A DNA stretch of 64,000 bases from Acidimicrobiia bacterium (GTDB lineage Bacteria; Actinomycetota; Acidimicrobiia; IMCC26256; JAMXLJ01), in the NCBI GenBank assembly GCA_035651955.1, contig DASRES010000090.1, forward strand, positions 1 through 64,000. The letters are read 5' to 3'. Of the stretch, positions 1 to 64,000 are shown piece after piece (position 1 is the first letter of the stretch; the number at the start of each line of letters is the position of its first letter). The position numbers and the translations under genes are program-made. The notes below the pieces were generated by a model. That model did not search any database. It saw nothing but the letters and a program-made list of their open reading frames with translations, and had not been told where the DNA came from.

Positions 1-141
1 GAGATGGTCATGCCCGGTGACAACACCGAGATGACCGTCGAGCTCATCGCCCCCATCGCCATGGAAGAAGGCCTCCGCTTCGCGATCCGCGAAGGCGGCC
101 GCACCGTCGGCGCCGGCCGCGTCACCAAGATCATCAAGTAG
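1..141 (+). CDS. tuf: Elongation factor Tu, C-terminal 46 residues (5' end outside window)
   Basis: The window opens inside this gene. The readable frame begins EMVMPGDN and ends [10 protein letters not shown] before TAG, the standard end of EF-Tu domain 3. EF-Tu is the GTPase that brings aminoacyl-tRNA to the ribosome. It stands 45 bp before rpsJ, so rpsJ probably belongs to the rpsL-rpsG-fusA-tuf transcript. Only the last tenth of the protein is visible, so GTPase motifs cannot be checked, but the terminal sequence is diagnostic. Confidence 0.95.
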
Positions 142-186
142 CCTCGGGCGCTCTGCTCACCTCGACGCGAACGGAACGCGGCTGTC

Positions 187-513
187 ATGCCTGACGCGAA
201 GGGCCAGAAGATCCGGATCCGGCTCAAGGCCTACGATCACGAGATCATCGACCAGTCGACCAAGAAGATCGTCGAGACGGTCGTGCGCACCCAGGCGAAG
301 GTGCGCGGCCCGGTGCCGTTGCCGACCGAGATCCACCGCTACTGCGTCGTGCGCGGCCCTCACGTCGACAAGGACTCGCGCGAGCACTTCGAGATGCGGA
401 TCCACAAGCGGCTGATCGACATCGTCGAACCGACGACGAAGACGGTCGAGTCGTTGCAGCGCCTCGACCTCCCGGCGGGCGTCGACATCGAGATCAAGCT
501 GCAACAGGTGTAG
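187..513 (+). CDS. rpsJ: 30S ribosomal protein S10
   Basis: S10, 108 residues, a 30S head protein and also the NusE antitermination partner. The body [15 protein letters not shown] and the [14 protein letters not shown] loop are typical; the N-terminal MPDAKGQ is slightly longer than in E. coli. It follows tuf by 45 bp. Unlike in most bacteria, rplC does not come next: an inverted lipase gene and about 1.5 kb lie between. The downstream side of rpsJ carries a hairpin directly after the stop codon. Confidence 0.98.
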
Positions 514-519
514 GGGCGC

Positions 520-553
520 GGCGGGAGCCTCTCGCTGCGCTCGGTCTCCCGCC
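520..553 (+). terminator. GC-rich hairpin right after rpsJ, possible terminator
   Basis: An 8-bp perfect stem, GGCGGGAG (520-527) with CTCCCGCC (546-553), encloses an 18-nt loop seven bases after the rpsJ stop codon. There is no T tract, so intrinsic termination is uncertain. Its place at the end of tuf-rpsJ and before a convergent gene fits a transcript end on both strands. The stem and its GAGCGCAGCGAG core (minus strand) resemble other intergenic elements in the window. Confidence 0.5.
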
Positions 554-643
554 TGCGCACGCAACCGGCCGGCGACCGACACTCCCGCCGCTTGGCGCGC
601 GTTACCTCGCCGGGTCGCGTTACGTCGGGTGACGGGTTCGGCG

Positions 644-1831
644 TCAGTGTCTGCAGTTGTTCACGGATGGCGCGCCTGACAAGCGTTGATCGAACCACTG
701 CGTGATCTGCGGTGTCGCGGTCGCGACCTCGGTGCCGTGGTTGGCTCCTGGTAGGTCGAGGCGTTGGGTGACCTGGCCCACGCTGCAGAGGCGTTGCATC
801 AGCGCGTCGACCCTGGGCTCGACGACGTAGGTGTCGGCGGTGCCCGAGACGAGGAGCAGCGGTGACGGGCTCGCGACGTGGCCGGGATCGTTGGCGAGGA
901 TGACCGAGCGGGCGGGCTCCTTGTCGAGCGGGAACACCCGGTAGAAGGAGTCGGCGGGGATCGGCACGAACGCGGCGGTGATCCGGTCGAGGCACCCGGT
1001 GTCGATGACGGCGTCGCGTGCCGCGACCTCGCTGCTCACGTAGTCGCGCGGCTTCACCTGCGGATGGTCGGCCGCGAGCCCGTAGAGCGCCATGACGCCG
1101 ACGATGCGGGGGACGATCTGGTCGGCCGGGCCGAAGGTGCCCGCGAGCTCGGCGGCCGGCGCGAGCGAGACCGTCCCGAGCAGGTGCAGCTCGGGCGCGT
1201 ACGACGCCGCGAGCTGGTTCGTGAAGAGCGCGGCGTGGCCACCCTGGGAATGGCCGATCGCGAGCCAACGCGTTCCTGCGTGCGAGCCGGGCAGCGCGCG
1301 GGCGGCGCGCACCGCGTCGATCACGCTGTGCGCCTCGTCGGGCCCGGAGAGGTACGGGTGGCGTTCGCCGGTCGGGCCGAGGCCGATGTAGTCGGTCGCG
1401 ACCGCCACGCCGCGTACGCCGAACGCCGGCGCGGGCGTTCCCGAGCGCGACGGCGCGCACGGCGACGCGAGTCCCGTCGTGCCGTGTGCCCACGACACCA
1501 CCGGCCACCCGCCGGCGGGTGCGGGGCCGGTCGGTACGGTGACGACGCCCGTGACGGCACGGTCGTGATGACGGACGTCGAGCGAGTGGTACATGACGCG
1601 GTATGTGCGCGCGCCCGAGCGCACGCCCAGGTCCTCGACGCGGATCAGCTGCCCGGGTAGCCCCCGCGGCAGCGGCTTCGGCACGCGGTAGAACGCGTCG
1701 AGCGGCCCCGTGAACGTCTCGGGCCGGGGCTGCTTCGCGCCGCTCTCCGCGCGCGCGGACCCTCCGCCGCTGCACGCCGCGGTGACGATGGCGAGCACCG
1801 CGACGACGGTCGCAACACGGGCGCGGGGCAT
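644..1831 (-). CDS. Secreted lipase-like alpha/beta hydrolase lipoprotein
   Basis: A 395-residue protein of the secretory lipase (LIP-type) alpha/beta hydrolase group. The start at 1831 follows GAGGAGG and gives a lipoprotein signal peptide, [20 protein letters not shown], so the mature protein probably begins at Cys20 and is membrane anchored. The nucleophile elbow GHSQGG puts the catalytic Ser at residue 195. A C-terminal VSGTADTYV and GANHGTE segment supplies the likely Asp and His. An upstream in-frame start at 1942 would bury the signal peptide and is rejected. The gene lies on the minus strand between rpsJ and rplC, where other bacteria have nothing. The natural ester substrate cannot be told. 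Confidence 0.85.
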
Positions 1832-1897
1832 CGGTTCCTCCTCGACGGCGCGGCGGGTCGTCAGCCTGCCGCGTCCCGAACGACGGCGTCCGGGCGT

Positions 1898-1927
1898 TTC
1901 GCCTCGGGCCCCGGGATCCGTTAGGAT
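1898..1927 (+). promoter_or_regulatory. Possible promoter for the rplC operon
   Basis: TTCGCC (1898-1903) and TAGGAT (1922-1927) are separated by 18 bp and would start transcription near 1934, about 140 nt before rplC. Because the inverted lipase gene cuts rplC off from rpsJ, the large ribosomal run needs its own promoter in the 240-bp divergent gap 1832-2071. The hexamers only partly match the sigma-70 consensus. Confidence 0.4.
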
Positions 1928-1992
1928 CTCTGGGCTCACCAATCGACGTCTGCGCCTGCCGCGCTCGCGGGACAGCGCAGCACAACCGAACC

Positions 1993-2024
1993 ACGCTCCG
2001 CCGGGATCCTTCCCCGCGGAGCGT
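1993..2024 (+). promoter_or_regulatory. Leader hairpin upstream of rplC
   Basis: ACGCTCCGC (1993-2001) pairs perfectly with GCGGAGCGT (2016-2024). Inside it GGGA (2003-2006) pairs with TCCC (2011-2014) around a TCCT loop. It lies 47 bases before the rplC start, inside the predicted leader. S10 operon leaders in other bacteria bind L4 for feedback control; that this hairpin does so is only an inference from position. It lacks a T run, so a plain terminator is less likely. Confidence 0.5.
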
Positions 2025-2071
2025 TCGCGTGAGCACAGGCCTCACGCCGGCTCAGGGGAAAGACGCCTCTC

Positions 2072-2725
2072 ATGGCCACCAAAGGGATCCTCGGGCGCAA
2101 GCTGGGAATGACCCAGCTCTGGGACGCCGACAATCGGATCGTGCCCGTCACCGTCATCGCGGCGGGGCCGTGTCGCGTCGTGCAGCTCAAGACACCCGAG
2201 CGCGACGGGTACTCGGCGGTGCAGCTCGCGTTCGGCGAGGTGAAGGCACGCCGGTTGAACAAGCCCGAGCTCGGTCACCTGCGCAAGGCGGGCGTCGACC
2301 CGAGCCCGCACCTCGCGGAGCTGCGCGTCGACGACCTGTCCGCGTTCGAGGTCGGTCAGGTCGTGCGCGCGGATCTCTTCGGGGCCGGCGACCGTGTCGA
2401 CGTCACGGGCATCTCGAAGGGCAAGGGGTTCAGCGGCCCGATGAAGCGGCACAACTTCAAGGGCCAGGGCGCGTCGCACGGCAACCACAAGAAGCACCGC
2501 GCGCCCGGCTCGATCGGTGCGTGCGCGACACCGGCACGCGTGTTCAAGGGCACGCGGATGGCCGGGCAGTACGGCCACGAGCGGGTGACCACGCTCAACC
2601 TGCAGGTCGTGGAGGGTGACGCCGAGCGCGGCCTCCTGCTCGTCCGCGGCTCCGTCCCCGGTCCGACGGGCGGCCTCGTGTTCGTCCGCGACGCGGTGAA
2701 GCGCGCGAACGCGGGAGCGCAGTGA
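2072..2725 (+). CDS. rplC: 50S ribosomal protein L3
   Basis: L3, 217 residues, binds near the 3' end of 23S rRNA and starts 50S assembly. The N-terminus [17 protein letters not shown] and the [18 protein letters not shown] region are family signatures. It is the first gene of the long ribosomal run here and overlaps rplD by one base (TGATG). A 130-nt leader with a hairpin precedes it. Length is normal. Confidence 0.98.
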
Positions 2726-3411
2726 TGGCGACCATCACGGTGAAGCAGGCGACCGGCGACGATGCCGGCACGGTCGACGTCCCCGACGCGCTGTTCGGCA
2801 TCGAGCCGAACGTCGCCGTCATGCACCAGGTCGTCACCGCGCAGCTCGCGGCCGCGCGCTCCGGCACGCACAGCACGCGCACGCGCGCCGAGGTGGCGGG
2901 CGGTGGCTCGAAGCCGTGGCGGCAGAAGGGCACCGGCCGGGCACGGCAGGGATCGATCCGCGCGCCGCACTGGCGCGGCGGTGGCATCGCGCACGGCCCG
3001 AAGCCGCGTGACTACCGGCAGCGGACGCCCAAGAAGATGATCCGGCTCGCGTTGTGCTCCGCGCTGTCCGACCGCGCCGCCGACGGGCGCATCACGGTCG
3101 TCGACGAGTGGGGGATCGACGCGCCGCGCACGAAGGATGCTGTTCGCGTGCTCGAGGCGCTCGGCCTGCGCGGCGGCGATGGCCGCGAGGAGCGTGTCCT
3201 GCTCGTGCTCGCTCGGCACGAGGAGGCGGCGTGGAAGTCGTTCCGCAACCTCGGCGAGCGCGTGGCGATCGTGCTGCCCGAGGAGCTGAACACCTACGAC
3301 GTCCTCGTGAGTGACCGGCTCGTCTTCAGCCGGGCGACGCTCGACACGACGGTCGCGCGGCTGTCCGGTCGGGCAGAGGACGCGACGAACGACCCGGAGG
3401 ACGCGGAATGA
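2725..3411 (+). CDS. rplD: 50S ribosomal protein L4
   Basis: L4, 228 residues, lines the exit tunnel and in enterobacteria also represses its own operon. The conserved loop [19 protein letters not shown] and GPKPRDY are present. ATG 2725 was chosen over GTG 2722 because it overlaps the rplC stop by one base. The C-terminus ends in an acidic tail ([15 protein letters not shown]) and overlaps rplW by ATGA. Confidence 0.98.
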
Positions 3412-3704
3412 ACGGCCGCGACCCGCGCAACGTGATCATCCGGCCCGTCGTGTCGGAGAAGTCGTACGCGGCGTACGACGAGAACGTCTACACGTTCCTC
3501 GTCGCGCCCGACGCCAACAAGATCGAGATCAAGCAGGCGGTCGAGTCCATCTTCGGCGTCCATGTCACGAACGTGAACACCATGAACCGGGCCGGGAAGC
3601 GCAAGCGCAACCGGCGCACCGGGACGTGGGGGAAGCGCCCCGATCAGAAGCGTGCCGTCGTGTCGCTCGCCCCGGGCGACCGGATCGAGATCTTCGGGAG
3701 CTGA
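3408..3704 (+). CDS. rplW: 50S ribosomal protein L23
   Basis: L23, 98 residues, sits at the tunnel exit and docks SRP and trigger factor. It begins [20 protein letters not shown] and contains [15 protein letters not shown], both characteristic. Its ATG overlaps the rplD stop (ATGA), showing translational coupling, and rplB follows after 2 bp. Length is typical. Confidence 0.98.
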
Positions 3705-3706
3705 CG

Positions 3707-4543
3707 ATGCCGATCCGCAAGCGCAAGCCGACGAGCGCGGGACGCCGCTTCCAGACCGTGTCGGACTTCGCCGAGGTCACGAAGGACCGTCCGGAGAAGT
3801 CGCTCACGAAGCCGAAGCCGAAGACGGGCGGCCGCAACGGATACGGGCGGATGACGTCGCGCCACCGCGGCGGTGGGCACAAGCAGCGCTACCGCGTCGT
3901 CGACTTCCGTCGCGACAAGGACGGCGTGCCGGCGAAGGTCGCGGCGATCGAGTACGACCCCAACCGCAACGCGCGCATCGCGCTGCTGCACTACCGCGAC
4001 GGCGAGAAGCGCTACATCCTCGCTCCCGCGCAGGTCGCCGTCGGCGACATGTTGCAGAGCGGTCAGGGGTCGGAGATCCGGCCCGGCAACGCGATGCCGT
4101 TGCGCTACATCCCGGTCGGCACGACGGTCCACAACGTCGAGCTGAAGCCGGGCGCCGGTGGCAAGCTCGCGCGCGGCGCGGGCGCGTCCGTCCAGCTCGT
4201 CGCGAAGGAAGGTCAGTTCGCGACGCTGCGACTCCCGTCGACGGAGATGCGGCGTGTCCCGATCGACTGCCGCGCGACGATCGGACAGGTCGGCAACACC
4301 GAGGCCGCGCTCGTCTCCGTCGGCAAGGCCGGCCGGGCGCGGTGGAAGGGCAAGCGCCCGCACGTGCGCGGTGTCGCGATGAACCCGGTCGACCACCCGC
4401 TCGGTGGCGGCGAGGGGAAGAGCTCGGGCGGCCGGCACCCCGTATCCCCGTGGGGCAAGCCCGAAGGGCGGACGCGCCGTCGGGGCAAGCCGTCGGACAA
4501 GTTGATCGTGCGTCGTCGTCGTGGTCGCGGCGCTCGGAGGTAG
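3707..4543 (+). CDS. rplB: 50S ribosomal protein L2
   Basis: L2, 278 residues, a primary 23S rRNA binder needed for peptidyl transferase assembly and subunit joining. The start [15 protein letters not shown] and the C-terminal [18 protein letters not shown] motif, with the universally conserved histidine, are present. The start at 3707 lies 2 bp after rplW. Nothing is unusual in length or composition. Confidence 0.98.
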
Positions 4544-4546
4544 TCG

Positions 4547-4825
4547 ATGCCGCGCAGTCTGAAGAAGGGTCCGTTCGTCGACGAGCACCTGCGCGTGAAG
4601 GTCGAGCGGATGAACGCCAGCGGCGAGCGTCGCGTCATCAAGACGTGGTCGCGCCGTTCGACCATCACGCCCGAGATGGTCGGCCACACGCTCGCGGTGC
4701 ACGACGGCCGCAAGCATGTCCCCGTCTACGTGACCGAGGCGATGGTCGGCCACAAGCTCGGCGAGTTCGCGCCGACGCGCACGTTCCGGTACCACGCCGG
4801 CCAAGAGCGCTCGAGCCGGCGATGA
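4547..4825 (+). CDS. rpsS: 30S ribosomal protein S19
   Basis: S19, 92 residues, works with S13 in the 30S head at the A-site finger. [12 protein letters not shown], the [16 protein letters not shown] segment and [16 protein letters not shown] mark the family. It follows rplB after 3 bp in the standard order of the S10 operon. Confidence 0.98.
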
Positions 4826-4837
4826 GGGGTGTCGACG

Positions 4838-5530
4838 GTGCCTGAGACACGCGCAACACTCCGCTACTCCCCGACGTCGCCGTACAAGGTGCGCGCCGTC
4901 CTCGACCTGATCCGCGGCGTCGAGGTGGGCGAGGCGCGCCAGCAGCTGCAGCTGTGCGGGCGTGACGCGGCCGACGAGGTGCTGAAGCTCCTCGACTCCG
5001 CGATCGCCAACGCGGAGGAGAACGACCACCTGCCTGCCGACGAGCTGTACGTGTCGCGAGCGTGGGCCGATGAGGGGCCGACACAGAAGCGCTGGCGGCC
5101 ACGAGCGCGCGGTCGCGGGACGCGCATCCGCAAGCGGACGAGCCACGTCACCGTCGTCGTCGCGCGCTACAGCGACGAGCAGCTGCAGGAGCGCGCGCGT
5201 CGCGATGCCGCGTCGGGTCGTGTGCCGGACCGTCGCCGTCGCGTGCAGCGCCGCCGCCGTCCGCAGCGCGAGGCCGCGGCGACCGAGGAGGTCGAGACCA
5301 CGGAGGCGACCGAGGGCGTCGAGACCCCGGTCGAGGAGACCCCGGTCGGCGAGACGCCAGAGACCGGCAGCGACGAGACCCGCAGCGATGAGACCGGCAG
5401 CGACGAGACCGGCAGCGACGAGACGGGCACGGAGGAGACCGGCGCCGAGGAGAGCGAGCAGCTCGAGGCGGTCGGGGACGCCGAGACCGAGGCGGGCGCG
5501 TCCGCAGACGAGACGGAAGAAGAGGCGTAG
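4838..5530 (+). CDS. rplV: 50S ribosomal protein L22 with long acidic C-terminal tail
   Basis: L22 lines the peptide exit tunnel, where its beta hairpin touches macrolide sites. Residues 1-110 are standard ([15 protein letters not shown] and the [22 protein letters not shown] hairpin end, split here by function). The protein then runs on to 230 residues, twice the usual 110-115. The extra part has a basic stretch and then an acidic low-complexity tail rich in Glu, Thr and Asp, with DETGS repeats from a 15-bp DNA repeat. GTG 4838 is preferred because GAGGGG lies 8 bp ahead; GTG 4829 would overlap that site. The tail is probably disordered, and its function is unknown. Confidence 0.95.
5366..5440 (+). 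repeat. 15-bp tandem repeat (five units) inside rplV
   Basis: Five consecutive 15-bp units start at 5366, 5381, 5396, 5411 and 5426 with consensus GGCAGCGACGAGACC. They encode GSDET, with variants RSDET and GTEET. The units are in frame, so changes in copy number would lengthen or shorten the L22 tail without frameshift. Confidence 0.9.
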
Positions 5531-5532
5531 CC

Positions 5533-6462
5533 ATGGGTCAGAAGGTCAACCCGTACGGCTTCCGTCTCGGCGTGACGACCGACTGGAAGTCGCGGTGGTT
5601 CGCCGAGGACGAGGCCTACACCGACGCGCTCGTCGAGGACTGGAAGGTCCGCGACTACCTGCGCAAGCAGTTGGAGCGCGCGGCAGTGAGCCGGATCGAG
5701 ATCGAGCGCACGCGCGACCGGTTGCGCGTCGATCTGTACACCGCGCGGCCGGGCATCGTCATCGGCCGGCGCGGCGCCGAGGCCGACCGGCTGCGCGCCG
5801 GTCTGCTGAAGATCACCGGCAATCCCAAGATCCAGCTGAACATCCAGGAGATCAAGCAGCCCGAGCTCGATGCCAACCTCATCGCGCAGGGCGTCGCCGA
5901 TCAGCTCGCCGGTCGTGTCTCGTTCCGGCGGGCGATGAAGCGCGCCGTGCAGACGGCGATGAAGGCCGGCGCGCAGGGGATCCGCGTGCAGTGCAGCGGT
6001 CGGCTCGGCGGGGCGGAGATGTCGCGAAAGGAGTGGTACCGCGAGGGTCGCGTTCCGCTCCACACGCTGCGCGCCGACATCGACTACGGCCAGGCCGAGG
6101 CGCGTACGACGTTCGGCCGCATCGGCGTGAAGGTGTGGATCTACAAGGGCGACATCCTCCCGTACAAGTCCGCGGCCGAGGAGAAGATCTCGCGCGAGGC
6201 GGCGATGGCCGTCGGCGAGACGTCCGGTCAAGGACCCGGCCGGCGGGTCGTGAGCGCGGGCGGGGGACGCCGTCGTGCTGCGGCCGCGCAGGCACAACCC
6301 GCCGAGGGTGGCGCGCCCGAGGAGGGCGCGGCCGACGAGACCGCCGCCCTCGTGAAGGAGGCGGACCCCGAGCTCGAACGGCTCCTCGCCGAGGAGGAGG
6401 AGATCGAGCGCCGCACGCGCCAGCACCACGAGACCCCGCACTTCAGGGGAGACGAAGACTGA
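5533..6462 (+). CDS. rpsC: 30S ribosomal protein S3 with extended C-terminus
   Basis: S3, 309 residues, shapes the mRNA entry channel. [13 protein letters not shown], the KH domain with [15 protein letters not shown], and the C-terminal domain RMGGAEMSR-like [14 protein letters not shown] are present. About 80 extra residues follow the usual end near YKSAAEEK; they are Ala/Glu rich and charged, ending FRGDED. Extensions on S3 are known in actinobacteria, but this one is on the long side. It starts 2 bp after rplV, whose tail is also acidic. Confidence 0.97.
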
Positions 6463-6577
6463 CCATGTTCTCTGCCGCGCTCGCAAGCTCGCCGCGACGG
6501 GCGACCAACGGCACGGCCCGGCGGCCGGGAGACCCGTCCGCCTGTCGGTCGTGCCTCTAGCACGGAGATTCGTTCTG

Positions 6578-6994
6578 ATGTTGATGCCGCGGAAGGTTCG
6601 TCATCGGAAGGTGCAGCGGGGCCGCATGGACGGCGCCGCCAAGGGCGGCACGCGCGTCAACTTCGGCGACTACGGCATCCAGGCCCTCGAGCCGGGCTGG
6701 ATCACCAACCGCCAGATCGAGGCCGCTCGTATCGCGATGACCCGCTACATCAAGCGCGGCGGGAAGGTGTGGATCAACATCTTCCCGGACAAGCCCGTCA
6801 CGCAGAAGCCGGCCGAGACGCGCATGGGGTCGGGGAAGGGCAACCCCGAGCACTGGGTCGCGGTCGTGAAGCCGGGACGCGTCATGTTCGAGCTGTCCGG
6901 TGTCCCCGAGAACACGGCGCGCGAGGCGATGCGGCTCGCGATGCACAAGCTCCCGATCAAGTCGCGCTTCGTGCTGCGCCACGAAGAGGTGTAG
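6578..6994 (+). CDS. rplP: 50S ribosomal protein L16
   Basis: L16, 138 residues, organises the A-site tRNA pocket of the 50S subunit. The protein starts [19 protein letters not shown], the family N-terminus, which fixes the start at 6578 behind GGAG; an earlier in-frame ATG at 6551 adds unrelated residues. [13 protein letters not shown] and [10 protein letters not shown] are conserved. A 115-bp gap with GC-rich inverted sequence separates it from rpsC, unusual inside this operon. Confidence 0.97.
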
Positions 6995-6996
6995 CG

Positions 6997-7218
6997 ATGG
7001 CGAAGGCGAAAGAGCTGCGCGAGCTGAACGACGACGCGTTGCTCGCGCGTCTCGCCGAGGCGCGCGAAGAGCACTTCAACCTCCGGTTCCAGAACGCGAC
7101 GGGTCAGCTCGACAACACCTCGCGGCTGCGCGAGGTGCGGCGCGACATCGCGCGGCTGCTGACGTTCCTGCGCGCGCGAGAGATCGAGGCCGCCGAGGCC
7201 GAGCAGGGCGAGGAGTAG
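6997..7218 (+). CDS. rpmC: 50S ribosomal protein L29
   Basis: L29, 73 residues, a small helical protein at the tunnel exit next to L23. [19 protein letters not shown] and the [14 protein letters not shown] core are typical. A short acidic C-terminal end ([10 protein letters not shown]) is added. It follows rplP by 2 bp and precedes rpsQ by 3 bp. Confidence 0.97.
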
Positions 7219-7221
7219 GCG

Positions 7222-7503
7222 ATGGCCGACGACACCACGCAGGCGGAGACGCGCGCCAACGGACGCAAGGTCCGTGAAGGCCTCGTCGTTTCCACCAAGA
7301 TGGACAAGACGCTCGTCGTCGCGGTCGTCGACCGTGTGCAGCACCGGCGCTACCGCAAGACCGTGCAGCGCACGCGGAAGCTGTACGTCCACGACGAGAC
7401 GAATGACGCGCGCCAGGGCGACCGGGTCCGTGTCGCGGAGACGCGTCCGCTGTCGCGCACGAAGCGCTGGCGCCTCGTCGAGGTCCTCGAGCGGGCGCGG
7501 TAG
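7222..7503 (+). CDS. rpsQ: 30S ribosomal protein S17
   Basis: S17, 93 residues, a primary 16S rRNA binding OB-fold protein. After a short variable N-terminus it shows [19 protein letters not shown] and [16 protein letters not shown], both diagnostic. It closes the rplP-rpmC-rpsQ block. A 136-bp repeat-like spacer follows before rplN, where many genomes have only a few bases. Confidence 0.97.
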
Positions 7504-7639
7504 ATGGAGCGCAGCGTTCACACCGTGCGGTGCCCGAAGCGAGCGGCAGCGAGCGCAGGGCACTCGCCAGCGAGCGATGGATACGCGTCGAGCAAGGCGA
7601 ACACCGGAGCCCTGCAGTGACTGAGCGAGCGAGAAGACA
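7504..7639 (+). repeat. GCGAGCG-rich intergenic element between rpsQ and rplN
   Basis: This 136-bp spacer has no credible gene. It contains the 15-mer GCGAGCGGCAGCGAG, which differs by one base from GCGAGCGGAAGCGAG in the tandem repeat at 37428-37581. GTGCCC (7530-7535) can pair with GGGCAC (7558-7563) to fold the core into a stem-loop. Related GC-rich sequence lies at 9526-9601 and, inverted, at 520-553. It may be an mRNA processing or stability element; nothing shows this directly. Confidence 0.5.
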
Positions 7640-8008
7640 TTGATCCAGCAGGAGTCACGACTCAAGGTGGCCGACAACTCCGGGGCCAAGGAGGTGCTCT
7701 GCATCAAGGTCCTCGGGGGAACCCGCCGCCGCTACGCAGGCATCGGCGACGTGTTCGTCGCGACCGTGAAGGACGCCGTCCCGGGGGCCGCGGTCAAGAA
7801 GGGCGACGTCGTGAAGTGCGTCGTCGTGCGAACGAAGAAGGAGAAGCGTCGCGCGGACGGCAGCTACATCCGCTTCGACGAGAACGCAGCCGTCCTCATC
7901 AACGACCAGATGCAACCGCGCGGGACGCGCATCTTCGGACCGGTCGGGCGCGAGCTGCGCGACCGCCGGTTCATGCGCATCGTCTCGCTCGCACCGGAGG
8001 TGCTCTAA
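7640..8008 (+). CDS. rplN: 50S ribosomal protein L14
   Basis: L14, 122 residues, lies at the subunit interface and contacts 16S helix 14. [21 protein letters not shown] and [14 protein letters not shown] are conserved. The start must be TTG at 7640, since the family begins with the Met-Ile-Gln-Gln of this position and no ATG or GTG lies nearby. It opens the spc-like part of the operon after the repeat-like spacer. Confidence 0.97.
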
Positions 8009-8010
8009 CC

Positions 8011-8334
8011 GTGAAGAGCACGGCGAAGCTGAAGATCCACAAGGGTGACCGGGTCCGCGTGTTGAAGGGCAAGGACATCGGCAAGGAGGGCGAGGTCACC
8101 CGCGTCCTGCCGGACCACCGCCGCGTCATCGTCGAGGGCGTGAACATCGCCAAGCGTCACCAGCGCGCGACGCGGGCGACGATGCAGGGCGGGATCATCG
8201 ACAAGGACATGCCGATCGACATCTCGAACGTCGCACTCGTGTGCTCGTCGTGCGGTCCGACCCGAGTCGGGTACCGCGTCGACGACGAGGGCAACAAGGT
8301 CCGCGTGTGCAGGAAGTGCGGAGGTGACGTCTGA
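8011..8334 (+). CDS. rplX: 50S ribosomal protein L24, zinc-cysteine form
   Basis: L24, 107 residues, an early assembly protein with a KOW motif ([20 protein letters not shown]). GTG 8011 follows the rplN stop by 2 bp. The C-terminus carries two CxxC pairs, Cys78/Cys81 and Cys100/Cys103, which fit a zinc ribbon seen in some L24 proteins. The stop overlaps the rplE start by one base. Confidence 0.97.
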
Positions 8335-8918
8335 TGGCCGCGCCCGCACCGGCGCGCCCCGTGCCGCGGCTCAAGACGCGCTACCTCGAGGAGCTGCGTG
8401 GGCAGCTGCAGTCCGAGCTGTCGCTCGGGAACGTCATGCAGGTGCCGCGGCTCGAGAAGATCGTCGTGAACTGCGGCGTGGGTCGCGCCACCCAGCAGTC
8501 GTCGCTCCTCGACGGCGCGATCAACGACCTCACCGTCATCACCGGGCAGAAACCGGCGGTAACTCGCGCGAAGAAGTCCATCGCGGGGTTCAAGCTCCGC
8601 GAAGGCAACGCGATCGGCGTGAAGGTCACGATGCGCGGCGACCGGATGTGGGAGTTCTACGACCGACTCGTGAGCGTCGCGATCCCCCGCATCCGTGACT
8701 TCCGCGGGATGAACCCCGACTCGTTCGACGGGCGGGGCAACTACACGTTCGGCATCACCGAGCAGCTGATCTTCCCGGAGATCGACTACGACAAGATCGA
8801 CACCGTGCGCGGCATGGACGTCACGATCGTGACGACCGGGCGCACGGACGACGAGGGCCGCGCGCTGCTCCGGGCGCTCGGCTTCCCGTTCCGCCGTCCC
8901 GGCCAGACGCAGGGGTAG
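8334..8918 (+). CDS. rplE: 50S ribosomal protein L5
   Basis: L5, 194 residues, binds 5S rRNA and forms an intersubunit bridge with S13. [34 protein letters not shown] and [17 protein letters not shown] are family blocks. It overlaps rplX by one base (TGATG). The N-terminal [14 protein letters not shown] is a little longer than usual. Confidence 0.98.
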
Positions 8919-8922
8919 TGCA

Positions 8923-9108
8923 TTGGCGAAGAAGGCATTGATCGAGAAGCAGCGGCGCGCACCGAAGTTCAAGGTGCGCTCGTACACGCGGTGTCGCCGC
9001 TGCGGCCGATCGCGCTCCGTCTACCGGAAGTTCGGCCTGTGCCGGATCTGCCTGCGCGAGCTCGCGCACCTCGGCGAGGTCCCCGGTGTCACCAAGGCGT
9101 CGTGGTGA
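8923..9108 (+). CDS. rpsN: 30S ribosomal protein S14, type Z (zinc)
   Basis: The short S14 of 61 residues, with Cys24, Cys27, Cys40 and Cys43 as zinc ligands, so the zinc-dependent type rather than the long zinc-free type. TTG 8923 is the only start that gives the usual [13 protein letters not shown]-terminus. It stands 4 bp after rplE and 12 bp before rpsH. Confidence 0.97.
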
Positions 9109-9120
9109 GGGGGTGAGGCG

Positions 9121-9525
9121 ATGACGATGACCGACCCGATCGCCGACATGCTCACCCGGATCCGCAACGCGAACACCGCCTTCCACGACGACTGCGCGAT
9201 GCCGTCGTCGAAGCTGAAGGAGGCACTTGCCGGCATCCTCAAGAGCGAGGGCTACATCGAGGACTTCCGTGTCGAGGACGACCCGACCCGCCCGGGCCGG
9301 CGACTCGTCATCGACATGAAGTACACGCCGGACCGTCGCCGCACGATCTCGGGCATCAAGCGCGTGTCGAAGCCCGGCCTGCGCGTCTACACGAAGGCCG
9401 AGAAGGTTCCCCGTGTCCTCGGTGGCATGGGGATCGCGGTGCTGTCCACCAACCAGGGTCTGATGACCGACCGCGAGGCGCGGGAGCGTCGCGTCGGCGG
9501 CGAGATCCTCTGTCACGTCTGGTAA
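9121..9525 (+). CDS. rpsH: 30S ribosomal protein S8
   Basis: S8, 134 residues, a central 16S rRNA binder and, in E. coli, translational repressor of the spc operon. [18 protein letters not shown] and [19 protein letters not shown] are typical. GAGG lies just before ATG 9121; a second ATG two codons on is also possible. A 76-bp GC-rich spacer separates it from rplF. Confidence 0.98.
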
Positions 9526-9601
9526 AGGAGACGAAGCGGAGGCCTGGGCGGAGCCCGGGAGGCCGAAGCGAAGTCGACCAATCGAGATAGCGAGCGTTCG
9601 C

Positions 9602-10141
9602 ATGTCCCGCATCGGCAAGAAGCCCATCCCGATCCCGTCCGGCGTCGACGTGACGATCGCGGACGGTCACGTCGCGGTGAAGGGTCCGAGAGGATCGCTC
9701 GAGCTCGACGCGCCCGAGGGCATCACGGTGGCGCGTGAGGGCGACGAGCTGATCGTCACGCGCCCGGACGACGAGCGCGAGCACCGCGCGCTGCACGGGC
9801 TGACTCGCTCGCTCGTCAACAACATGGTCGTCGGCGTGTCGGAGGGCTTCGTACGCGAGCTCGAGATCGTCGGCGTCGGCTACCGCGCGACGGGACAGGG
9901 CCCGGACCGGATCGAGCTCCAGGTCGGGTACTCGCACCCCGTCCCGGTGCGCGCGCCGGAGGGTGTGACGTTCGAGGTGCCGAGCCCGACGCGCATCGCC
10001 GTCCGTGGGTTCGACAAGCAGCTGGTCGGCCAGGTCGCGGCCGACATCCGCAAGATCCGCAAGCCCGAGCCGTACAAGGGCAAGGGCATCCGCTACGCCG
10101 GCGAGCGTGTCCTGCGCAAGGCCGGCAAGAGCGCCAAGTAA
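9602..10141 (+). CDS. rplF: 50S ribosomal protein L6
   Basis: L6, 179 residues, lies near the factor-binding site of the 50S subunit. [17 protein letters not shown] at the start and [18 protein letters not shown] near the end are diagnostic for the two-domain L6 fold. The preceding gap 9526-9601 holds GAAGCGGAGGCC and GGAGGCCGAAGCG around a small GGGC/GCCC hairpin, with no open frame. Confidence 0.98.
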
Positions 10142-10164
10142 CCGAGGAACCGGGGACGAGAGCG

Positions 10165-10521
10165 ATGCCTGTCAGTCGACAGCTCAGCCGGGAGCGGCGT
10201 CACCGCAGGGTGCGCAAGAAGGTGCGCGGCACCGCCGAGCGGCCGCGTCTGTCGGTGTTCCGCTCCAACCGTCACATCTACGCGCAGGTCGTCGACGACG
10301 TGAGTGGCCGTACGCTCGCGGCTGCCTCGACCGTCGAGGCCGACCTGCGCGACGGCTCGACCGGCACGGTCGACGCCGCCACGACCGTGGGCAAGCTCGT
10401 CGGTGAGCGCGCGCGGGCAGCCGGGATCGAGAGCGTCGTCTTCGACCGCGGGGGCTTCCGCTTCCACGGTCGTGTGGCCGGCGTCGCGTCCGGCGCGCGC
10501 GAAGCCGGGCTCCGCTTCTGA
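10165..10521 (+). CDS. rplR: 50S ribosomal protein L18
   Basis: L18, 118 residues, binds 5S rRNA with L5. [19 protein letters not shown] and [13 protein letters not shown] near the end define the family. It starts 23 bp after rplF and precedes rpsE by 19 bp, in standard spc order. Confidence 0.98.
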
Positions 10522-10540
10522 ACGCTTCCGAGAGGTAGTC

Positions 10541-11089
10541 ATGCCTGAAGGCCAGTACGAAGAGCGCGTGATCGCGATCAACCGCGTGGCGAAGGTCGTC
10601 AAGGGCGGCCGGCGCTTCTCCTTCACCGCGCTCGTCGTGGTCGGTGACGGCAACGGGAACGTCGGGCTGGGCTACGGCAAGGCGAAGGAGGTCCCGGCCG
10701 CGATCCAGAAGGGGATGGAGGAGGCGCGCAAGAACCTCTTCGCTGTGCCGATCGCCGGCTCCACGATCACCCACACGATCCTCGGCGAGCACGACGCCGC
10801 GCGCGTCCTGCTCAAACCGGCGGCGCCCGGTACCGGTGTCATCGCGGGTGGCGCGGCGCGGGCGATCCTCGAGGCGGCCGGCGTGCGCGACGTGCTGGCG
10901 AAGTCCCTCGGGTCGTCGAACGCGATCAACGTGTCACGAGCGACGATCGAGGGCCTCCGCGGCCTCCGCCGGCCCGACGAGGTCGCGAAGCTGCGCGGCA
11001 AGTCGGCGGAAGAGGTCTCCGCACCCGGGATGCTGCGCGCGTACCGCGACGCCGCGACGCGCAAGGCCGAGCCGACCGAGGTCGCGTGA
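10541..11089 (+). CDS. rpsE: 30S ribosomal protein S5
   Basis: S5, 182 residues, a fidelity protein at the mRNA entry. ATG 10541 follows GAGAGG and gives [20 protein letters not shown]. The double-stranded-RNA-binding fold is seen in [16 protein letters not shown] and [19 protein letters not shown]. About 20 extra residues at the end (RKAEPTEVA) are modest. rpmD begins one base after its stop. Confidence 0.98.
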
Positions 11090-11090
11090 C

Positions 11091-11276
11091 ATGGCCGCGA
11101 AGCTGCGCGTCACGCTCGTCCGTTCCGTCATCGGCGTGAAGCCGAAGCAGCGCGGCACGATCCGTGCCCTCGGCCTGAAGCGCATCGACCACACCGTCGA
11201 GCACGCCGACCGTCCCGAGATCCGGGGGATGCTCGCCCGGGTCCCGCATCTCGTGCGCGTGGAGGAGATCTCGTGA
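11091..11276 (+). CDS. rpmD: 50S ribosomal protein L30
   Basis: L30, 61 residues, a small 23S-binding protein absent from some lineages but retained here. LRVTLVRSVIGVKPKQRGT and LGLKRIDHTVEH are typical. It lies one base after rpsE, and its last codons overlap the rplO GTG (GTGA). Confidence 0.97.
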   Translation: MAAKLRVTLVRSVIGVKPKQRGTIRALGLKRIDHTVEHADRPEIRGMLARVPHLVRVEEIS

Positions 11277-11764
11277 AGGTCCACGACCTGAAGCCGCCGG
11301 AGGGTTCGCGCCGGCCGCGCCGTCGTGTCGGCCGCGGCATCGCGGGCAAGGGAGGCAAGACCGCGGGCCGCGGCATGAAGGGACAGGGCGCGCGCGACAC
11401 CGTGAAGCCGGGGTTCGAGGGTGGTCAGACCCCCCTCATGCGGCGCACGCCGAAGGCGAAGGGGTTCAAGAACCCGTTCCGCATCGAGTACAGCGTCGTC
11501 AACCTCGACACGCTCGAGGCGTTCGACGCGTCGAGCACGATCGACCCGGACGCGCTGCGAGCGCGGGGGCTGGTGCACAAGCACGGGTTGGTGAAGGTGC
11601 TCGGCCGCGGTGAGCTGACGAAGCCGCTGACTGTGCGTGCGCACGCCTTCTCGGCCGCCGCGACCAGGGCGATCGAGGCCGCCGGGGGAACCACGGAGAC
11701 TCTGCCGCTGCCGTACCGGACGGGCCGTCCACCTGCCCGGGGCAATGCCCTGATGAACCGGTAA
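11273..11764 (+). CDS. rplO: 50S ribosomal protein L15
   Basis: L15, 163 residues, a late assembly protein of the 50S core. MKVHDLKPPEGSRRPRRRVG, GRGMKGQGARDTVKPGFEGG and MRRTPKAKGF are conserved Gly/Arg-rich blocks. GTG 11273 overlaps the rpmD stop. The C-terminus is about 15 residues longer than in E. coli. secY follows after 43 bp. Confidence 0.98.
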   Translation: MKVHDLKPPEGSRRPRRRVGRGIAGKGGKTAGRGMKGQGARDTVKPGFEGGQTPLMRRTPKAKGFKNPFRIEYSVVNLDTLEAFDASSTIDPDALRARGLVHKHGLVKVLGRGELTKPLTVRAHAFSAAATRAIEAAGGTTETLPLPYRTGRPPARGNALMNR

Positions 11765-11807
11765 CCTGAGCAGCCTTCCCTAGCGACCGAGGAGGACGGC
11801 GCACCCC

Positions 11808-13109
11808 ATGCTCTCCCGCCTCCGGAACATGTTCCGGGTGCCCGACCTGCGGAAGAAGATCCTCTTCACGCTGCTGATCGTCGCGATCTACCGGATCGGG
11901 ACGCACATCCCGGTCCCCTACGTCGACTTCCAGCAGATCAAGAACCTCGAGCACCAGTCGAAGAACAGCGGTGTCGTCGGCTTCCTCGACCTGTTCTCGG
12001 GCGGCGCGCTCACGAACGTCGCGGTGTTCTTCCTCGGCATCATGCCGTACATCACCGCGTCGATCATCATGCAGCTCCTCGGCGTGGTGATCCCCAAGCT
12101 CGAGGAGTGGCAGAACGAGGGCCAGACCGGCCAGAAGAAGATCACCCAGTGGACCCGGTACCTCACCGTCGGTCTCGCGGTGATCCAGGCGACCGGCTGG
12201 GTGTTCAGCCTCCACCAGGGCTCGAGCGGACTGCTCGGCTTCGTCGGCTTCCAGGGCAAGGACATGATCCCCGGGTTCAACGCACCGCGGGCGATCCTGA
12301 TCATCCTCACCTGGACGGCCGGCACCGCGATGGTCATGTGGCTCGCCGAGCTCATCACGCAGCGCGGGATCGGGAACGGGATGTCGATCCTGATCTTCGC
12401 GTCCGTCGTGTCGCGCCTTCCCGCGCAGGGAAGTCAGCTGTTCTCGCAGGGCAGCAAGTTCCAGTTCTCGGTGATCTGCATCATCGGCATCGGGATGATC
12501 GTCGGCATCGTCTTCGTGGAGTCGGGGCAGCGTCGCATCCCCGTCCAATTCGCGAAGCGCGTCGTCGGCCGTCGCATGTACGGCGGCCAGAGCACGTACA
12601 TCCCGCTGAAGGTGAACCAGTCGGGGGTGATCCCGCCGATCTTCGCGAGCTCCGTGCTCGCGTTCCCGGCGTTGATCGCGAGCGCCAGCCCGTGGAAGGG
12701 CTTCCAGAAGTTCGTCAACGACCAGCTCATCCAGCGTCAGAGCTGGTTCTACATCGGGTGCTACGCGCTGCTGATCATCTTCTTCGCGTACTTCTACACG
12801 GCGATCGCGTTCAACCCGCAGCAACAGGCAGACATCATCCGAAAGCAAGGCGGGTTCATCCCCGGCATCAGACCGGGACCGCCGACGGAGCGGTATCTCG
12901 CGAAGGTCCTGAACCGGATCAACCTGCCGGGATCGTTGTTCCTCGCGTTCATCGCCGTTCTGCCGCTGCTCGTCATCGCGCTCTGGAACATCCAACAGTT
13001 CCCCTTCGGCGGGGTTGCCATCCTGATCATCGTCGGTGTCGCGCTCGAGACGATGAAACAGATCGACAGCCAGCTGATGATGCGGAACTACGAAGGGTTC
13101 CTGACCTGA
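11808..13109 (+). CDS. secY: Preprotein translocase channel SecY
   Basis: SecY, 433 residues, forms the plasma-membrane export channel with SecE and SecG. It has the usual ten membrane segments, the IYRIGTHIPVPYVD N-terminus, the plug region FLDLFSGGALTNVAVF, and PFGGVAILIIVGVALET near the end. AGGAGG stands upstream of ATG 11808. It sits between rplO and adk as in most actinobacteria, and would serve the lipoproteins and pilins encoded nearby. Confidence 0.98.
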   Translation: MLSRLRNMFRVPDLRKKILFTLLIVAIYRIGTHIPVPYVDFQQIKNLEHQSKNSGVVGFLDLFSGGALTNVAVFFLGIMPYITASIIMQLLGVVIPKLEEWQNEGQTGQKKITQWTRYLTVGLAVIQATGWVFSLHQGSSGLLGFVGFQGKDMIPGFNAPRAILIILTWTAGTAMVMWLAELITQRGIGNGMSILIFASVVSRLPAQGSQLFSQGSKFQFSVICIIGIGMIVGIVFVESGQRRIPVQFAKRVVGRRMYGGQSTYIPLKVNQSGVIPPIFASSVLAFPALIASASPWKGFQKFVNDQLIQRQSWFYIGCYALLIIFFAYFYTAIAFNPQQQADIIRKQGGFIPGIRPGPPTERYLAKVLNRINLPGSLFLAFIAVLPLLVIALWNIQQFPFGGVAILIIVGVALETMKQIDSQLMMRNYEGFLT

Positions 13110-13155
13110 GCGGGCGCGTTCGCGCACCGCGACCGGGGCAGAGGGCGACCGCACG

Positions 13156-13821
13156 ATGAGCCAGGGCCCGCGGCTGGTCATGCTCGGCAAGCAGGGTGCC
13201 GGCAAGGGGACGCAGGCCGCGCGCGTCGCGGAGCACTACCGCATCGTGCACCTGTCGACCGGCGACCTGTTCCGTGCCGCGGCACACGCGGGCACGCCGT
13301 TCGGGATCCGCGCGAAGGAGTACATGGATCGGGGCGACCTCGTGCCCGACGAGACCGTGGTCGGGCTGATCGAGGAGCGGTTCACGGCCGACGGCAGCCC
13401 GCTCCCGGGTGGGTTCGTGCTCGACGGGTTCCCGCGCAACCGGTACCAGGCCGAGGAGCTCGACCGGGTGCTCGACGGGCTGCCCCTCGACCTGGCCGTC
13501 GACCTCGACGTCCCGCGCGACATCGTGCTCGAGCGCCTCGCCGGACGCCGCGTCTGCAGCCGGTGCGGCGCGGTGTACCACCTCGACATGCCGCCGTCGC
13601 GACCCTGGGTCTGCGACGTGTGCGGCGGCGAGGTCGTCCAGCGCGACGACGACACCGAGGAGGCGATCCTCCGCCGGCTCGAGCTGTACGAGACGGAGAC
13701 CGTCCCCGTCCTCGACTACTACCGCGACCAGACCAAGCTGGCGGTCGTCGACGGCGTCGGGACCGGTGACGAGGTGTTCGAGCGGGTCGTGAAGATCGTC
13801 GACGAGCGACGTCCGGGGTGA
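13156..13821 (+). CDS. adk: Adenylate kinase
   Basis: Adenylate kinase, 221 residues, interconverts ATP, ADP and AMP. The P-loop GKQGAGKGTQ, the AMP-binding LSTGDLFRAA and FVLDGFPRN are present. The LID keeps two CxxC pairs (CSRC and CDVC) for a structural zinc, as in Gram-positive enzymes. It follows secY by 46 bp and precedes map by 4 bp. Confidence 0.97.
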   Translation: MSQGPRLVMLGKQGAGKGTQAARVAEHYRIVHLSTGDLFRAAAHAGTPFGIRAKEYMDRGDLVPDETVVGLIEERFTADGSPLPGGFVLDGFPRNRYQAEELDRVLDGLPLDLAVDLDVPRDIVLERLAGRRVCSRCGAVYHLDMPPSRPWVCDVCGGEVVQRDDDTEEAILRRLELYETETVPVLDYYRDQTKLAVVDGVGTGDEVFERVVKIVDERRPG

Positions 13822-13825
13822 AGCG

Positions 13826-14572
13826 GTGATCACGCGCAAGAGCCGGGAGCAGATCGCGCTAATGCGGCGGGCCGGGAGGGTCGTCGCGGAGATGCACGAG
13901 GAATGCGCGCGCGCGTCGAAGCCCGGCGTCACGACCGCCGAGGTCGACCAGGTCGCGCGCGACGTGCTCGACCGGCGTGGCGCACGCTCGAACTTCCTCG
14001 GCTACCACGGCTTCCCCGCGGTGATCTGCACGTCGCCGAACGACGTGATCGTCCACGGGATCCCCGACGGCTACACGCTGCGCGAGGGCGACATCCTGTC
14101 GATCGACTGCGGGGCGATCATCGAGGGTTGGCACGCGGACGCCGCGCTCACGATCCCGATCGGCGACGTCGACGACGAGTCGCACCGGCTCATCGACGTG
14201 ACGCGCCACTCGCTCGACGCCGCCATCGAGCAGGTCCTCGCGGGCAACCGCCTCTCGGACATCGGTGCGGCCGTGGAGGGTGTCGCGGAGGCGGCCGGGT
14301 TCACGGTCGTGCGGGAGTACGTCGGGCACGGGATCGGCACCGCGATGCACGAGGAGCCCCACGTCCCGAACTACGGCCCACCCGGCCGGGGGCTCAAGCT
14401 CAAGGAGGGCCTCGTGCTCGCCATCGAGCCGATGGTCAACGCGGGTGGCGCCGCGACCAGGACGCTCGACGACGGCTGGGCGGTCGTGACGGCCGACGGC
14501 CGCCGCTCCGCCCACTTCGAGCACACCGTCGCGGTGACCGACCACGGCCCGGAAGTCCTGACCCTGCCATGA
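13826..14572 (+). CDS. map: Methionine aminopeptidase, type I
   Basis: Removes the initiator Met from new proteins; 248 residues. It shows the NFLGYHGFPAVICTSPND substrate pocket, metal ligands in SIDCGAIIEGWHAD, GHGIGTAMHEEP and AIEPMV. GTG 13826 gives MITRKSREQIALMRRAG. It follows adk closely, and a 209-bp gap separates it from infA, so infA and its followers may have their own promoter. Confidence 0.97.
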   Translation: MITRKSREQIALMRRAGRVVAEMHEECARASKPGVTTAEVDQVARDVLDRRGARSNFLGYHGFPAVICTSPNDVIVHGIPDGYTLREGDILSIDCGAIIEGWHADAALTIPIGDVDDESHRLIDVTRHSLDAAIEQVLAGNRLSDIGAAVEGVAEAAGFTVVREYVGHGIGTAMHEEPHVPNYGPPGRGLKLKEGLVLAIEPMVNAGGAATRTLDDGWAVVTADGRRSAHFEHTVAVTDHGPEVLTLP

Positions 14573-14687
14573 CACTTGCGCCGCCCCGGAGTCGGAGCGG
14601 GGCGGGCTGGACCGGTGGCAAGCGGCGCCCTGCCAACAGTGGCTCACGCTGCACGACGCGTCTCAGCAACCCGCGTCACCCTCCAGA

Positions 14688-14717
14688 TTTCTGTCCCGGG
14701 TGACCTGCGTGTATCCT
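14688..14717 (+). promoter_or_regulatory. Possible promoter before infA
   Basis: TTTCTG (14688-14693) and TATCCT (14712-14717) are 18 bp apart in the 209-bp gap after map, which otherwise shows no gene. Transcription would begin near 14724, about 58 nt before the infA start. The fit to consensus is moderate. Confidence 0.35.
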
Positions 14718-14781
14718 GTTCGGTCGGCCCCGTGGTCCCTGGCGCGTATTTCGCGCGCCCTGTTGTTGCAGGTGGTGCACC

Positions 14782-15006
14782 CTGGCGAAGCCCAAGGACG
14801 ACACGATCCTCGTCGAGGGGACGGTCGTCGAGCCGCTGCCGAACGCGATGTTCCGAGTCGAGCTGGAGAACGGCCACAAGGTGCTCGCGCACATCTCCGG
14901 GAAGATGCGGATGAACTACATCCGGATCCTGCCCGGCGACAGGGTGCAAGTGGAGCTCACGCCCTACGACCTCGGCCGTGGTCGCATCACCTACCGCTAC
15001 AAGTAG
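14782..15006 (+). CDS. infA: Translation initiation factor IF-1, apparent CTG start
   Basis: IF-1, 74 residues, blocks the A site during initiation. The frame reads [20 protein letters not shown] and ends [10 protein letters not shown], a full OB-fold IF-1. No ATG, GTG or TTG lies in frame between the upstream TGA at 14701 and an internal ATG at 14848, which would remove 22 conserved residues. The CTG at 14782 sits exactly where the family Met is expected, before AKPKDD, and has AGGTGG (14770-14775) six bases ahead. CTG is therefore the likely start. The gene leads rpmJ-rpsM-rpsK-rpsD-rpoA-rplQ. Confidence 0.93.
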
Positions 15007-15028
15007 CGGCCGAAGCAGTCGGAGCGTC

Positions 15029-15142
15029 ATGAAGGTCCGCCCGTCCGTCAAGAAGATGTGCGAGAAGTGCAAGGTCATCCGCCGTCACGGCTCGGTGCGG
15101 GTGATCTGCGTCAACCCGCGCCACAAGCAGCGCCAGGGTTAG
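15029..15142 (+). CDS. rpmJ: 50S ribosomal protein L36, zinc form
   Basis: L36, 37 residues. [20 protein letters not shown] gives the zinc ligands Cys11 and Cys14, and Cys27 with His32 completes the set. This is the zinc-containing form. It lies between infA (22 bp) and rpsM (15 bp) in standard order. Confidence 0.97.
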
Positions 15143-15157
15143 GGGGTTCGTCACGCC

Positions 15158-15535
15158 ATGGCCCGCATCGCAGGAGTCGACGTCCCCCGCGAGAAGCGCC
15201 TCGAGATCTCGCTCACCTACATCTATGGCATCGGCCGTACGACCGCGCGTCTCGTGTGCGACGCGAACAACATCTCGGCCGACACGCGCGTACGCGACCT
15301 CACGGACGAGGAGGTCGCGCGGCTGCGGTCGTGGATCGATCAGAACCTGAAGGTCGAGGGTGACCTGCGCCGCGAGGTGCAGGGGCACATCAAGCGCAAG
15401 ATGGAGATCGGCAGCTACTCGGGCCTGCGCCACCGCCGCGGCCTCCCCGTGCGCGGACAGCGGACGCGGACGAACGCGCGCACGCGCAAGGGCCCGAAGA
15501 AGACCGTCGCCGGCAAGAAGCGCGCCCGCAAGTAG
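15158..15535 (+). CDS. rpsM: 30S ribosomal protein S13
   Basis: S13, 125 residues, contacts the P-site tRNA and forms bridges to L5. [20 protein letters not shown], the helix-hairpin-helix around [13 protein letters not shown], and the basic tail [18 protein letters not shown] are present. Length is typical. Confidence 0.98.
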
Positions 15536-15592
15536 CCGGTGCGGCGGCCCGTCCCGCCGCGCCACCGCTCACCCGTACGAGAAGGGGATTCC

Positions 15593-15991
15593 GTGGCTCG
15601 CCCACCCGCAGGAGGACGCCGCCCGAAGCGGCGTGAACGCAAGAACATCGCCTACGGCATCGCGCACATCAAGTCGTCGTTCAACAACACGATCGTCACG
15701 ATCGCCGACCAGCAGGGCAACACGATCGCGTGGGCGTCGTCGGGCAACGTCGGGTTCAAGGGCTCGCGCAAGTCCACGCCGTTCGCCGCGCAGCTGGCCG
15801 CGGAGACCGCGGCGCGACGCGCGATGGAGCACGGTGTGCGCAAGGTCGACGTCATGGTGAAGGGTCCCGGGTCGGGGCGCGAGACCGCGATCCGGTCGAT
15901 CCAGAACACGGGGATCGAGGTCGTCGGCATCAAGGACGTCACCCCGATCCCGCACAACGGCTGCCGTCCCCCGAAGCGCCGGAGGGTCTGA
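15593..15991 (+). CDS. rpsK: 30S ribosomal protein S11
   Basis: S11, 132 residues, on the 30S platform by the E site. [39 protein letters not shown] and the [14 protein letters not shown] terminus are diagnostic. GTG 15593 follows AGAAGGGG at good distance. Its stop overlaps the rpsD start by one base. Confidence 0.98.
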
Positions 15992-16608
15992 TGGCGCGTT
16001 ACACGGGACCGGTCTGCCGGCTGTGCCGGCGCGAGCGGATGAAGCTGTTCCTCAAGGGCGCGAAGTGCGACACGATGCGCTGCCCGATCGAGCGCCGGCC
16101 GTACCCGCCGGGCATGCACGGCCGCGGTCGCATCCGCGAGAGCGAGTACCTGCTCCAGCTGCGCGAGAAGCAGAAGGCGCGCCGCATCTACGGCCTGCTC
16201 GAGAAGCAGTTCCAGAACCTCTACAACGAGGCGGCCCGCCAGAAGGGCATCACCGGCGAGAACCTGCTGCGGATGCTCGAGCTGCGCATCGACAACGTCG
16301 TGTACCGCGCGAACTTCGCCGCGAGCCGCAACCAGGCCCGCCAGCTCGTCCGCCACGGGCACGTCAACGTGAACGGCAAGCGCGTCACGATCCCGTCGTA
16401 CCGGTTGCGCAAGGGCGACGTCGTGGAGCTGCGTGACAAGGCGCGCTCGATGATCGTCGTGCGCCACAACCTCGACACGCTCGACCGCGCGGTGCCCCAG
16501 TGGCTCGACACCGGCGAGATGCGCGTGACGGTGCGCGACCTCCCGTTGCGGGAGCAGATCGACGTGCCGGTGCGCGAGCAGCTCATCGTCGAGCTCTACT
16601 CGAAGTAG
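15991..16608 (+). CDS. rpsD: 30S ribosomal protein S4, zinc form
   Basis: S4, 205 residues, a primary 16S binder and an antitermination factor. The N-terminus has Cys9, Cys12, Cys26 and Cys31, the zinc type. LLRMLELRIDNVVYRANFA and the S4 RNA-binding domain QLVRHGHVNVNGKRVTIPSY follow. In E. coli S4 represses the alpha operon; no leader structure could be matched to that here. Confidence 0.98.
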   Translation: MARYTGPVCRLCRRERMKLFLKGAKCDTMRCPIERRPYPPGMHGRGRIRESEYLLQLREKQKARRIYGLLEKQFQNLYNEAARQKGITGENLLRMLELRIDNVVYRANFAASRNQARQLVRHGHVNVNGKRVTIPSYRLRKGDVVELRDKARSMIVVRHNLDTLDRAVPQWLDTGEMRVTVRDLPLREQIDVPVREQLIVELYSK

Positions 16609-16684
16609 CCGGCCGCCTCCCGCGGTGACGAGCGCCGCGTCCACACGACCTCACGACCTCTGACATTCGAGAAGCGAGCGCACG

Positions 16685-17623
16685 ATGCTGATCATCCAAC
16701 GACCCGAGATCGAGTCCCGAGAGCCGGACGGCAACACGCAACAGTTCGTGATCGCGCCGCTGGAGCCGGGCTTCGGTCACACGCTCGGCAACAGCCTGCG
16801 GCGGACGTTGCTGTCGTCGATCCCCGGCGCGGCCGTCACGCAGGTCCGCTTCGATGACGCGCTGCACGAGTTCGCGGTCATCAAGGGCGTGAAGGAGGAC
16901 GTCACCGACGTCATCCTCAACCTGAAGGACCTCGTGCTGCGGTGCTCGTCCGAGGAGCCCGTGACGCTGCGGCTCGACGTGCGCGGCCCGGCCGACGTCA
17001 CCGCGGGGGACATCCAGACCACGAACGAGGTCGAGATCCTCAATCCCGATCTCCACATCGCGGCCGTGAACGCCCAGGGCGCGCTGCGTCTCGACCTGAC
17101 GGTCGAGCAGGGTCGCGGCTACGCGTCCGCCGAGAAGACGAAGCGACCGGGCGCGCCGATCGGCGTCATCCCCGTCGACGCCATCTTCTCGCCCGTGCGG
17201 CGCGTCGCGTTCGGGGTGGAGCCGACCCGTGTCGAGCAGGCGACGAACTACGACAAGCTCACGCTGACGATCGAGACCGACGGGTCGATCACGCCGCGCG
17301 ACGCGCTCGCCTCCGCGGGCGACACGCTCGGGCGGCTGGTCGGGCTGATCGCGGAGCTGTCGGCCGAGCCCCGTGGACTCGAGCTCGGCGAGGTGTCGCC
17401 GGCGACCGCGACGTCGCCCGACCTCGAGCTGCCGATCGAGGAGCTCGACCTGTCCGAGCGTCCGCGCAACTGCCTCAAGCGGGCGCGGGTCGACACGATC
17501 GGCCAGCTCGTCCAGAAGACCGAGGACGACCTGCTCGCGATCACGAACTTCGGCTCGAAGTCGCTCGAAGAGGTGTTGCAGAAGCTCGACGAGCGGGGCC
17601 TGTCGCTGCGGGTGAAGGAGTAG
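16685..17623 (+). CDS. rpoA: RNA polymerase subunit alpha
   Basis: Alpha, 312 residues. The N-terminal domain, [21 protein letters not shown]-type (first part [12 protein letters not shown]), dimerises and binds beta and beta'. An acidic linker ends near [15 protein letters not shown], and the C-terminal domain ([24 protein letters not shown]) contacts promoter UP elements and activators. It follows rpsD by 76 bp and rplQ starts 2 bp after it. Confidence 0.98.
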
Positions 17624-17625
17624 GG

Positions 17626-17976
17626 ATGCCGACCCCGAAGAAGGGGCCGCGCTTCGGCGGCAGCCCGAGCCACCACCGACTGCTGCTCGCCAACCTCGCC
17701 GCGCACCTGTTCGCGTCGGAGGCGATCGTCACGACCGTCCCGAAGGCAAAGGCGTTGCGCCCGTATGCGGAGCGGCTGATCACCAAGGCGAAGAAAGGTG
17801 GCGTGCACCAGCAGCGCCAGGTCGTCGCGCGCCTGCACGACAAGGACGTCACCCAGAAGCTCTTCGCCGAGATCGCGCCGCGCTACGCGGACCGCAACGG
17901 CGGGTACCTGCGCATCCTCAAGCTCGGGCCGCGCCCCGGCGACAACGCGCCGATGGCCCGCATCGAGCTCGTGTAG
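17626..17976 (+). CDS. rplQ: 50S ribosomal protein L17
   Basis: L17, 116 residues, at the tunnel exit. [20 protein letters not shown] and [21 protein letters not shown] are signatures, and [20 protein letters not shown] closes the protein. It is the last ribosomal gene of this run; truA follows after 8 bp. Confidence 0.98.
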
Positions 17977-17984
17977 CACCCTCG

Positions 17985-18749
17985 GTGACGCTCTTCGACT
18001 CCCACGACGGGCCGGCCAAGTGCCGGCTCGTCGTCGCGTACGACGGTACGGGGTTCCGTGGGTTCGCGGAGCAGCCCAATGTGCGGACGGTCGGCGGCAC
18101 GTTGCGCAAGGCGCTGGAGAAGGTCGTGCGCCATCCGGTGGAGCTCCAGTGCGCGGGGCGCACCGACGCCGGCGTCCACGCGTGGGGCCAGGTCGTCACG
18201 TTCGACGCCGGCGCGGGCCTCGACCCGTGGCGCGTCCAGTCCGCGCTCAACGGGATGCTGGCACCGGAGCTCGTCGTGCGCGACGCGGACCTCGTCGACG
18301 CGTCGTTCGATCCGCGACACTCGGCGCGTTGGCGCGAGTACCGCTACACGATCGTGAACCGGCCGTTCGCCGACCCGTTCCGCGCCCGCTATGCGTGGTG
18401 CGTGGCCGAGCCGCTCGACCTGAAGCTGCTGAGGCTGGGCGCGGACCCGTTCCTGGGCGAGCACGACTTCGCCGCGTTCTGCCGGAAGGGTCCCGAGGGG
18501 TCGTCGACCGTGAGACGCGTGCTCGCGTCGCGCTGGAACGACGATGGTGATGGCGTGCTGGTGTACGAGGTGCGCGCCAGCGCGTTCTGCTGGCAGATGG
18601 TGCGTTCGATCGTCGGCACCCTCGTCGACGTCGGACGCGGACGGCTCCGCCCCGGTGACGTGCTGTCGATCATGCGAGGACGCGATCGTGGGGCGGCCGG
18701 TCAGATCGCGCCGCCCCACGGACTGTGTCTCTGGGAGGTCGGGTACTGA
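17985..18749 (+). CDS. truA: tRNA pseudouridine(38-40) synthase TruA
   Basis: Converts uridines 38-40 of the tRNA anticodon arm to pseudouridine; 254 residues. RLVVAYDGTGFRGFAEQPN opens the catalytic domain, and AGRTDAGVHAWGQ holds the catalytic Asp. CWQMVRSIVGTLVDVGRGR closes the C-terminal domain. GTG 17985 is 8 bp after rplQ, as in many actinobacteria. It ends 15 bp from a convergent lipoprotein gene; the hairpin there (CGGGT/ACCCG at 18740-18756) is weak. Confidence 0.96.
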   Translation: MTLFDSHDGPAKCRLVVAYDGTGFRGFAEQPNVRTVGGTLRKALEKVVRHPVELQCAGRTDAGVHAWGQVVTFDAGAGLDPWRVQSALNGMLAPELVVRDADLVDASFDPRHSARWREYRYTIVNRPFADPFRARYAWCVAEPLDLKLLRLGADPFLGEHDFAAFCRKGPEGSSTVRRVLASRWNDDGDGVLVYEVRASAFCWQMVRSIVGTLVDVGRGRLRPGDVLSIMRGRDRGAAGQIAPPHGLCLWEVGY

Positions 18750-18764
18750 GCACCCGTCCGTCGA

Positions 18765-19313
18765 TCAGTTCGACGAGCCTGCCGACGTGGTCGTGTCGTT
18801 GCTCGGGTCGTGCGGCGTGACCGTCACGACGATGCCGTTCGTGCTGTTGCCCGTGGTGCCGCCGACGTTCACGTCGTACTTCGTCCCGACCGCGCTCAGC
18901 GTGCTGACCGAGCTGTCGCCCGACCCCGCGTTGAACGAGCCCTGGATCGTGTAGCCCGCGGACTCGAGCGCGGAGCGGTACGAGCTCAGGGCGTCCGACA
19001 CCGACCCGCTCGGCTCGATCGTCACGGTCCACGCGCCCTTGCCGTTGTCGGTCGTCGAGATCGCGCCGGTGACCTTGCCCTTCGGCAGCGGGACGTCGCT
19101 CGTCGGGAAGTCCTTCGGCAACGCGGTGCTCGCGCCGAACGACGCGGAGTTCCCGTTGCCGTCGTTCACGGTCACGCCGTTGTCGTTGACCTTCACCTTG
19201 CCGTTCGTCGCCTTGTCCACGAGCTTCTCGGCCGTGCTCTTGCCCCCGCCACACGCGGCGAGGCCGAGCGCCAACGCCACTCCGACGGCTGCGAACGCGG
19301 TGGTCCGCCGCAT
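18765..19313 (-). CDS. Small secreted lipoprotein of unknown function
   Basis: 182 residues from the ATG at 19313, preceded by GGGAGG; an earlier GTG or ATG frame adds non-signal sequence. MRRTTAFAAVGVALALGLAAC is a lipoprotein signal with the lipid Cys at residue 21. The mature part is polar and Gly/Thr/Ser rich, with VKVNDNGVTVNDGNGN and a predicted globular segment (KDFPTSDVPLPKGKV to VTVTPHDPS) ending TTTSAGSSN. I recognise no family. Divergent from the next lipoprotein, it is probably an extracellular membrane-anchored protein. Confidence 0.8.
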   Translation of the reverse strand: MRRTTAFAAVGVALALGLAACGGGKSTAEKLVDKATNGKVKVNDNGVTVNDGNGNSASFGASTALPKDFPTSDVPLPKGKVTGAISTTDNGKGAWTVTIEPSGSVSDALSSYRSALESAGYTIQGSFNAGSGDSSVSTLSAVGTKYDVNVGGTTGNSTNGIVVTVTPHDPSNDTTTSAGSSN

Positions 19314-19434
19314 GGGTGCCTCCCTGTCCGGCACTGCCGCCCGACCGTCGGGCGGCGGTTCGTGCAAGTAACGGCCGCGGTCGTCCCCACCTTGAGACGC
19401 GATCGCGCGCGTTCACGCAGCGTGGTGACGGCAT

Positions 19435-19462
19435 CGAACGGTCGTCACGGGGGTACCGTTCG
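19435..19462. promoter_or_regulatory. Inverted repeat just before the PQQ-type lipoprotein gene
   Basis: CGAACGGT (19435-19442) and ACCGTTCG (19455-19462) are perfect inverted copies 12 bp apart, ending five bases before ATG 19468. They could be a repressor operator in the 154-bp divergent gap or an mRNA hairpin that covers the ribosome site, since no clear Shine-Dalgarno is visible. Confidence 0.45.
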
Positions 19463-19467
19463 CCCGG

Positions 19468-20874
19468 ATGCGGAGACTCGGGGTCGTCATCGTCGCGGCC
19501 GTCGCGCTCGTCGGTGCCGCGGCGTGCTCGTCAGGATCGAAGAGCGCGTCGACGAGCACGTCCGAGACGCGTGACACGACGACGACGAGCTCGGGTGCGG
19601 GCGTCCCGACGACGGCGCCGTCGTCCGGATCGGCTCCACTCTGGCCGACGTACCACCGCACCAACGACCGCAACGGCCTCGTACCCGGCTTCCCCGCGCC
19701 GACACGTCTCCCGCGCGCGTGGAACGTGAAGCTCGACGGCGCGGTCTACGCGCAGCCGGTCGTCGTCGGCGACCAGGTCATCGTGGCGACCGAGAACGAC
19801 ACCGTGTACGCGCTCGACGTGTCGAGCGGCGCGCAGCGTTGGATGCGTCATCTGGCGTCGCCGATCAGACAGTCGGATCTCCCGTGCGGCGACATCGACC
19901 CGCTCGGCATCACGGGGACGCCCGCATACGACGACGCGACACGTTCCATGTTCGTCGTGACCGAGACCGCGGGCGGACGCCACGACCTCTACGCGCTCGA
20001 CCCGACGAACGGCGCGACGCGCTTCACGCGCAACCTCGACGTGACGAACCGCGACCCGCGTGCGGAGCAGCAGCGTGCCGCGTTGCTCGTCGCCAACGGT
20101 CGCGTCTACGTCGCGTTCGGCGGGTTGTTCGGCGACTGCGGCAACTACGTCGGCTACGTGACCGCGCTCGCGACGGACGGCTCGGGCACGATCACGCACT
20201 ACGAGGTCCCCACGTCACGTGAGGGCGGGATCTGGGCGGCGTCCGGCCCGGCTGCGGCCGCGGACGGGACCATCTACGTCGCGGTCGGGAACGGGGCGAG
20301 CACAGGCGGGTCGTACGACGGCAGCGACTCGGTGCTGCGGCTGGCGCCCGACCTGTCGCGGCGTCTCGACTTCTTCGCCCCGAGCAACTGGGGCTCGGAG
20401 AACGCGCAGGACGCCGACCTCGGGTCCACCGGACCGTTGCTCGTACCCGGGAACCGCGTGCTGATCGGCGGGAAGGGCTCGCAGGTCTACCTGTTGGACG
20501 CGTCCCGGCTCGGCGGGATCGGCGGCCAGCTGTCGACCGTCAACGGGTGCCGCAGCTTCGGCGGCATGGCGTTCGACGCGGGTGCGGCCTTCGTGCCGTG
20601 CAGCGACGGGGTGCTGCGCGTCGACGTGCAGCCCGGCCGGATCACGCGCTCATGGCAGGCGCGCGGCATCTCCGGGTCGCCCGTCGTCGGTGGTGGCGAG
20701 GTCTGGACGCTCGACACGTCGAGCGGCGTGTTGCACGCGCTCGACGAGGCGACGGGCCACGAGCGTGCGAGCGCGAGCGTCGGCGACGTCACGCGGTTCG
20801 CGTCGCCGGTGCTGGCGGGCGGGCGCGTCGTCGTCGGCACGACGGGCGGCGTCGTCGCCCTGACGGTGCAGTAG
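19468..20874 (+). CDS. Secreted beta-propeller (PQQ-repeat-like) lipoprotein
   Basis: 468 residues. MRRLGVVIVAAVALVGAAAC is a lipoprotein signal, lipid Cys at 20, followed by a Ser/Thr-rich linker. The rest is a repeat protein of the quinoprotein-like type, with blades such as VIVATENDTVYALDVSSGAQRW (from residue about 108) and LYALDPTNGATRF, and a last blade LHALDEATGHERA and VVVGTTGGVVALTVQ. Such propellers act as scaffolds or, with cofactor, as dehydrogenases. The tryptophan-docking and metal residues of true quinoprotein enzymes were not identified, so catalysis is not claimed. It ends 9 bp from the convergent ilvA. Confidence 0.8.
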   Translation: MRRLGVVIVAAVALVGAAACSSGSKSASTSTSETRDTTTTSSGAGVPTTAPSSGSAPLWPTYHRTNDRNGLVPGFPAPTRLPRAWNVKLDGAVYAQPVVVGDQVIVATENDTVYALDVSSGAQRWMRHLASPIRQSDLPCGDIDPLGITGTPAYDDATRSMFVVTETAGGRHDLYALDPTNGATRFTRNLDVTNRDPRAEQQRAALLVANGRVYVAFGGLFGDCGNYVGYVTALATDGSGTITHYEVPTSREGGIWAASGPAAAADGTIYVAVGNGASTGGSYDGSDSVLRLAPDLSRRLDFFAPSNWGSENAQDADLGSTGPLLVPGNRVLIGGKGSQVYLLDASRLGGIGGQLSTVNGCRSFGGMAFDAGAAFVPCSDGVLRVDVQPGRITRSWQARGISGSPVVGGGEVWTLDTSSGVLHALDEATGHERASASVGDVTRFASPVLAGGRVVVGTTGGVVALTVQ

Positions 20875-20883
20875 CGGCGCGGC

Positions 20884-22107
20884 TCACCTCGGTTCGACGC
20901 GGTAGCCCGCCTTTCGCAGCGACGCGAGGATCTCGTCGCGGTGCTGCGGGTCGCGCGTCTCGAGCGTCAGGTCGACCTCGACCTGCTGGACGGGCAACAC
21001 CGGTCCGCTGCGGTGGTGCTCGACGTCGACGACGTTGAGGCCCAGTTGCGCGATCACCGAGAGCAGGCGTTGCAGCTCGCCGGGCCGGTCGCTCAGCGCG
21101 ACGCGCACGACGAGGTACCGGCCGGCGGCCGACAGACCGTGCTCGATGAGGCGGACGAGCAGTGCGGCGTCGACGTTGCCGCCGGACAGCACCGCGCACA
21201 CGGGCGACGACGGGTTCCCGCCGATCCGGCCGGACAGCACCGCCGCGAGCGCCGACGCGCCGGCGGGCTCGACGACGGTCTTGCGCCGTTCGAGGAGCAG
21301 CAGCATCGTGCGCGCGATCTCCTCGTCGGTCACGGTGACGACGTCGTCCACGAGTGCGTCGACGTGCGCGAGCGTCACGTCGCCCACCTCGTGCACCGCG
21401 ATCCCGTCGGCGATCGTGTTGACCGCCGCGAGCTCGACGGGCCGGCCGGCCTGCAGCGCCGCCTGCATGGCGGTCGCACCCGCCGCTTCGACGCCGACGA
21501 CGCGCGTTCCCGGCCGGAGCGCCTTCCACGCGACGGCGATCCCGCTCACGAGCCCGCCCCCACCGACCGGTACGACGACCGTCTCGGCGTCGGGCGCCTG
21601 CTGCGCGAGCTCGACGCCGATGGTCCCCTGACCCGCGATCACGGCGCGGTCGTCGAAGGGAGACACGAGCGTCGCGCCGCTCTCGCGAGACGCGTCGAGC
21701 GCCGCGCGCATCGCTGCCGCGAGACCGCCCGCGACGAGCTCGACGCGCGCGCCGTACGCGCGCGTCGCATCGAGCTTGGGGAGCGGCGCGGTGTCCGGCA
21801 TGAAGATGGTCGCCTCGACACCGAGCGACGTCGCGGCGAGCGCGACGCCCTGCGCGTGGTTCCCCGCGCTCGCGGCGACGACGCCGGCGGCGCGCTCGGC
21901 GCGCGGGATCGCGGCGATGCGGCAGTACGCACCACGGACCTTGAACGAGCCCGTCCGCTGCACCTCCTCGTGCTTGAGCGCGACGGGTCGCCCGGCCATC
22001 TCGCAGAGGAACGCCGGACGGTCGACCGGCGTCGCGCGGATCACGCCGTCGAGCAGGCGCGCGCACGCGCGGACGTCGTCGAGCGTGACGAGCTCGTCGC
22101 CCTTCAC
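20884..22107 (-). CDS. ilvA: Threonine dehydratase (threonine ammonia-lyase)
   Basis: PLP enzyme of 407 residues making 2-oxobutanoate from threonine for isoleucine synthesis. QRTGSFKVRGA carries the PLP Lys56; SAGNHAQGVA and the glycine loop VVPVGGGGLVSG bind cofactor phosphate. The C-terminal part from about residue 325 (VVRVALSDRPGELQRLLSVI) is one ACT-like regulatory domain, as in the short actinobacterial and TdcB-like forms. GTG 22107 overlaps the end of the upstream hydrolase gene (GTGA), so the two are cotranscribed. The open frame extends far upstream but without similarity to the family. Confidence 0.95.
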   Translation of the reverse strand: MKGDELVTLDDVRACARLLDGVIRATPVDRPAFLCEMAGRPVALKHEEVQRTGSFKVRGAYCRIAAIPRAERAAGVVAASAGNHAQGVALAATSLGVEATIFMPDTAPLPKLDATRAYGARVELVAGGLAAAMRAALDASRESGATLVSPFDDRAVIAGQGTIGVELAQQAPDAETVVVPVGGGGLVSGIAVAWKALRPGTRVVGVEAAGATAMQAALQAGRPVELAAVNTIADGIAVHEVGDVTLAHVDALVDDVVTVTDEEIARTMLLLLERRKTVVEPAGASALAAVLSGRIGGNPSSPVCAVLSGGNVDAALLVRLIEHGLSAAGRYLVVRVALSDRPGELQRLLSVIAQLGLNVVDVEHHRSGPVLPVQQVEVDLTLETRDPQHRDEILASLRKAGYRVEPR

Positions 22108-23603
22108 GCGGCGCCGTCGCCGAGGTAGAGGAAGCCGTAGCCCTCGTCGCGGAACGGGATCTGCGCGTCGCGCAGCGCGACGTCCCAGTCTCCCCGCACC
22201 GCGGGATCGGTCTCCTCCATCCCGTGGTCGGCGACGAGGAGGAACGCGGTGTCGTCGGAGATGCCGGCCCGGTCGATGGCGTCGAGCACCGCGCCCAGCC
22301 GCGCGTCCGAGTCGCGCACGCCGGCGGCCGCGATCTCCGAGTACGGGCCGCCCTCGTGCATGGCGGCGTCGGTCAGCGTGAAGTTCAGCCACAGGAACCG
22401 CGGACGCGGGTACGTCACGCCGCGGTACTCGCCGCCCAGGATGCCGACGGCCTGGTCGATGCCCATGTGGTCGACGACCGACGACCACGAGTAGTCCTTC
22501 GAGGGGCGCACGAACCGCTCGGTCGTGTGGGGCAGGCCGTCGGGTGACGCAGGGATCGGCGGCACCTCGCCGCGACGGAAGAAGTCGAACGTCGAGTAGT
22601 CGGCGCCGAGATCGCACGGCTCGTTGACCGATGCCGTGAACGCGTCCGGCCAGCGGCGATGGATCGCGTGGTGCAGCGAGTCGACGCCGTCGACGACGTG
22701 ACGCATCGCCCACGGCCATGTCGCCGACGAGTTCGTGATCACCTGCTCGCCGCGCGCGCGGTCGAACCACGCGTTGTGCAGGATCCCGTGATGACCGGGC
22801 AGCCGCCCAGTGATCACCGACGTGTGGTTCGCGAGCGTCACCGTCGGCAGACCCGCGAACGCACCGTGCTCGAGCGCGCATCCGGACTCCACGAGGCGCG
22901 CGACGTTCGGCGCGTGACCACCGCGGACCATGTCGTAGAGCACGTTCGCGTTCGTCCCGTCGAACAGGAACCCGACGACGAGGACCGGCCGACCGGCGTC
23001 GGGATCGAGGAGCTCGCCGAGCGCCCGGCCGTCCTGGCCGTTCAGGTACGTGCCGTCGGCGCGCGCCTCACACCCGAGAAGCGCCGCGACGGTGGGCGCG
23101 ACGTCGACGAGACGCGCCGCGCGCGCGACGAACCCGTTGCGGCGCACACCCCGCCCCGCGAGCACGAACGGCGCGCGCGCCTGCACGACGCCGAGCGACC
23201 CGTGCTCCCCCAGGTGCCCACCTTGCTCGGCCCAGTTGTGCGCCGCCGCGTGGACGACGCACAGGTCGGGCGCGGCGGGATGGTCGAACAGCTGCGCGAC
23301 GTGGTCGTAGGCGAAGGGGTACGCGTTGGCGCTGCGGTGCGGGTGACGGCAGGCCTGCTCGTGGGCGAGGCCGACGAACCGGTCGGTGTGCCGGTCGGCG
23401 AGCGGGTCGCGGCCCTCGACACCCGTCACCGCGTAGTCGTCGACGCCCGGCCCGACCCGCCGGAACCGGACCCGGCCGTCGGCCGCGGCGACCTCGTACT
23501 CGTCGGCGTTCGTCGCGACCCGGCGTGCCACCATGTCGACGATCGGCTCGAGCGAGGGGTCCAGGAGGACGTCGAGCGCGCGCTGCGTGAGATCCTCGGC
23601 CAT
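22104..23603 (-). CDS. Alkaline-phosphatase-fold phosphodiesterase with permuted motif order
   Basis: 499 residues, type I phosphodiesterase/nucleotide pyrophosphatase family. The main module has metal Asp215 (FLFDGTN), nucleophile Thr256 ([14 protein letters not shown]), Asp412 and His416 (TDAAMHEGG) and Asp459-His460 (VADHGM). It stops only 40 residues after that. The segment normally found next, the last His in HGS then a [12 protein letters not shown] close, lies instead in the N-terminal part (His134 in [21 protein letters not shown]). All seven expected ligands are thus present but in circularly permuted order. No signal peptide is seen. ATG 23603 is a choice among weak starts; GTG 23612 is possible. 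The substrate is unknown. Confidence 0.85.
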
Positions 23604-23626
23604 CGCGGGCACGATATCCGGGAAAA

Positions 23627-23655
23627 TTGCGGGTCAACGAGGGTCGCGCTACCAT
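23627..23655 (+). promoter_or_regulatory. Promoter of the rplM-rpsI operon
   Basis: TTGCGG (23627-23632) and TACCAT (23650-23655) are separated by exactly 17 bp, and an AAAA stretch precedes the -35. This is the only A/T-rich spot in the gap and lies about 70 bp before rplM. It is a strong sigma-70-type candidate. Confidence 0.65.
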
Positions 23656-23725
23656 CACCGGTCGCGTTCGACGCCCCAAACGGTGTCACGCGCCCCCGCC
23701 CGTCCGATCTCGAGGTGTGTTCGCG

Positions 23726-24175
23726 GTGCCCACGTACTCGCCGAAGCCGAGCGACATCGAGCGTGCCTGGCACGTCGTCGACGCGGACGGTGCGGTCCTC
23801 GGGCGGCTCGCGACCGAGGTCGCGACGTTGCTGCGAGGCAAGCACAAGGCGATCTGGGCGCCGCACGTCGACACCGGGGACCACGTGATCGTCGTGAACG
23901 CGGCCAAGCTCGCGATCACGCCCCGCAAGGCGGACCAGAAGCTCTACTACCGCCACTCGGGCTACCCGGGCGGTCTGCGAAAGACGAATCTCGCGCACGT
24001 GCTCGAGCGCGACCCCGAGAAGGTCGTGCGCCTCGCGGTGCGGGGGATGCTGCCGAAGAACCGGCTCGGCCGCTCGATGCTGCGCAAGCTCCGCGTCTAC
24101 GCGGGGCCGACGCATCCCCACGCCGCCCAGCAGCCGCAGCCGCGCACGCTCGCGTCGGCGCGCGCCGCGCAGTAG
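23726..24175 (+). CDS. rplM: 50S ribosomal protein L13
   Basis: L13, 149 residues, an early 50S assembly protein. [20 protein letters not shown] is the actinobacterial N-terminus and fixes GTG 23726, with GAGGTG 8 bp ahead; upstream in-frame codons are not conserved. [19 protein letters not shown] and [18 protein letters not shown] follow. It heads the two-gene operon with rpsI. Confidence 0.97.
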
Positions 24176-24196
24176 CCCGGACCACGAGAGGACGCC

Positions 24197-24589
24197 GTGC
24201 CCAAGCCCCTGATCCAGACCACCGGTCGGCGCAAGGAGGCGGTCGCCCGCGTGCGGCTGCGTCCGGGCACCGGGAAGATCGTGATCAACGGGCACGAGTT
24301 CGAGCGTTACTTCCCGATCCTCACGCACCGCGTGATCGCGACCGAGCCGATGCGCATCAGCCAGACGTCCGACGTCTACGACGTCGACGCGACGGTCGAC
24401 GGCGGTGGCATCAGCGGGCAGGCCGGCGCGCTGCGGCTCGGCATCGCGCGTGCGCTGGTCGCGCTCGACGGCGACATCCGGCCCCAGCTCAAGAAGGCGG
24501 GGCTCCTGACGCGTGACGCGCGCGAGAAGGAGCGGCGCAAGTACGGGCTCAAGAAGGCCCGCAAGGCGCCGCAGTACTCCAAGCGCTGA
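24197..24589 (+). CDS. rpsI: 30S ribosomal protein S9
   Basis: S9, 130 residues; its C-terminal arm reaches the P-site t[22 protein letters not shown] and [17 protein letters not shown] are diagnostic, and it ends [12 protein letters not shown], the conserved basic tail. GTG 24197 follows rplM by 21 bp, and glmM starts 22 bp later, as in mycobacteria. Confidence 0.98.
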
Positions 24590-24611
24590 CCGCCGTCCCG
24601 CTGCTCGTCCC

Positions 24612-25985
24612 GTGACGCTGCGCTTCGGCACCGACGGCGTGCGCGGCGTCGCGAACCGCGATCTCACGCCCGAGCTCGTGACCGCGCTCGGACGGGTCGC
24701 GGCACGGGTGCTCGACGCGCGCACCTGGCTCGTCGGGCGCGACACCCGCCGTTCCGGGACGCTCCTCGAAGCCGCGCTCGTCGCCGGACTGTGCGCGGAG
24801 GGCGTCGACGTCGTGAGCGTCGGCGTGCTGCCGACGCCGGGTGTCGCGTACCTCTCCCAGGTGGACGCGCTCCCGGCCGCGATGATCTCGGCGAGCCACA
24901 ACCCGTTCCCGGACAACGGCATCAAGCTGTTCGCGCCGGGCGGCCGGAAGATCCCCGACGACACCGAGCGTCGCGTCGAGCACCTCCTCGCCGCGCTCAT
25001 CGGCGACCCCAACGGCGCGACCCCGGACCGGCACGCGCCCGACGGCGAGGACGTCGGCGCGTGGCGGACCGAGCCGTCCGCGTCGCAGCGCTACGTCGAC
25101 CACCTCGCAGCCACGCTCGAAGGACGGACGCTCGAGGGGCTGCACGTCGTCGTCGACTGCGGCAACGGAGCGGCGTCGGTCGTCGCGCCCGCCGCGTTCC
25201 GAGCGCTCGGCGCGCGCGTGACCGTCCTCAACGACACGCCGGACGGGACGAACATCAACGCGGCGTGTGGCTCGACCGACCCGTCCGCGTTGCAGCGCGC
25301 GGTCGTCGCCGAGCACGCCGACGCGGGGCTCGCGTTCGACGGCGATGCCGACCGGGTGATCGCGATCGACGAGCGCGGCGAGATCGTCGACGGCGACCAG
25401 GTGCTCGCGATCCTCGCCCTCGACCTCGCGCAGCACGGGCGACTCCGCCACGACGCGCTCGCCGCCACGGTGATGTCGAACCTCGGCCTTCGGCGTGCAC
25501 TGCACGAGCACGGCATCGAGCTCGTCGAGACCGCGGTGGGCGACCGCAACGTGCTCGTCGCCATGGACGAGCGCGACCTCGCGCTCGGCGGTGAGCAGTC
25601 GGGGCACGTGATCCTCGCCGACCACGCCACGACGGGCGACGGCACGCTCACGGGCATCGTGCTCCTCGACGTCGTGCGCCGGTCGGGCCGCCCGCTCTCG
25701 GACCTCGCCGGCGTCATGACGCGCCTGCCGCAGGTGCTGCGGAACGTCCGGGTGTCGGACAAGACGATCCTCGACGGCGATGGGGCCGCGACCGTTCGTG
25801 ACGTGATCCGCGCCGTGGAGGACGAGCTCGCCGACGACGGGCGCGTGCTCGTCCGGGTGTCGGGCACGGAGCCGGTCGTGCGCGTGATGGTCGAAGCGAC
25901 CACCGAGGCGCGTGCCCAGCAGTGCGCGGACCGCCTGGTCGACGCGGTCACGGGCCTGGATCGGGCTCCGCTGCAGGGCATCTAG
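24612..25985 (+). CDS. glmM: Phosphoglucosamine mutase GlmM
   Basis: Converts glucosamine-6-phosphate to glucosamine-1-phosphate for peptidoglycan; 457 residues. FGTDGVRGVANRDLTPEL opens the protein. The phosphoserine loop MISASHNP puts the catalytic Ser at 95. The Mg loop FDGDADRVIA and sugar loop GGEQSGHVI follow, and RVSGTEPVVRVMVE binds phosphate near the end. GTG 24612 gives the family N-terminus. Its next neighbour is the glmS-like gene, so successive steps are encoded together. Confidence 0.97.
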   Translation: MTLRFGTDGVRGVANRDLTPELVTALGRVAARVLDARTWLVGRDTRRSGTLLEAALVAGLCAEGVDVVSVGVLPTPGVAYLSQVDALPAAMISASHNPFPDNGIKLFAPGGRKIPDDTERRVEHLLAALIGDPNGATPDRHAPDGEDVGAWRTEPSASQRYVDHLAATLEGRTLEGLHVVVDCGNGAASVVAPAAFRALGARVTVLNDTPDGTNINAACGSTDPSALQRAVVAEHADAGLAFDGDADRVIAIDERGEIVDGDQVLAILALDLAQHGRLRHDALAATVMSNLGLRRALHEHGIELVETAVGDRNVLVAMDERDLALGGEQSGHVILADHATTGDGTLTGIVLLDVVRRSGRPLSDLAGVMTRLPQVLRNVRVSDKTILDGDGAATVRDVIRAVEDELADDGRVLVRVSGTEPVVRVMVEATTEARAQQCADRLVDAVTGLDRAPLQGI

Positions 25986-25990
25986 ACTGA

Positions 25991-26044
25991 CCCGACCCGG
26001 GGGGCACCCGTCGCGCGCGGCGGGTCGGGCTGGGACCCGTCCCA
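25991..26044 (+). promoter_or_regulatory. Two hairpins in the leader of the glmS-like gene
   Basis: CCCGACCCG (25991-25999) pairs with CGGGTCGGG (26021-26029) in a 9-bp stem. Directly after it TGGGA (26031-26035) pairs with TCCCA (26040-26044) beside the AGGAG ribosome site at 26044-26048. The second stem could hide that site. I could not fit the glmS ribozyme core to this sequence, so this is not called a ribozyme. Confidence 0.45.
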
Positions 26045-26056
26045 GGAGCCAGCTTC

Positions 26057-29000
26057 ATGTGCGGAATCATCGGCGTCGTCCGCCGGCCCGGTCGGCGCGT
26101 CTCCCCGTCGCTCGACGATCTCGCCGCGCGCCTGCGCGCCGCCCGTGACGACCTCGACCTGGCGGGCAGAGGGCTCGCCGTCGACACGCTGACGCGGGCC
26201 GCCGAGCACGTCGAGCACGTCGACGGCGCGCTGCGGGGGACGCCGGGGGTCCGGGCGCTGCTGCGTCAGGGCACCGCGGCCACCGAGGTCGGCGCGCTCG
26301 CGGCGGACGCGTCCCGACGGCTCGACTCGATCGAGCGTGCCCTCGACCGCGGTGACGTCTCCGCCGGCGCGTCGGGCTCGCTCGAGCAGCTCAACGCAGC
26401 CATCGTGCGGTGCAAGGACGCGCTGTGGGCCGTCGCCCGCGACCGCCTGCGCACGGCGCGCGCGGTGGCGGAGCTCGCGTCCGGCTTCGAGCTCGGCGAC
26501 GGCGCGGTCGAGGTGCTCACGTCCGTCCAGGTCGCGCTGTCCGCGATCGACCGGCTGGAGGTGCGCGGTCGCGACTCGGCCGGCCTGCACCTGCTCGTCC
26601 GCGACCACGCGCTCGACCTCGACGACCCGACGATCGCGCGGCTCGTCCACGAGCGGGAGGCCGACCCGCTGTTCCGGGCCGGTGCCGTGCGCATGCCCGA
26701 CGGGCTGCTCAGCGTGGTGTACAAGGCCGCCGCGGAGATCGGCGAGCTCGGCGACAACGTCGCGGCGCTCCGCGCCCAGATCGCGTCCGACTCGCTGCTG
26801 CATCTCGCGCTCGCGAGCGACGACGCGCGCGCGACGGTGCTCGGCCACACGCGCTGGGCCAGCGTCGGGATCATCTCCGAGGCGAACGCGCACCCGCTGA
26901 ACAGCGACGTGGTGCGGACGCCAGGCGGCGCGCGTCGCGCGTACGTCACGGCCGCGCTCAACGGGGACGTCGACAACCATGCCGACCTCCGCGTGCTGGA
27001 GGGGCTGGACATCGCGTCGGAGATCACGACCGACGCCAAGGTCATCCCGACGCTCGTGTCGCACCGGGTGGACAGCGGCCTGTCGGTGGACGACGCGTTC
27101 CGCGCCACGGTCGCGTCGCTCGAGGGGTCGGTCGCGATCGCCGCGAGCAGCGCGGCCGAGCCCGACACGCTGCACCTCGCACTGCGGGGTAGCGGGCAGG
27201 CGCTGTACGTGGGCCTCGCCGAGGACTGCTACGTCGTCGCGAGCGAGCCGTACGGACTCGTCGAGGAGACGTCCGTGTACCTCCGCATGGACGGCGAGAC
27301 CCCGGCCAACCCGGACAACCCGACGGCGAGCCGCGGGCAGATCGTCGTGCTCGACGGCTCGCACGCCGGAACCGTCGAGGGCATCCGCCGCACGGGCTAC
27401 GACGGCACGCCGTTGCCGGTGTCACACGACGACCTGACCCGGGCCGAGATCACGACACGCGACATCGACCGGGGGGACGCGCCGCACTACCTCCTGAAGG
27501 AGATCGGTGAGGCGCCGTCGTCGTTCCGCAAGACGCTCCGCGGCAAGCTGGTCGAGCAGGAGGGTCGCGTGCGCGTCGCGCTCGGCGACGAGACGTTGCC
27601 GCCGGACGTGCGCACCCGGCTGCGCGACGGCGAGATCCGACGCGTGCTCGTCATCGGCCAGGGCACGGCCGCCGTGGCCGGCCAGAGCCTGGCGACCGCG
27701 CTGCTGGACGCGCTCGGCGACGACCGTTGCCTCGACGTGCGCGCGATGCCGGCGACGGAGCTCTCGGGCTTCGGCCTCGCGGGTGACATGCGGGACACGC
27801 TCGTCGTCGCGATCAGCCAGAGCGGCACTACGACCGACACGAACCGGACCGTCGACCTCGTGCGTGCGCGCGGCGCGGCGGTCGTCGCGATCGTCAACCG
27901 CCGCAACAGCGACCTGACGGATCGATGCGACGGCGTCCTGTACACGTCGGACGGGCGCGACGTCGAGATGAGCGTCGCGTCGACGAAGGCGTTCTACGCG
28001 CAGATCGCGGCGGGCTTCCTCCTCGCGTTCGCGATCGTCGACGAGGTCCGCAGCGGCCGTGACGGCGCCGACGGCGCGCCCGTGGTGCCGGACGACCTGC
28101 TGCAAGCGCTGCGCGAGCTCCCCGACGCGATGACTCGCGTGCTCGCGCAGCGCGCCTCGATCGCGGGGGCCGCGCAGCGGCACGCGCCCGGACGGCGGTA
28201 CTGGGCCGTCGTCGGCAACGGCGCGAACCGCATCGCCGCGCACGAGGTGCGGATCAAGCTCTCGGAGCTCTGTTACAAGTCGATCGCCTGCGACGCGACC
28301 GAGGACAAGAAGCACATCGACCTCTCGTCGGAGCCGCTCATCCTCGTGTGCGCGGCCGGTCTGTCGGGCTCCAACGCGGACGACGTCGCGAAGGAGCTCG
28401 CGATCTACCGGGCACACAAGGCCGCGCCGATCGCGATCGCGAACGAAGGTGAGTCGCGATTCCACACCGCGCTCGAGACGATCGAGGTGCCGGCCGTCCA
28501 CCCGACATTCGGGTTCGTCCTGTCCGCGATGGCGGGTCACCTCTTCGGGTACGAGGCCGCGCTCGCGATCGACGCGTCGGCGCTGCCGTTGCGCGAGGCG
28601 CGCGCCGCGATCGAGTCGGTCGCGTCCGGGACCGTCGCCGACGACGACGTGCTCACGGACCTCGCGGACGCGATCGAGCCCCTGGCCGTCCGGTTCTTCG
28701 ACGGGCTGCGCAACGGCACGTACGACGGCGCGATGGAGGCCGCGACCGCGGTGCGCCTCGCCGCGATGTTCCGGTACGCGACCGGGATCGTCCCGCTCGA
28801 TGCGTACCAGGTCGAGTTCGGGAAGGTCGGGACGCCGAGCACCGTGATCGAGGACCTGACTGCCGCGCTGACGAGCGCGATCGAGGAGCTCACGCGGCCC
28901 ATCGACGCGATCAAGCACCAGGCGAAGACGGTGACGGTCGGCATCTCGCGCTCCGACGAGACGCTGCTGCGCGTCCGGCTCGTGCAGGAGGTCCTCGCCG

Positions 29001-29530
29001 CTGGCGTCGCGCGCGACAACCTCAGCTACCGCGCCCTCCGGACGCTCGTGGACCTCGACGCCGCCGTCGCGCAGGTCACCGGCTTCACGCGCTACCGCAT
29101 CGACGGCGACGCCGAGCACGACGACGCGACGATCCACGTCGTCGACCGGGGCGGGCTCGGCGCGCAGCTGCGCTCGCGCACCGACGCCGACCCGCGTCTG
29201 CGGGGCACGAAGCAGCTCGCGGCGGCCGAGCGCGAGGTCACGGTCGCGAAGGGCCGGCGCGACGGCCGGACCGTGATCCTGGTCCCCGAGGTCAAGGGCA
29301 ACCAGACCGTCGGCATGACGCTCCTGCACGTGCGGTTCCACGACCGTCTCGCGCCCGACGTCGCGCGCGGCGTGCTGATGGGCTACCGCCACCGCTACGC
29401 GGCGCTGAAGGGCGCGGTGACCGAGGTCGAGCCGACGTTCGCGGACGCGGTCCTCGGCGAGATGGACGTCGCCGACCTCCTCACGCAGCCCGTCTACGTG
29501 CTCGCGGAGCGGTGGCGGACGCCGGCGTGA
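26057..29530 (+). CDS. glmS: Double-length GlmS-like glutamine amidotransferase / SIS-domain protein
   Basis: 1157 residues, against about 610 for glutamine:fructose-6-phosphate aminotransferase. Met1-Cys2-GIIGVV gives the class II amidotransferase nucleophile Cys2. RGRDSAG comes only at 170 and GHTRWASVG at about 263 (His264), while in E. coli they lie near 26 and 71, so about 190 residues of mostly helical sequence are inserted in the glutaminase domain. SIS domain 1 has ISQSGTTTDT (587-), and SIS domain 2 has EVRIKLSELCYKS and DKKHIDLSS. After it come about 250 residues with no counterpart in normal GlmS, ending MDVADLLTQPVYVLAERW. The place after glmM makes it the likely GlmS; exact activity is inferred. 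Confidence 0.8.
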   Translation: MCGIIGVVRRPGRRVSPSLDDLAARLRAARDDLDLAGRGLAVDTLTRAAEHVEHVDGALRGTPGVRALLRQGTAATEVGALAADASRRLDSIERALDRGDVSAGASGSLEQLNAAIVRCKDALWAVARDRLRTARAVAELASGFELGDGAVEVLTSVQVALSAIDRLEVRGRDSAGLHLLVRDHALDLDDPTIARLVHEREADPLFRAGAVRMPDGLLSVVYKAAAEIGELGDNVAALRAQIASDSLLHLALASDDARATVLGHTRWASVGIISEANAHPLNSDVVRTPGGARRAYVTAALNGDVDNHADLRVLEGLDIASEITTDAKVIPTLVSHRVDSGLSVDDAFRATVASLEGSVAIAASSAAEPDTLHLALRGSGQALYVGLAEDCYVVASEPYGLVEETSVYLRMDGETPANPDNPTASRGQIVVLDGSHAGTVEGIRRTGYDGTPLPVSHDDLTRAEITTRDIDRGDAPHYLLKEIGEAPSSFRKTLRGKLVEQEGRVRVALGDETLPPDVRTRLRDGEIRRVLVIGQGTAAVAGQSLATALLDALGDDRCLDVRAMPATELSGFGLAGDMRDTLVVAISQSGTTTDTNRTVDLVRARGAAVVAIVNRRNSDLTDRCDGVLYTSDGRDVEMSVASTKAFYAQIAAGFLLAFAIVDEVRSGRDGADGAPVVPDDLLQALRELPDAMTRVLAQRASIAGAAQRHAPGRRYWAVVGNGANRIAAHEVRIKLSELCYKSIACDATEDKKHIDLSSEPLILVCAAGLSGSNADDVAKELAIYRAHKAAPIAIANEGESRFHTALETIEVPAVHPTFGFVLSAMAGHLFGYEAALAIDASALPLREARAAIESVASGTVADDDVLTDLADAIEPLAVRFFDGLRNGTYDGAMEAATAVRLAAMFRYATGIVPLDAYQVEFGKVGTPSTVIEDLTAALTSAIEELTRPIDAIKHQAKTVTVGISRSDETLLRVRLVQEVLAAGVARDNLSYRALRTLVDLDAAVAQVTGFTRYRIDGDAEHDDATIHVVDRGGLGAQLRSRTDADPRLRGTKQLAAAEREVTVAKGRRDGRTVILVPEVKGNQTVGMTLLHVRFHDRLAPDVARGVLMGYRHRYAALKGAVTEVEPTFADAVLGEMDVADLLTQPVYVLAERWRTPA

Positions 29531-29946
29531 ACCACGCCGCGGACGGCGCCGCAGACACGGGCGCGGCCGGGGTCGTCGTCGGGCTCGGGACGGACGTCGT
29601 GGAGGTCGAGCGGTTCCGGCTCGCGATGCAGCGCCGGGGCGCGCGGCTCGAGGAGCGTCTGTTCAGCGAGGCCGAGCGCGAGTACGCGCGAACGCATCGC
29701 GACCCCGCGCCGCGCCTCGCGGCACGCTTCGCGGCGAAGGAAGCGGTGATGAAGGCGCTCGGCGCCGGGCTCGGCGACCTGGCGTTCCGCGACGTCGAGG
29801 TCGTGCGCGCGTCGAGCGGCGCGCCCGACCTCGCGCTCACCGGCCGCGCCGCCGCGCTCGCCCGCTCGCGCGACGTGCATCGCTGGCACGTCTCGCTCTC
29901 GCACACCGGCACGACCGCGATCGCGGTCGCGCTCGCGCTCGCATGA
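29527..29946 (+). CDS. acpS: Holo-acyl-carrier-protein synthase
   Basis: Transfers phosphopantetheine from CoA to acyl carrier protein; 139 residues. VVGLGTDVVEVERFR has the Mg Asp, and ARFAAKEAVMKALGAG the catalytic Glu region. WHVSLSHTGTTAIAVALA ends the fold. GTG 29527 overlaps the preceding stop (GTGA); GTG 29512 is an alternative with a slightly longer N-terminus. Streptomyces also has acpS between glmS and the NAD(P)HX repair gene. Confidence 0.93.
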   Translation: MNHAADGAADTGAAGVVVGLGTDVVEVERFRLAMQRRGARLEERLFSEAEREYARTHRDPAPRLAARFAAKEAVMKALGAGLGDLAFRDVEVVRASSGAPDLALTGRAAALARSRDVHRWHVSLSHTGTTAIAVALALA

Positions 29947-31388
29947 GACCTGTCCTCACGCCGGAGGAGATGGGCGCGGCCGACCGCAGGACCATCGCGT
30001 CCGGGACGCCCGAGCCGGTGCTCATGGAGCGCGCGGGGCGCGCGGTGGCGCGCCGCGTCGTGCGCGTCGCGGGCGGTGTCTACGGCCGCCACGTCGTCGT
30101 CGTGTGCGGCAAGGGCAACAACGGCGGTGACGGCGTCGTCGTCACCCGCGTGCTCCGAGCGCGTGGCATCCGCGTCGAGCCGTTCTTCCTCGCAGACGGG
30201 GTCGACCGGCACGCGTGCGAGCGCGCGCTGCGGCGTGCGCACGTCGTCGTCGACGCGATGTACGGCACGGGATTCCGCGGTGCGCTCGAAGGCGACGCCG
30301 CCTGGGTCGCCGATGCGACGGCCGGATGCGACGCCGGCGTCGTGGCCGTCGACATCCCGTCCGGCGTGAACGGACTGACGGGTGCCGTCGACGGCCCGTC
30401 CGTGCACGCGCAGCACACCGTGTGCTTCGCGGCGCTGAAGCCGGGACTCCTCTTCCCGCCGGGACGCGAGGCCGCGGGCGACATCGACGTCGTCGACATC
30501 GGTGTCGACCCGGGCCGGCCCGCCGCCGGCGTGACGGAGAGCAGCGACGTACGCGCGTGGCTGCCGTCGCGCGCGCCGGACACGCACAAGTGGGCGGTCG
30601 GCGGCGTGTACGTCGTCGGCGGGTCGGGCGGGATGACGGGTGCGCCGTCGTTCGTGAGCCACGCCGCGTTGCGTGCCGGCGCGGGGATCGTCTGGTGCGG
30701 CCTCCCGGGCGACGACACCGCCGCGCGGGCGTCGGGCACCGAGGTCATCACGCGACCGCTGCCCGCGACCGCGGACGGCGCGCTCGACACGGGCGCGGCG
30801 GACACGGTGCTCGCGACCCTCGATCGGTTCCGCGCGCTCGTCGTCGGCCCGGGTCTGGGCACGGCCGACCCGACGCGCGACGCGGTTTGCACGCTCGTCG
30901 CGCGCGCCGACGTCCCGCTGCTGCTCGACGCCGACGGACTGAACGCCCTGCGCGGCGACCTCGGGCCGCTGCAGCAGCGCCGCGCGCCGACCGTCCTCAC
31001 CCCGCACGAGGGCGAGTACGCGCGGCTCGCGGGCGAGCCCGTCGGGCCCGATCGGATCGCGGCGGCACGGTCGCTCGCGGCACGCGCCCGGTGCGTCGTG
31101 CTGCTGAAGGGATCCGCGACCGTCGTCGCCGCACCCGACGGACAGGTCGCGGTGAACATGACCGGCGGACCCTGGCTGGCGACGGCGGGGACGGGCGACG
31201 TCCTCTCCGGGATCGTCGGCGCGTTCCTCGGGCGCGGCGTTCCCGCGTTCGAGGCGGCCGCCGCGGGCGCGTTCGTCCACGGCCGCGCCGCCGACGTCGC
31301 GGGGCATACTGGCCTCCTCGCCGGCGACCTCGTGGACGCGCTGCGCGACGTACCGGAGCTGCGCGAGGGACCGGGACTGGAGGACTGA
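29943..31388 (+). CDS. nnr: Bifunctional NAD(P)H-hydrate epimerase / ADP-dependent dehydratase
   Basis: Repairs hydrated NADH and NADPH; 481 residues. The N-terminal epimerase domain (NnrE-like) has VVCGKGNNGGDGVVVTRVL and DAMYGTGFRG. The C-terminal ribokinase-like dehydratase (NnrD-like) starts near 210 with WAVGGVYVVGGSGGMTGAPS, then TPHEGEYARLAG, VLLKGSATVVA and GPWLATAGTGDVLSGI. ATG overlaps acpS by four bases and the last base is shared with the CBS gene, so the four genes are coupled. Confidence 0.96.
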   Translation: MRPVLTPEEMGAADRRTIASGTPEPVLMERAGRAVARRVVRVAGGVYGRHVVVVCGKGNNGGDGVVVTRVLRARGIRVEPFFLADGVDRHACERALRRAHVVVDAMYGTGFRGALEGDAAWVADATAGCDAGVVAVDIPSGVNGLTGAVDGPSVHAQHTVCFAALKPGLLFPPGREAAGDIDVVDIGVDPGRPAAGVTESSDVRAWLPSRAPDTHKWAVGGVYVVGGSGGMTGAPSFVSHAALRAGAGIVWCGLPGDDTAARASGTEVITRPLPATADGALDTGAADTVLATLDRFRALVVGPGLGTADPTRDAVCTLVARADVPLLLDADGLNALRGDLGPLQQRRAPTVLTPHEGEYARLAGEPVGPDRIAAARSLAARARCVVLLKGSATVVAAPDGQVAVNMTGGPWLATAGTGDVLSGIVGAFLGRGVPAFEAAAAGAFVHGRAADVAGHTGLLAGDLVDALRDVPELREGPGLED

Positions 31389-31849
31389 TGCCGACGACCG
31401 TCCGCGACGTCATGACGAGCGACGTCGTGACCGCGCGCGCCGACCAGAAGGTCGAGGAGGCCGCCGACGTCCTCGCGCAGCGCCGCATCGGCGCGATGCC
31501 GGTCGTCGGCGACGGCGGCGCGCTGGTCGGGCTGCTGCGTGACGAGGACCTGATCGTCTCCGAGGCGCGCCTGCACGTCCCCACCGTCATCAGCTTCCTC
31601 GGCGCGGAGATCGTGCTGCCGAGCGCGCTCCACCGCTTCGAGGACGAGCTGCGCCGCGCGGTCGGTGCGACCGTCGGTGACGTGATGCAGAAGGAGTTCC
31701 CCACCGTCTCCCCGGACGCGAGCCTCGAGGACCTCGCGACGGTGATGCACGACCGCGACGTCACGCACGTCCCCGTCCTCGAGGGCGACCGGCTCGTCGG
31801 GATCGTCGCCCGCGGCGATCTCGTGAAGCACCTCGCGTCGAGCACCTGA
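31388..31849 (+). CDS. Protein with two CBS domains
   Basis: 153 residues made almost only of a CBS pair: TVRDVMTSDVVTARADQKVE with GALVGLLRDEDL, and TVGDVMQKEFPTVSPDASLE with DRLVGIVARGDLVKHLA. Such Bateman modules bind adenosyl nucleotides and often report energy state. The linker HVPTVISFLGAEIVLPSALH is hydrophobic and may pack between the domains. It starts on the last base of the NAD(P)HX repair gene; the actual ligand or partner is unknown. Confidence 0.88.
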   Translation: MPTTVRDVMTSDVVTARADQKVEEAADVLAQRRIGAMPVVGDGGALVGLLRDEDLIVSEARLHVPTVISFLGAEIVLPSALHRFEDELRRAVGATVGDVMQKEFPTVSPDASLEDLATVMHDRDVTHVPVLEGDRLVGIVARGDLVKHLASST

Positions 31850-31923
31850 CCGCGGCCACGAGCGCTCCTGACCAGCCCCGATCGGGGTGATGCGCAGCCG
31901 GGCGGGGCACACACGCGAAACTG

Positions 31924-33054
31924 GTGGCCGTGCCGCCCGGATTCCGACCGGCGTGGGTCGAGGTCGACCTCGCCGCCCTGCGTCACAACGTCGCCGTGCT
32001 CCGTGACGTCGCCGCGCCCGCCGAGGTCATGGCCGTCGTCAAGGCGGACGCCTACGGGCACGGGGCCGTGCCGGTCGCGCGGGAGGTCGTCGAGGCGGGC
32101 GCGGCCTGGCTCGGCGTCGCGCTCGTCGAGGAGGGCGTCGCGCTGCGCGAAGCGGGCATCGACGCGCCCGTCATGGTGCTCTCCGAGCCGCCGCCGGATG
32201 CCGCGTCGGCGGTCGTCGCCCACGGGCTGACCCCGGTCGTCTACACGCTGCCCGGGATCGAGGCGCTGGCCAAGGCGTCGACCGGGATCGACCGGCGCGC
32301 GCCGTTCCCCGTGCACCTCAAGGTCGACACCGGGATGCACCGCGTCGGGTGCTCGGTGCGCGACGCGCCCATGCTGCTCGAGTCGATCCTCGACCACGAC
32401 GAGCTCGCGCTCGGCGGGATCTGCACCCACTTCGCGGTCGCCGACGAGCCCGACGACCCGTACACGCGGCACCAGCTCGCGCGCTTCGACGCGCTGCTCC
32501 ACGACCTCGCCGCCCGCGGTGTCCGCCCGCCCGTCGTGCACACCGCGAACTCGGCGGCGACGATCGCGTTCCCGGACGCGCGGCGCGACCTCGTGCGCTG
32601 CGGCATCGCGGTGTACGGGATCGCGCCGTCGGCGCGCGTCGCGCCCACCACGCCGCTGCAGCCGGTGCTGTCGTTCAAGACCCGCGTGACGCACGTGAAG
32701 CGCGTCGCCGCCGGTGAGCGCGTCTCGTACGGGCTGCGCTACCGGCTCGACCACGACGCGAACATCGCGACCATCCCCGTCGGGTACGCCGACGGCGTGC
32801 CGCGCAACCTCGGTCACCTCGGCGGCGAGGTCCTCGTGCGCGGCGGCCGGCGGCCGATCGCGGGCACGGTGACGATGGACCAGCTCATGGTCGACGTCGG
32901 CGACGGCCGCGTCGACGTCGACGACGAGGTCGTGCTCATCGGCCGTCAGGGCGACGAGGAGATCACCGCGACCGAGTGGGCCGAGCGGCTCGGCACCATC
33001 CCGTACGAGGTCGTGTGCGGCATCGGCGCACGGGTGCCGCGCGGCTACCGCTGA
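31924..33054 (+). CDS. alr: Alanine racemase
   Basis: Makes D-alanine for peptidoglycan; 376 residues. VVKADAYGHGAVPVA has the PLP Lys40; HLKVDTGMHRVG, the ICTHFAVADE loop and VSYGLRYRL belong to the barrel and C-terminal domain with the second catalytic Tyr region. GTG 31924 is used. The 74-bp gap before it holds the palindrome CCCCGATCGGGG (31876-31887). Gene order with tsaE, tsaB, rimI and tsaD downstream is conserved in actinobacteria. Confidence 0.96.
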   Translation: MAVPPGFRPAWVEVDLAALRHNVAVLRDVAAPAEVMAVVKADAYGHGAVPVAREVVEAGAAWLGVALVEEGVALREAGIDAPVMVLSEPPPDAASAVVAHGLTPVVYTLPGIEALAKASTGIDRRAPFPVHLKVDTGMHRVGCSVRDAPMLLESILDHDELALGGICTHFAVADEPDDPYTRHQLARFDALLHDLAARGVRPPVVHTANSAATIAFPDARRDLVRCGIAVYGIAPSARVAPTTPLQPVLSFKTRVTHVKRVAAGERVSYGLRYRLDHDANIATIPVGYADGVPRNLGHLGGEVLVRGGRRPIAGTVTMDQLMVDVGDGRVDVDDEVVLIGRQGDEEITATEWAERLGTIPYEVVCGIGARVPRGYR

Positions 33055-33075
33055 GGTGAACGCGCGCCGCGCGCC

Positions 33076-34086
33076 ATGGTGAGCATCTCGACGATCGCGA
33101 AGCGCGCCGGCCTCGGCGTCGTCGCCGCGGCCGCGACGTCCGGTGTCGCGTACGGCGCCGAGCGGCTCGCCGTCGCGCGCGCTCGCCGTCGTGACGACCC
33201 CGATGCCGGGCGGTCGTTCGTCCCGCAGGCGGACGGCGTGCGCGTGCTCGACAGCCACGACGGCGGCACGATCTCCGTCCTGACGAAGGGCAGTGGGCCG
33301 CCGCTCGTGCTCTGCCACGGCGTCACGCTCTCGGTGCGGACGTGGGCGAAGCAGTTCGACTCCCTGCCGGTGGAGGGGTTCGAGGTGCTCGCGTTCGACA
33401 GCCGCGGGCACGGCGAGTCGCGCTGCGGTGAGAGCGGCCACTCGGTCGACAACCTCGCGGTCGACCTGCGGACGGTGCTCGAGACGCTCGACGTCCGCGA
33501 CGCCGTCCTCGTCGGCCACTCGATGGGAGGGATCGCAGTCCAGGCCTTCGCCGCGCGGCATCCCGACGTCGCGCGCGAGCGCGTACGCGGCCTCGTGCTG
33601 ATGTCGACGCTGGCGCGCACGATGTTCAGCGGCGCGGCGCGGTTGCAGGCCGTCGTCGAACGGCTCGCGAACGGCGTACCCGACGTCGGCGGCCTGATGG
33701 GGCACCGCAACCTCGGGTTCCTGCTCGCGCGCATCGGGTTCGGCCGCGAGCCCGCGCCGAGCCACGTCGAGCTCGTGCGGCAGATGATCGAGTCGTGCGA
33801 CCCGGAGACCACGCGACTGGCGACGCGCGCGCTGCTCGGTCTCGATCTGGTCCCCGACATCGGTCGCATCGACCTGCCGACCCTCGTGCTGTCGGGGACG
33901 GCGGACGTGATCACGCCGCCGGCCGAGTCGCGGCGCATCGCGGCGACGATCCCGGGCGCGCGCCTGGAGACGTTCGAGGGCGCCGGACACATGCTCATGC
34001 TCGAGCGCGCCGACGAGGTCGACCGCCTGATCGTCGACTTCGCCCGGACGGTCGGGGCCGGTCGCCCCCGCCGCGAAGTGGTCTAG
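33076..34086 (+). CDS. Alpha/beta hydrolase, membrane-associated
   Basis: 336 residues. An N-terminal hydrophobic stretch (GLGVVAAAATSGVAYGAERL) suggests a membrane anchor. The fold shows an oxyanion strand VLCHGVTLSVRTW, the nucleophile GHSMGGIAVQ, an acid region LVLSGTADVITPP and the final His in GAGHMLMLE. Streptomyces has a similar hydrolase between alr and tsaE, so the position is conserved, though I know no proven substrate. Confidence 0.88.
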   Translation: MVSISTIAKRAGLGVVAAAATSGVAYGAERLAVARARRRDDPDAGRSFVPQADGVRVLDSHDGGTISVLTKGSGPPLVLCHGVTLSVRTWAKQFDSLPVEGFEVLAFDSRGHGESRCGESGHSVDNLAVDLRTVLETLDVRDAVLVGHSMGGIAVQAFAARHPDVARERVRGLVLMSTLARTMFSGAARLQAVVERLANGVPDVGGLMGHRNLGFLLARIGFGREPAPSHVELVRQMIESCDPETTRLATRALLGLDLVPDIGRIDLPTLVLSGTADVITPPAESRRIAATIPGARLETFEGAGHMLMLERADEVDRLIVDFARTVGAGRPRREVV

Positions 34087-34091
34087 CCAAC

Positions 34092-35027
34092 GTGGCGGGC
34101 GGCCGGGGCGCGATCACCGACGTCGCCGGCGTACGCGTCGGGAGCTGGACGGGGCCGGGGACGGGCGTGACCGTCGTCCTCGCTCCTGACGGCACGGTCG
34201 GGTCGGCCGAGGTCCGTGGTGGAGCGCCGGCGACCCGAGAGACCGCGTTGCTCGATCCGACGAAGCTCGTCGCCCGTGTCGACGCGATCGTGCTGACCGG
34301 CGGCTCGGCGTTCGGGCTCGCGACGGCCGACGGCGTCATGCGGTTCCTCGCCGAACGCGACACGGGGTACGCGACGGGCGGCGGGCCGGTGCCCATCGTG
34401 CCGGCCGCGGCGATCTTCGACCTCGTCGCGTCCGGTGGCGAGCGTCCCGGTCCCGAGCAGGGGTACGCGGCCGCCGTCGCCGCGGAGCGCGACGAACCCG
34501 TCGTCGACGGGCGTGTCGGCGTCGGGCGCGGCGCCACGATCGGCAAGTGGCACGGACCCGAGCACTCCGTCGCGGGTGGCATGGGCAGCGCGAGCGCGCC
34601 GGCGGGGAGCGCGGTCGTCGGTGCCCTCGTCGTGGTCAACGCGGTCGGTGACGTCGTCGACCGTGACGGTCGCGTGCTCGCGGGGTCGACCGCGCCGCCG
34701 GACGCGCCGCCGTTCCCGTCCCCGGCACTCGGGCCCCTCGAGCACACGACGCTCGCCGTCGTCGCGACGGATGCCGCGCTGACGAAGACCGAGTGCCTCC
34801 TCGTGGCCCAGAGCGCGCACCACGGTCTCGCACGCGCGCTGCAGCCCTCGCACACGCGCTTCGACGGCGACGTCGCGTTCGTCCTCGCGACGGGCGTGCA
34901 GGAGGGCCACGTCGACCGGTTGCGGATCGCGACGGCCGACGTCGTCGCGGAGGCGGTCCGCAACGCGGTGCGGCCGCCCGGCGACGACACGGCCGGCCCG
35001 GGATCGGAGCGGTCCCGGGGCCGGTAG
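34092..35027 (+). CDS. P1 family (DmpA-like) peptidase / aminopeptidase
   Basis: 311 residues of the self-processing DmpA/BapA fold. ITDVAGVRVGSW starts it, VLTGGSAFGLATADGVMRFL and GVGRGATIGKW are conserved, and EHTTLAVVATDAALTKTE includes the probable cleavage site and nucleophile Thr (usual GN-TT replaced by EH-TT). The terminal segment after 290 is a charged tail. GTG 34092 is 5 bp after the hydrolase stop. The substrate is not predictable. Confidence 0.9.
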   Translation: MAGGRGAITDVAGVRVGSWTGPGTGVTVVLAPDGTVGSAEVRGGAPATRETALLDPTKLVARVDAIVLTGGSAFGLATADGVMRFLAERDTGYATGGGPVPIVPAAAIFDLVASGGERPGPEQGYAAAVAAERDEPVVDGRVGVGRGATIGKWHGPEHSVAGGMGSASAPAGSAVVGALVVVNAVGDVVDRDGRVLAGSTAPPDAPPFPSPALGPLEHTTLAVVATDAALTKTECLLVAQSAHHGLARALQPSHTRFDGDVAFVLATGVQEGHVDRLRIATADVVAEAVRNAVRPPGDDTAGPGSERSRGR

Positions 35028-35048
35028 CATCGACGGCCGACCCCGCCC

Positions 35049-35663
35049 GTGCGAGCCGCCGTGGCCCTCGACCTCCCCGCTCCCGACTTCGACTCGCTCG
35101 CCGACCTCGAACGTGAGGTGCTGGCGTGCACCCGGTGCGCGCTCGCGGACGGGCGCACCCAGGTCGTGTTCGGCACGGGTGACCCGGACGCCGACCTGAT
35201 GTTCGTCGGCGAGGGACCGGGCGCGGAGGAGGACCGGCAGGGCGTGCCGTTCGTCGGCCGCGCCGGCCAGCTCCTGACGAAGCTGATCGGCGACATCGGC
35301 ATGACGCGCGACGACGTCTACATCGCGAACGTCGTGAAGTGCCGGCCCCCCGGCAACCGGGATCCGCAGCCGGTCGAGATCGAGTCGTGCCGGCCGTGGC
35401 TGGCCGCGCAGCTCGGGTTCGTGCGGCCCCGCGTCGTCGTCACGCTCGGCAACTTCGCGACCAAGCTCCTGCTCGACACGAAGGAGGGGATCACCCGGCT
35501 GCGCGGGCGCGAGTTCCCGTTCGGCGACGCGACGTTGATCCCCACGCTGCATCCATCGGCCGTGCTGCGCAGCGGTGGTACCGCGCTCGCGCAGGCGCGC
35601 TCGGACTTCGTCGTCGCGAAGCGCGCGCTCGCGCGTATGGGCCCGGGAGGCACACGCGCGTGA
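35049..35663 (+). CDS. Uracil-DNA glycosylase, family 4 iron-sulfur type
   Basis: 204 residues, removes uracil from DNA. Cys27 and Cys30 (ACTRCALA) plus KCRPPGNRDP and SCRPWL provide four cysteines for a 4Fe-4S cluster. MFVGEGPGAEEDRQGVPFVG is the catalytic and uracil-binding loop and TLHPSAVLR the second motif. GTG 35049 is used. The stop overlaps tsaE (GTGA). Confidence 0.94.
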   Translation: MRAAVALDLPAPDFDSLADLEREVLACTRCALADGRTQVVFGTGDPDADLMFVGEGPGAEEDRQGVPFVGRAGQLLTKLIGDIGMTRDDVYIANVVKCRPPGNRDPQPVEIESCRPWLAAQLGFVRPRVVVTLGNFATKLLLDTKEGITRLRGREFPFGDATLIPTLHPSAVLRSGGTALAQARSDFVVAKRALARMGPGGTRA

Positions 35664-36169
35664 ATGTGCACACACGTTCGGTCGAGGAGACGCGCACGGT
35701 CGCGGCCGCGCTCGCGAGCGTGCTGCGTGCCGGCGACGTCGTCGTCCTCGCGGGCGATCTCGGCGCCGGGAAGACCGCGTTCGCCCAGGGCGTCGCCGCG
35801 GCGCTCGGGGTGCGCGAGCCCGTCCTCAGCCCGTCGTTCACGCTCGTGCGCGAGTACGCCGGGCGGATGCGCGTCGTCCACGCCGACCTCTACCGCCTGG
35901 CGCGCGTACAGGAGGTCATCGACCTCGCGCTCGACGAGATCGCGGGCACCGACGCCGTGACGATCGTCGAGTGGGGTGACCTCGCCGGCGGTGCGCTCGC
36001 GCCAGACCGGCTCGAGGTCCGTCTCGAGCGCGCGCCCGCCGACGACGACCACGACGACGACGAGCGGGCGATCACGTTCCGAGCGTCGGCTGGTGACTGG
36101 CCGGCCCGGCTCGCACGGGTGGACGAGCGGCTTCGCACGCTCGCGACGGCCGACGCGGCGCGAGGCTGA
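35660..36169 (+). CDS. tsaE: tRNA t6A synthesis ATPase TsaE
   Basis: 169 residues; ATPase partner of TsaB-TsaD in adding threonylcarbamoyl to A37 of ANN-decoding tRNAs. The Walker A GDLGAGKTAFAQG, SPSFTLVREY and the VEWGDLAGG end of the core are standard. GTG 35660 overlaps the glycosylase stop. The Asp/Glu-rich DDDHDDDE stretch near the C-terminus is lineage-specific. tsaB follows after 2 bp. Confidence 0.95.
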   Translation: MNVHTRSVEETRTVAAALASVLRAGDVVVLAGDLGAGKTAFAQGVAAALGVREPVLSPSFTLVREYAGRMRVVHADLYRLARVQEVIDLALDEIAGTDAVTIVEWGDLAGGALAPDRLEVRLERAPADDDHDDDERAITFRASAGDWPARLARVDERLRTLATADAARG

Positions 36170-36171
36170 CG

Positions 36172-36873
36172 ATGCTGTTGCTCGGGATCGACACGTCGAC
36201 GCCGCGTGTGAGCGTCGCGATCGGCGCGGATGGTGACGTCGCGGGCGAGATCGCGCTCGTCGGCGGGCAGCGCCACGCCGAGCAGCTCGCGCCCGCGATC
36301 CAGTACCTGTGCGACGAGACGGGCACGCGCCTCGACCACCTCGCCGCGATCGCAGTCGGAGTGGGGCCGGGACTGTTCACCGGCCTGCGCGTCGGTGTGA
36401 CGACCGCGAAGGTGATGGCGCAGTCGCTGCGGATCCCCGTCGTCCCGGTCGCCAGCCTGGATCTCGTCGCGTACCCGCTGCGGTTCGCGTCCCGGGCGAT
36501 CGTGGCCGTGCTCGATGCGCGCCGCCGGGAGGTCTTCTACGCGATGTACGTCCCCGTCCCCGGCGGGGTGCAGCGCGTGTCGGAGTACGAGGTGGGTTCG
36601 CCCGACGACCTCGCCTGCGAGCTGTCCGCACGCGGCGACGAGGTGCTGCTCGCCGGGGAAGGTGCGGTGCTCCACCGCGACCGGTTCGCCGGACTGGACC
36701 GCGTCGAGCTCACGGGGCCGGGACGCTCGTGGCCGGACGCGTCGTCGCTGCTCGAGCTGGCCGCCGCGCGGTACCAGCGCGAGGAGTTCTGCGCCGCCTC
36801 CGAGGTCGCGCCCGTGTACCTGCGGAAGAGCGACGCCGAGATCGAGCTCGAGCGCGTGGCGAGCGTGACGTGA
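36172..36873 (+). CDS. tsaB: tRNA t6A synthesis protein TsaB
   Basis: 233 residues, a non-catalytic ASKHA-fold partner of TsaD. LLGIDTSTPRVSVAIG, AIAVGVGPGLFTGLRVGVT and VLDARRREVFYAMY are family motifs. It lies between tsaE and rimI with 2-bp and one-base junctions, so all are translated from one mRNA. Confidence 0.95.
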   Translation: MLLLGIDTSTPRVSVAIGADGDVAGEIALVGGQRHAEQLAPAIQYLCDETGTRLDHLAAIAVGVGPGLFTGLRVGVTTAKVMAQSLRIPVVPVASLDLVAYPLRFASRAIVAVLDARRREVFYAMYVPVPGGVQRVSEYEVGSPDDLACELSARGDEVLLAGEGAVLHRDRFAGLDRVELTGPGRSWPDASSLLELAAARYQREEFCAASEVAPVYLRKSDAEIELERVASVT

Positions 36874-37430
36874 TGGCCGCGGTACCGGAGGCGCAGACGC
36901 TCGAGGTCCACGTCGTTCCCATGCGACGACGTCACCTGCGGTCGGTGCTGCGCATCGAGTCCGAGGTGTACCCGCGCCCGTGGAGCATGTCGCTGTTCCT
37001 GAGCGAGCTCGCGCTGCGCTCGACACGGGCGTACTTCGTCGCGCGCGTCGGTCGCGAGGTCGTCGGCTACGCCGGGCTGATGATGACGGTCGACGACGGT
37101 CACATCACGACGATCGCGGTCGACCCGCGGTGGCACCGTCACAAGATCGGGACGCGGCTGCTCCTCGCGGCGGCACGCGAGGCCGTCGACCGTGGCGCGA
37201 CGAGCCTCACGCTCGAGGTGCGCATGGCGAACCATGCCGCGCAGGACATGTACCGCCGGTTCGGCTTCCGTCCCGTCGGCGTGCGCAAGAACTACTACGC
37301 GGAGACGAACGAGGACGCGCTCGTGATGTGGGCGCACGAGGTCGACCAGCCCGAGTACTCCGAGCTGCTCGACGGGCTCGAGCGCCAGGTCCCGGGCCGC
37401 ACCGTGGTCGAGCCCCCGAAGCGCTGGTAG
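36873..37430 (+). CDS. rimI: Ribosomal protein S18 alanine N-acetyltransferase RimI
   Basis: GNAT acetyltransferase, 185 residues, named for N-terminal acetylation of S18. MRRRHLRSVLRIESEVYPRPW, AVDPRWHRHKIGTRLL (acetyl-CoA loop) and VRMANHAAQDMYRRFGF are present. Its C-terminus is about 30 residues longer than E. coli RimI. ATG overlaps tsaB by one base. Its stop codon is the first three bases of a 77-bp tandem repeat. Confidence 0.92.
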   Translation: MAAVPEAQTLEVHVVPMRRRHLRSVLRIESEVYPRPWSMSLFLSELALRSTRAYFVARVGREVVGYAGLMMTVDDGHITTIAVDPRWHRHKIGTRLLLAAAREAVDRGATSLTLEVRMANHAAQDMYRRFGFRPVGVRKNYYAETNEDALVMWAHEVDQPEYSELLDGLERQVPGRTVVEPPKRW

Positions 37431-37581
37431 CGAGCGAGCCGTGAGGCGAGCGGAAGCGAGGGCCCGAGCGGCCCGGCCCGTCGGGCCGAGAGCGGGAGAC
37501 GTCGTAGCGAGCGAGCCGTGAGGCGAGCGGAAGCGAGGGCCCGAGCGGCCCGGCCCGTCGGGCCGAGAGCGGGAGACGTGG
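37428..37581 (+). repeat. 77-bp unit repeated twice in tandem between rimI and tsaD
   Basis: Copies 37428-37504 and 37505-37581 are identical at 76 of 77 positions; the only difference is C at 37503 against G at 37580. Each begins with TAG, the rimI stop in copy 1, and has GCGAGCGGAAGCGAG followed by the palindromic CGGCCCGTCGGGCCG and GCGGGAGACGT. The unit is the clearest member of a GCGAGCG-type intergenic family in this window. No reading frame is supported. Confidence 0.95.
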
Positions 37582-37588
37582 TGAAGCG

Positions 37589-38584
37589 GTGAAGGTACTC
37601 GGCATCGAGACGAGCTGCGACGAGACCGCGGCCGCGGTCGTCGAGGACGGTCGCGACGTGCTGTCGTCGGTCGTGTCGAGCCAGGTCGACCTGCACGCGC
37701 GCTTCGGCGGCGTGGTGCCCGAGATCGCGAGCCGCGCGCACGTCGAGCTCGTCAACCCCGTCGTCGCGGAGGCGCTCGTCGAGGCGGGCACCGAGGTCGG
37801 CGACCTCGACGCGGTCGCCGCGTGCCACGGACCGGGCCTGGCCGGCGCGCTGCTCGTCGGTGTGAGCGCGGCGAAGGCGATCGCGCTCGTCGCCGACGTG
37901 CCGTACGTCGGCGTCAATCATCTCGAGGCGCACCTGCGCGCGGCGTGGCTCGAGGAGCCCGACCTGAACCCGCCGATCGCGGTGCTCGTCGTGTCGGGTG
38001 GGCACACCATGGTCGTCGCGATGGACGACTTCGATCGCTATCGCGTCCTCGGGCAGACCGTCGACGACGCCGCGGGCGAGGCGTTCGACAAGGTCGCGCG
38101 GCTGCTCGGCCTCGGGTACCCGGGCGGGCCGGCGATCGACCGGGTCGCGGCCGAGGGCGATCCCGAAGCCGTCTCGTTCCCGCGCCCGATGATCGACGAC
38201 GCGTTCGGGTTCTCGTTCTCGGGGCTGAAGACCGCCGTCGTCAACCATGTGCGCCGTCATCCCGACGACGACGTGCGCGACGTCGCCGCCTCGTTCCAGG
38301 AGGCGGTCGTCGACGTGCTCGTCGCGAAGCTCCTCGCCGCCGCCGACGAGTGCGACGCGAAGGCGCTCGTCGTCGGGGGCGGCGTCGCGGCGAACTCCCG
38401 GCTGCGGGCCCGCCTGCTCGACGTGTCGACGGAGACCGGCTGGCCGGTGTGCCTCCCGAGCCTCGCGCTGTGCACCGACAACGCCGCCATGATCGCGGCG
38501 ACGGGCTACCGCCGCCTCGTGGAGGACGGGCCGACGCCGCTGTCCGCCGGGATCGATCCCAACCTGCCACTCACGGCCCGCTGA
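37589..38584 (+). CDS. tsaD: tRNA N6-adenosine threonylcarbamoyltransferase TsaD
   Basis: 331 residues, catalytic subunit of t6A formation. GIETSCDETAAAVVEDG, the metal motif NHLEAH (His111 and His115), VSGGHTMVVA and LGYPGGPAID are present, and LCTDNAAMIA closes the active site. GTG 37589 starts 7 bp after the tandem repeat, so the repeat may influence its expression relative to rimI. Confidence 0.96.
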   Translation: MKVLGIETSCDETAAAVVEDGRDVLSSVVSSQVDLHARFGGVVPEIASRAHVELVNPVVAEALVEAGTEVGDLDAVAACHGPGLAGALLVGVSAAKAIALVADVPYVGVNHLEAHLRAAWLEEPDLNPPIAVLVVSGGHTMVVAMDDFDRYRVLGQTVDDAAGEAFDKVARLLGLGYPGGPAIDRVAAEGDPEAVSFPRPMIDDAFGFSFSGLKTAVVNHVRRHPDDDVRDVAASFQEAVVDVLVAKLLAAADECDAKALVVGGGVAANSRLRARLLDVSTETGWPVCLPSLALCTDNAAMIAATGYRRLVEDGPTPLSAGIDPNLPLTAR

Positions 38585-38588
38585 CACC

Positions 38589-38617
38589 TTGCCGCACGCG
38601 GGGGCGGCTGCTACGTT
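38589..38617 (+). promoter_or_regulatory. Heat-shock-gene promoter of groES
   Basis: TTGCCG (38589-38594) and TACGTT (38612-38617) lie 17 bp apart. The predicted transcription start near 38624 falls at the left arm of the CIRCE element, the classical arrangement for HrcA repression. Confidence 0.7.
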
Positions 38618-38621
38618 GGCG

Positions 38622-38648
38622 TTAGCACTCGCCCCGCCCGAGTGCTAA
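38622..38648. promoter_or_regulatory. CIRCE operator (HrcA binding site)
   Basis: TTAGCACTC (38622-38630), a 9-bp spacer, then GAGTGCTAA (38640-38648): a perfect match to the CIRCE consensus. HrcA bound here represses chaperonin genes until heat shock. It stands about 78 bp before groES. hrcA itself is not in the window. Confidence 0.97.
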
Positions 38649-38726
38649 CCGGCGACGGGGCGACACTCCGGCACCACGCAACCCCGAACTGCACACCAGA
38701 ACGGCAACGCCCGAGGAGGCTCATCG

Positions 38727-39044
38727 ATGAAGCTGCAGCCGCTGGAGGACCGGATCGTCGTCCGGACCGCCGACGCGGAGGAGACCACGATCAGCGGGCT
38801 GGTCATCCCCGACACCGCGAAGGAGAAGCCGCAGCAGGGCGAGGTGCTCGCGGTCGGACCGGGCAAGCGCTCCGAGCAGACCGGCGAGATCATCCCGCTC
38901 GACATCGCGGTCGGCGACGTCGTCGTCTACTCGAAGTACGGCGGCACCGAGATCACGGTCGACGGCGAGGACCTGCTCATCCTGTCGAGCCGCGACGTGC
39001 TGGCCAAGACGAGCGCCGAGGCGGGCAAGAAGGCCAAGAAGTAG
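38727..39044 (+). CDS. groES: Co-chaperonin GroES
   Basis: 105 residues, slightly longer than the usual 94-100. [19 protein letters not shown], the mobile loop [13 protein letters not shown] that contacts GroEL, and [13 protein letters not shown] are conserved; the C-terminus ends in a Lys-rich KKAKK tail. AGGAGG precedes the ATG. groEL does not follow: hairpins and a convergent acyl-CoA synthetase gene do, so the chaperonin ring must be encoded elsewhere. Confidence 0.97.
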
Positions 39045-39069
39045 GACCGGCTCCGAGCGGTCCCTCACG

Positions 39070-39097
39070 ACGGGCGGTGCCTCCGGGCGCCGCCCGT
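39070..39097 (+). terminator. Hairpin terminator after groES
   Basis: ACGGGCGGTGCC pairs with GGCGCCGCCCGT in a 12-bp stem with one G-U pair around a TCCG loop, 25 bases after the groES stop. It is followed by TTCC rather than a long T run. Its strength and position between convergent genes make it a likely bidirectional terminator. Confidence 0.7.
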
Positions 39098-39119
39098 TCC
39101 GCGTCCGGACGTCGTCCGG

Positions 39120-39139
39120 GGCGGTCCCGCGGGACCGCC
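39120..39139. terminator. Second perfect palindromic hairpin between groES and the synthetase gene
   Basis: GGCGGTCCCGCGGGACCGCC is a perfect 20-base palindrome, able to form an 8-bp stem with a 4-base loop on either strand. With the hairpin at 39070-39097 it separates convergent transcripts. Confidence 0.55.
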
Positions 39140-39155
39140 GAGCGCGGTCCGAACG

Positions 39156-39208
39156 CGATTCAGATTCCCTGGAGTACCCCCTGGCGGGACTCACGGGCAT
39201 CTGAATCG
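39156..39208. repeat. 10-bp inverted repeat near the end of the synthetase gene
   Basis: CGATTCAGAT (39156-39165) and ATCTGAATCG (39199-39208) are perfect inverted copies 33 bp apart, 31 bp from the 3' end of the convergent gene. The arms are A/T-richer than the surroundings. No gene lies here. It may be a transcript-end structure or a protein binding site. Confidence 0.5.
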
Positions 39209-39238
39209 AGCATCGGCGCGAGCCCCGTCGTGTCGGTG

Positions 39239-40873
39239 TCACTCGGGAGTGACACCGAGCTCCTCGAGCGCGGTGCGGCGGGCCCACGCGTAGTCCGCCT
39301 TGCCGTTGGGCCCGCGGGGGATCGCGTCGACGACGACGATCCGGCGGGGCTGCTTGAACGCGGCGAGGTGCTTGCGCACCGCCTGCTTCACGTCGTCGGC
39401 GTCGAGCGTGGTCCCGGCGCGCGCGGTCACGACCGCGGTGACCGCCTCGCCGAAGCGGTCGTCGGGCACGCCGACGACGAGCGCGTCCGCGACGCCGTCG
39501 TGCAGCTTCAACGCCTCCTCGACCTCCTCGGGGAAGACCTTCTCGCCCCCGGTGTTGATCGACACCGACCCGCGCCCGAGCAGCTCGACCGAGCCGTCCG
39601 CGGCGACGCGGGCCCAGTCGCCGGGGATCGAGTAGCGGACGCCGGCGAACGTGCGGAAGGTCGCCGCCGACTTGTCCGGGTCCTTGTAGTACCCGAGCGG
39701 CAGGGGGCCCGAGAGCGCGAGCAGGCCGATCTCGTCGGACCCGGGCTCGATCGCGCGGCCGTCCTCGGTGAGCACCTTCGTGTGCTCGCCGATCGTGAAG
39801 CGGGCCGTGCGCACCTCCGACCCCGACGCGGAGATCGACCCGGCGAAGCCGACGCCCTCGCTCGACCCGAGCGAGTCGAAGCACAGGAACGACCCGCGTT
39901 GCAGCAGCGCCTCCTTCACCGGCGCGCTCCACATGACGCCCGAGCTCACCATCAACCGCAGCGACGACAGCTCGTACGGCTCGCCCCGGGCCTCGGCCTC
40001 CTCGAGCGCGCGCACCATGGGCTTCGCGAACGCGTCGCCGACGATCGCCATCTGTGTCACGTGCTCCTGCTCGACGACGCGCCACAGCTCGTGCGCGTCG
40101 AAGTGACGCTGCTCGAGCGTGACGACCGTGCCGCCGAGGAGCATGGTCTGGACCGTCGTCATGAACCCGGTCCCGTGCATGAGCGGTGACGCGGGGACGT
40201 GCACGGGCGTCAGTCCCGACGACGCGACGCGTGCCGCGGCACCGCCGACGTCGCGGGGGTCGTCGGGGACGGCTTCGCCGACGAGCCCGAACGTCGCGGG
40301 TGCGAGCGCGTGGTACAGGTCCTCGTTGCGCCACATGACGCCCTTCGGCATCCCGGTCGTGCCGCCCGTGTAGAGGATGTAGAGCTCGTCACCGGTCCGC
40401 TCGACGCGCGGCATCGGGTCGTGCGACAGGATCGCGTCCTCGAAGCGGAGTGCGCCGTCGACGAGATCGCTGCCGTCGTCGACCTGGATCACCGCGCGCA
40501 GCTGCGGCAGGCGGTCGCGCACCTTCGCGACCTGCTCGCCGAGCGCGCCGTGGAACACGAGCACCTCGGCGTCCGCGTTGTCGAGGAGGTACTCCAGCTC
40601 GTCCTCGAGGTACCGGTAGTTCACGTTCACGTGCGCGGCGCGCAGCTTGAACGCCGCGTTGGTCGCCTCCATGTACTCGTTCGAGTTGTAGAGGTAGAGC
40701 GCGACCTTCGAGTCCGGCCCCAGTCCGAGGTCCGCGAACGCGGACGCCAGCCGTGCCGATCGCTCGTCGAGCTCGCACCACGTGACGCGGCGGTCGCCGT
40801 GGACGAGCGCGGGACGGTCGGGCAGCGCGTCCGCGATCGACTCCCAGCAGGACGCGAGGTTGAGACCCGGCAT
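39239..40873 (-). CDS. Acyl-CoA synthetase (AMP-forming, FadD-like)
   Basis: 544 residues of the ANL superfamily, activating a carboxylic acid to acyl-AMP and acyl-CoA. The adenylate P-loop YTGGTTGMPKGVMW, the LPLGYYKDPDKS and GDWARV A8-A region, and the hinge and C-terminal Lys motif RGPNGKADY are present; LGRGSVSINTGGEKV is the flexible linker. Close resemblance is to actinobacterial fatty or steroid acyl-CoA synthetases, but the chain specificity cannot be read. It is a single minus-strand gene next to the groES end, in a block not shared with the usual synteny. Confidence 0.92.
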   Translation of the reverse strand: MPGLNLASCWESIADALPDRPALVHGDRRVTWCELDERSARLASAFADLGLGPDSKVALYLYNSNEYMEATNAAFKLRAAHVNVNYRYLEDELEYLLDNADAEVLVFHGALGEQVAKVRDRLPQLRAVIQVDDGSDLVDGALRFEDAILSHDPMPRVERTGDELYILYTGGTTGMPKGVMWRNEDLYHALAPATFGLVGEAVPDDPRDVGGAAARVASSGLTPVHVPASPLMHGTGFMTTVQTMLLGGTVVTLEQRHFDAHELWRVVEQEHVTQMAIVGDAFAKPMVRALEEAEARGEPYELSSLRLMVSSGVMWSAPVKEALLQRGSFLCFDSLGSSEGVGFAGSISASGSEVRTARFTIGEHTKVLTEDGRAIEPGSDEIGLLALSGPLPLGYYKDPDKSAATFRTFAGVRYSIPGDWARVAADGSVELLGRGSVSINTGGEKVFPEEVEEALKLHDGVADALVVGVPDDRFGEAVTAVVTARAGTTLDADDVKQAVRKHLAAFKQPRRIVVVDAIPRGPNGKADYAWARRTALEELGVTPE

Positions 40874-40933
40874 GTGGACCCCCCGTGTTCGAGTCCGGGG
40901 AGTATGGCGCGCCGGGCCGTCGCGCGCGACCGC

Positions 40934-41881
40934 TCAGGCCGCGTTCGCCGAGTCCTCGTCCGCCATCACACGGTTGCGGCCGCCGAGCTTCGCCCGGTAC
41001 AGCGCGCCGTCGGCGCGCTCGAGCATCTCGGTGGACGTCTCGCCGCCCGGCCGCCAGCTCGCGACACCCGCGCTGATGGTGACGACCTGCGGGTCGGGTC
41101 GGCCCGCGTGCGGGACGCGCAGCTCCGCGATCGCCTCGCGCAACCGGTCCACGGCGGGGATCGCGCTGTCGAGGGTCTGGTCCGACAGCACGACGACGAA
41201 CTCCTCGCCGCCGTAGCGGTACGTCCCGTCACCGCTTCGGCAGTACGCGGCGAGCGTGCGCGCGACCTTGCGCAGCGCCTCGTCGCCCGCGAGGTGGCCG
41301 TACGTGTCGTTGTACGACTTGAAGTAGTCGAGGTCGAAGATCGCGACGCAGTAGCCGTGCCCGTAGCGCTCGGCCCGGTCGTGGATCGCGACGAGGTCCT
41401 CGTGCAGCCGCAGCCGGTTCCCGATCTGCGTCAGCGCGTCCGTACGAGCCAGCTGCTGGAGCTCGCCGTTGGCCTGCTCGAGCGCGGCCTGGAAGTCCTT
41501 CACCTGCTTGTGCAGGCCGGTCACGCGGTCCGCGGCGATCAGGCGCGTCTGCACGTCGAACGGGTCGAGCGGCTTCGTCAGGTAGTCGTCCGCGCCGGCC
41601 TGCATGCCGGCCACGACGTGCTCGCGCTCGCCGAGCGACGTCGCGAGGACGATGTAGGTGTATGTCCCGTGGTTGTCGTGACGGACGCGGCGGCACAGCT
41701 CGGGGCCGTCGAGGCCCGGCATCATCCAGTCGGTGATGAGCACGTCGAAGCGCGCGCCGGTGATGAGGTCCCAGGCCTCCTGACCGTCGGATGCCGTGAC
41801 GCACTCGTGACCGAGCCGTTCGACCGCGGCCTTCAGCACGAGGCGGCAGGTCGTGTCGTCGTCGGCGACCAGGACGCGCAT
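40934..41881 (-). CDS. Response regulator with diguanylate cyclase domain (REC-GGDEF)
   Basis: 315 residues. A receiver domain (RVLVADDDTTC, phospho-acceptor Asp51 in LITDWMMPG) is followed by a coiled coil near 120-145 and a GGDEF domain. The active-site motif is GGEEF at 224-228, so cyclic-di-GMP synthesis is expected. RSGD (215-218), exactly five residues before, is the RxxD product-inhibition site. It begins one base after the end of the hybrid kinase gene, which is its probable phosphodonor. The nearby PilB-like ATPase carries a cyclic-di-GMP-binding type domain. Confidence 0.95.
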   Translation of the reverse strand: MRVLVADDDTTCRLVLKAAVERLGHECVTASDGQEAWDLITGARFDVLITDWMMPGLDGPELCRRVRHDNHGTYTYIVLATSLGEREHVVAGMQAGADDYLTKPLDPFDVQTRLIAADRVTGLHKQVKDFQAALEQANGELQQLARTDALTQIGNRLRLHEDLVAIHDRAERYGHGYCVAIFDLDYFKSYNDTYGHLAGDEALRKVARTLAAYCRSGDGTYRYGGEEFVVVLSDQTLDSAIPAVDRLREAIAELRVPHAGRPDPQVVTISAGVASWRPGGETSTEMLERADGALYRAKLGGRNRVMADEDSANAA

Positions 41882-41882
41882 C

Positions 41883-44800
41883 TCAGCTCCTCGCGAGCTC
41901 CACGCCCAGGGCGTGGCGAACGTTGTCGAACTCCGTCTCGATCCGGTCGAGCAGCTCGCGCGCGCTGCCGAGCGCGGCGGCGCGTCCGAGGGCCTCGAGC
42001 TCGCGGCACAGCTCGGCCAAGCGCGTCGCGCCGATGTTGGCGCTCGCGCCCTTCACGGTGTGTGCGGCCCGCTCGACCGTGTGGGGGTCACCCTCGGCCA
42101 ACGCCGCGTGCAGCGTGTCGAGCTGCGCGCGCGCGTCGTTCGCGTACTCCTCGACGAGCAGCCTCAGCAGCTCGCCGTCGCCGCTGTCGAGGTCACGCAG
42201 CGTCGAGATGCGCGACGCGTCGAGGACGGGCGTGCCGTCGTCGTGCACGTCGTCGTCGTGCGGCGCGTCGTCGTCTTGCGGCGCCTCGGGCGCCGCGGGC
42301 GCGTCGTCCTGCACCACCTGGTCCCGGTCGTCCGCGATCCAGCGGCGCAGGGCCTGCTCGATCGCGTCGGCGCGCACGGGCTTGGTGATGTAGTCGTCCA
42401 TCCCGGCCTCGATGCACAGCTCGCGGTCGCCCTCCATCGCGGCGGCCGTCATCGCGATGACCGGGGTGTGCCGGCTCACACCTTCGCGGCGGCGCAGCTC
42501 GCGTGTCGCGTCGTACCCGTCCATCTCGGGCATCTGGCAGTCCATCAGGACCGCCGCGTAGCGCTTGTTGGCCAGCGCGGCGAGTGCCTCCCGGCCGTTG
42601 CCCGCGATGTCGACGCGGTACCCGAGCTTGTCGAGGATCCGCGACGCCACGAGCTGGTTCATGCTGTTGTCCTCGACGAGCAGGATCTGCGCGCCATCCG
42701 TGCGCGACGCCTCGCGCCGGCGGGGGTGACGCGCGGCCTGCTCCACGAGCGGTGCCGCGTCCGCGTTGATCCCGGTGACGATCAGGTTGAACAGCTCGGA
42801 CTGGCGGACCGGCTTCGTCAGGCACCCCGACAGGCCGTGTGCGCGCGCGGCGTCGCCGCCGAGTCGCTGCGCGGCCGAGCTGAGCAGGAACAGGCGCGCG
42901 TGCCGCAGGTCGGGATCGGCCATGATCGCGGACGCGAGCTGCAGCCCGTCCATCCGCGGCATGTTGAAGTCGAGGATGACGAGGTCGTACGCGCGGCCCT
43001 GCGCGGCCGCGGCCCGCAGCTCCTCCAGCGCGGCGACGCCGTCCTCCGCCTCGGCGGGCTCCATGCCCCACGAGCGGAGCTGCTGGCGGAGGATCAGCCG
43101 GTTCGTCGCGTTGTCGTCGACGACGAGCACGCGCAGCGAGCCGAGCTCCTGCACCGGGAACGTCGGACCGGCGCCGGCCTGCTTCGGCATGGTGAGCTCG
43201 AACCAGAACGTGCTGCCCGCGTCGACCTCGCTCTGCAACTGGAGCTCGCCGCCCATCATCTGGACGAGCTCCTTCGTGATCGCCAGGCCGAGGCCCGTGC
43301 CGCCGAAGCGGCGGGTCGTCGACGCGTCGGCCTGCGAGAACGGCTCGAACAGGCGTACCTGGTCGTCGGGCGCGATGCCGATGCCGGTGTCGCGGACCTC
43401 GAAGCGCAACCGCACGTCGTCGTCCGACTCCGCGATGCGGGTCACCTGCAGCACGACCTCACCGTCGGGCGTGAACTTCACCGCGTTCGACACGAGGTTC
43501 ACGAGGACCTGGCGCAGGCGGACTGGGTCGCCGCGCAGCGCGGTCGGCACGTCGGGCGCGCAGAACCCGATGAGCTCGATGTCCTTCGCGTTCGCGACGT
43601 CGCCGAGCAGCCCCGCGACGGTCTCGACGAGCAGCACGAGGTCGAGGTCGACCTCCTCGATCTCGACCTTGCCGGCCTCGATCTTCGAGAAGTCGAGGAT
43701 GTCGTTGATGATGCCGAGCAGTCCCTCCGCGGCGACCTGCACGCCGGCCGCGTACTCGCGCTGCTCGCCGTCGAGGCGGGTGTCGAGCAGCAGCTCGGTG
43801 AGGCCGATGACCGCGTTCATCGGCGTGCGGATCTCGTGGCTCATCGTCGCGAGGAACTGCGACTTCATCTGCGACGCTTCCATCGCCTGGTCACGCGCCG
43901 TCGCGAGCTCCTCCGCGGCGCGGTTGCGCTCGGTCACGTCGCGCACGTTGATGACCAGACCGCGCACGGTCTTGTCCTTCGTCAGGTTCGTCGCGGTGCC
44001 CTCGAGGTCGCGCCACGTCCCGTCACGGTGCCGCGCGCGATAGGCGACGTCGGCGGTCGTGCCCGGAACCTCGACGATCGGCGTCAGCTGCTCGGCCATG
44101 CGCTCGAGGTCGTTCGGGTGCACGAGCAGCGACGCGTCCGCGCCGACCGTCTCGTACGGCTCGTAGCCGAGGACGTTGCGCATCGACGGGCTCTGGTAGA
44201 GCGTCAGGCCCTCGAGGCTGACGACGGTGATCATGTCGGTCGAGTTGTGCACCAGCGTGCGGAACCGCTCGGACTCACGCTTCGCCGCGCGGCGGAGGAA
44301 GACGACGAGCACGATCGTGGCGAGGCCGCCGATCGACCCGAGGATGACGGCCATCGCGGCGAGCCGGCCCAACGCGGCGTGGGCGTCGACCGTGATCTGG
44401 TTGGCGGCGTCACCGGTGACGCTCGAGAGCTCGGCGCCCAGCACCCGGAGCTGCTGGAGGTCGGCCGCGTACTGCGGCGTGCCCTTCTGCACCGAGAGCA
44501 GGACCTCGCCGTGCTGCGTCAGCGTCTCGATCAGGCGTTGCTCGTGCTCGAGCTTGGCCCGCGCGTGCGCGCCGCTCACGGCGGGGATGCGGACGGTCTG
44601 CTCGGGGTTGCCGTTCGGCGACGGCACCTCGCCGCCGTGCAGCAGTGCCTGCGCGCTCTGGCGCAGGATCGCCGCGCTCTCGTCCGGGTCGGTCTGCACG
44701 CCGTCCGACTGCAGCACGAGGTCCTTGATGTAGCGCTCGACGAGCGTGCGCTGGCGCGTCGTCACGTTGACGAGCAGCGGCGTGTTGCGCTCGCGCTCCA

Positions 44801-44969
44801 GCGCGCCGACGACGTACCACATCATCGCGACGAGGAAGACGACGAGCGTGATGACGGAGCCGATGACGATCCGGTTCCGCCACAGCGCGTGCTTCAGCCG
44901 GTGCACGAGCCCCGCCTCGCCCGGCGCGGGCCGGCCCTTGGCGCGCAGCTCGGCGATCTGCCAGCTCAT
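41883..44969 (-). CDS. Hybrid sensor histidine kinase (PAS-HisKA-HATPase-REC-REC-HPt)
   Basis: 1028 residues from ATG 44969. Transmembrane helix at 34-56, an outer domain 57-198, a second helix near 199-222, PAS from about 232 (FRTLVHNSTDMITVV), HisKA with His378 (MSHEIRTPMN), HATPase (DTGIGIAPDD, GTGLGLAI), receiver Asp667, receiver Asp810 and a C-terminal HPt with His970 (AAHTVKGASANIG). The outer domain begins VNVTTRQRTLVERYIKDLVL, like the PilJ/NarX-type sensor helix. It overlaps the cupredoxin gene by four bases and the diguanylate cyclase follows at one base, so these three form one operon. The frame stays open upstream, but its start is set by this overlap. Confidence 0.94.
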   Translation of the reverse strand: MSWQIAELRAKGRPAPGEAGLVHRLKHALWRNRIVIGSVITLVVFLVAMMWYVVGALERERNTPLLVNVTTRQRTLVERYIKDLVLQSDGVQTDPDESAAILRQSAQALLHGGEVPSPNGNPEQTVRIPAVSGAHARAKLEHEQRLIETLTQHGEVLLSVQKGTPQYAADLQQLRVLGAELSSVTGDAANQITVDAHAALGRLAAMAVILGSIGGLATIVLVVFLRRAAKRESERFRTLVHNSTDMITVVSLEGLTLYQSPSMRNVLGYEPYETVGADASLLVHPNDLERMAEQLTPIVEVPGTTADVAYRARHRDGTWRDLEGTATNLTKDKTVRGLVINVRDVTERNRAAEELATARDQAMEASQMKSQFLATMSHEIRTPMNAVIGLTELLLDTRLDGEQREYAAGVQVAAEGLLGIINDILDFSKIEAGKVEIEEVDLDLVLLVETVAGLLGDVANAKDIELIGFCAPDVPTALRGDPVRLRQVLVNLVSNAVKFTPDGEVVLQVTRIAESDDDVRLRFEVRDTGIGIAPDDQVRLFEPFSQADASTTRRFGGTGLGLAITKELVQMMGGELQLQSEVDAGSTFWFELTMPKQAGAGPTFPVQELGSLRVLVVDDNATNRLILRQQLRSWGMEPAEAEDGVAALEELRAAAAQGRAYDLVILDFNMPRMDGLQLASAIMADPDLRHARLFLLSSAAQRLGGDAARAHGLSGCLTKPVRQSELFNLIVTGINADAAPLVEQAARHPRRREASRTDGAQILLVEDNSMNQLVASRILDKLGYRVDIAGNGREALAALANKRYAAVLMDCQMPEMDGYDATRELRRREGVSRHTPVIAMTAAAMEGDRELCIEAGMDDYITKPVRADAIEQALRRWIADDRDQVVQDDAPAAPEAPQDDDAPHDDDVHDDGTPVLDASRISTLRDLDSGDGELLRLLVEEYANDARAQLDTLHAALAEGDPHTVERAAHTVKGASANIGATRLAELCRELEALGRAAALGSARELLDRIETEFDNVRHALGVELARS

Positions 44970-45472
44970 GACCGCGGTCCCGACACGTCGAACTGCGTGT
45001 ACGTGCCGCCGAGGTAGTGGCCCTCGAGGTTGCAGTACGCGACGTAGTGGCCCGGAGGCAGGTCGAGCGTCAGGCGCGCGTGGCCGTCGAGCTTCACCTC
45101 GTCCACCTCGCCGACGGAGTGCAGCTGCGCGGACTGGTCGTTGACGGACAGCCCGTCGGGCCGCAGCGGCAACGCGTTCCCGGGCAGGTCCGTCCGTACG
45201 ACGTGGAACTCGTGGGTCGACGGCCCCGCGTTGGCGACGTCGAACGTCACCGAACCCGCGGGCACCGACGTACGCGACGGCTGCATGGCGAAGTCCCTGA
45301 TCCGGACGTCGACCACCGTGCCGGTCGCCTTCGACGAGGAGGAGCTGCAGCCCCCGGCGACGGCGACGACCGCCGCGACACCCAGTGCCGCGACGGCACG
45401 GCGTGCCGCCCGGGCGCGGCGCTCGGGCGCGCCGCCGGTCCCCGTTCTGCCCCTGCTCACGGTTCCCTGCAT
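44966..45472 (-). CDS. Cupredoxin-domain lipoprotein
   Basis: 168 residues. The N-terminus from ATG 45472 is long and basic, then VAALGVAAVVAVAGGC gives the lipoprotein Cys. The fold is type-1 copper: His87 (STHEFHV), Cys147 and His152 (YCNLEGHYLGG). The usual axial Met, five residues after the last His, is Thr157, so the copper site may be altered or the fold may only keep part of it. It is first in the operon with the kinase and the diguanylate cyclase, so it may sense or buffer copper or redox state for them; that link is inferred. Confidence 0.82.
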   Translation of the reverse strand: MQGTVSRGRTGTGGAPERRARAARRAVAALGVAAVVAVAGGCSSSSSKATGTVVDVRIRDFAMQPSRTSVPAGSVTFDVANAGPSTHEFHVVRTDLPGNALPLRPDGLSVNDQSAQLHSVGEVDEVKLDGHARLTLDLPPGHYVAYCNLEGHYLGGTYTQFDVSGPRS

Positions 45473-45499
45473 CGGCAGGACGCCGGCGTCGTTGAGCGA

Positions 45500-45516
45500 A
45501 ATGTCGGCGGAATGTC
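45500..45516 (-). promoter_or_regulatory. Direct repeats upstream of the cupredoxin-kinase operon
   Basis: GACATT occurs twice on the minus strand (AATGTC at 45500-45505 and 45511-45516 on plus), spaced 11 bp, one helical turn, about 30-45 bp before ATG 45472. Such spacing is common for response-regulator sites. No recognised binding consensus is claimed. Confidence 0.35.
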
Positions 45517-45540
45517 CGAATCGGCAGCGCTCGGGACCTC

Positions 45541-45566
45541 GGACCGGGCCGTTCCCGGCCCGGTCC
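45541..45566. promoter_or_regulatory. Perfect 10-bp hairpin in the divergent kinase/pilus gap
   Basis: GGACCGGGCC (45541-45550) and GGCCCGGTCC (45557-45566) form a perfect stem around GTTCCC. Its position in the 230-bp gap, about 137 bp before the pilus ATPase, could make it a leader hairpin or attenuator for that operon. It does not match the cyclic-di-GMP riboswitch core that I know. Confidence 0.45.
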
Positions 45567-45702
45567 CCTCTCAAGCGGACGGCCGACGCGCCGACGAACA
45601 GGTGACGGCTCGCTTCCCCGCTGCGGGGACGAGGGGATCGGACGGCGAGGCGATCGTGACCACCGGCTGCGCGGACCGCGCACACGACGAGATGGGACCG
45701 CT

Positions 45703-47472
45703 GTGAGACTGCGTCGCGGGCAGACGGCCGTCGACGACGACGCTCGCGCCGTCGCGCCCGAACCGTCGTCGTCCGCACCGGCCGCCGGTGCGCAACCGAC
45801 CCGCCGGCTCGGCGACCTGCTCGTCGAGCAGGAGCTCGTCTCGCAGGCGGAGCTCATGGAGGGCCTGCTCGAGCAGTCCGCCTCGGGCGGGCGGCTGGGC
45901 TCCGTGCTCGTCAAGCTGGGCATGCTCGACGAGCGCGACCTCGCGCGCGTGCTCTCCGAGCAGCAGGGCCTGCCCCTCGTCGACCTCCGTCAGGACGTTC
46001 CCGAGGCGTCCGCGCTCGAGCGGCTGCCCGAGAGCGTGGCCCGCAGCATGCACGCGATCCCGATCCGCGAGACACCCGACGGTCTGCTGATCGCGGTCGC
46101 GGACTCCGAGGAGCACGACGCGTACCGCGTCTTGTCGCAGGCCGTCGGCGGTCCCGTCGTGCTCGTGATCGCACCGCCGTCCGACATCGCGCGCGCGATC
46201 GACGGCTCGTACCGCGCGCTCGCCGGCGTCGACGAGCAGGTGCGCAGGTTCGAGGCGGTCGGTGGCGTGCGCGCGCGTACGGCCGGACCGCAGGTCGAGG
46301 TGGCCGACGACCACGCGCCCGTGGTGCAGGTCGTGAACCTCGTCATCACGCAGGCGCTGCGCGACCGTGCGTCGGACATCCACCTCGAGCCTCAGGGTGA
46401 CGTGGTGCGCGTCCGGTTCCGCATCGACGGCGCGCTGCACGAGGTCCAGGCGCTGCCCGCCGAGATGGGTCCCGCGGTCGTCAGCCGCATCAAGGTGCTC
46501 GCGGGCATGAACATCGTCGAGCGTCGCCGCGCCCAGGACGGTCAGCTCGAGATGACGATCGACGGTCGCGACCTCGACGTGCGTGTGTCGACCGTGCCGA
46601 CGATCCACGGCGAGAAGGCCGTGCTGCGCCTGCTCGACAAGAGCCGTTCGCTGTTCGAGCTCGACCAGCTCGGCATGCCGGACTCGACCCGTGCGACCTA
46701 CTCCGCGCTGACGCGTCACCCCTACGGGATGGTGATCGTCGCCGGCCCGACGGGCAGCGGCAAGACGACGACGCTGTACGCGACGCTCGCCCAGCTGAAC
46801 ACACCCGACCGCAACCTCACGACGATCGAGGACCCGGTCGAGTACGTGTTCCCGTCGATCAACCAGATCCAGATCAACGAGCAGGCGGGCGTGACGTTCG
46901 CCGACGGGCTCAAGTCGATCCTGCGCCAGGACCCGGACGTGATCCTCGTCGGCGAGATGCGCGACGTCGAGACGGCCCGCATCGCGGTGCAGTCCGCGCT
47001 CACCGGTCACTTCGTGCTGTCGTCGATCCACGCGACCGACGCCGCCTCCGCGTTGCACCGGTTCCTCGACATGGGGCTCGAGTCGTTCCTGATCGCGTCC
47101 TCGGTGCTCGGCATCGTCGCCCAGCGGCTCGTCCGCCGTACGTGCACGCACTGCCGGGTCCGCTACGAGCCGACGCCCGAGGAGCGCATGTTCTACGAGC
47201 ACGCGTCGAGCTCGTCCAAGAGCGAGTTCTGGCACGGGGCCGGGTGCAACTTCTGCTCGCACACCGGCTTCGAGGACCGCATCGGCGTGTTCGAGCTCCT
47301 GCGCTGCACGGACGAGATGCGCGACCTGATCGTGTCGAGCTCGTCGCACGACCGCATCCGCGAGCTCGCGGTCGAGCAGGGGATGGTGCCGATGCGCGAG
47401 GAAGCGCTGCGGCTCGTCGAGGAGGACGTCACCACGATCGCCGAGATCCTCCGCGGCGTCTACCTGATCTGA
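45703..47472 (+). CDS. pilB: Type IV pilus assembly ATPase (PilB/GspE-like) with MshEN domain
   Basis: 589 residues. The N-terminus has two successive MshEN-type segments, RRLGDLLVEQELVSQAELM and GRLGSVLVKLGMLDERDLA, the cyclic-di-GMP-binding motif class. Then the ATPase core: ASDIHLEP, Walker A GPTGSGKTT (348-356, Lys354), the Asp box EDPVEYV, ILVGEMRDVETA and His box IHATDAA. Two CxxC pairs (CTHC and CNFC) bind structural zinc. It powers pilin assembly on the inner membrane platform PilC, encoded 14 bp downstream. GTG 45703 is the start; an unusual Ala/Pro-rich 30-residue lead precedes MshEN. Confidence 0.95.
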   Translation: MRLRRGQTAVDDDARAVAPEPSSSAPAAGAQPTRRLGDLLVEQELVSQAELMEGLLEQSASGGRLGSVLVKLGMLDERDLARVLSEQQGLPLVDLRQDVPEASALERLPESVARSMHAIPIRETPDGLLIAVADSEEHDAYRVLSQAVGGPVVLVIAPPSDIARAIDGSYRALAGVDEQVRRFEAVGGVRARTAGPQVEVADDHAPVVQVVNLVITQALRDRASDIHLEPQGDVVRVRFRIDGALHEVQALPAEMGPAVVSRIKVLAGMNIVERRRAQDGQLEMTIDGRDLDVRVSTVPTIHGEKAVLRLLDKSRSLFELDQLGMPDSTRATYSALTRHPYGMVIVAGPTGSGKTTTLYATLAQLNTPDRNLTTIEDPVEYVFPSINQIQINEQAGVTFADGLKSILRQDPDVILVGEMRDVETARIAVQSALTGHFVLSSIHATDAASALHRFLDMGLESFLIASSVLGIVAQRLVRRTCTHCRVRYEPTPEERMFYEHASSSSKSEFWHGAGCNFCSHTGFEDRIGVFELLRCTDEMRDLIVSSSSHDRIRELAVEQGMVPMREEALRLVEEDVTTIAEILRGVYLI

Positions 47473-47486
47473 CGTCGGGAGCGCGC

Positions 47487-48692
47487 GTGCCGAAGTTCCG
47501 ATACGCAGCCGTCGACGGCGAGGGCAAGAAGGTCCGAGGCACCCTCGACGCGCCGAACGAGACCAGCGCGCGCCTGGCGCTGCTCGAGCGCGAGCTCGAG
47601 ATCGCGAAGCTCGACGAGCGGCGCAACCCGAACCAGATCGAGCTCACCACCCAGAAGGTGAAGCCCGAGCAGACGATGCTGTTCGCACGCCAGCTCGCGG
47701 CGTTCGTTCGCTCCGGCATCCCGATCATCCAGGCGATCGACCTCCTCGCGGCGGAGCAGAAGAAGCTGTTCGGCCGCGTCCTGCGTGACGTGTCCGACCG
47801 GCTGCGCCGCGGCGAGACGCTCTCCGACGCCGTCGCGGTCCACGCCGCGCGCTTCCCGCCCTACTTCGTGCCGATGCTGCGCTCGGCCGAGCTCACCGGG
47901 AACCTCGACTCCGTCCTCGACCGGCTGTCGGACTACATCGAGCGCGACCTCACGACCCGCCGAGCAGTGCGTGCCGCCCTCGTGTACCCGTCCGTCATCC
48001 TCGTGATGTCCATGGCGACGGTCGCGTTGCTCGTCGCGTTCGTGCTCCCGAAGTTCGAGCGGTTCTTCTCCGAGCTCGGCGCGAAGCTGCCGCTCTTCAC
48101 TCGCCTGCTGCTGTCGATCGCGCGGTTCTTCGAGTCGTGGTGGGCCGTGATCCTCGGGAGCGTCGCGGCCGTCGTCGTGCTGACCGCGCTCGTCGTGCGA
48201 ACGAAGCGAGGACGGTACGCGCGCGACGCGCTGCTCCTGAAGCTGCCGGTCGTCGGGACGGTCGCGCGATACGTCGCCGTCGAGCGGTTCTGCCGCGTGC
48301 TGTCGGCGATGATCGCGTCCGGCGTGTCGGTCGCGGCCGCGATGAACGCGGCCGCCGACGGCGCGCACAACCGGGTCTTCCGTCGCGCGTTGTACGCGGC
48401 ACGCGACGAGATGCTCGAGGGGAACGGGATCGCGCGGCCCGTCGTCGACACCGGCCTGTTCCCGGACGCCGCCGGCCAGATGCTGCTCGTCGGCGAGACC
48501 ACCGGGACGATGGACGCGCAGCTGCGCACGGCCGCGGACTACTACGAGCAGGAGGTGCTGCACCGGGTGAAGCGCCTCACGACGCTGTTCGAGCCCGCGG
48601 TCATCGTGCTGATGGGCGGCATCGTCGGGTTCGTCGCGATCGCGCTCGTGCAGGCGATGTACGGCGCGTTCCAGTCCGGGACGCTCCACTAG
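47487..48692 (+). CDS. pilC: Type IV pilus / type II secretion platform protein PilC (GspF)
   Basis: 401 residues, inner membrane platform. Two GspF domains: the first with LFARQLAAFVRSGIPIIQAI, the second with FCRVLSAMIASGVSVAAAM. Helices at ATVALLVAFVLPKF, WAVILGSVAAVVVLTALVV and PAVIVLMGGIVGFVAIALV span the membrane. GTG 47487 lies behind GGGAG. Next to the ATPase and pilins, it makes this a working pilus assembly set. There is no PilT, secretin or prepilin peptidase in the window. Confidence 0.95.
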   Translation: MPKFRYAAVDGEGKKVRGTLDAPNETSARLALLERELEIAKLDERRNPNQIELTTQKVKPEQTMLFARQLAAFVRSGIPIIQAIDLLAAEQKKLFGRVLRDVSDRLRRGETLSDAVAVHAARFPPYFVPMLRSAELTGNLDSVLDRLSDYIERDLTTRRAVRAALVYPSVILVMSMATVALLVAFVLPKFERFFSELGAKLPLFTRLLLSIARFFESWWAVILGSVAAVVVLTALVVRTKRGRYARDALLLKLPVVGTVARYVAVERFCRVLSAMIASGVSVAAAMNAAADGAHNRVFRRALYAARDEMLEGNGIARPVVDTGLFPDAAGQMLLVGETTGTMDAQLRTAADYYEQEVLHRVKRLTTLFEPAVIVLMGGIVGFVAIALVQAMYGAFQSGTLH

Positions 48693-48694
48693 CG

Positions 48695-49114
48695 ATGGCC
48701 CGCGGGCACCGCGGCGAGCGCGGCGAGACGCTGGTCGAGATCCTCGTCACGATCGCGGTCGTCGGGATCACGTTGACGGGCATCCTGGGCGGGATCGCGC
48801 TCGCGGTGCGGTCGTCGGGCGAGCAGCAGGGCCGCGCGACCGCCGAGACCGTCCTGCGCGACGAGGCCGAGGCCGTGCTGAGCCGCACGGTCACGTACGT
48901 CCCGTGCGCCACGACCTCGAGCTACCGGCCGTCGTACACCCCGCCGTCGGGATGGCAGGCGTCGATCACCGCGGTGCAGTACTGGGACGGCAAGACCCCC
49001 GCAGGCTGGCTCGGCACGTGCCCGAGTCCCGACAACGGGCTGCAACGGCTCACGCTCAGCGCCACCGACGGCCACGTGACGGAGACCGTCGACGTCCTCA
49101 AGCGCGTGTCATGA
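48695..49114 (+). CDS. Minor pilin with type IV prepilin signal
   Basis: 139 residues. GERGETLVEILVTIAVVGIT is the prepilin signal: cleavage after Gly10, then Glu at +1 in place of the usual Phe, with the conserved Glu at +5 of the mature chain. A hydrophobic helix and a small extracellular domain with two cysteines (VPCATT, GTCPSP) follow. ATG is 2 bp after pilC. The last four bases overlap the next pilin. Confidence 0.87.
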   Translation: MARGHRGERGETLVEILVTIAVVGITLTGILGGIALAVRSSGEQQGRATAETVLRDEAEAVLSRTVTYVPCATTSSYRPSYTPPSGWQASITAVQYWDGKTPAGWLGTCPSPDNGLQRLTLSATDGHVTETVDVLKRVS

Positions 49115-49701
49115 GCGACTTGTTCGCGCACGCGGGATGCAAGCGCCTGTTGGCGCAGGAGCGGCGAGCGCGACCAATGAACACGAGCGCGACGATCGAA
49201 CACGGTTTCACGTTGGTCGAGTTGCTCGTCGCGATCGCGGTGCTCGGGTTCGTCATGTTCCCGCTCGGGGTCGCGATCTCGACCGGCGTGCACACGACGG
49301 TCGCCGCGTCGCAGCGCTTCACCGACGCGCACGGCACCCAGATCGCGGCGACGTACTTCGCCGAGGACGTCGCGAGCGCGGCGACGGTCACGGCGAACGA
49401 CTCGTCGCCGTGCGGCGGTGGCGGGCCGTCCGTCGTGACGTTCCGCTGGAGCGACGACGTCTCGCCGTCGTCGGCCGCCTCCTACGTCGTCCGCACCGTC
49501 TCGGGTGACCGCACGCTCGTCCGCACGCTGTGTCGGGGCGGGCCGCCCGTCGAGACCGCGACGATCGTGACCGGTCTCGCGGCGGCGAACCCCTCGGTCG
49601 TGTGCACGCCGTCGTGCAACGCGCCTTCGTCGGTCACGCTGACGGTGACGCAGACGAGCGGCAACACGTTCCGCCTGCTCGGCACGCGGCGGTCGGCATG
49701 A
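49111..49701 (+). CDS. Minor pilin (PilW/GspJ-like) with type IV prepilin signal
   Basis: 196 residues with the ATG overlapping the previous stop; an ATG at 49177 would give the short leader MNTSATIEHG before the classical FTLVELLVAIAVLGFV. The body has several Cys (SSPCGGG, TLCRGG, VCTPSCNAP) that could form disulfides. It probably sits at the pilus tip complex. Which start is used changes only the leader length. Confidence 0.86.
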   Translation: MSDLFAHAGCKRLLAQERRARPMNTSATIEHGFTLVELLVAIAVLGFVMFPLGVAISTGVHTTVAASQRFTDAHGTQIAATYFAEDVASAATVTANDSSPCGGGGPSVVTFRWSDDVSPSSAASYVVRTVSGDRTLVRTLCRGGPPVETATIVTGLAAANPSVVCTPSCNAPSSVTLTVTQTSGNTFRLLGTRRSA

Positions 49702-51827
49702 CCCGGCCCGCTCGCGGCGAGGCCGGTGCGAGCCTGATGTTCGCGCTCGTGCTCGTGTCGTTCGTCGGCGTGCTCGGCACGATCGTGCTGGGCTACGGCT
49801 CGATCGGGTTGCGCAGCACCGGGTCGGTGCGTGCGGAGCGCGCCGCGTCCTACGCGGCGGATGGCGCGGTGCAGGGCGCGATCCAGTACGTCCGGACGCG
49901 CGCGACCGCGGGGCGCGATCCCGCGATCGGCGGCACGTGCCCGACGTTCAGCGTCCCCGACGTCGACGCGACGCCCGTCACCGTCACGTGCACGGGCCAG
50001 GCCGGTAGCGGTGTCGTCACACCGGGCGTGAACGCGCCGCGCGACGCGATCCTGACGCTCGGGACGTCCGCGTCCGACGGCGTCACCGTCGTCGGGGGAG
50101 GGACGCTCCACGTCGCCGGAGCGGTGTTCTCCAGCAACACGATCTCGGTCCCGGGGAAGCTCGACGACACCGGCAACGTCGTGAAGGCGCGGGGCGCCTG
50201 CACCGGGACGATCAGCGCGACGAGCGTGCAGTGCAACCTCGGGCCGACGAACGACCCGGCCGGCACGGACCCCGCGTACGCGTCCCCGCTGAAGACATTG
50301 CCGACGTACCGCGCCGTCCCGGCGTGCCCCGGCCCGAACAGCACGGTGTCGTTCTCGCCCGGCTTCTACGACGACGCCGCCGGGCTGTCGTCGCTCATGA
50401 GCGGCGGGTGCCCGGGGCTGCTCGCGTGGTTCCAGCCCGGCACGTACTACTTCGACTTCGATCTCGACCCGACGCACCCGGCCGTGTGGTCGGTCGACGA
50501 CCCCAGCGTGAACGTGGTCGGGGGCACACCGAACGGCTGGGCGCCGACCGGGCGTCCGGCCGTCCCGAACCCGGGCGGGTGCAAGACGGAGACGGATCCG
50601 GCGCCGAACGCCGGCGTGACGTTCGTGTTCGGCGGCGGGAGCCGCTTCGCCGTCGGCGGCGGGAAGGTCGAGCTCTGCGCGACGCCGAGCCGCACCGCGC
50701 AACAGCTCGCGATCTACGGGCTGCAGACGGGATCCACGCCCGCGCAGACGATCACGGCCGCGCGCGCCGCGACCGTCACGCAGGTCGCGCAGACGACCGC
50801 GTACACGTCACCGGGCAACGCGAAGGCGATCACGAACACACCGAGCAACGCGACCGCCGTCCTCGCGGCGGCTGCACCGGGCGCGGTCGACCCGACCGGT
50901 GCGCCGCCGAGCGTCGCGGCGCTCGACCTCGGCGGCTACGCGATGCCGGTGCTGCCCGGAGGCGCGGCCTCGCTGCAGGTGACGTTGCGCGTCGCGCACG
51001 CGGAGACGCCCGGCCCGGGCGCGATGGTCGCCGGCCGGCCCGGTCGCATCGCGTGGCCGGTCGGCGTGCCGATCCCTGCGCCGCCCAACCCGGTCCCCGC
51101 GCCGCCCGCGAACGAGCCGGCGGGCGTCTGGGTGCCTGTGACCGCCCCGCCGGCGGTCTCGCCCGACCCCACGCCCGGCGGCGGCACGATCACCGCCGCG
51201 CCCGGGTCGGGCACCGTGCCCGCGCCCGCCGGCACCGTCGCGCTCACCGCGACCGTCACGCCGGGCGACGGGTCGCCGGCGTGCACGGTGTTGATCCCCG
51301 CGTCGCAGACGTCGCAGGTGGCCGAGGGTGACGTCACGCCGTGCGTCGACACGCCGGCGAAGCGCAGCGGCCTTACGGTCCGGTTCGCGGCGTCGGCCGT
51401 CGCGAACGTCCCCGTCACCGAGAAGCTCGACGGCGTCGAGCTCGCGTTCCGCTACACACCTCCGGCCCTCCGCGCGCAGGCGGGATGCGTGACCGTGGGC
51501 GGGCCGGGCGGGTGCGCGTTCCTCACCGACACGGGCGGTTCGCCGCTCGCGATCCAGGGGACCGTCTACGCGCCGCGGGCGTCGCTCGACCTCGACCTCG
51601 CGCGCACGGCGCACGTCGTGCTCGGTCGCGGCGTCGTGAGCCGGGCGTTCGTCGTGCGCAACCCGTCCGCGGATCCGAACGGCACCGTCCGGCTGCTCGG
51701 GACCCGGCAGGTCGCGTTCGTGGCCACGGTGAGTGGGCACCGGCGGATCCGCGCGCTCGTCTCGTTCCTGGACACCCCGGTCGCCGGGCAGACAGTCACC
51801 GTCGACGACTGGAGCGCGGCCCGGTGA
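49698..51827 (+). CDS. Large PilX-like pilus-associated surface protein
   Basis: 709 residues. The N-terminus ARGEAGASLMFALVLVSFVG resembles PilX/GspK-type pilus proteins, with a single hydrophobic helix and no FTLxE box. The large outer part is rich in Gly, Thr and Pro. The central stretch VPIPAPPNPVPAPPANEPAG is a proline-rich linker between two domains. Cysteines are present in pairs (GTCPTF, GGCPGLL, GGCKTE). It is the longest secreted product of the operon and the best candidate for an adhesin or tip protein, but that is inferred. Confidence 0.75.
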   Translation: MTRPARGEAGASLMFALVLVSFVGVLGTIVLGYGSIGLRSTGSVRAERAASYAADGAVQGAIQYVRTRATAGRDPAIGGTCPTFSVPDVDATPVTVTCTGQAGSGVVTPGVNAPRDAILTLGTSASDGVTVVGGGTLHVAGAVFSSNTISVPGKLDDTGNVVKARGACTGTISATSVQCNLGPTNDPAGTDPAYASPLKTLPTYRAVPACPGPNSTVSFSPGFYDDAAGLSSLMSGGCPGLLAWFQPGTYYFDFDLDPTHPAVWSVDDPSVNVVGGTPNGWAPTGRPAVPNPGGCKTETDPAPNAGVTFVFGGGSRFAVGGGKVELCATPSRTAQQLAIYGLQTGSTPAQTITAARAATVTQVAQTTAYTSPGNAKAITNTPSNATAVLAAAAPGAVDPTGAPPSVAALDLGGYAMPVLPGGAASLQVTLRVAHAETPGPGAMVAGRPGRIAWPVGVPIPAPPNPVPAPPANEPAGVWVPVTAPPAVSPDPTPGGGTITAAPGSGTVPAPAGTVALTATVTPGDGSPACTVLIPASQTSQVAEGDVTPCVDTPAKRSGLTVRFAASAVANVPVTEKLDGVELAFRYTPPALRAQAGCVTVGGPGGCAFLTDTGGSPLAIQGTVYAPRASLDLDLARTAHVVLGRGVVSRAFVVRNPSADPNGTVRLLGTRQVAFVATVSGHRRIRALVSFLDTPVAGQTVTVDDWSAAR

Positions 51828-51877
51828 ATCGCCGCATTCCCCCTCAAGCCGCCGCCTCAGCGGCCGAGAGAGAGAGC

Positions 51878-52225
51878 ATGTTGACTGCGCGCAACCGCCG
51901 GAGCGAGCACGGCTTCACGCTGACCGAGCTCCTCATCGTCATCGTCGTCATGGGGATCCTCGCCGGCGTCGTCGTCTTCGCGATGTCCGGGGTGACGAAC
52001 CACGCCAAGTCCACCTCCTGCACGACCGAGAAGCAGACGATCCAGACCGCCGAGGACGCGTACTTCGCGAACCCGACGAACAACAGCAAGTACGGGAGCG
52101 TGAACGCGCTCGTGACGGGCGGCTACCTCAAGGCGACGCCGAAGAGCTACACGGTGACGCTCGGTGCGGGCAGCACGAGCTACACGGTCACGGCGATCGC
52201 CAACAACGCCAACGGCTGCACGTGA
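51878..52225 (+). CDS. Probable major pilin (GspG/PilA-like)
   Basis: 115 residues. MLTARNRRSEHG is the leader and FTLTELLIVIVVMGILAGVV the mature N-terminal helix, with Glu5. The small head has the CTTEKQTIQTAEDAYFANPT pattern of GspG-type and Gram-positive pilins, and two cysteines (TSC, NGC) at the ends that could pair. ATG 51878 follows GAGAGAGAG; a GTG at 51824 overlapping the previous gene is less likely. It is the last gene before the terminator. Confidence 0.9.
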   Translation: MLTARNRRSEHGFTLTELLIVIVVMGILAGVVVFAMSGVTNHAKSTSCTTEKQTIQTAEDAYFANPTNNSKYGSVNALVTGGYLKATPKSYTVTLGAGSTSYTVTAIANNANGCT

Positions 52226-52263
52226 TCGCGGCGAGCGGCGCCGCCGCTCCGTCCACCGGTGAC

Positions 52264-52294
52264 GAGGGCCCCGACCGGTTCGGTCGGGGCCCTC
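52264..52294 (+). terminator. Strong intrinsic terminator of the pilus operon
   Basis: GAGGGCCCCGACC pairs with GGTCGGGGCCCTC in a 13-bp perfect stem around GGTTC, followed by TTGTA. It lies 38 bp after the pilin stop and ends the operon. It overlaps the extended frame of the next gene, which argues for a start at 52310 there. Confidence 0.9.
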
Positions 52295-52309
52295 TTGTAC
52301 TCTCGCTCC

Positions 52310-52996
52310 ATGCTGGCGCGGGGTGGTTCGCAACGGATCCCGCGCCCGGCGCACGCCCGTCCCGGCGGTCCGCCGCCGTGGGCCGCGCTCCCGCCCGACG
52401 CGCGCGGCTTCACGGTCGCCGAGATCCGTGACGCGTGCCGCGCGCTGCCACCGCCGCAACGTCTGACGGCCGTCGCCCCGAGCCGTCCGGCCGCGGTGCT
52501 GATGCCGTTCTTCGACGAGGACGGCGAGGCGCGCGTCATCCTGACGAAGCGGCCGGAGACGATGCCGTCGCACCAGGGCGAGATCGCGTTCCCCGGTGGC
52601 AAGCACCAGCCGGACGTCGACGAGTCGCTGCTGCACGCCGCGCTGCGCGAGGCGCAGGAGGAGATCGGCCTCGAGCGCTCGACGGTCGAGGTCGCCGCGG
52701 AGCTCGACTCGCTCGGGACCGTCGCGTCGCGCTTCACGATCACGCCGTTCGTCGGCCTGCTCGACGGCCGTCCCGCGCTCCGCCGCAACCCGTACGAGGT
52801 CGTGTCGGTGTTCGACGTGCCGGTCGCGGAGCTCCTCGATCCCGACGCGTATCGCGAGGAGCGGTGGGACCTGGACGGGGACGAGCAGCCGGGCCGCGTC
52901 ATCCAGTTCTTCCTGCTCCCGGGCGAGACCGTCTGGGGCGCGACGGCGCGGATCCTCGCCCGCTTCCTCGCACATCTCAGCGCGCCGCGTCTGTGA
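52310..52996 (+). CDS. Nudix CoA pyrophosphatase-like hydrolase
   Basis: 228 residues. VILTKRPETMPSHQGEIAFP with the Nudix box GGKHQPDVDESL...REAQEEIGL is the CoA pyrophosphatase (NudL) signature; it would cut CoA to phosphopantetheine and 3',5'-ADP. ATG 52310 is chosen because the longer frame would run into the terminator. The hexamer TACTCT (52298-52303) lies only 6 bp before the ATG, so a leaderless transcript is possible. Confidence 0.88.
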   Translation: MLARGGSQRIPRPAHARPGGPPPWAALPPDARGFTVAEIRDACRALPPPQRLTAVAPSRPAAVLMPFFDEDGEARVILTKRPETMPSHQGEIAFPGGKHQPDVDESLLHAALREAQEEIGLERSTVEVAAELDSLGTVASRFTITPFVGLLDGRPALRRNPYEVVSVFDVPVAELLDPDAYREERWDLDGDEQPGRVIQFFLLPGETVWGATARILARFLAHLSAPRL

Positions 52997-53072
52997 CCGT
53001 CGGGACACCGGGTCCCGTGGGCCCGAGCGTTACGATTGTCCCTTCCCCACTGGGCGGTGACGGGAGTCGCAG

Positions 53073-54235
53073 GTGGAAGTCGAGATCGGGATCGGCAAGT
53101 CCGGACGACGGGCCTACGGATTCGACGACCTGGCCATCGTGCCGAGCCGGCGGACCCGCGATCCCGAGGACATCGACATCTCCTGGGAGCTCGACGCGTT
53201 CAAGTTCGAGCTGCCGCTGATCGCCTCCGCGATGGACGGCGTCGTCTCGCCCCGCACCGCGATCGAGACGGGCCGGCTGGGCGGTCTCGCGTGCCTCAAC
53301 CTCGAGGGTCTCTGGACGCGCTACGAGGACCCCGACGCCGTCTTCGAGGAGATCGCGTCGCTGCCCGCGGACAAGGCGACGCGCCGGATGCAGGAGATCT
53401 ACGCGGAGCCGATCAAGGAGGAGCTGATCGGCCGGCGCATCCGCGAGATCAAGGACGCCGGTGTGACGACGTGCGCGTCGCTCACCCCGCAGCGCGTCGA
53501 GGAGTACGCGAAGCACGTCCTCGAGGCGGAGCTCGACATCCTCGTCATCCAGGGCACGGTCGTCTCCGCCGAGCACGTCTCGAAGGACCCGTCCCGCCAG
53601 CCGCTCAACCTCAAGAAGTTCATCCGCGAGTTCGAGGTCCCCGTCATCGTCGGCGGATGCGCGTCGTACTCGACCGCGCTGCACCTCATGCGGACGGGCG
53701 CGGTCGGCATCCTCGTCGGGGTCGGCCCGGGTCACGCGTGCACGAGCCGTGGCGTGCTCGGCATCGGCGTCCCGCAGGCGACCGCGATCGCCGACGCCGC
53801 CGGCGCGCGCATCCGTCACCTCGACGAGACCGGCGTGTACGTGCACGTCATCGCGGACGGCGGGATGCGCACCGGTGGCGACGTCGCCAAGGCGATCGCG
53901 TGCGGCGCCGACGCCGTGATGATCGGGTCCCCGCTGGCGAGCGCGTTCGAGGCGCCCGGCCGCGGCTACCACTGGGGCATGGCGACGTTCCACCCGACGC
54001 TGCCGCGCGGCGCGCGCGTCAACGCGGGCCAGAAGGCGACGCTCGAGGAGATCCTCGTCGGGCCCGCCCACGAGAACGACGGCACGCTCAACCTGTTCGG
54101 CGCGCTGCGCACGTCGATGGCGACGACGGGCTACGAGACGCTCAAGGAGTTCCAGAAGGCCGAGGTGATGGTCGCGCCCGCGCTGCAGACCGAGGGCAAG
54201 GCCCTCCAACGCAGCCAGGGCATCGGCATGGGCAG

Positions 54236-54239
<4 letters not shown>
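53073..54239 (+). CDS. guaB3: IMP dehydrogenase family protein GuaB3
   Basis: 388 residues without the CBS domains of GuaB1/GuaB2, the GuaB3 type. [12 protein letters not shown] opens it, [14 protein letters not shown] binds substrate, and the catalytic loop [10 protein letters not shown] places Cys223 at the position of the IMPDH nucleophile. [20 protein letters not shown] and [18 protein letters not shown] end the barrel. GTG 53073 follows GGGAG. It overlaps guaA by four bases, so a purine role is supported. Whether it oxidises IMP was debated for this family. Confidence 0.93.
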
Positions 54240-55777
<1,538 letters not shown>

Positions 55778-56617
55778 TCACGTCGTCGCGACGAGGAGGT
55801 CCTCGCCGCTCGACGGTTGCAGCCCATCGCTGCGGTTCGCGAAGTACCGCGCCATCAGGTCGCGTCCCGACACGTGCTCGACGTCGCGGAAGCCCGCGTC
55901 ACGCGCGAGCGCGAGCATCTCGTCGGGCGTGAAGAAGCTGATGAACGGTGTGCCGCTCGCGGCCGCTCCGCGGAGCGCGAACTCGCGCGCCGGACGGTCC
56001 TCGGGGTCGACCAGCTCGACCGGGAGCTGGAACGTCATCACGAGCACCGAGCCGGCCGCGAGCGACGCAACCTGACGCAACGTCGTCGCGATCGCGTCCT
56101 TCGTCAGGTACATGCTCACACCGAGCGACGCGACGACGGCCGGCGCGCCGGCGTCGAAGCCGGCGTCGACCAGCCCGTCCCACCACGAGCCGCCCGCCTC
56201 GAAGTCGACGGGCACGAGCCGCAACCATTCGGGAACGCCGAACCCGCGCTCGACGAGCCGCGCGCGCTTCCACGCCTGCGGGCCGGGTTGGTCGACCTCG
56301 AACACGCGCAGGCGTGACGCGACCTCGGGCCTGCGTTGCGCGAACGTGTCGAGACCCGCGCCGAGGAGCACGTATTGACGTGCCGCGCTCCCGGTGACGA
56401 GATCCTCCACGAAGCGCGACCGCGCCACGATCGCGGCCCGGAACCGGCTCGTCCCGTCGGGATCCATGTCGCCACGGTCGCGCCAGCCCTCGTCGGGATC
56501 CGCGAGCTGCAGCCCGATCTCGTCCTCCAAGACGTGCGGAGGTGGATCGATCTGGACGTGCATGGCGCGCCACAGCGCCACCCGCACCGCGGTGTGATCG
56601 GGCTCGGCAAGGGGCAT
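55778..56617 (-). CDS. SAM-dependent methyltransferase (TIGR00027-like)
   Basis: 279 residues. YVLLGAGLDTFAQRR is the SAM-binding loop of the LCMT/TIGR00027 group common in actinobacteria; VFEVDQPGPQAWKR follows as motif II and VASLGVSMYLTKDAI as motif III. The N-terminal MPLAEPDHTAVRVALWRAMH is usual. The methyl acceptor is unknown. Minus strand, directly convergent with guaA; no hairpin separates the two stops. Confidence 0.9.
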   Translation of the reverse strand: MPLAEPDHTAVRVALWRAMHVQIDPPPHVLEDEIGLQLADPDEGWRDRGDMDPDGTSRFRAAIVARSRFVEDLVTGSAARQYVLLGAGLDTFAQRRPEVASRLRVFEVDQPGPQAWKRARLVERGFGVPEWLRLVPVDFEAGGSWWDGLVDAGFDAGAPAVVASLGVSMYLTKDAIATTLRQVASLAAGSVLVMTFQLPVELVDPEDRPAREFALRGAAASGTPFISFFTPDEMLALARDAGFRDVEHVSGRDLMARYFANRSDGLQPSSGEDLLVATT

Positions 56618-56697
56618 GGGCCCATGATCGCCCGGTCCGCCCGCCGTGGAAGAATGAGCGGTCCGGGAGGATTCCGATCGACCCACAGGGGGACCCG

Positions 56698-57720
56698 ATG
56701 AGCCGAGCGGAGCTGGAGCAGACGGCCCGCGCGCTGGTCGCGCCGGGCAAGGGCATCCTGGCCGCCGACGAGAGCAGCGGCACGATCAAGAAGCGGTTCG
56801 ACACGATCGGGGTCGAGTCCACGGAGAGCAACCGCCGCGACTACCGGCAGATGCTCTTCACGACGCAGGGCGCCGGCGACTTCATCAGCGGCGTCATCCT
56901 CTACGACGAGACGATCCGACAGCAGGCCACCGACGGCCGCTCGCTCGTCGAGATCCTCCAGGCCCAGGGGATCATCCCCGGCATCAAGGTGGACCTCGGG
57001 GCGAAGCAGCTCGCGAAGTCGCCCGACGAGAAGGTCACGGAAGGTCTCGACGGGCTGCGCGAGCGTCTCGTCGAGTACCGCGGCCTGGGGGCGCGGTTCG
57101 CGAAGTGGCGCGCCGTGATCACGATCGGTGCGTCGATCCCGTCGCAGTACTGCCTCGACGTGAACGCCGACGCGCTCGCGCGCTACGCCGCGCTGTGCCA
57201 GGAGGAGGGCATCGTGCCGATCGTCGAGCCCGAGGTCCTCATGGACGGCTCACACACGATCGAGCGCTGCTACCAGGTCACGTGCGACACGCTGCACACC
57301 GTGTTCGACGCGCTCTACGCGCAGCGCGTCGAGTTCGAGACGATGCTGCTCAAGCCCAACATGGTCGTCCCGGGCAAGGAGAATCGCACCGCGCCGCCGG
57401 ACGAGGTCGCGGACGCGACGATCGCGTGCTTCCGCACGGTCGTTCCCGCGGCCGTCCCCGGCATCGTGTTCCTGTCCGGCGGCCAGGGTGACGAGGAGGC
57501 GACCGCCAACCTCGACGCCATGAACCGGCGCGGTCCGCACCCGTGGCCCCTCTCCTTCTCGTACGGGCGCGCGCTGCAGGCGGCGTCGCTCAAGGCGTGG
57601 AAGGGCGACAAGGCCAACGTCGAGGCGGGCCAGCGCGCGTTCCTGCATCGCGCGAGGTGCAACGGCGCCGCGCGCGACGGCCGGTACACGCCCGACCTCG
57701 AGCGCGAAGCGGTCGCCTGA
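56698..57720 (+). CDS. Class I fructose-bisphosphate aldolase
   Basis: 340 residues, glycolytic and gluconeogenic aldolase. [18 protein letters not shown] is the class I signature, [11 protein letters not shown] and [10 protein letters not shown] are conserved, and [11 protein letters not shown] has the Schiff-base Lys219. [13 protein letters not shown] ends the barrel. ATG 56698 lies behind AGGGGG. Most actinobacteria use class II enzymes, but class I occurs in some. No class II gene is in the window. Confidence 0.95.
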
Positions 57721-57739
57721 GCGCCGCCGCGTCCACGGC

Positions 57740-58177
57740 ATGCGCGCGCTCGTCCAACGTGTGACGGGCGCGCGCGTCACCGTCGACGGCGGCACGGTCG
57801 GTGAGATCGGCACCGGGCTGTGCGTGCTCGTCGGCGTCACCCACGACGACGACGAGCGGGTCGCGCGGAAGCTGGCCGACAAGGTCTGGAACCTGCGCGT
57901 CTTCGACGACGCCGCCGGCCACATGAACGTGCCCGTGCACGCGGTCGGTGGCGCGCTGCTCGTCGTCAGCCAGTTCACCCTCTACGGCGACACCCGGCGC
58001 GGCCGCCGGCCGTCGTGGACCGCGGCCGCGCCCCCCGACCACGCGGAGCCCCTCGTCGCGCGGTTCGTCGACGCGCTCCGTGACCTCGGCGGCCACGTCG
58101 AAACCGGGCAATTCGGCGCGCACATGGCGATCGCCCTGGTCAATGACGGTCCCGTGACCCTGCTGCTCGAGGCGTGA
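57740..58177 (+). CDS. dtd: D-aminoacyl-tRNA deacylase
   Basis: 145 residues; clears D-amino acids from t[20 protein letters not shown], the catalytic [17 protein letters not shown] block and the Gly-Pro motif [11 protein letters not shown] are present, with only conservative changes. It starts 19 bp after the aldolase gene, so they may be cotranscribed. Confidence 0.95.
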
Positions 58178-58326
58178 CGCGCGCCACCTGAACGCGCGCT
58201 GAGGTGTCCCTGAGAAGGTCGGGATGGGTGGGGACGTGCAGGGCGGATGGCGGTACGCTTGGCGCCTCCCGGCGGGCCCGCCCGCCCCGCCCGAGCAGTG
58301 CGTCGCCGCAAGGCGAGAAGGCGAGA

Positions 58327-58622
58327 ATGAGCGCAATGCAGCGCATCGACTCCTCGCACAGCATCTGGCTCTTCGACACGGACCGGATGCGCTTCCGTCG
58401 CCTCCCGAAGGGAGCCGATCCGGACGCGCCCTCGCTCGAGAGCGACTGGGAGCCGTACTACGCGCTCGACGTCGACCCGGAGACCGGCTCGTTCTCCGTC
58501 GCGCTGAACGAGGACCGCACGCGGCTGCTGCGGTCGTGGCGCGAGGAGTCGGTGCCGGCGGTGAGCCTCGACGAGACGACCGAGCTCGACACCGCGGAGT
58601 TGCGTCTCCAACCCGCCGAGGA

Positions 58623-58626
<4 letters not shown>
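58327..58626 (+). CDS. Small acidic protein of unknown function
   Basis: 99 residues (ATG 58327; a second ATG three codons on). Sequence MSAMQRIDSSHSIWLFDTDR with a Trp/Tyr-rich middle (SDWEPYYALDVDPETG) and acidic end. I recognise no domain. GTG of pcrA overlaps its last bases (GTGA), so it is made with the helicase. The 149-bp gap before it (58178-58326) holds no other gene or clear promoter. Confidence 0.75.
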
Positions 58627-60947
<2,321 letters not shown>

Positions 60948-60948
60948 G

Positions 60949-61470
60949 TCAGCTCGACGGCGGCGACTGCGCGAGGCCCGGCGGCGGGAGCAGCGTGCGC
61001 AGGTCGACCAGGAACGCGCCCTTGGCCGATCCGTGGTCGCCGATCGTCGACTTGTAACGCGGCAGGTCGGTGCTCACGTAGCGGTTGCCGTCGCAGTCCA
61101 CGAAGCGGTCGATCGACCCCCGCCAGCGGACGGTGCAGTCGTCGCGCTGCCACGGGTGGTCGGCGAGCGCGACGACCTGTCCGTTCTCGAGCGCGAACAG
61201 GATGTCCCGTCTGCCCTTGAACGGGTCGGGATAGTAGAACGGCCCGCCGTCCTTGAGGTTGGCCTTCAAAGACGCGGCCTGGCCGGCCGGGAACGGCGTG
61301 TACGTCCTCGGCGCCGACGCGCCGCGTGTCACGAGCACGATGATCGCCGCGACGACGAGCCCGGCCGCGAGGAACCCGACGGCTGCGAGGACGAGCGGCC
61401 GCGCGTCGGAACGGCGTGCCGTCGTGCCTCGCGGCGGCGTCGTGAGGGGCATCAGGTGGGGTGTAGCCAC
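60949..61470 (-). CDS. Single-pass membrane protein of unknown function
   Basis: 173 residues with one helix (LVLAAVGFLAAGLVVAAIIVLV, about 26-47) and an outer domain of 120 residues. DDCTVRWRGSIDRFVDCDG shows two cysteines and a short beta pattern, but no CxH pairs of a Rieske protein. GTG 61470 or ATG 61452 may start it; neither has a clear ribosome site. It is convergent with pcrA (one base apart) and divergent from the B12-domain gene. Confidence 0.7.
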   Translation of the reverse strand: MATPHLMPLTTPPRGTTARRSDARPLVLAAVGFLAAGLVVAAIIVLVTRGASAPRTYTPFPAGQAASLKANLKDGGPFYYPDPFKGRRDILFALENGQVVALADHPWQRDDCTVRWRGSIDRFVDCDGNRYVSTDLPRYKSTIGDHGSAKGAFLVDLRTLLPPPGLAQSPPSS

Positions 61471-61588
61471 GGGCGCGTCGCAGAGTCCAGTCGCGTCCGC
61501 CCAGAATGACCGAGTTGGCGCGACGTGAGTATCGTGGCGCCGCCGATCAGGAGCCCAGGCGCTGGTTCCGGCGGCATCGGAGGTGTCG

Positions 61589-61993
61589 ATGCAGCGGCGC
61601 TACCGCGTCGTCGTCGCGAAACCCGGCCTCGACGGCCACGACCGTGGTGCGAAGGTCATCGCGCGCGCGCTGCGCGACGCCGGCTTCGAGGTGATCTACA
61701 CGGGCCTGCACCAGACGCCCGAGCAGATCGCCGAGACCGTGCTGCAGGAGGATGCCGACGCCGTCGGTCTCTCGCTGCTCTCCGGTGCCCACATGACCCT
61801 CTTCCCGAAGGTCATCTCGATGCTGCAGGAGAAGGGCGTCGGCGACGTCCTCGTCTTCGGTGGCGGCATCATCCCGGACGGCGACATCGCGCCGTTGAAG
61901 GCGGCCGGAGTGGCCGAGCTGTTCACGCCGGGGACGCCGTTGCAGACGATCGCGGACTGGCTCGAGCACGCGCTCGACGACCGCGCTGCGTGA
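61589..61993 (+). CDS. Stand-alone B12-binding (methylmalonyl-CoA mutase C-terminal type) subunit
   Basis: 134 residues, only the cobalamin-binding Rossmann domain. [18 protein letters not shown] has the base-off DxHxxG motif with His17, and [13 protein letters not shown] and [11 protein letters not shown] follow. ATG 61589 behind GGAGG is preferred to GTG 61583. It works with a separate large mutase subunit not in this window. sucC lies 21 bp downstream, consistent with methylmalonyl-CoA to succinyl-CoA flux. Confidence 0.93.
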
Positions 61994-62014
61994 CGCACAC
62001 GACAGAGGGGCGAC

Positions 62015-63166
62015 GTGGATCTCTTCGAATACCAGGGCAAGCAGCTGTTCGCGCGCTTCGACATCCCGGTCTCACCCGGCGAGGCCGTCGAGACGGTCGA
62101 TGCCGCGGTCGCCGCCGCCGACCGCCTCGGCTACCCGGTGGTCATCAAGGCGCAGGTGCAGGTGGGCGGGCGGGGCAAGGCCGGTGGCGTGAAGCTCGCC
62201 AACGACACCGAGGAGGCGCGCGAGCACGCGTCGAACATCCTCGGCATGGACATCAAGGGCCACGTGGTCCACGTGCTGTGGATCGAGAAGGCGAGCGACA
62301 TCGAGCAGGAGTACTACGCGTCGTTCACGCTCGACCGCTCCGCGAAGAAGCACCTCGGGATGCTCTCCGCGCGAGGCGGCGTCGACATCGAGCAGGTGGC
62401 CGAGGAGGAACCGGGCGCGATCGCGCGGATCCACGTCGACCCCGTCGACGGGCTGAGCGAGGACGTGTGCCGCGCGTGGGTCGAGGAGGCGAAGCTCGAC
62501 GCGCGCGCGACCGACGGCGCGGTCGACGTGCTGACGAAGCTCTACCGCGCGTACACCGAAGGCGACGCGGACCTCGTCGAGATCAACCCGCTGATCCTCA
62601 CACCGGACGGTCGTGTGCACGCGCTCGACGCGAAGGTCACGCTCGACGACAACGCCGCCTTCCGCCACCCCGAGTGGAAGGAGTACGGCGGGCAGCAGAC
62701 GCTCGACCACCGCGAGCAGCTCGCGCACGAGAAGGGCTTGCAGTACGTCGGCCTCGACGGCACCGTCGGGATCATCGCCAACGGCGCGGGGCTCGCGATG
62801 AGCACGTGTGACGTCGTGAACCAGGTCGGCGGATCGCCGGCGAACTTCCTGGACATCGGCGGTGGCGCGAACGCCGACGTGATGGCGGGCGCGCTCGAGG
62901 TGATCAACGCCGACGACAACGTGCACGCGATCTTCATCAACATCTTCGGCGGCATCACGCGCGGCGAGGAGGTCGCCAAGGGGATCGTGCAGGCGTTGGA
63001 GCGCGTCGAGCTGCGCGCGCCGATCGTCATCCGTCTCGACGGCACGAACGCCGAGGAGGGCCGGGCGATCCTGAAGGACCACGAGTCCGACCGGCTCGTG
63101 TCGAAGCCGACCATGTTGGAGGCCGCGCGCACCGCGGTGGAGCTCGCAGGGAAGGGTGGACGATGA
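62015..63166 (+). CDS. sucC: Succinyl-CoA ligase beta subunit
   Basis: 383 residues. [20 protein letters not shown] opens the ATP-grasp domain; [20 protein letters not shown] binds nucleotide, [14 protein letters not shown] and [14 protein letters not shown] with [15 protein letters not shown] bind CoA and partner. GTG 62015. The stop overlaps sucD by four bases (ATGA). Confidence 0.97.
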
Positions 63167-64000
63167 GCATCCTCGTCGACAAGACGACGAAGGTCGTCGT
63201 CCAGGGGCTGACCGGCAGCCAGGGCCGCTTCTACGGGCTGCGCAACCGCGCCTACGGCACGCAGGTGGTCGCGGGCACGTCGCCGAAGAAGGCCGGGACC
63301 GACGTCGACGGCATCCCCGTCTTCGCGACCGTGAAGGAGGCGGTCGCGGCGACGGGCGCCAACGCGTCGATGGTGATCGTGCCGGCGCCGGGCGCGCCGG
63401 CAGCGGTGATGGAGGCGGCGGAGGCGGGCATCGAGCTCGTCGTCGTGCTCACCGAGGGCATCCCCGCGCAGGACGAGGCGCTGTTCTACAACCGGTTGCG
63501 GCGCGACTTCCCCGGCACGCGCCTCATCGGGCCGAACTGCCCGGGCCTGCTCACGCCGGGCGAGTGCAACATCGGCTTCATCCCCGCCGAGGTCGCCAAG
63601 GCCGGTGGGCCGGTCGGCATCGTGAGCCGTTCGGGCACGCTCACGTACCAGGCGCTCAAGGAGCTGGGCGACATGGGGATCGGGGTGACGACGTGCGTCG
63701 GCATCGGCGGGGACCCGGTGCCCGGCACGAGCTTCATCGACTGCCTCGAGCGCTTCGAGGCCGACCCCGAGACCCGCGCCGTGATCATGTTCGGCGAGAT
63801 CGGCGGCTCCGCCGAGGAGGAGGCCGCCGAGTTCATCGCGAAGAAGATGAGCAAGCCCGTCGTCGCCTACGTCGCGGGGGTGACCGCGCCACCCGGCAAG
63901 AAGATGGGTCACGCGGGGGCGATCATCTCCGGTTCGAAGGGCACCGCCCAGGCGAAGATGGACGCGCTGCGCGCCGCCGGCGTCCATGTCGCGCTCAACC
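63163..64000 (+). CDS. sucD: Succinyl-CoA ligase alpha subunit (3' end outside window)
   Basis: The first 279 of about 295 residues are visible. [21 protein letters not shown] is the N-terminus and [19 protein letters not shown] the CoA region. The phosphohistidine loop [12 protein letters not shown] has His250. It completes the TCA-cycle enzyme with sucC. The window ends inside the C-terminal helix region. Confidence 0.97.

Follow-up and report, generated by a model that had tools for sequence, protein, structure and literature searches.

A near-double-size GlmS-like protein with a putative internal catalytic tail appears to serve as glucosamine-6-phosphate synthase in many Acidimicrobiia

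The glmS-L locus

Glucosamine-6-phosphate (GlcN6P) synthase, or GlmS, is close to universal, with an architecture that is near-invariant from E. coli to humans. The window examined here, i.e. the whole analysed stretch of 64,000 nucleotides from an Acidimicrobiia genome, carries an intact gene, glmS-L, whose product has full-length relatives and is nearly twice the usual size of GlmS, as the initial annotation had recognized (Table 1). It had also placed the gene, correctly, in the glmS position after glmM: the gene adjoining glmS-L upstream matches TIGR01455 with 528 bits and ends 71 nt before the glmS-L start. Most Acidimicrobiia loci with the long gene have the order rplM-rpsI-glmM-glmS-acpS-nnrE-alr, and standard glmS in sister families is likewise flanked by these neighbours (glmM-glmS-acpS-nnrE), so that the long gene occupies exactly the position of its standard counterpart. 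In Planctomycetota and some other Actinomycetota, the long gene stands alone among unrelated genes. No Rfam match to a glmS ribozyme or riboswitch was found in the 20-36 kb portion of the window.

Table 1. Genes and protein features at the glmS-L locus (window coordinates; residue numbers refer to GlmS-L)
Feature	Position	Strand	Remarks
glmM (phosphoglucosamine mutase)	24600..25985	+	upstream neighbour of glmS-L; consumes its product GlcN6P
AGGAG ribosome-binding site of glmS-L	26044-26048	+
glmS-L, putative long glucosamine-6-phosphate synthase	26057-29530	+	1157 aa, intact ORF, ATG start
Cys2, N-terminal nucleophile of glutaminase	26060..26062	+	E. coli Cys1; invariant
Insertion 1 (residues ~12-147, ~140 aa)	26090..26497	+	all-helical subdomain, placed after strand 1 and ahead of helix 1 in glutaminase
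RGRDSAG (170-176)	26564..26584	+	RGYDSAG / R-loop of GlmS
Insertion 2 (~45-50 aa, within ~183-257)	26603..26827	+	between R-loop and Q-loop; conserved KAAAEIGELGDN
Glutamine-site core	26846..27034	+	HTRWAS 264-269 (Q-loop Arg/Trp), NAHP 277-280, NGD 302-304, TTD 324-326
SIS 1 (525-665)	27629..28051	+	SQSGTTT 587-593, VASTKAF 640-646
SIS 2 (700-840)	28154..28576	+	K734, E737, H753 = E. coli K485, E488, H504
Insertion 3 (841-945)	28577..28891	+	helical, between SIS2 and tail
Putative internalised C-tail (947-965), RPIDAIKHQAKTVTVGISR	28895..28951	+	K957 (28925-28927) = E. coli K603 (Lys603)
C-terminal alpha/beta domain (1003-1157)	29063..29527	+	PAS/GAF-like strand order
acpS	29512..29946	+	downstream neighbour; 19 nt overlap with glmS-L, provided that acpS starts at the listed GTG

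Glutaminase and isomerase domains

Pfam alone recognizes the glutaminase domain and the first SIS domain only, and the TIGR01135 score, 206.8 bits, is about half of the cut-off of 418 bits and does not reach it. Against a profile of 18 standard GlmS proteins, the match (E 1.9e-50) extends over the rest of the glutaminase domain and both SIS domains. The E. coli GlmS sequence used for comparison was checked over part of its length, and these stretches agree. The residues of the glutaminase site (C2, R266, W267, N302, G303 and D326) are all invariant across two phyla and those of the isomerase mostly so; two SIS domains, the K734/E737/H753 set and the SQSGTT phosphate loop are all present. The AF2 model of the whole protein (pLDDT 88.7, pTM 0.82) finds its best solved structural matches in full-length GFAT-1 and E. 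coli GlmS, with target TM of 0.65-0.74, and of 0.85-0.88 for the isomerase. Two substitutions run throughout the long forms, namely E. coli Ser303 of the phosphate site to Ala538 and Tyr28 to Arg172; details of substrate binding may therefore differ.

The insertion of about 190 residues between Cys2 and His264, described at first inspection, holds up, this span measuring 262 residues compared with ~70 in E. coli GlmS, and it resolves into two insertions, one of ~140 aa before the YRGYDSAG-like motif and one of ~45-50 aa after it. The first of these is the least conserved part of GlmS-L (conservation 0.48, with 0.61 for insertion 3). The KAAAEIGELGDN motif of insertion 2 (residues 222-239; K223, E227, G229, L231-N234 and R239), lying in or beside the added sequence, is near-invariant across two phyla.

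The N-terminus differs in a set of divergent Planctomycetota proteins (L196, L202, L203, L206, L209, L210, L213, L216, L219 and others), in which tens of in-frame residues precede the catalytic Cys. The latter stands in an ACG, RCG, SCG or GCG context with no start codon at the Cys, and a G[TS]IV..P motif recurs upstream. Judging by these sequences, the proteins concerned would need propeptide cleavage, as in PurF; we found no description of such cleavage for GlmS.

A putative internalised catalytic tail

Every canonical GlmS and GFAT ends in a mobile C-tail (AKSVTVE) that supplies residues to both active sites, a textbook case of coupling between two active sites. Where, then, is this tail in a protein that continues well beyond its second SIS domain? 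The initial annotation had described a plain extension of about 250 residues at this point; in fact, ~317 residues follow SIS2, compared with ~20 in canonical GlmS, and they contain a segment with the marks of a displaced tail. The pattern D..PRNLAK[ST]VTVE, formed by the last residues in canonical proteins, has its counterpart at 949-962, away from the terminus. Because the hhalign local alignment with standard GlmS stops before the tail, the latter was examined by scanning with a profile and by aligning globally. A profile built on the 14 residues that end the canonical proteins matches the window protein best at 949-962, IDAIKHQAKTVTVG, with a score that only 4 of 5000 shuffles reached, and the same segment is the best match in 78/78 sequences. 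When the standard and long forms were aligned globally with MAFFT, the E. coli tail fell, with no guidance, on this segment too. The core of this region, DAIKHQAKTVTVG (950-962), is an invariant internal segment of GlmS-L with ~195 residues downstream of it: across 57 sequences drawn from two phyla, D950, A951, H954, Q955, A956, K957, T960, V961 and G962 are each replaced no more than once, and HQAK is kept in all 57.

A tail directly after SIS2 (PLREARAAIE) was considered and rejected, this stretch having no Lys, and distant relatives differ in the residue found at the old tail position. Low confidence (pLDDT below 50) in the GlmS-L model (mean 88.7) is concentrated in residues 950-964, which possibly reflects a mobile loop, the placement of which the model leaves undefined. 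Taken by sequence, the segment 947-965 would act as the catalytic tail. GlmS-L probably works like GlmS, yet departs from the canonical family in two defining features, the TIGR01135 cut-off and the C-terminal position of the tail.

The C-terminal domain

The stretch added after the tail (residues 966-1157) ends in a domain of its own. The last 300 residues have no Pfam or PDB sequence match, which disposes of a fusion with a known second enzyme, and the C-terminal domain in particular matches no Pfam model for PAS or GAF. In the AF2 prediction for residues 858-1157 (pLDDT 92.7, pTM 0.65), the final portion runs through two strands, then helices, then three more strands. In a Foldseek search with the C-terminal part, most of the top 50 matches are PAS, LOV, GAF or dCache domains, all of them weak, the best E being 1.5e-3 with no match under 1e-3, and the top one being a large glutamate dehydrogenase with PAS/ACT segments. 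Conservation is high (0.68), with G, Y, R and D residues that are invariant across phyla; the invariant or near-invariant polar residues are R1041, K1052, D1069, R1071, E1078, Y1110 and E1123. On the strength of the modelled fold, it can be hypothesized that the C-terminal domain may be a sensor.

Could these polar residues instead mark a second active site? A bifunctional enzyme, with the last ~195 residues catalysing a reaction on GlcN6P or in glutamine metabolism, would explain them, but the best folds are sensor domains rather than enzymes, and the gene for the downstream step, glmM, is separate and adjacent; we regard this proposal as unlikely. A more credible competitor, although one that we would still bet against, is a GlcN6P synthase in which the insertions and the C-terminal domain are purely structural, serving oligomerization, channel sealing or docking to partners with no sensing of metabolites. 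It draws on the all-helical nature and modest conservation of insertions 1 and 3, and on the weakness of the sensor-fold matches in a region devoid of Pfam or PDB sequence relatives. What speaks against it is the good conservation of the C-terminal domain, down to residues shared between phyla, and the placement of this domain directly after the putative mobile catalytic tail.

Distribution and mutual exclusion with standard GlmS

The long proteins as first extracted measure 1114-1183 aa, L087 having been dropped for a wrong ORF choice, and full-length relatives in this size range occur in 118 of 296 sampled Acidimicrobiia genomes and 37 of 246 Planctomycetota; a phylum sample of 397 genomes adds nine Actinomycetota outside Acidimicrobiia. 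The window protein and 77 relatives (56-77% identity to it) align end to end, which excludes chance, frameshift and assembly fusion. The notion of a pseudogene, frameshift fusion or assembly artefact, which has nothing but the unusual length in its favour, is refuted by more than 100 intact orthologues of near-equal length, some from closed genomes. In-frame TGA codons in some relatives turned out to come from alignment running past the normal stop (cf. L060). Public MAGs labelled Bifidobacterium breve or Ferrithrix thermotolerans (L108, L144, L117 and L124) carry GlmS-L in the gene order typical of Acidimicrobiia; of these labels, at least those of Bifidobacterium look wrong.

In Acidimicrobiia, standard GlmS scores above the curated cut-off in 160 of the 296 genomes and the long form is found in 118, but both occur together in none (Fisher p 9e-64). 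The best TIGR01135 E-value in long-form genomes is no better than ~1e-76, compared with ~1e-200 for intact standard proteins, and all 14 control genomes score above the cut-off. In the remaining 18 Acidimicrobiia genomes neither form reaches the threshold; the majority of these genomes are incomplete or fragmented. The class members G181 (98% complete) and G148 (95%) yielded neither GlmS form, a PurF-sized match being all that was left. In Planctomycetota, 36 of the 37 genomes with the long form are without standard GlmS (Fisher p 4e-23), both being present in 1/246.

The suggestion made from the window alone, that glmS-L may be the only GlmS of the cell, survives the genome search for a separate standard glmS that had been proposed as its refuting check: the window's genome (96% complete) yielded none, and neither did the closed single-contig relatives G002, G003, G027 and G110, which have the long form only. 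Two other matches in the window's genome were discarded as a second GlmS, both named by eye: the GATase match C81 is PurF, and the SIS match C84 looks like a GmhA-type isomerase.

Both forms were seen in three genomes, Aquihabitans sp. G128 (closed), G336 and G693. In the case of L175 (Aquihabitans sp. G128 chromosome, 1478722-1480530), which lies on a long branch of the tree, the genome has a canonical glmS elsewhere besides the long form in the ribosomal-protein/glmM locus. Such coexistence, together with the Ala538 and Arg172 substitutions and the two Glucosamine_iso-family genes of the window's genome, could be taken to mean that GlmS-L is a paralogue with another substrate, GlcN6P being obtained by reverse NagB or by uptake. 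This is most improbable: GlmS-L is encoded where glmS belongs, with glmM and acpS on either side, canonical glmS is excluded in hundreds of genomes, and the closed G003 genome, itself without canonical GlmS, has no NagB-family gene.

Origin of the long form

A tree built from 597 core columns splits the two forms, long and standard, along one long branch with support of 100; on the long-form side, Planctomycetota are deepest and Acidimicrobiia are nested together with some Planctomycetota. As read from this quick, midpoint-rooted tree with long branches, the topology suggests that the two forms split long ago and that transfer, tentative in its direction, then led to replacement at the existing locus in Acidimicrobiia.

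Function and proposed mechanism

The architecture, conservation, exclusive distribution and locus of GlmS-L are established by computation. What, then, does the enzyme do? Its activity and the function of its tail we infer, and GlcN6P synthase appears by far the likeliest role, given the catalytic residues, the position of the gene, its mutual exclusion with standard glmS and the closed G003 genome devoid of NagB-family genes. Our preferred reading, which we consider probable, is that the gene encodes the GlcN6P synthase of the cell and belongs to a class, GlmS-L, that replaces canonical GlmS, the added parts having most likely an allosteric role.

According to this scheme, glutamine would be hydrolysed at Cys2 and the ammonia would then pass to the SIS site, where fructose-6-phosphate would be converted to GlcN6P and handed to GlmM, the product of the adjacent gene. 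The tail, with K957 in the role of Lys603, would work as an internal loop, with a helical insertion before it and the possibly PAS/GAF-like domain after it, and a metabolite bound to the C-terminal domain might open or lock it, thereby gating ammonia transfer. Metabolite sensing by GlmS-L is put forward here as a conjecture. It is further conceivable, and we offer it tentatively, that GlmS-L represents a phylum-crossing class of GlcN6P synthases with the internalised tail coupled to a sensor domain, that it provides a metabolite-gated entry into cell-wall synthesis, and that it took over the locus of canonical glmS in Acidimicrobiia following a transfer, with Planctomycetota as the probable source.

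In many Acidimicrobiia and part of the Planctomycetota, the sugar unit for building the cell wall appears to be made by an undescribed GlmS of nearly double size; no description of the class was found in the open PMC literature, subscription papers lying outside the scope of the search. At its own cut-off, the standard GlmS model leaves the GlcN6P step unassigned in genomes with GlmS-L. The class would show that, in major environmental lineages, an essential enzyme has given way to a distant relative, and, with the chemistry apparently kept and the tail buried within the chain, it makes the role of the tail directly testable.

Comparison with known systems

Canonical bacterial GlmS (TIGR01135; E. 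coli, PDB 1jxa and 2j6h) has the same domain order (Ntn-glutaminase, SIS, SIS, tail) and shares catalytic residues and gene neighbourhood with GlmS-L, which differs from it by ~550 extra residues in four places and by the internal position of the tail. The best solved structural match, eukaryotic GFAT (human GFAT-1, PDB 6r4e and 6zmj), is likewise a GlmS enlarged by insertion, in this case by a variable loop of ~46 residues (PMC7948480), and GFAT-1 is feedback-inhibited by UDP-GlcNAc (PMC8041777). In contrast to GlmS-L, however, the tail of GFAT is still the C-terminus, and the GlmS-L inserts differ in position and size. The PAS, GAF and dCache sensor domains share with the C-terminal part of GlmS-L the strand-strand-helices-three-strand order and repeated fold matches, but that part lacks a Pfam sequence match and the TM-scores are mostly below 0.45. 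Finally, the large glutamate dehydrogenase L-GDH180 (PDB 7jsr), the top structural match of the C-terminal part, is a housekeeping enzyme enlarged by ACT/PAS-type segments that have been proposed to be metabolic sensors (PMC8175468); it belongs to another enzyme family, and the likeness, confined to the added part of GlmS-L, is weak (E 1.5e-3).

Follow-up and report, generated by a model that had tools for sequence, protein, structure and literature searches.

A cupredoxin-hybrid kinase-cyclase operon divergent from a type IV pilus operon with an MshEN-containing PilB in an Acidimicrobiia bacterium

A kinase drives the REC-GGDEF diguanylate cyclases of the WspR and PleD class, and the PilJ, NarX and NarQ sensors are helical bundles lying between two transmembrane (TM) helices. 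A periplasmic, metal-related input to a GGDEF/EAL output is found in the copper-binding CHASE4 GGDEF-EAL protein of P. aeruginosa, where the sensor domain itself binds copper (PMC13277305). Control of pili by c-di-GMP through the MshEN domain is also known. PMC5013675 defined the 24-residue c-di-GMP motifs and PMC11731258 extended them. At the PilB N-terminus, V. cholerae MshE, C. perfringens PilB2 and T. thermophilus PilF each carry two of them in tandem, 5 residues apart. Monoderms are included, c-di-GMP-binding PilB proteins having been published for C. perfringens (PilB2, discussed in PMC11656802) and Paenibacillus thiaminolyticus (PMC9765702). In MshE the ligand is contacted by a core of six residues (R, L, G, L, L, Q). 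The extended consensus tolerates variation, and binding persists in a T. thermophilus PilF domain of which one motif has Pro at position 1 (PMC11731258), so loss of a consensus residue is no proof of lost binding.

The window analysed here is the whole of a 64,000-nucleotide stretch from an Acidimicrobiia bacterium (contig DASRES010000090.1 of assembly GCA_035651955.1). It includes a leftward operon of three genes, encoding a cupredoxin lipoprotein, a hybrid kinase and a REC-GGDEF cyclase, and a rightward pilus operon. A first-pass annotation had recognised two divergent operons separated by 230 bp, and both are real and correctly placed, the gap at 45473-45702 measuring exactly 230 bp. The features are listed below in order of position, with values given for G001 referring to a genome of the same genus.

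40934..41881, minus strand, REC-GGEEF response-regulator diguanylate cyclase (Pfam Response_reg 86.8 bits, GGDEF 146.8 bits)
41883..44969, minus strand, membrane hybrid histidine kinase, 1028 aa (from Pfam domains, phosphoacceptor residues and a sensor model)
44966..45472, minus strand, cupredoxin-like lipoprotein, the operon's first gene, lipobox VAGGC (Pfam Cupredoxin_1 31.6 bits, cut-off 27)
45473..45702, no strand, divergent intergenic gap, 230 bp
45703..47472, plus strand, PilB extension ATPase with an N-terminal MshEN domain (T2SSE 426.9 bits, MshEN 62.7 bits)
45805..45876, plus strand, MshEN motif I, 10/11 consensus positions, Gly10 replaced by Glu
45892..45963, plus strand, MshEN motif II, 10/11 consensus positions, position 11 being Met
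47487..48692, plus strand, PilC platform protein (Pfam T2SSF 174.9 bits)
48695..49114, plus strand, minor prepilin (N_methyl 22.6 bits, cut-off 21.2; G001 copy 43%)
49177..49701, plus strand, minor prepilin, start uncertain with 49111 possible (N_methyl 29.5 bits; G001 44%)
49698..51827, plus strand, 709-aa protein with an N-terminal hydrophobic helix, in a PilX-like position (42% and 35% in G001)
51878..52225, plus strand, PilA-like type IV pilin, GFTLTELLIV (N_methyl 34 bits)

The region as first annotated extended to position 52294, which reaches slightly into a NUDIX gene (52259-52996).

In the leftward operon, the stop codon of the cupredoxin gene and the start codon of the kinase gene overlap as ATGA, and the kinase and REC-GGDEF genes are 1 base apart. 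The GGDEF domain of the cyclase is complete, covering positions 2-161 of the 161 in the profile, and the phospho-Asp of its REC domain is present (ITDWMMP at residue 49). The active site is intact and reads RSGD-GTYRY-GGEEF from residue 215 (RSGDGTYRYGGEEF). As RSGD lies 5 residues upstream of GGEEF, the annotated combination of an intact GGEEF with an RxxD inhibition site (I-site) is confirmed. The kinase has the layout TM - PilJ-like helical sensor - TM - PAS - HisKA - HATPase - REC - REC - Hpt, and all of its phosphoacceptors are in place (SHEIRTP in HisKA, Asp in both REC domains and HTVKGAS in Hpt). The phospho-Asp REC domain, GGEEF and RxxD are shared with cyclases of the WspR/PleD class, but in the window one hybrid kinase containing two REC domains and an Hpt domain provides the input, and a cupredoxin lipoprotein is encoded in the same operon. 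The gene for this lipoprotein was not mentioned in the title or reasoning of the first-pass annotation, though the 230-bp gap given there implies it. A scan of the gap revealed no sigma-70 consensus promoter and no terminator, and is uninformative at ~71% GC. No c-di-GMP riboswitch was found across the region, where the sole match was sub-threshold and snoRNA-like. The GC content of the three genes is uniform (0.70-0.73) and gives no base-composition sign of insertion.

PilB, PilC and class III prepilins co-occur in the rightward operon, identifying it as encoding a type IV pilus. The Walker A motif of PilB is intact, and the PilA-like pilin is kept in most related pilus loci. A Pfam search with the 709-aa protein returned no match. 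PilD, PilM, PilN, PilO and PilT are absent from this operon and are found elsewhere in the genome, with a PilD-PilM-PilN-PilO cluster beside chorismate synthase on contig C39, and PilT on C58 and C81.

The MshEN score of the window PilB exceeds the Pfam gathering cut-off of 23.1 bits, and the nearest solved structures are PilF, PilB and MshE (phmmer E-values of 1.6e-28 for PilF 6f8l and 9.9e-19 for MshE 5htl). The tandem pattern drawn from PMC5013675 and PMC11731258, two 24-residue motifs of the form [RKL]LGxx[LVI][LVI]xxG[LVI][LVI]xxxxLxxxLxxQ separated by a 5-residue spacer, has a single occurrence in the six frames of the 64 kb, where it reads RLGDLLVEQELVSQAELMEGLLEQ - SASGG - RLGSVLVKLGMLDERDLARVLSEQ. 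Of the two MshEN segments described earlier, the two motifs are present, but they belong to one MshEN domain and not to two. The six core residues are intact in both. The arrangement is that of MshE, PilB2 and PilF, from which the window protein differs in its actinobacterial host and in the turn Gly of motif I, which is Glu here. The substitution at this turn position could weaken the predicted binding. PilB is nonetheless a plausible c-di-GMP receptor, and the pilus half of the locus would add a member to a known class.

The only other MshEN proteins in the genome, the PilB and the PilT encoded on C58, have a degenerate second motif that starts PLP, not RLG. A full core in both motifs was found in 6 of 35 window-type PilBs (window counted), compared with 0 of 20 readable C58-type PilBs. 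On these grounds, if any of the three MshEN pilus ATPases of this genome reads c-di-GMP, it is most likely the PilB of the window.

The surroundings of the pilus operon were compared in 34 related pilus loci, among which one, L051, is from a genome of the same genus (G001). L051 is colinear with the window in the order tsaD-groES-acyl-CoA synthetase-pilB-pilC-prepilins-709 aa-pilA-nudix-guaB-guaA, and DNA identity is 66-86% over the aligned blocks. The cupredoxin-kinase-cyclase operon (hereafter the triad) is wholly absent from L051, the acyl-CoA synthetase gene directly precedes pilB, and the kinase sensor was not found in genome G001. In two loci from another family, L058 and L063, the order tsaD-groES-pilB is uninterrupted by signalling genes, and this favours insertion in the window lineage over loss in G001. 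The triad was probably inserted between the acyl-CoA synthetase gene and pilB in the window lineage, the direction of this change being inferred. With G001 the single same-genus genome available for comparison, the choice between insertion and loss rests on these two outgroup loci, in which the gene order is related and not identical.

The first-pass annotation had proposed a complete sense-signal-pilus circuit, to be checked by the co-occurrence of both operons in other genomes, and had named their being unlinked in relatives as the finding that would refute it. They proved to be unlinked: within the stretches read, the triad was found in 0 of the 34 related pilus loci, and triads found elsewhere lie away from pili. 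With a GGDEF profile, cyclase-type genes were detected near one of the 34 (L068), approximately 6-8 kb off. The PilB motifs are also intact in relatives that are negative for the sensor (G001, G008, G030, G014 and G040). A dedicated c-di-GMP-pilus circuit is not supported by these comparisons, and adjacency in one genome can evidently suggest a circuit that relatives do not bear out. In this single lineage, the neighbouring positions could still have a function.

Among 395 genomes sampled across the class, the sensor was found in 4, which all belong to the same order. Complete triads with the same gene order are present in G034 (locus L100; cupredoxin 40%, kinase 56% and cyclase 59% identity) and G048 (L101; 52%, 54% and 59%, respectively). 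Reading 6-8 kb to each side of these triads revealed no window-type pilus gene, and both genomes carry a window-type pilB on a separate contig. The locus in G056 (L102, the same as L108) has the cupredoxin gene followed by the same sensor fused to PAS-GGDEF-EAL, the fusion being read as one open frame. L106 and L110 likewise have the cupredoxin preceding the same sensor, with GGDEF and EAL in the same stretch, and L107 has the cupredoxin and sensor on a contig that ends soon after. The cupredoxin gene is therefore the upstream partner of the sensor in 6/6 other loci (L100, L101, L102, L106, L107 and L110), and these sequences show it to be a constant partner. The sensor-GGDEF-EAL fusions are good evidence that the output of the kinase is c-di-GMP. 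Together with the triad order kept in two other genomes, they strengthen the earlier suggestion that the kinase drives the cyclase, which on gene order and domain fusion is very probably the case.

The preferred reading, given a probability of about 0.72, is that the locus holds two independent functional modules that are neighbours by chance, namely a sensing phosphorelay that makes c-di-GMP and a second type IV pilus. The cupredoxin-like lipoprotein, located outside the membrane, would modulate the PilJ-like helical sensor of the kinase in response to a putative signal, and phosphate would be expected to pass from HisKA to REC, then to Hpt and on to the REC domain of the cyclase. The cyclase with phosphorylated REC would make c-di-GMP, subject to product inhibition at RxxD. 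PilB would probably read the general c-di-GMP pool through its MshEN domain and so promote pilus assembly, and the window pilus would borrow PilD, PilM, PilN, PilO and PilT from the other loci. Family searches across the genome gave 21 GGDEF matches, 15 of them with an exact GG[DE]EF and 13 with an I-site, as well as 13 EAL matches. With approximately 20 other GGDEF matches, a private circuit is not needed and the window cyclase is one of many sources of c-di-GMP; the other GGDEF proteins can, by prediction, supply it too. The main competitor is a phosphorelay whose c-di-GMP chiefly serves the neighbouring PilB, either by local production or through shared transcription from the gap. The divergent layout around one short gap fits this, as does a near-consensus c-di-GMP site in PilB that is unlike those of the other MshEN pilus ATPases in the genome. 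However, the lack of linkage in 34/34 related pilus loci, including absence in the same genus, the triads elsewhere without pilus neighbours, the intact PilB motifs where there is no triad and the many other GGDEF proteins make it unlikely.

Several partners are possible for a large hybrid kinase, and an Hpt step permits branching, so the kinase of the window might instead drive a different output and leave the cyclase under another kinase. This would be surprising, as the cyclase is directly downstream in 3/3 triads and the same sensor is fused to GGDEF-EAL elsewhere. It is also improbable that the MshEN-like domain of PilB is purely structural and binds no c-di-GMP, in which case the operons would share nothing. 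The turn glycine missing from motif I is consistent with such a role, and many related PilBs have lost more consensus residues, which indicates weak constraint across the wider clade. Against this, both motifs of the window protein keep all six core residues, and the extended consensus allows for variation (PMC11731258). The independent modules described above account best for these observations.

Regardless of the pilus, what is least expected in the locus is the pairing of cupredoxin, sensor and cyclase. The signalling half suggests an input that has attracted little notice, in that every locus compared has the cupredoxin next to the same type of sensor and the output beside the pair consists of c-di-GMP enzymes wherever it can be read. 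The model of the sensor (mean pLDDT 81.9, from a five-sequence alignment) shows a helical bundle outside the cytoplasm, flanked by two membrane helices, as in PilJ, NarX and NarQ. Pfam PilJ (PF13675) matches 5 of the 7 sensor family members, with a best E of 2.8e-6, but the window copy is sub-threshold (E 0.1). All fold matches are weak (E 0.03 or worse); NarQ is among them, as is a LytS sensor whose structure was determined in complex with a sugar-binding protein. A profile of the sensor searched against solved structures gave chance-level helical matches alone (best E 0.015). The nitrate G-x-x-R / N-box reads NVTTRQRTLVER in the window, where the nitrate-contacting Gly is replaced by Thr, and nitrate is therefore disfavoured as the ligand.

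The cupredoxin retains the His...C-x4-H ligands of a type 1 copper site, with an axial Thr in the window and an axial Met in L100, L101 and L102. Given Thr in place of Met, copper or redox sensing by the cupredoxin module is a guess. A tentative proposal, somewhat doubtful as it stands, is that the surface lipoprotein is the signal-bearing partner of a PilJ-like sensor that controls c-di-GMP through a phosphorelay or a GGDEF-EAL fusion, and that the two represent an undescribed copper- or redox-sensing input family of the Actinomycetota, found here beside a c-di-GMP-responsive pilus. The pairing of cupredoxin, sensor and c-di-GMP appears to be undescribed in the literature searched, where a non-exhaustive search turned up no paper connecting a cyclase with a cupredoxin partner. 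It offers a concrete and testable way in which metal or redox state could be coupled to c-di-GMP. The nearest parallel is the CHASE4 GGDEF-EAL protein of P. aeruginosa, which likewise joins a periplasmic metal-related input to a GGDEF/EAL output but binds copper in its own sensor domain, whereas the partner in the window is a cupredoxin lipoprotein encoded by a separate gene.

The MshEN domain, a c-di-GMP receptor, is usually missing from PilT. A PilT retraction ATPase with this domain is encoded in the window genome, on contig C58 (locus L046; also locus L085). Full-length relatives are found in approximately 38 of 100 related genomes. Motifs I and II of the window genome protein both deviate from the consensus.

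L046:9494-11113, PilT with N-terminal MshEN (50.6 bits; cut-off 23.1 bits)
L046:3684-5891, PAS-GGDEF-EAL protein, a few kb from the pilB-pilT-pilC cluster

The gene order on C58 is alaS-ruvX-mltG-aroE-pilB-pilT-pilC, and that on contig C39 (locus L208) is pilD-pilM-pilN-pilO-aroC. This second set of pilus genes is embedded in housekeeping and shikimate genes, and may represent a single cluster broken across the two contigs. Flp/Tad pili are also likely to be present, as three TadA-type ATPases are encoded in the genome, on contigs C59, C54 and C35.

The conserved pilus operon of the window includes one gene for which a Pfam comparison of the predicted product gave no match.

49698-51827 (+), 709 aa protein with an N-terminal hydrophobic helix

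Within this operon the protein evolves fast, with 42% and 35% identity in the same genus. It may be a subunit of the pilus tip or of an adhesin.

A cupredoxin gene adjoining a sensor gene, as in the window signalling operon, was detected in a contig labelled Burkholderiales (locus L107), reflecting either transfer or a mis-binned contig.

L107:2778-3838, cupredoxin and sensor genes
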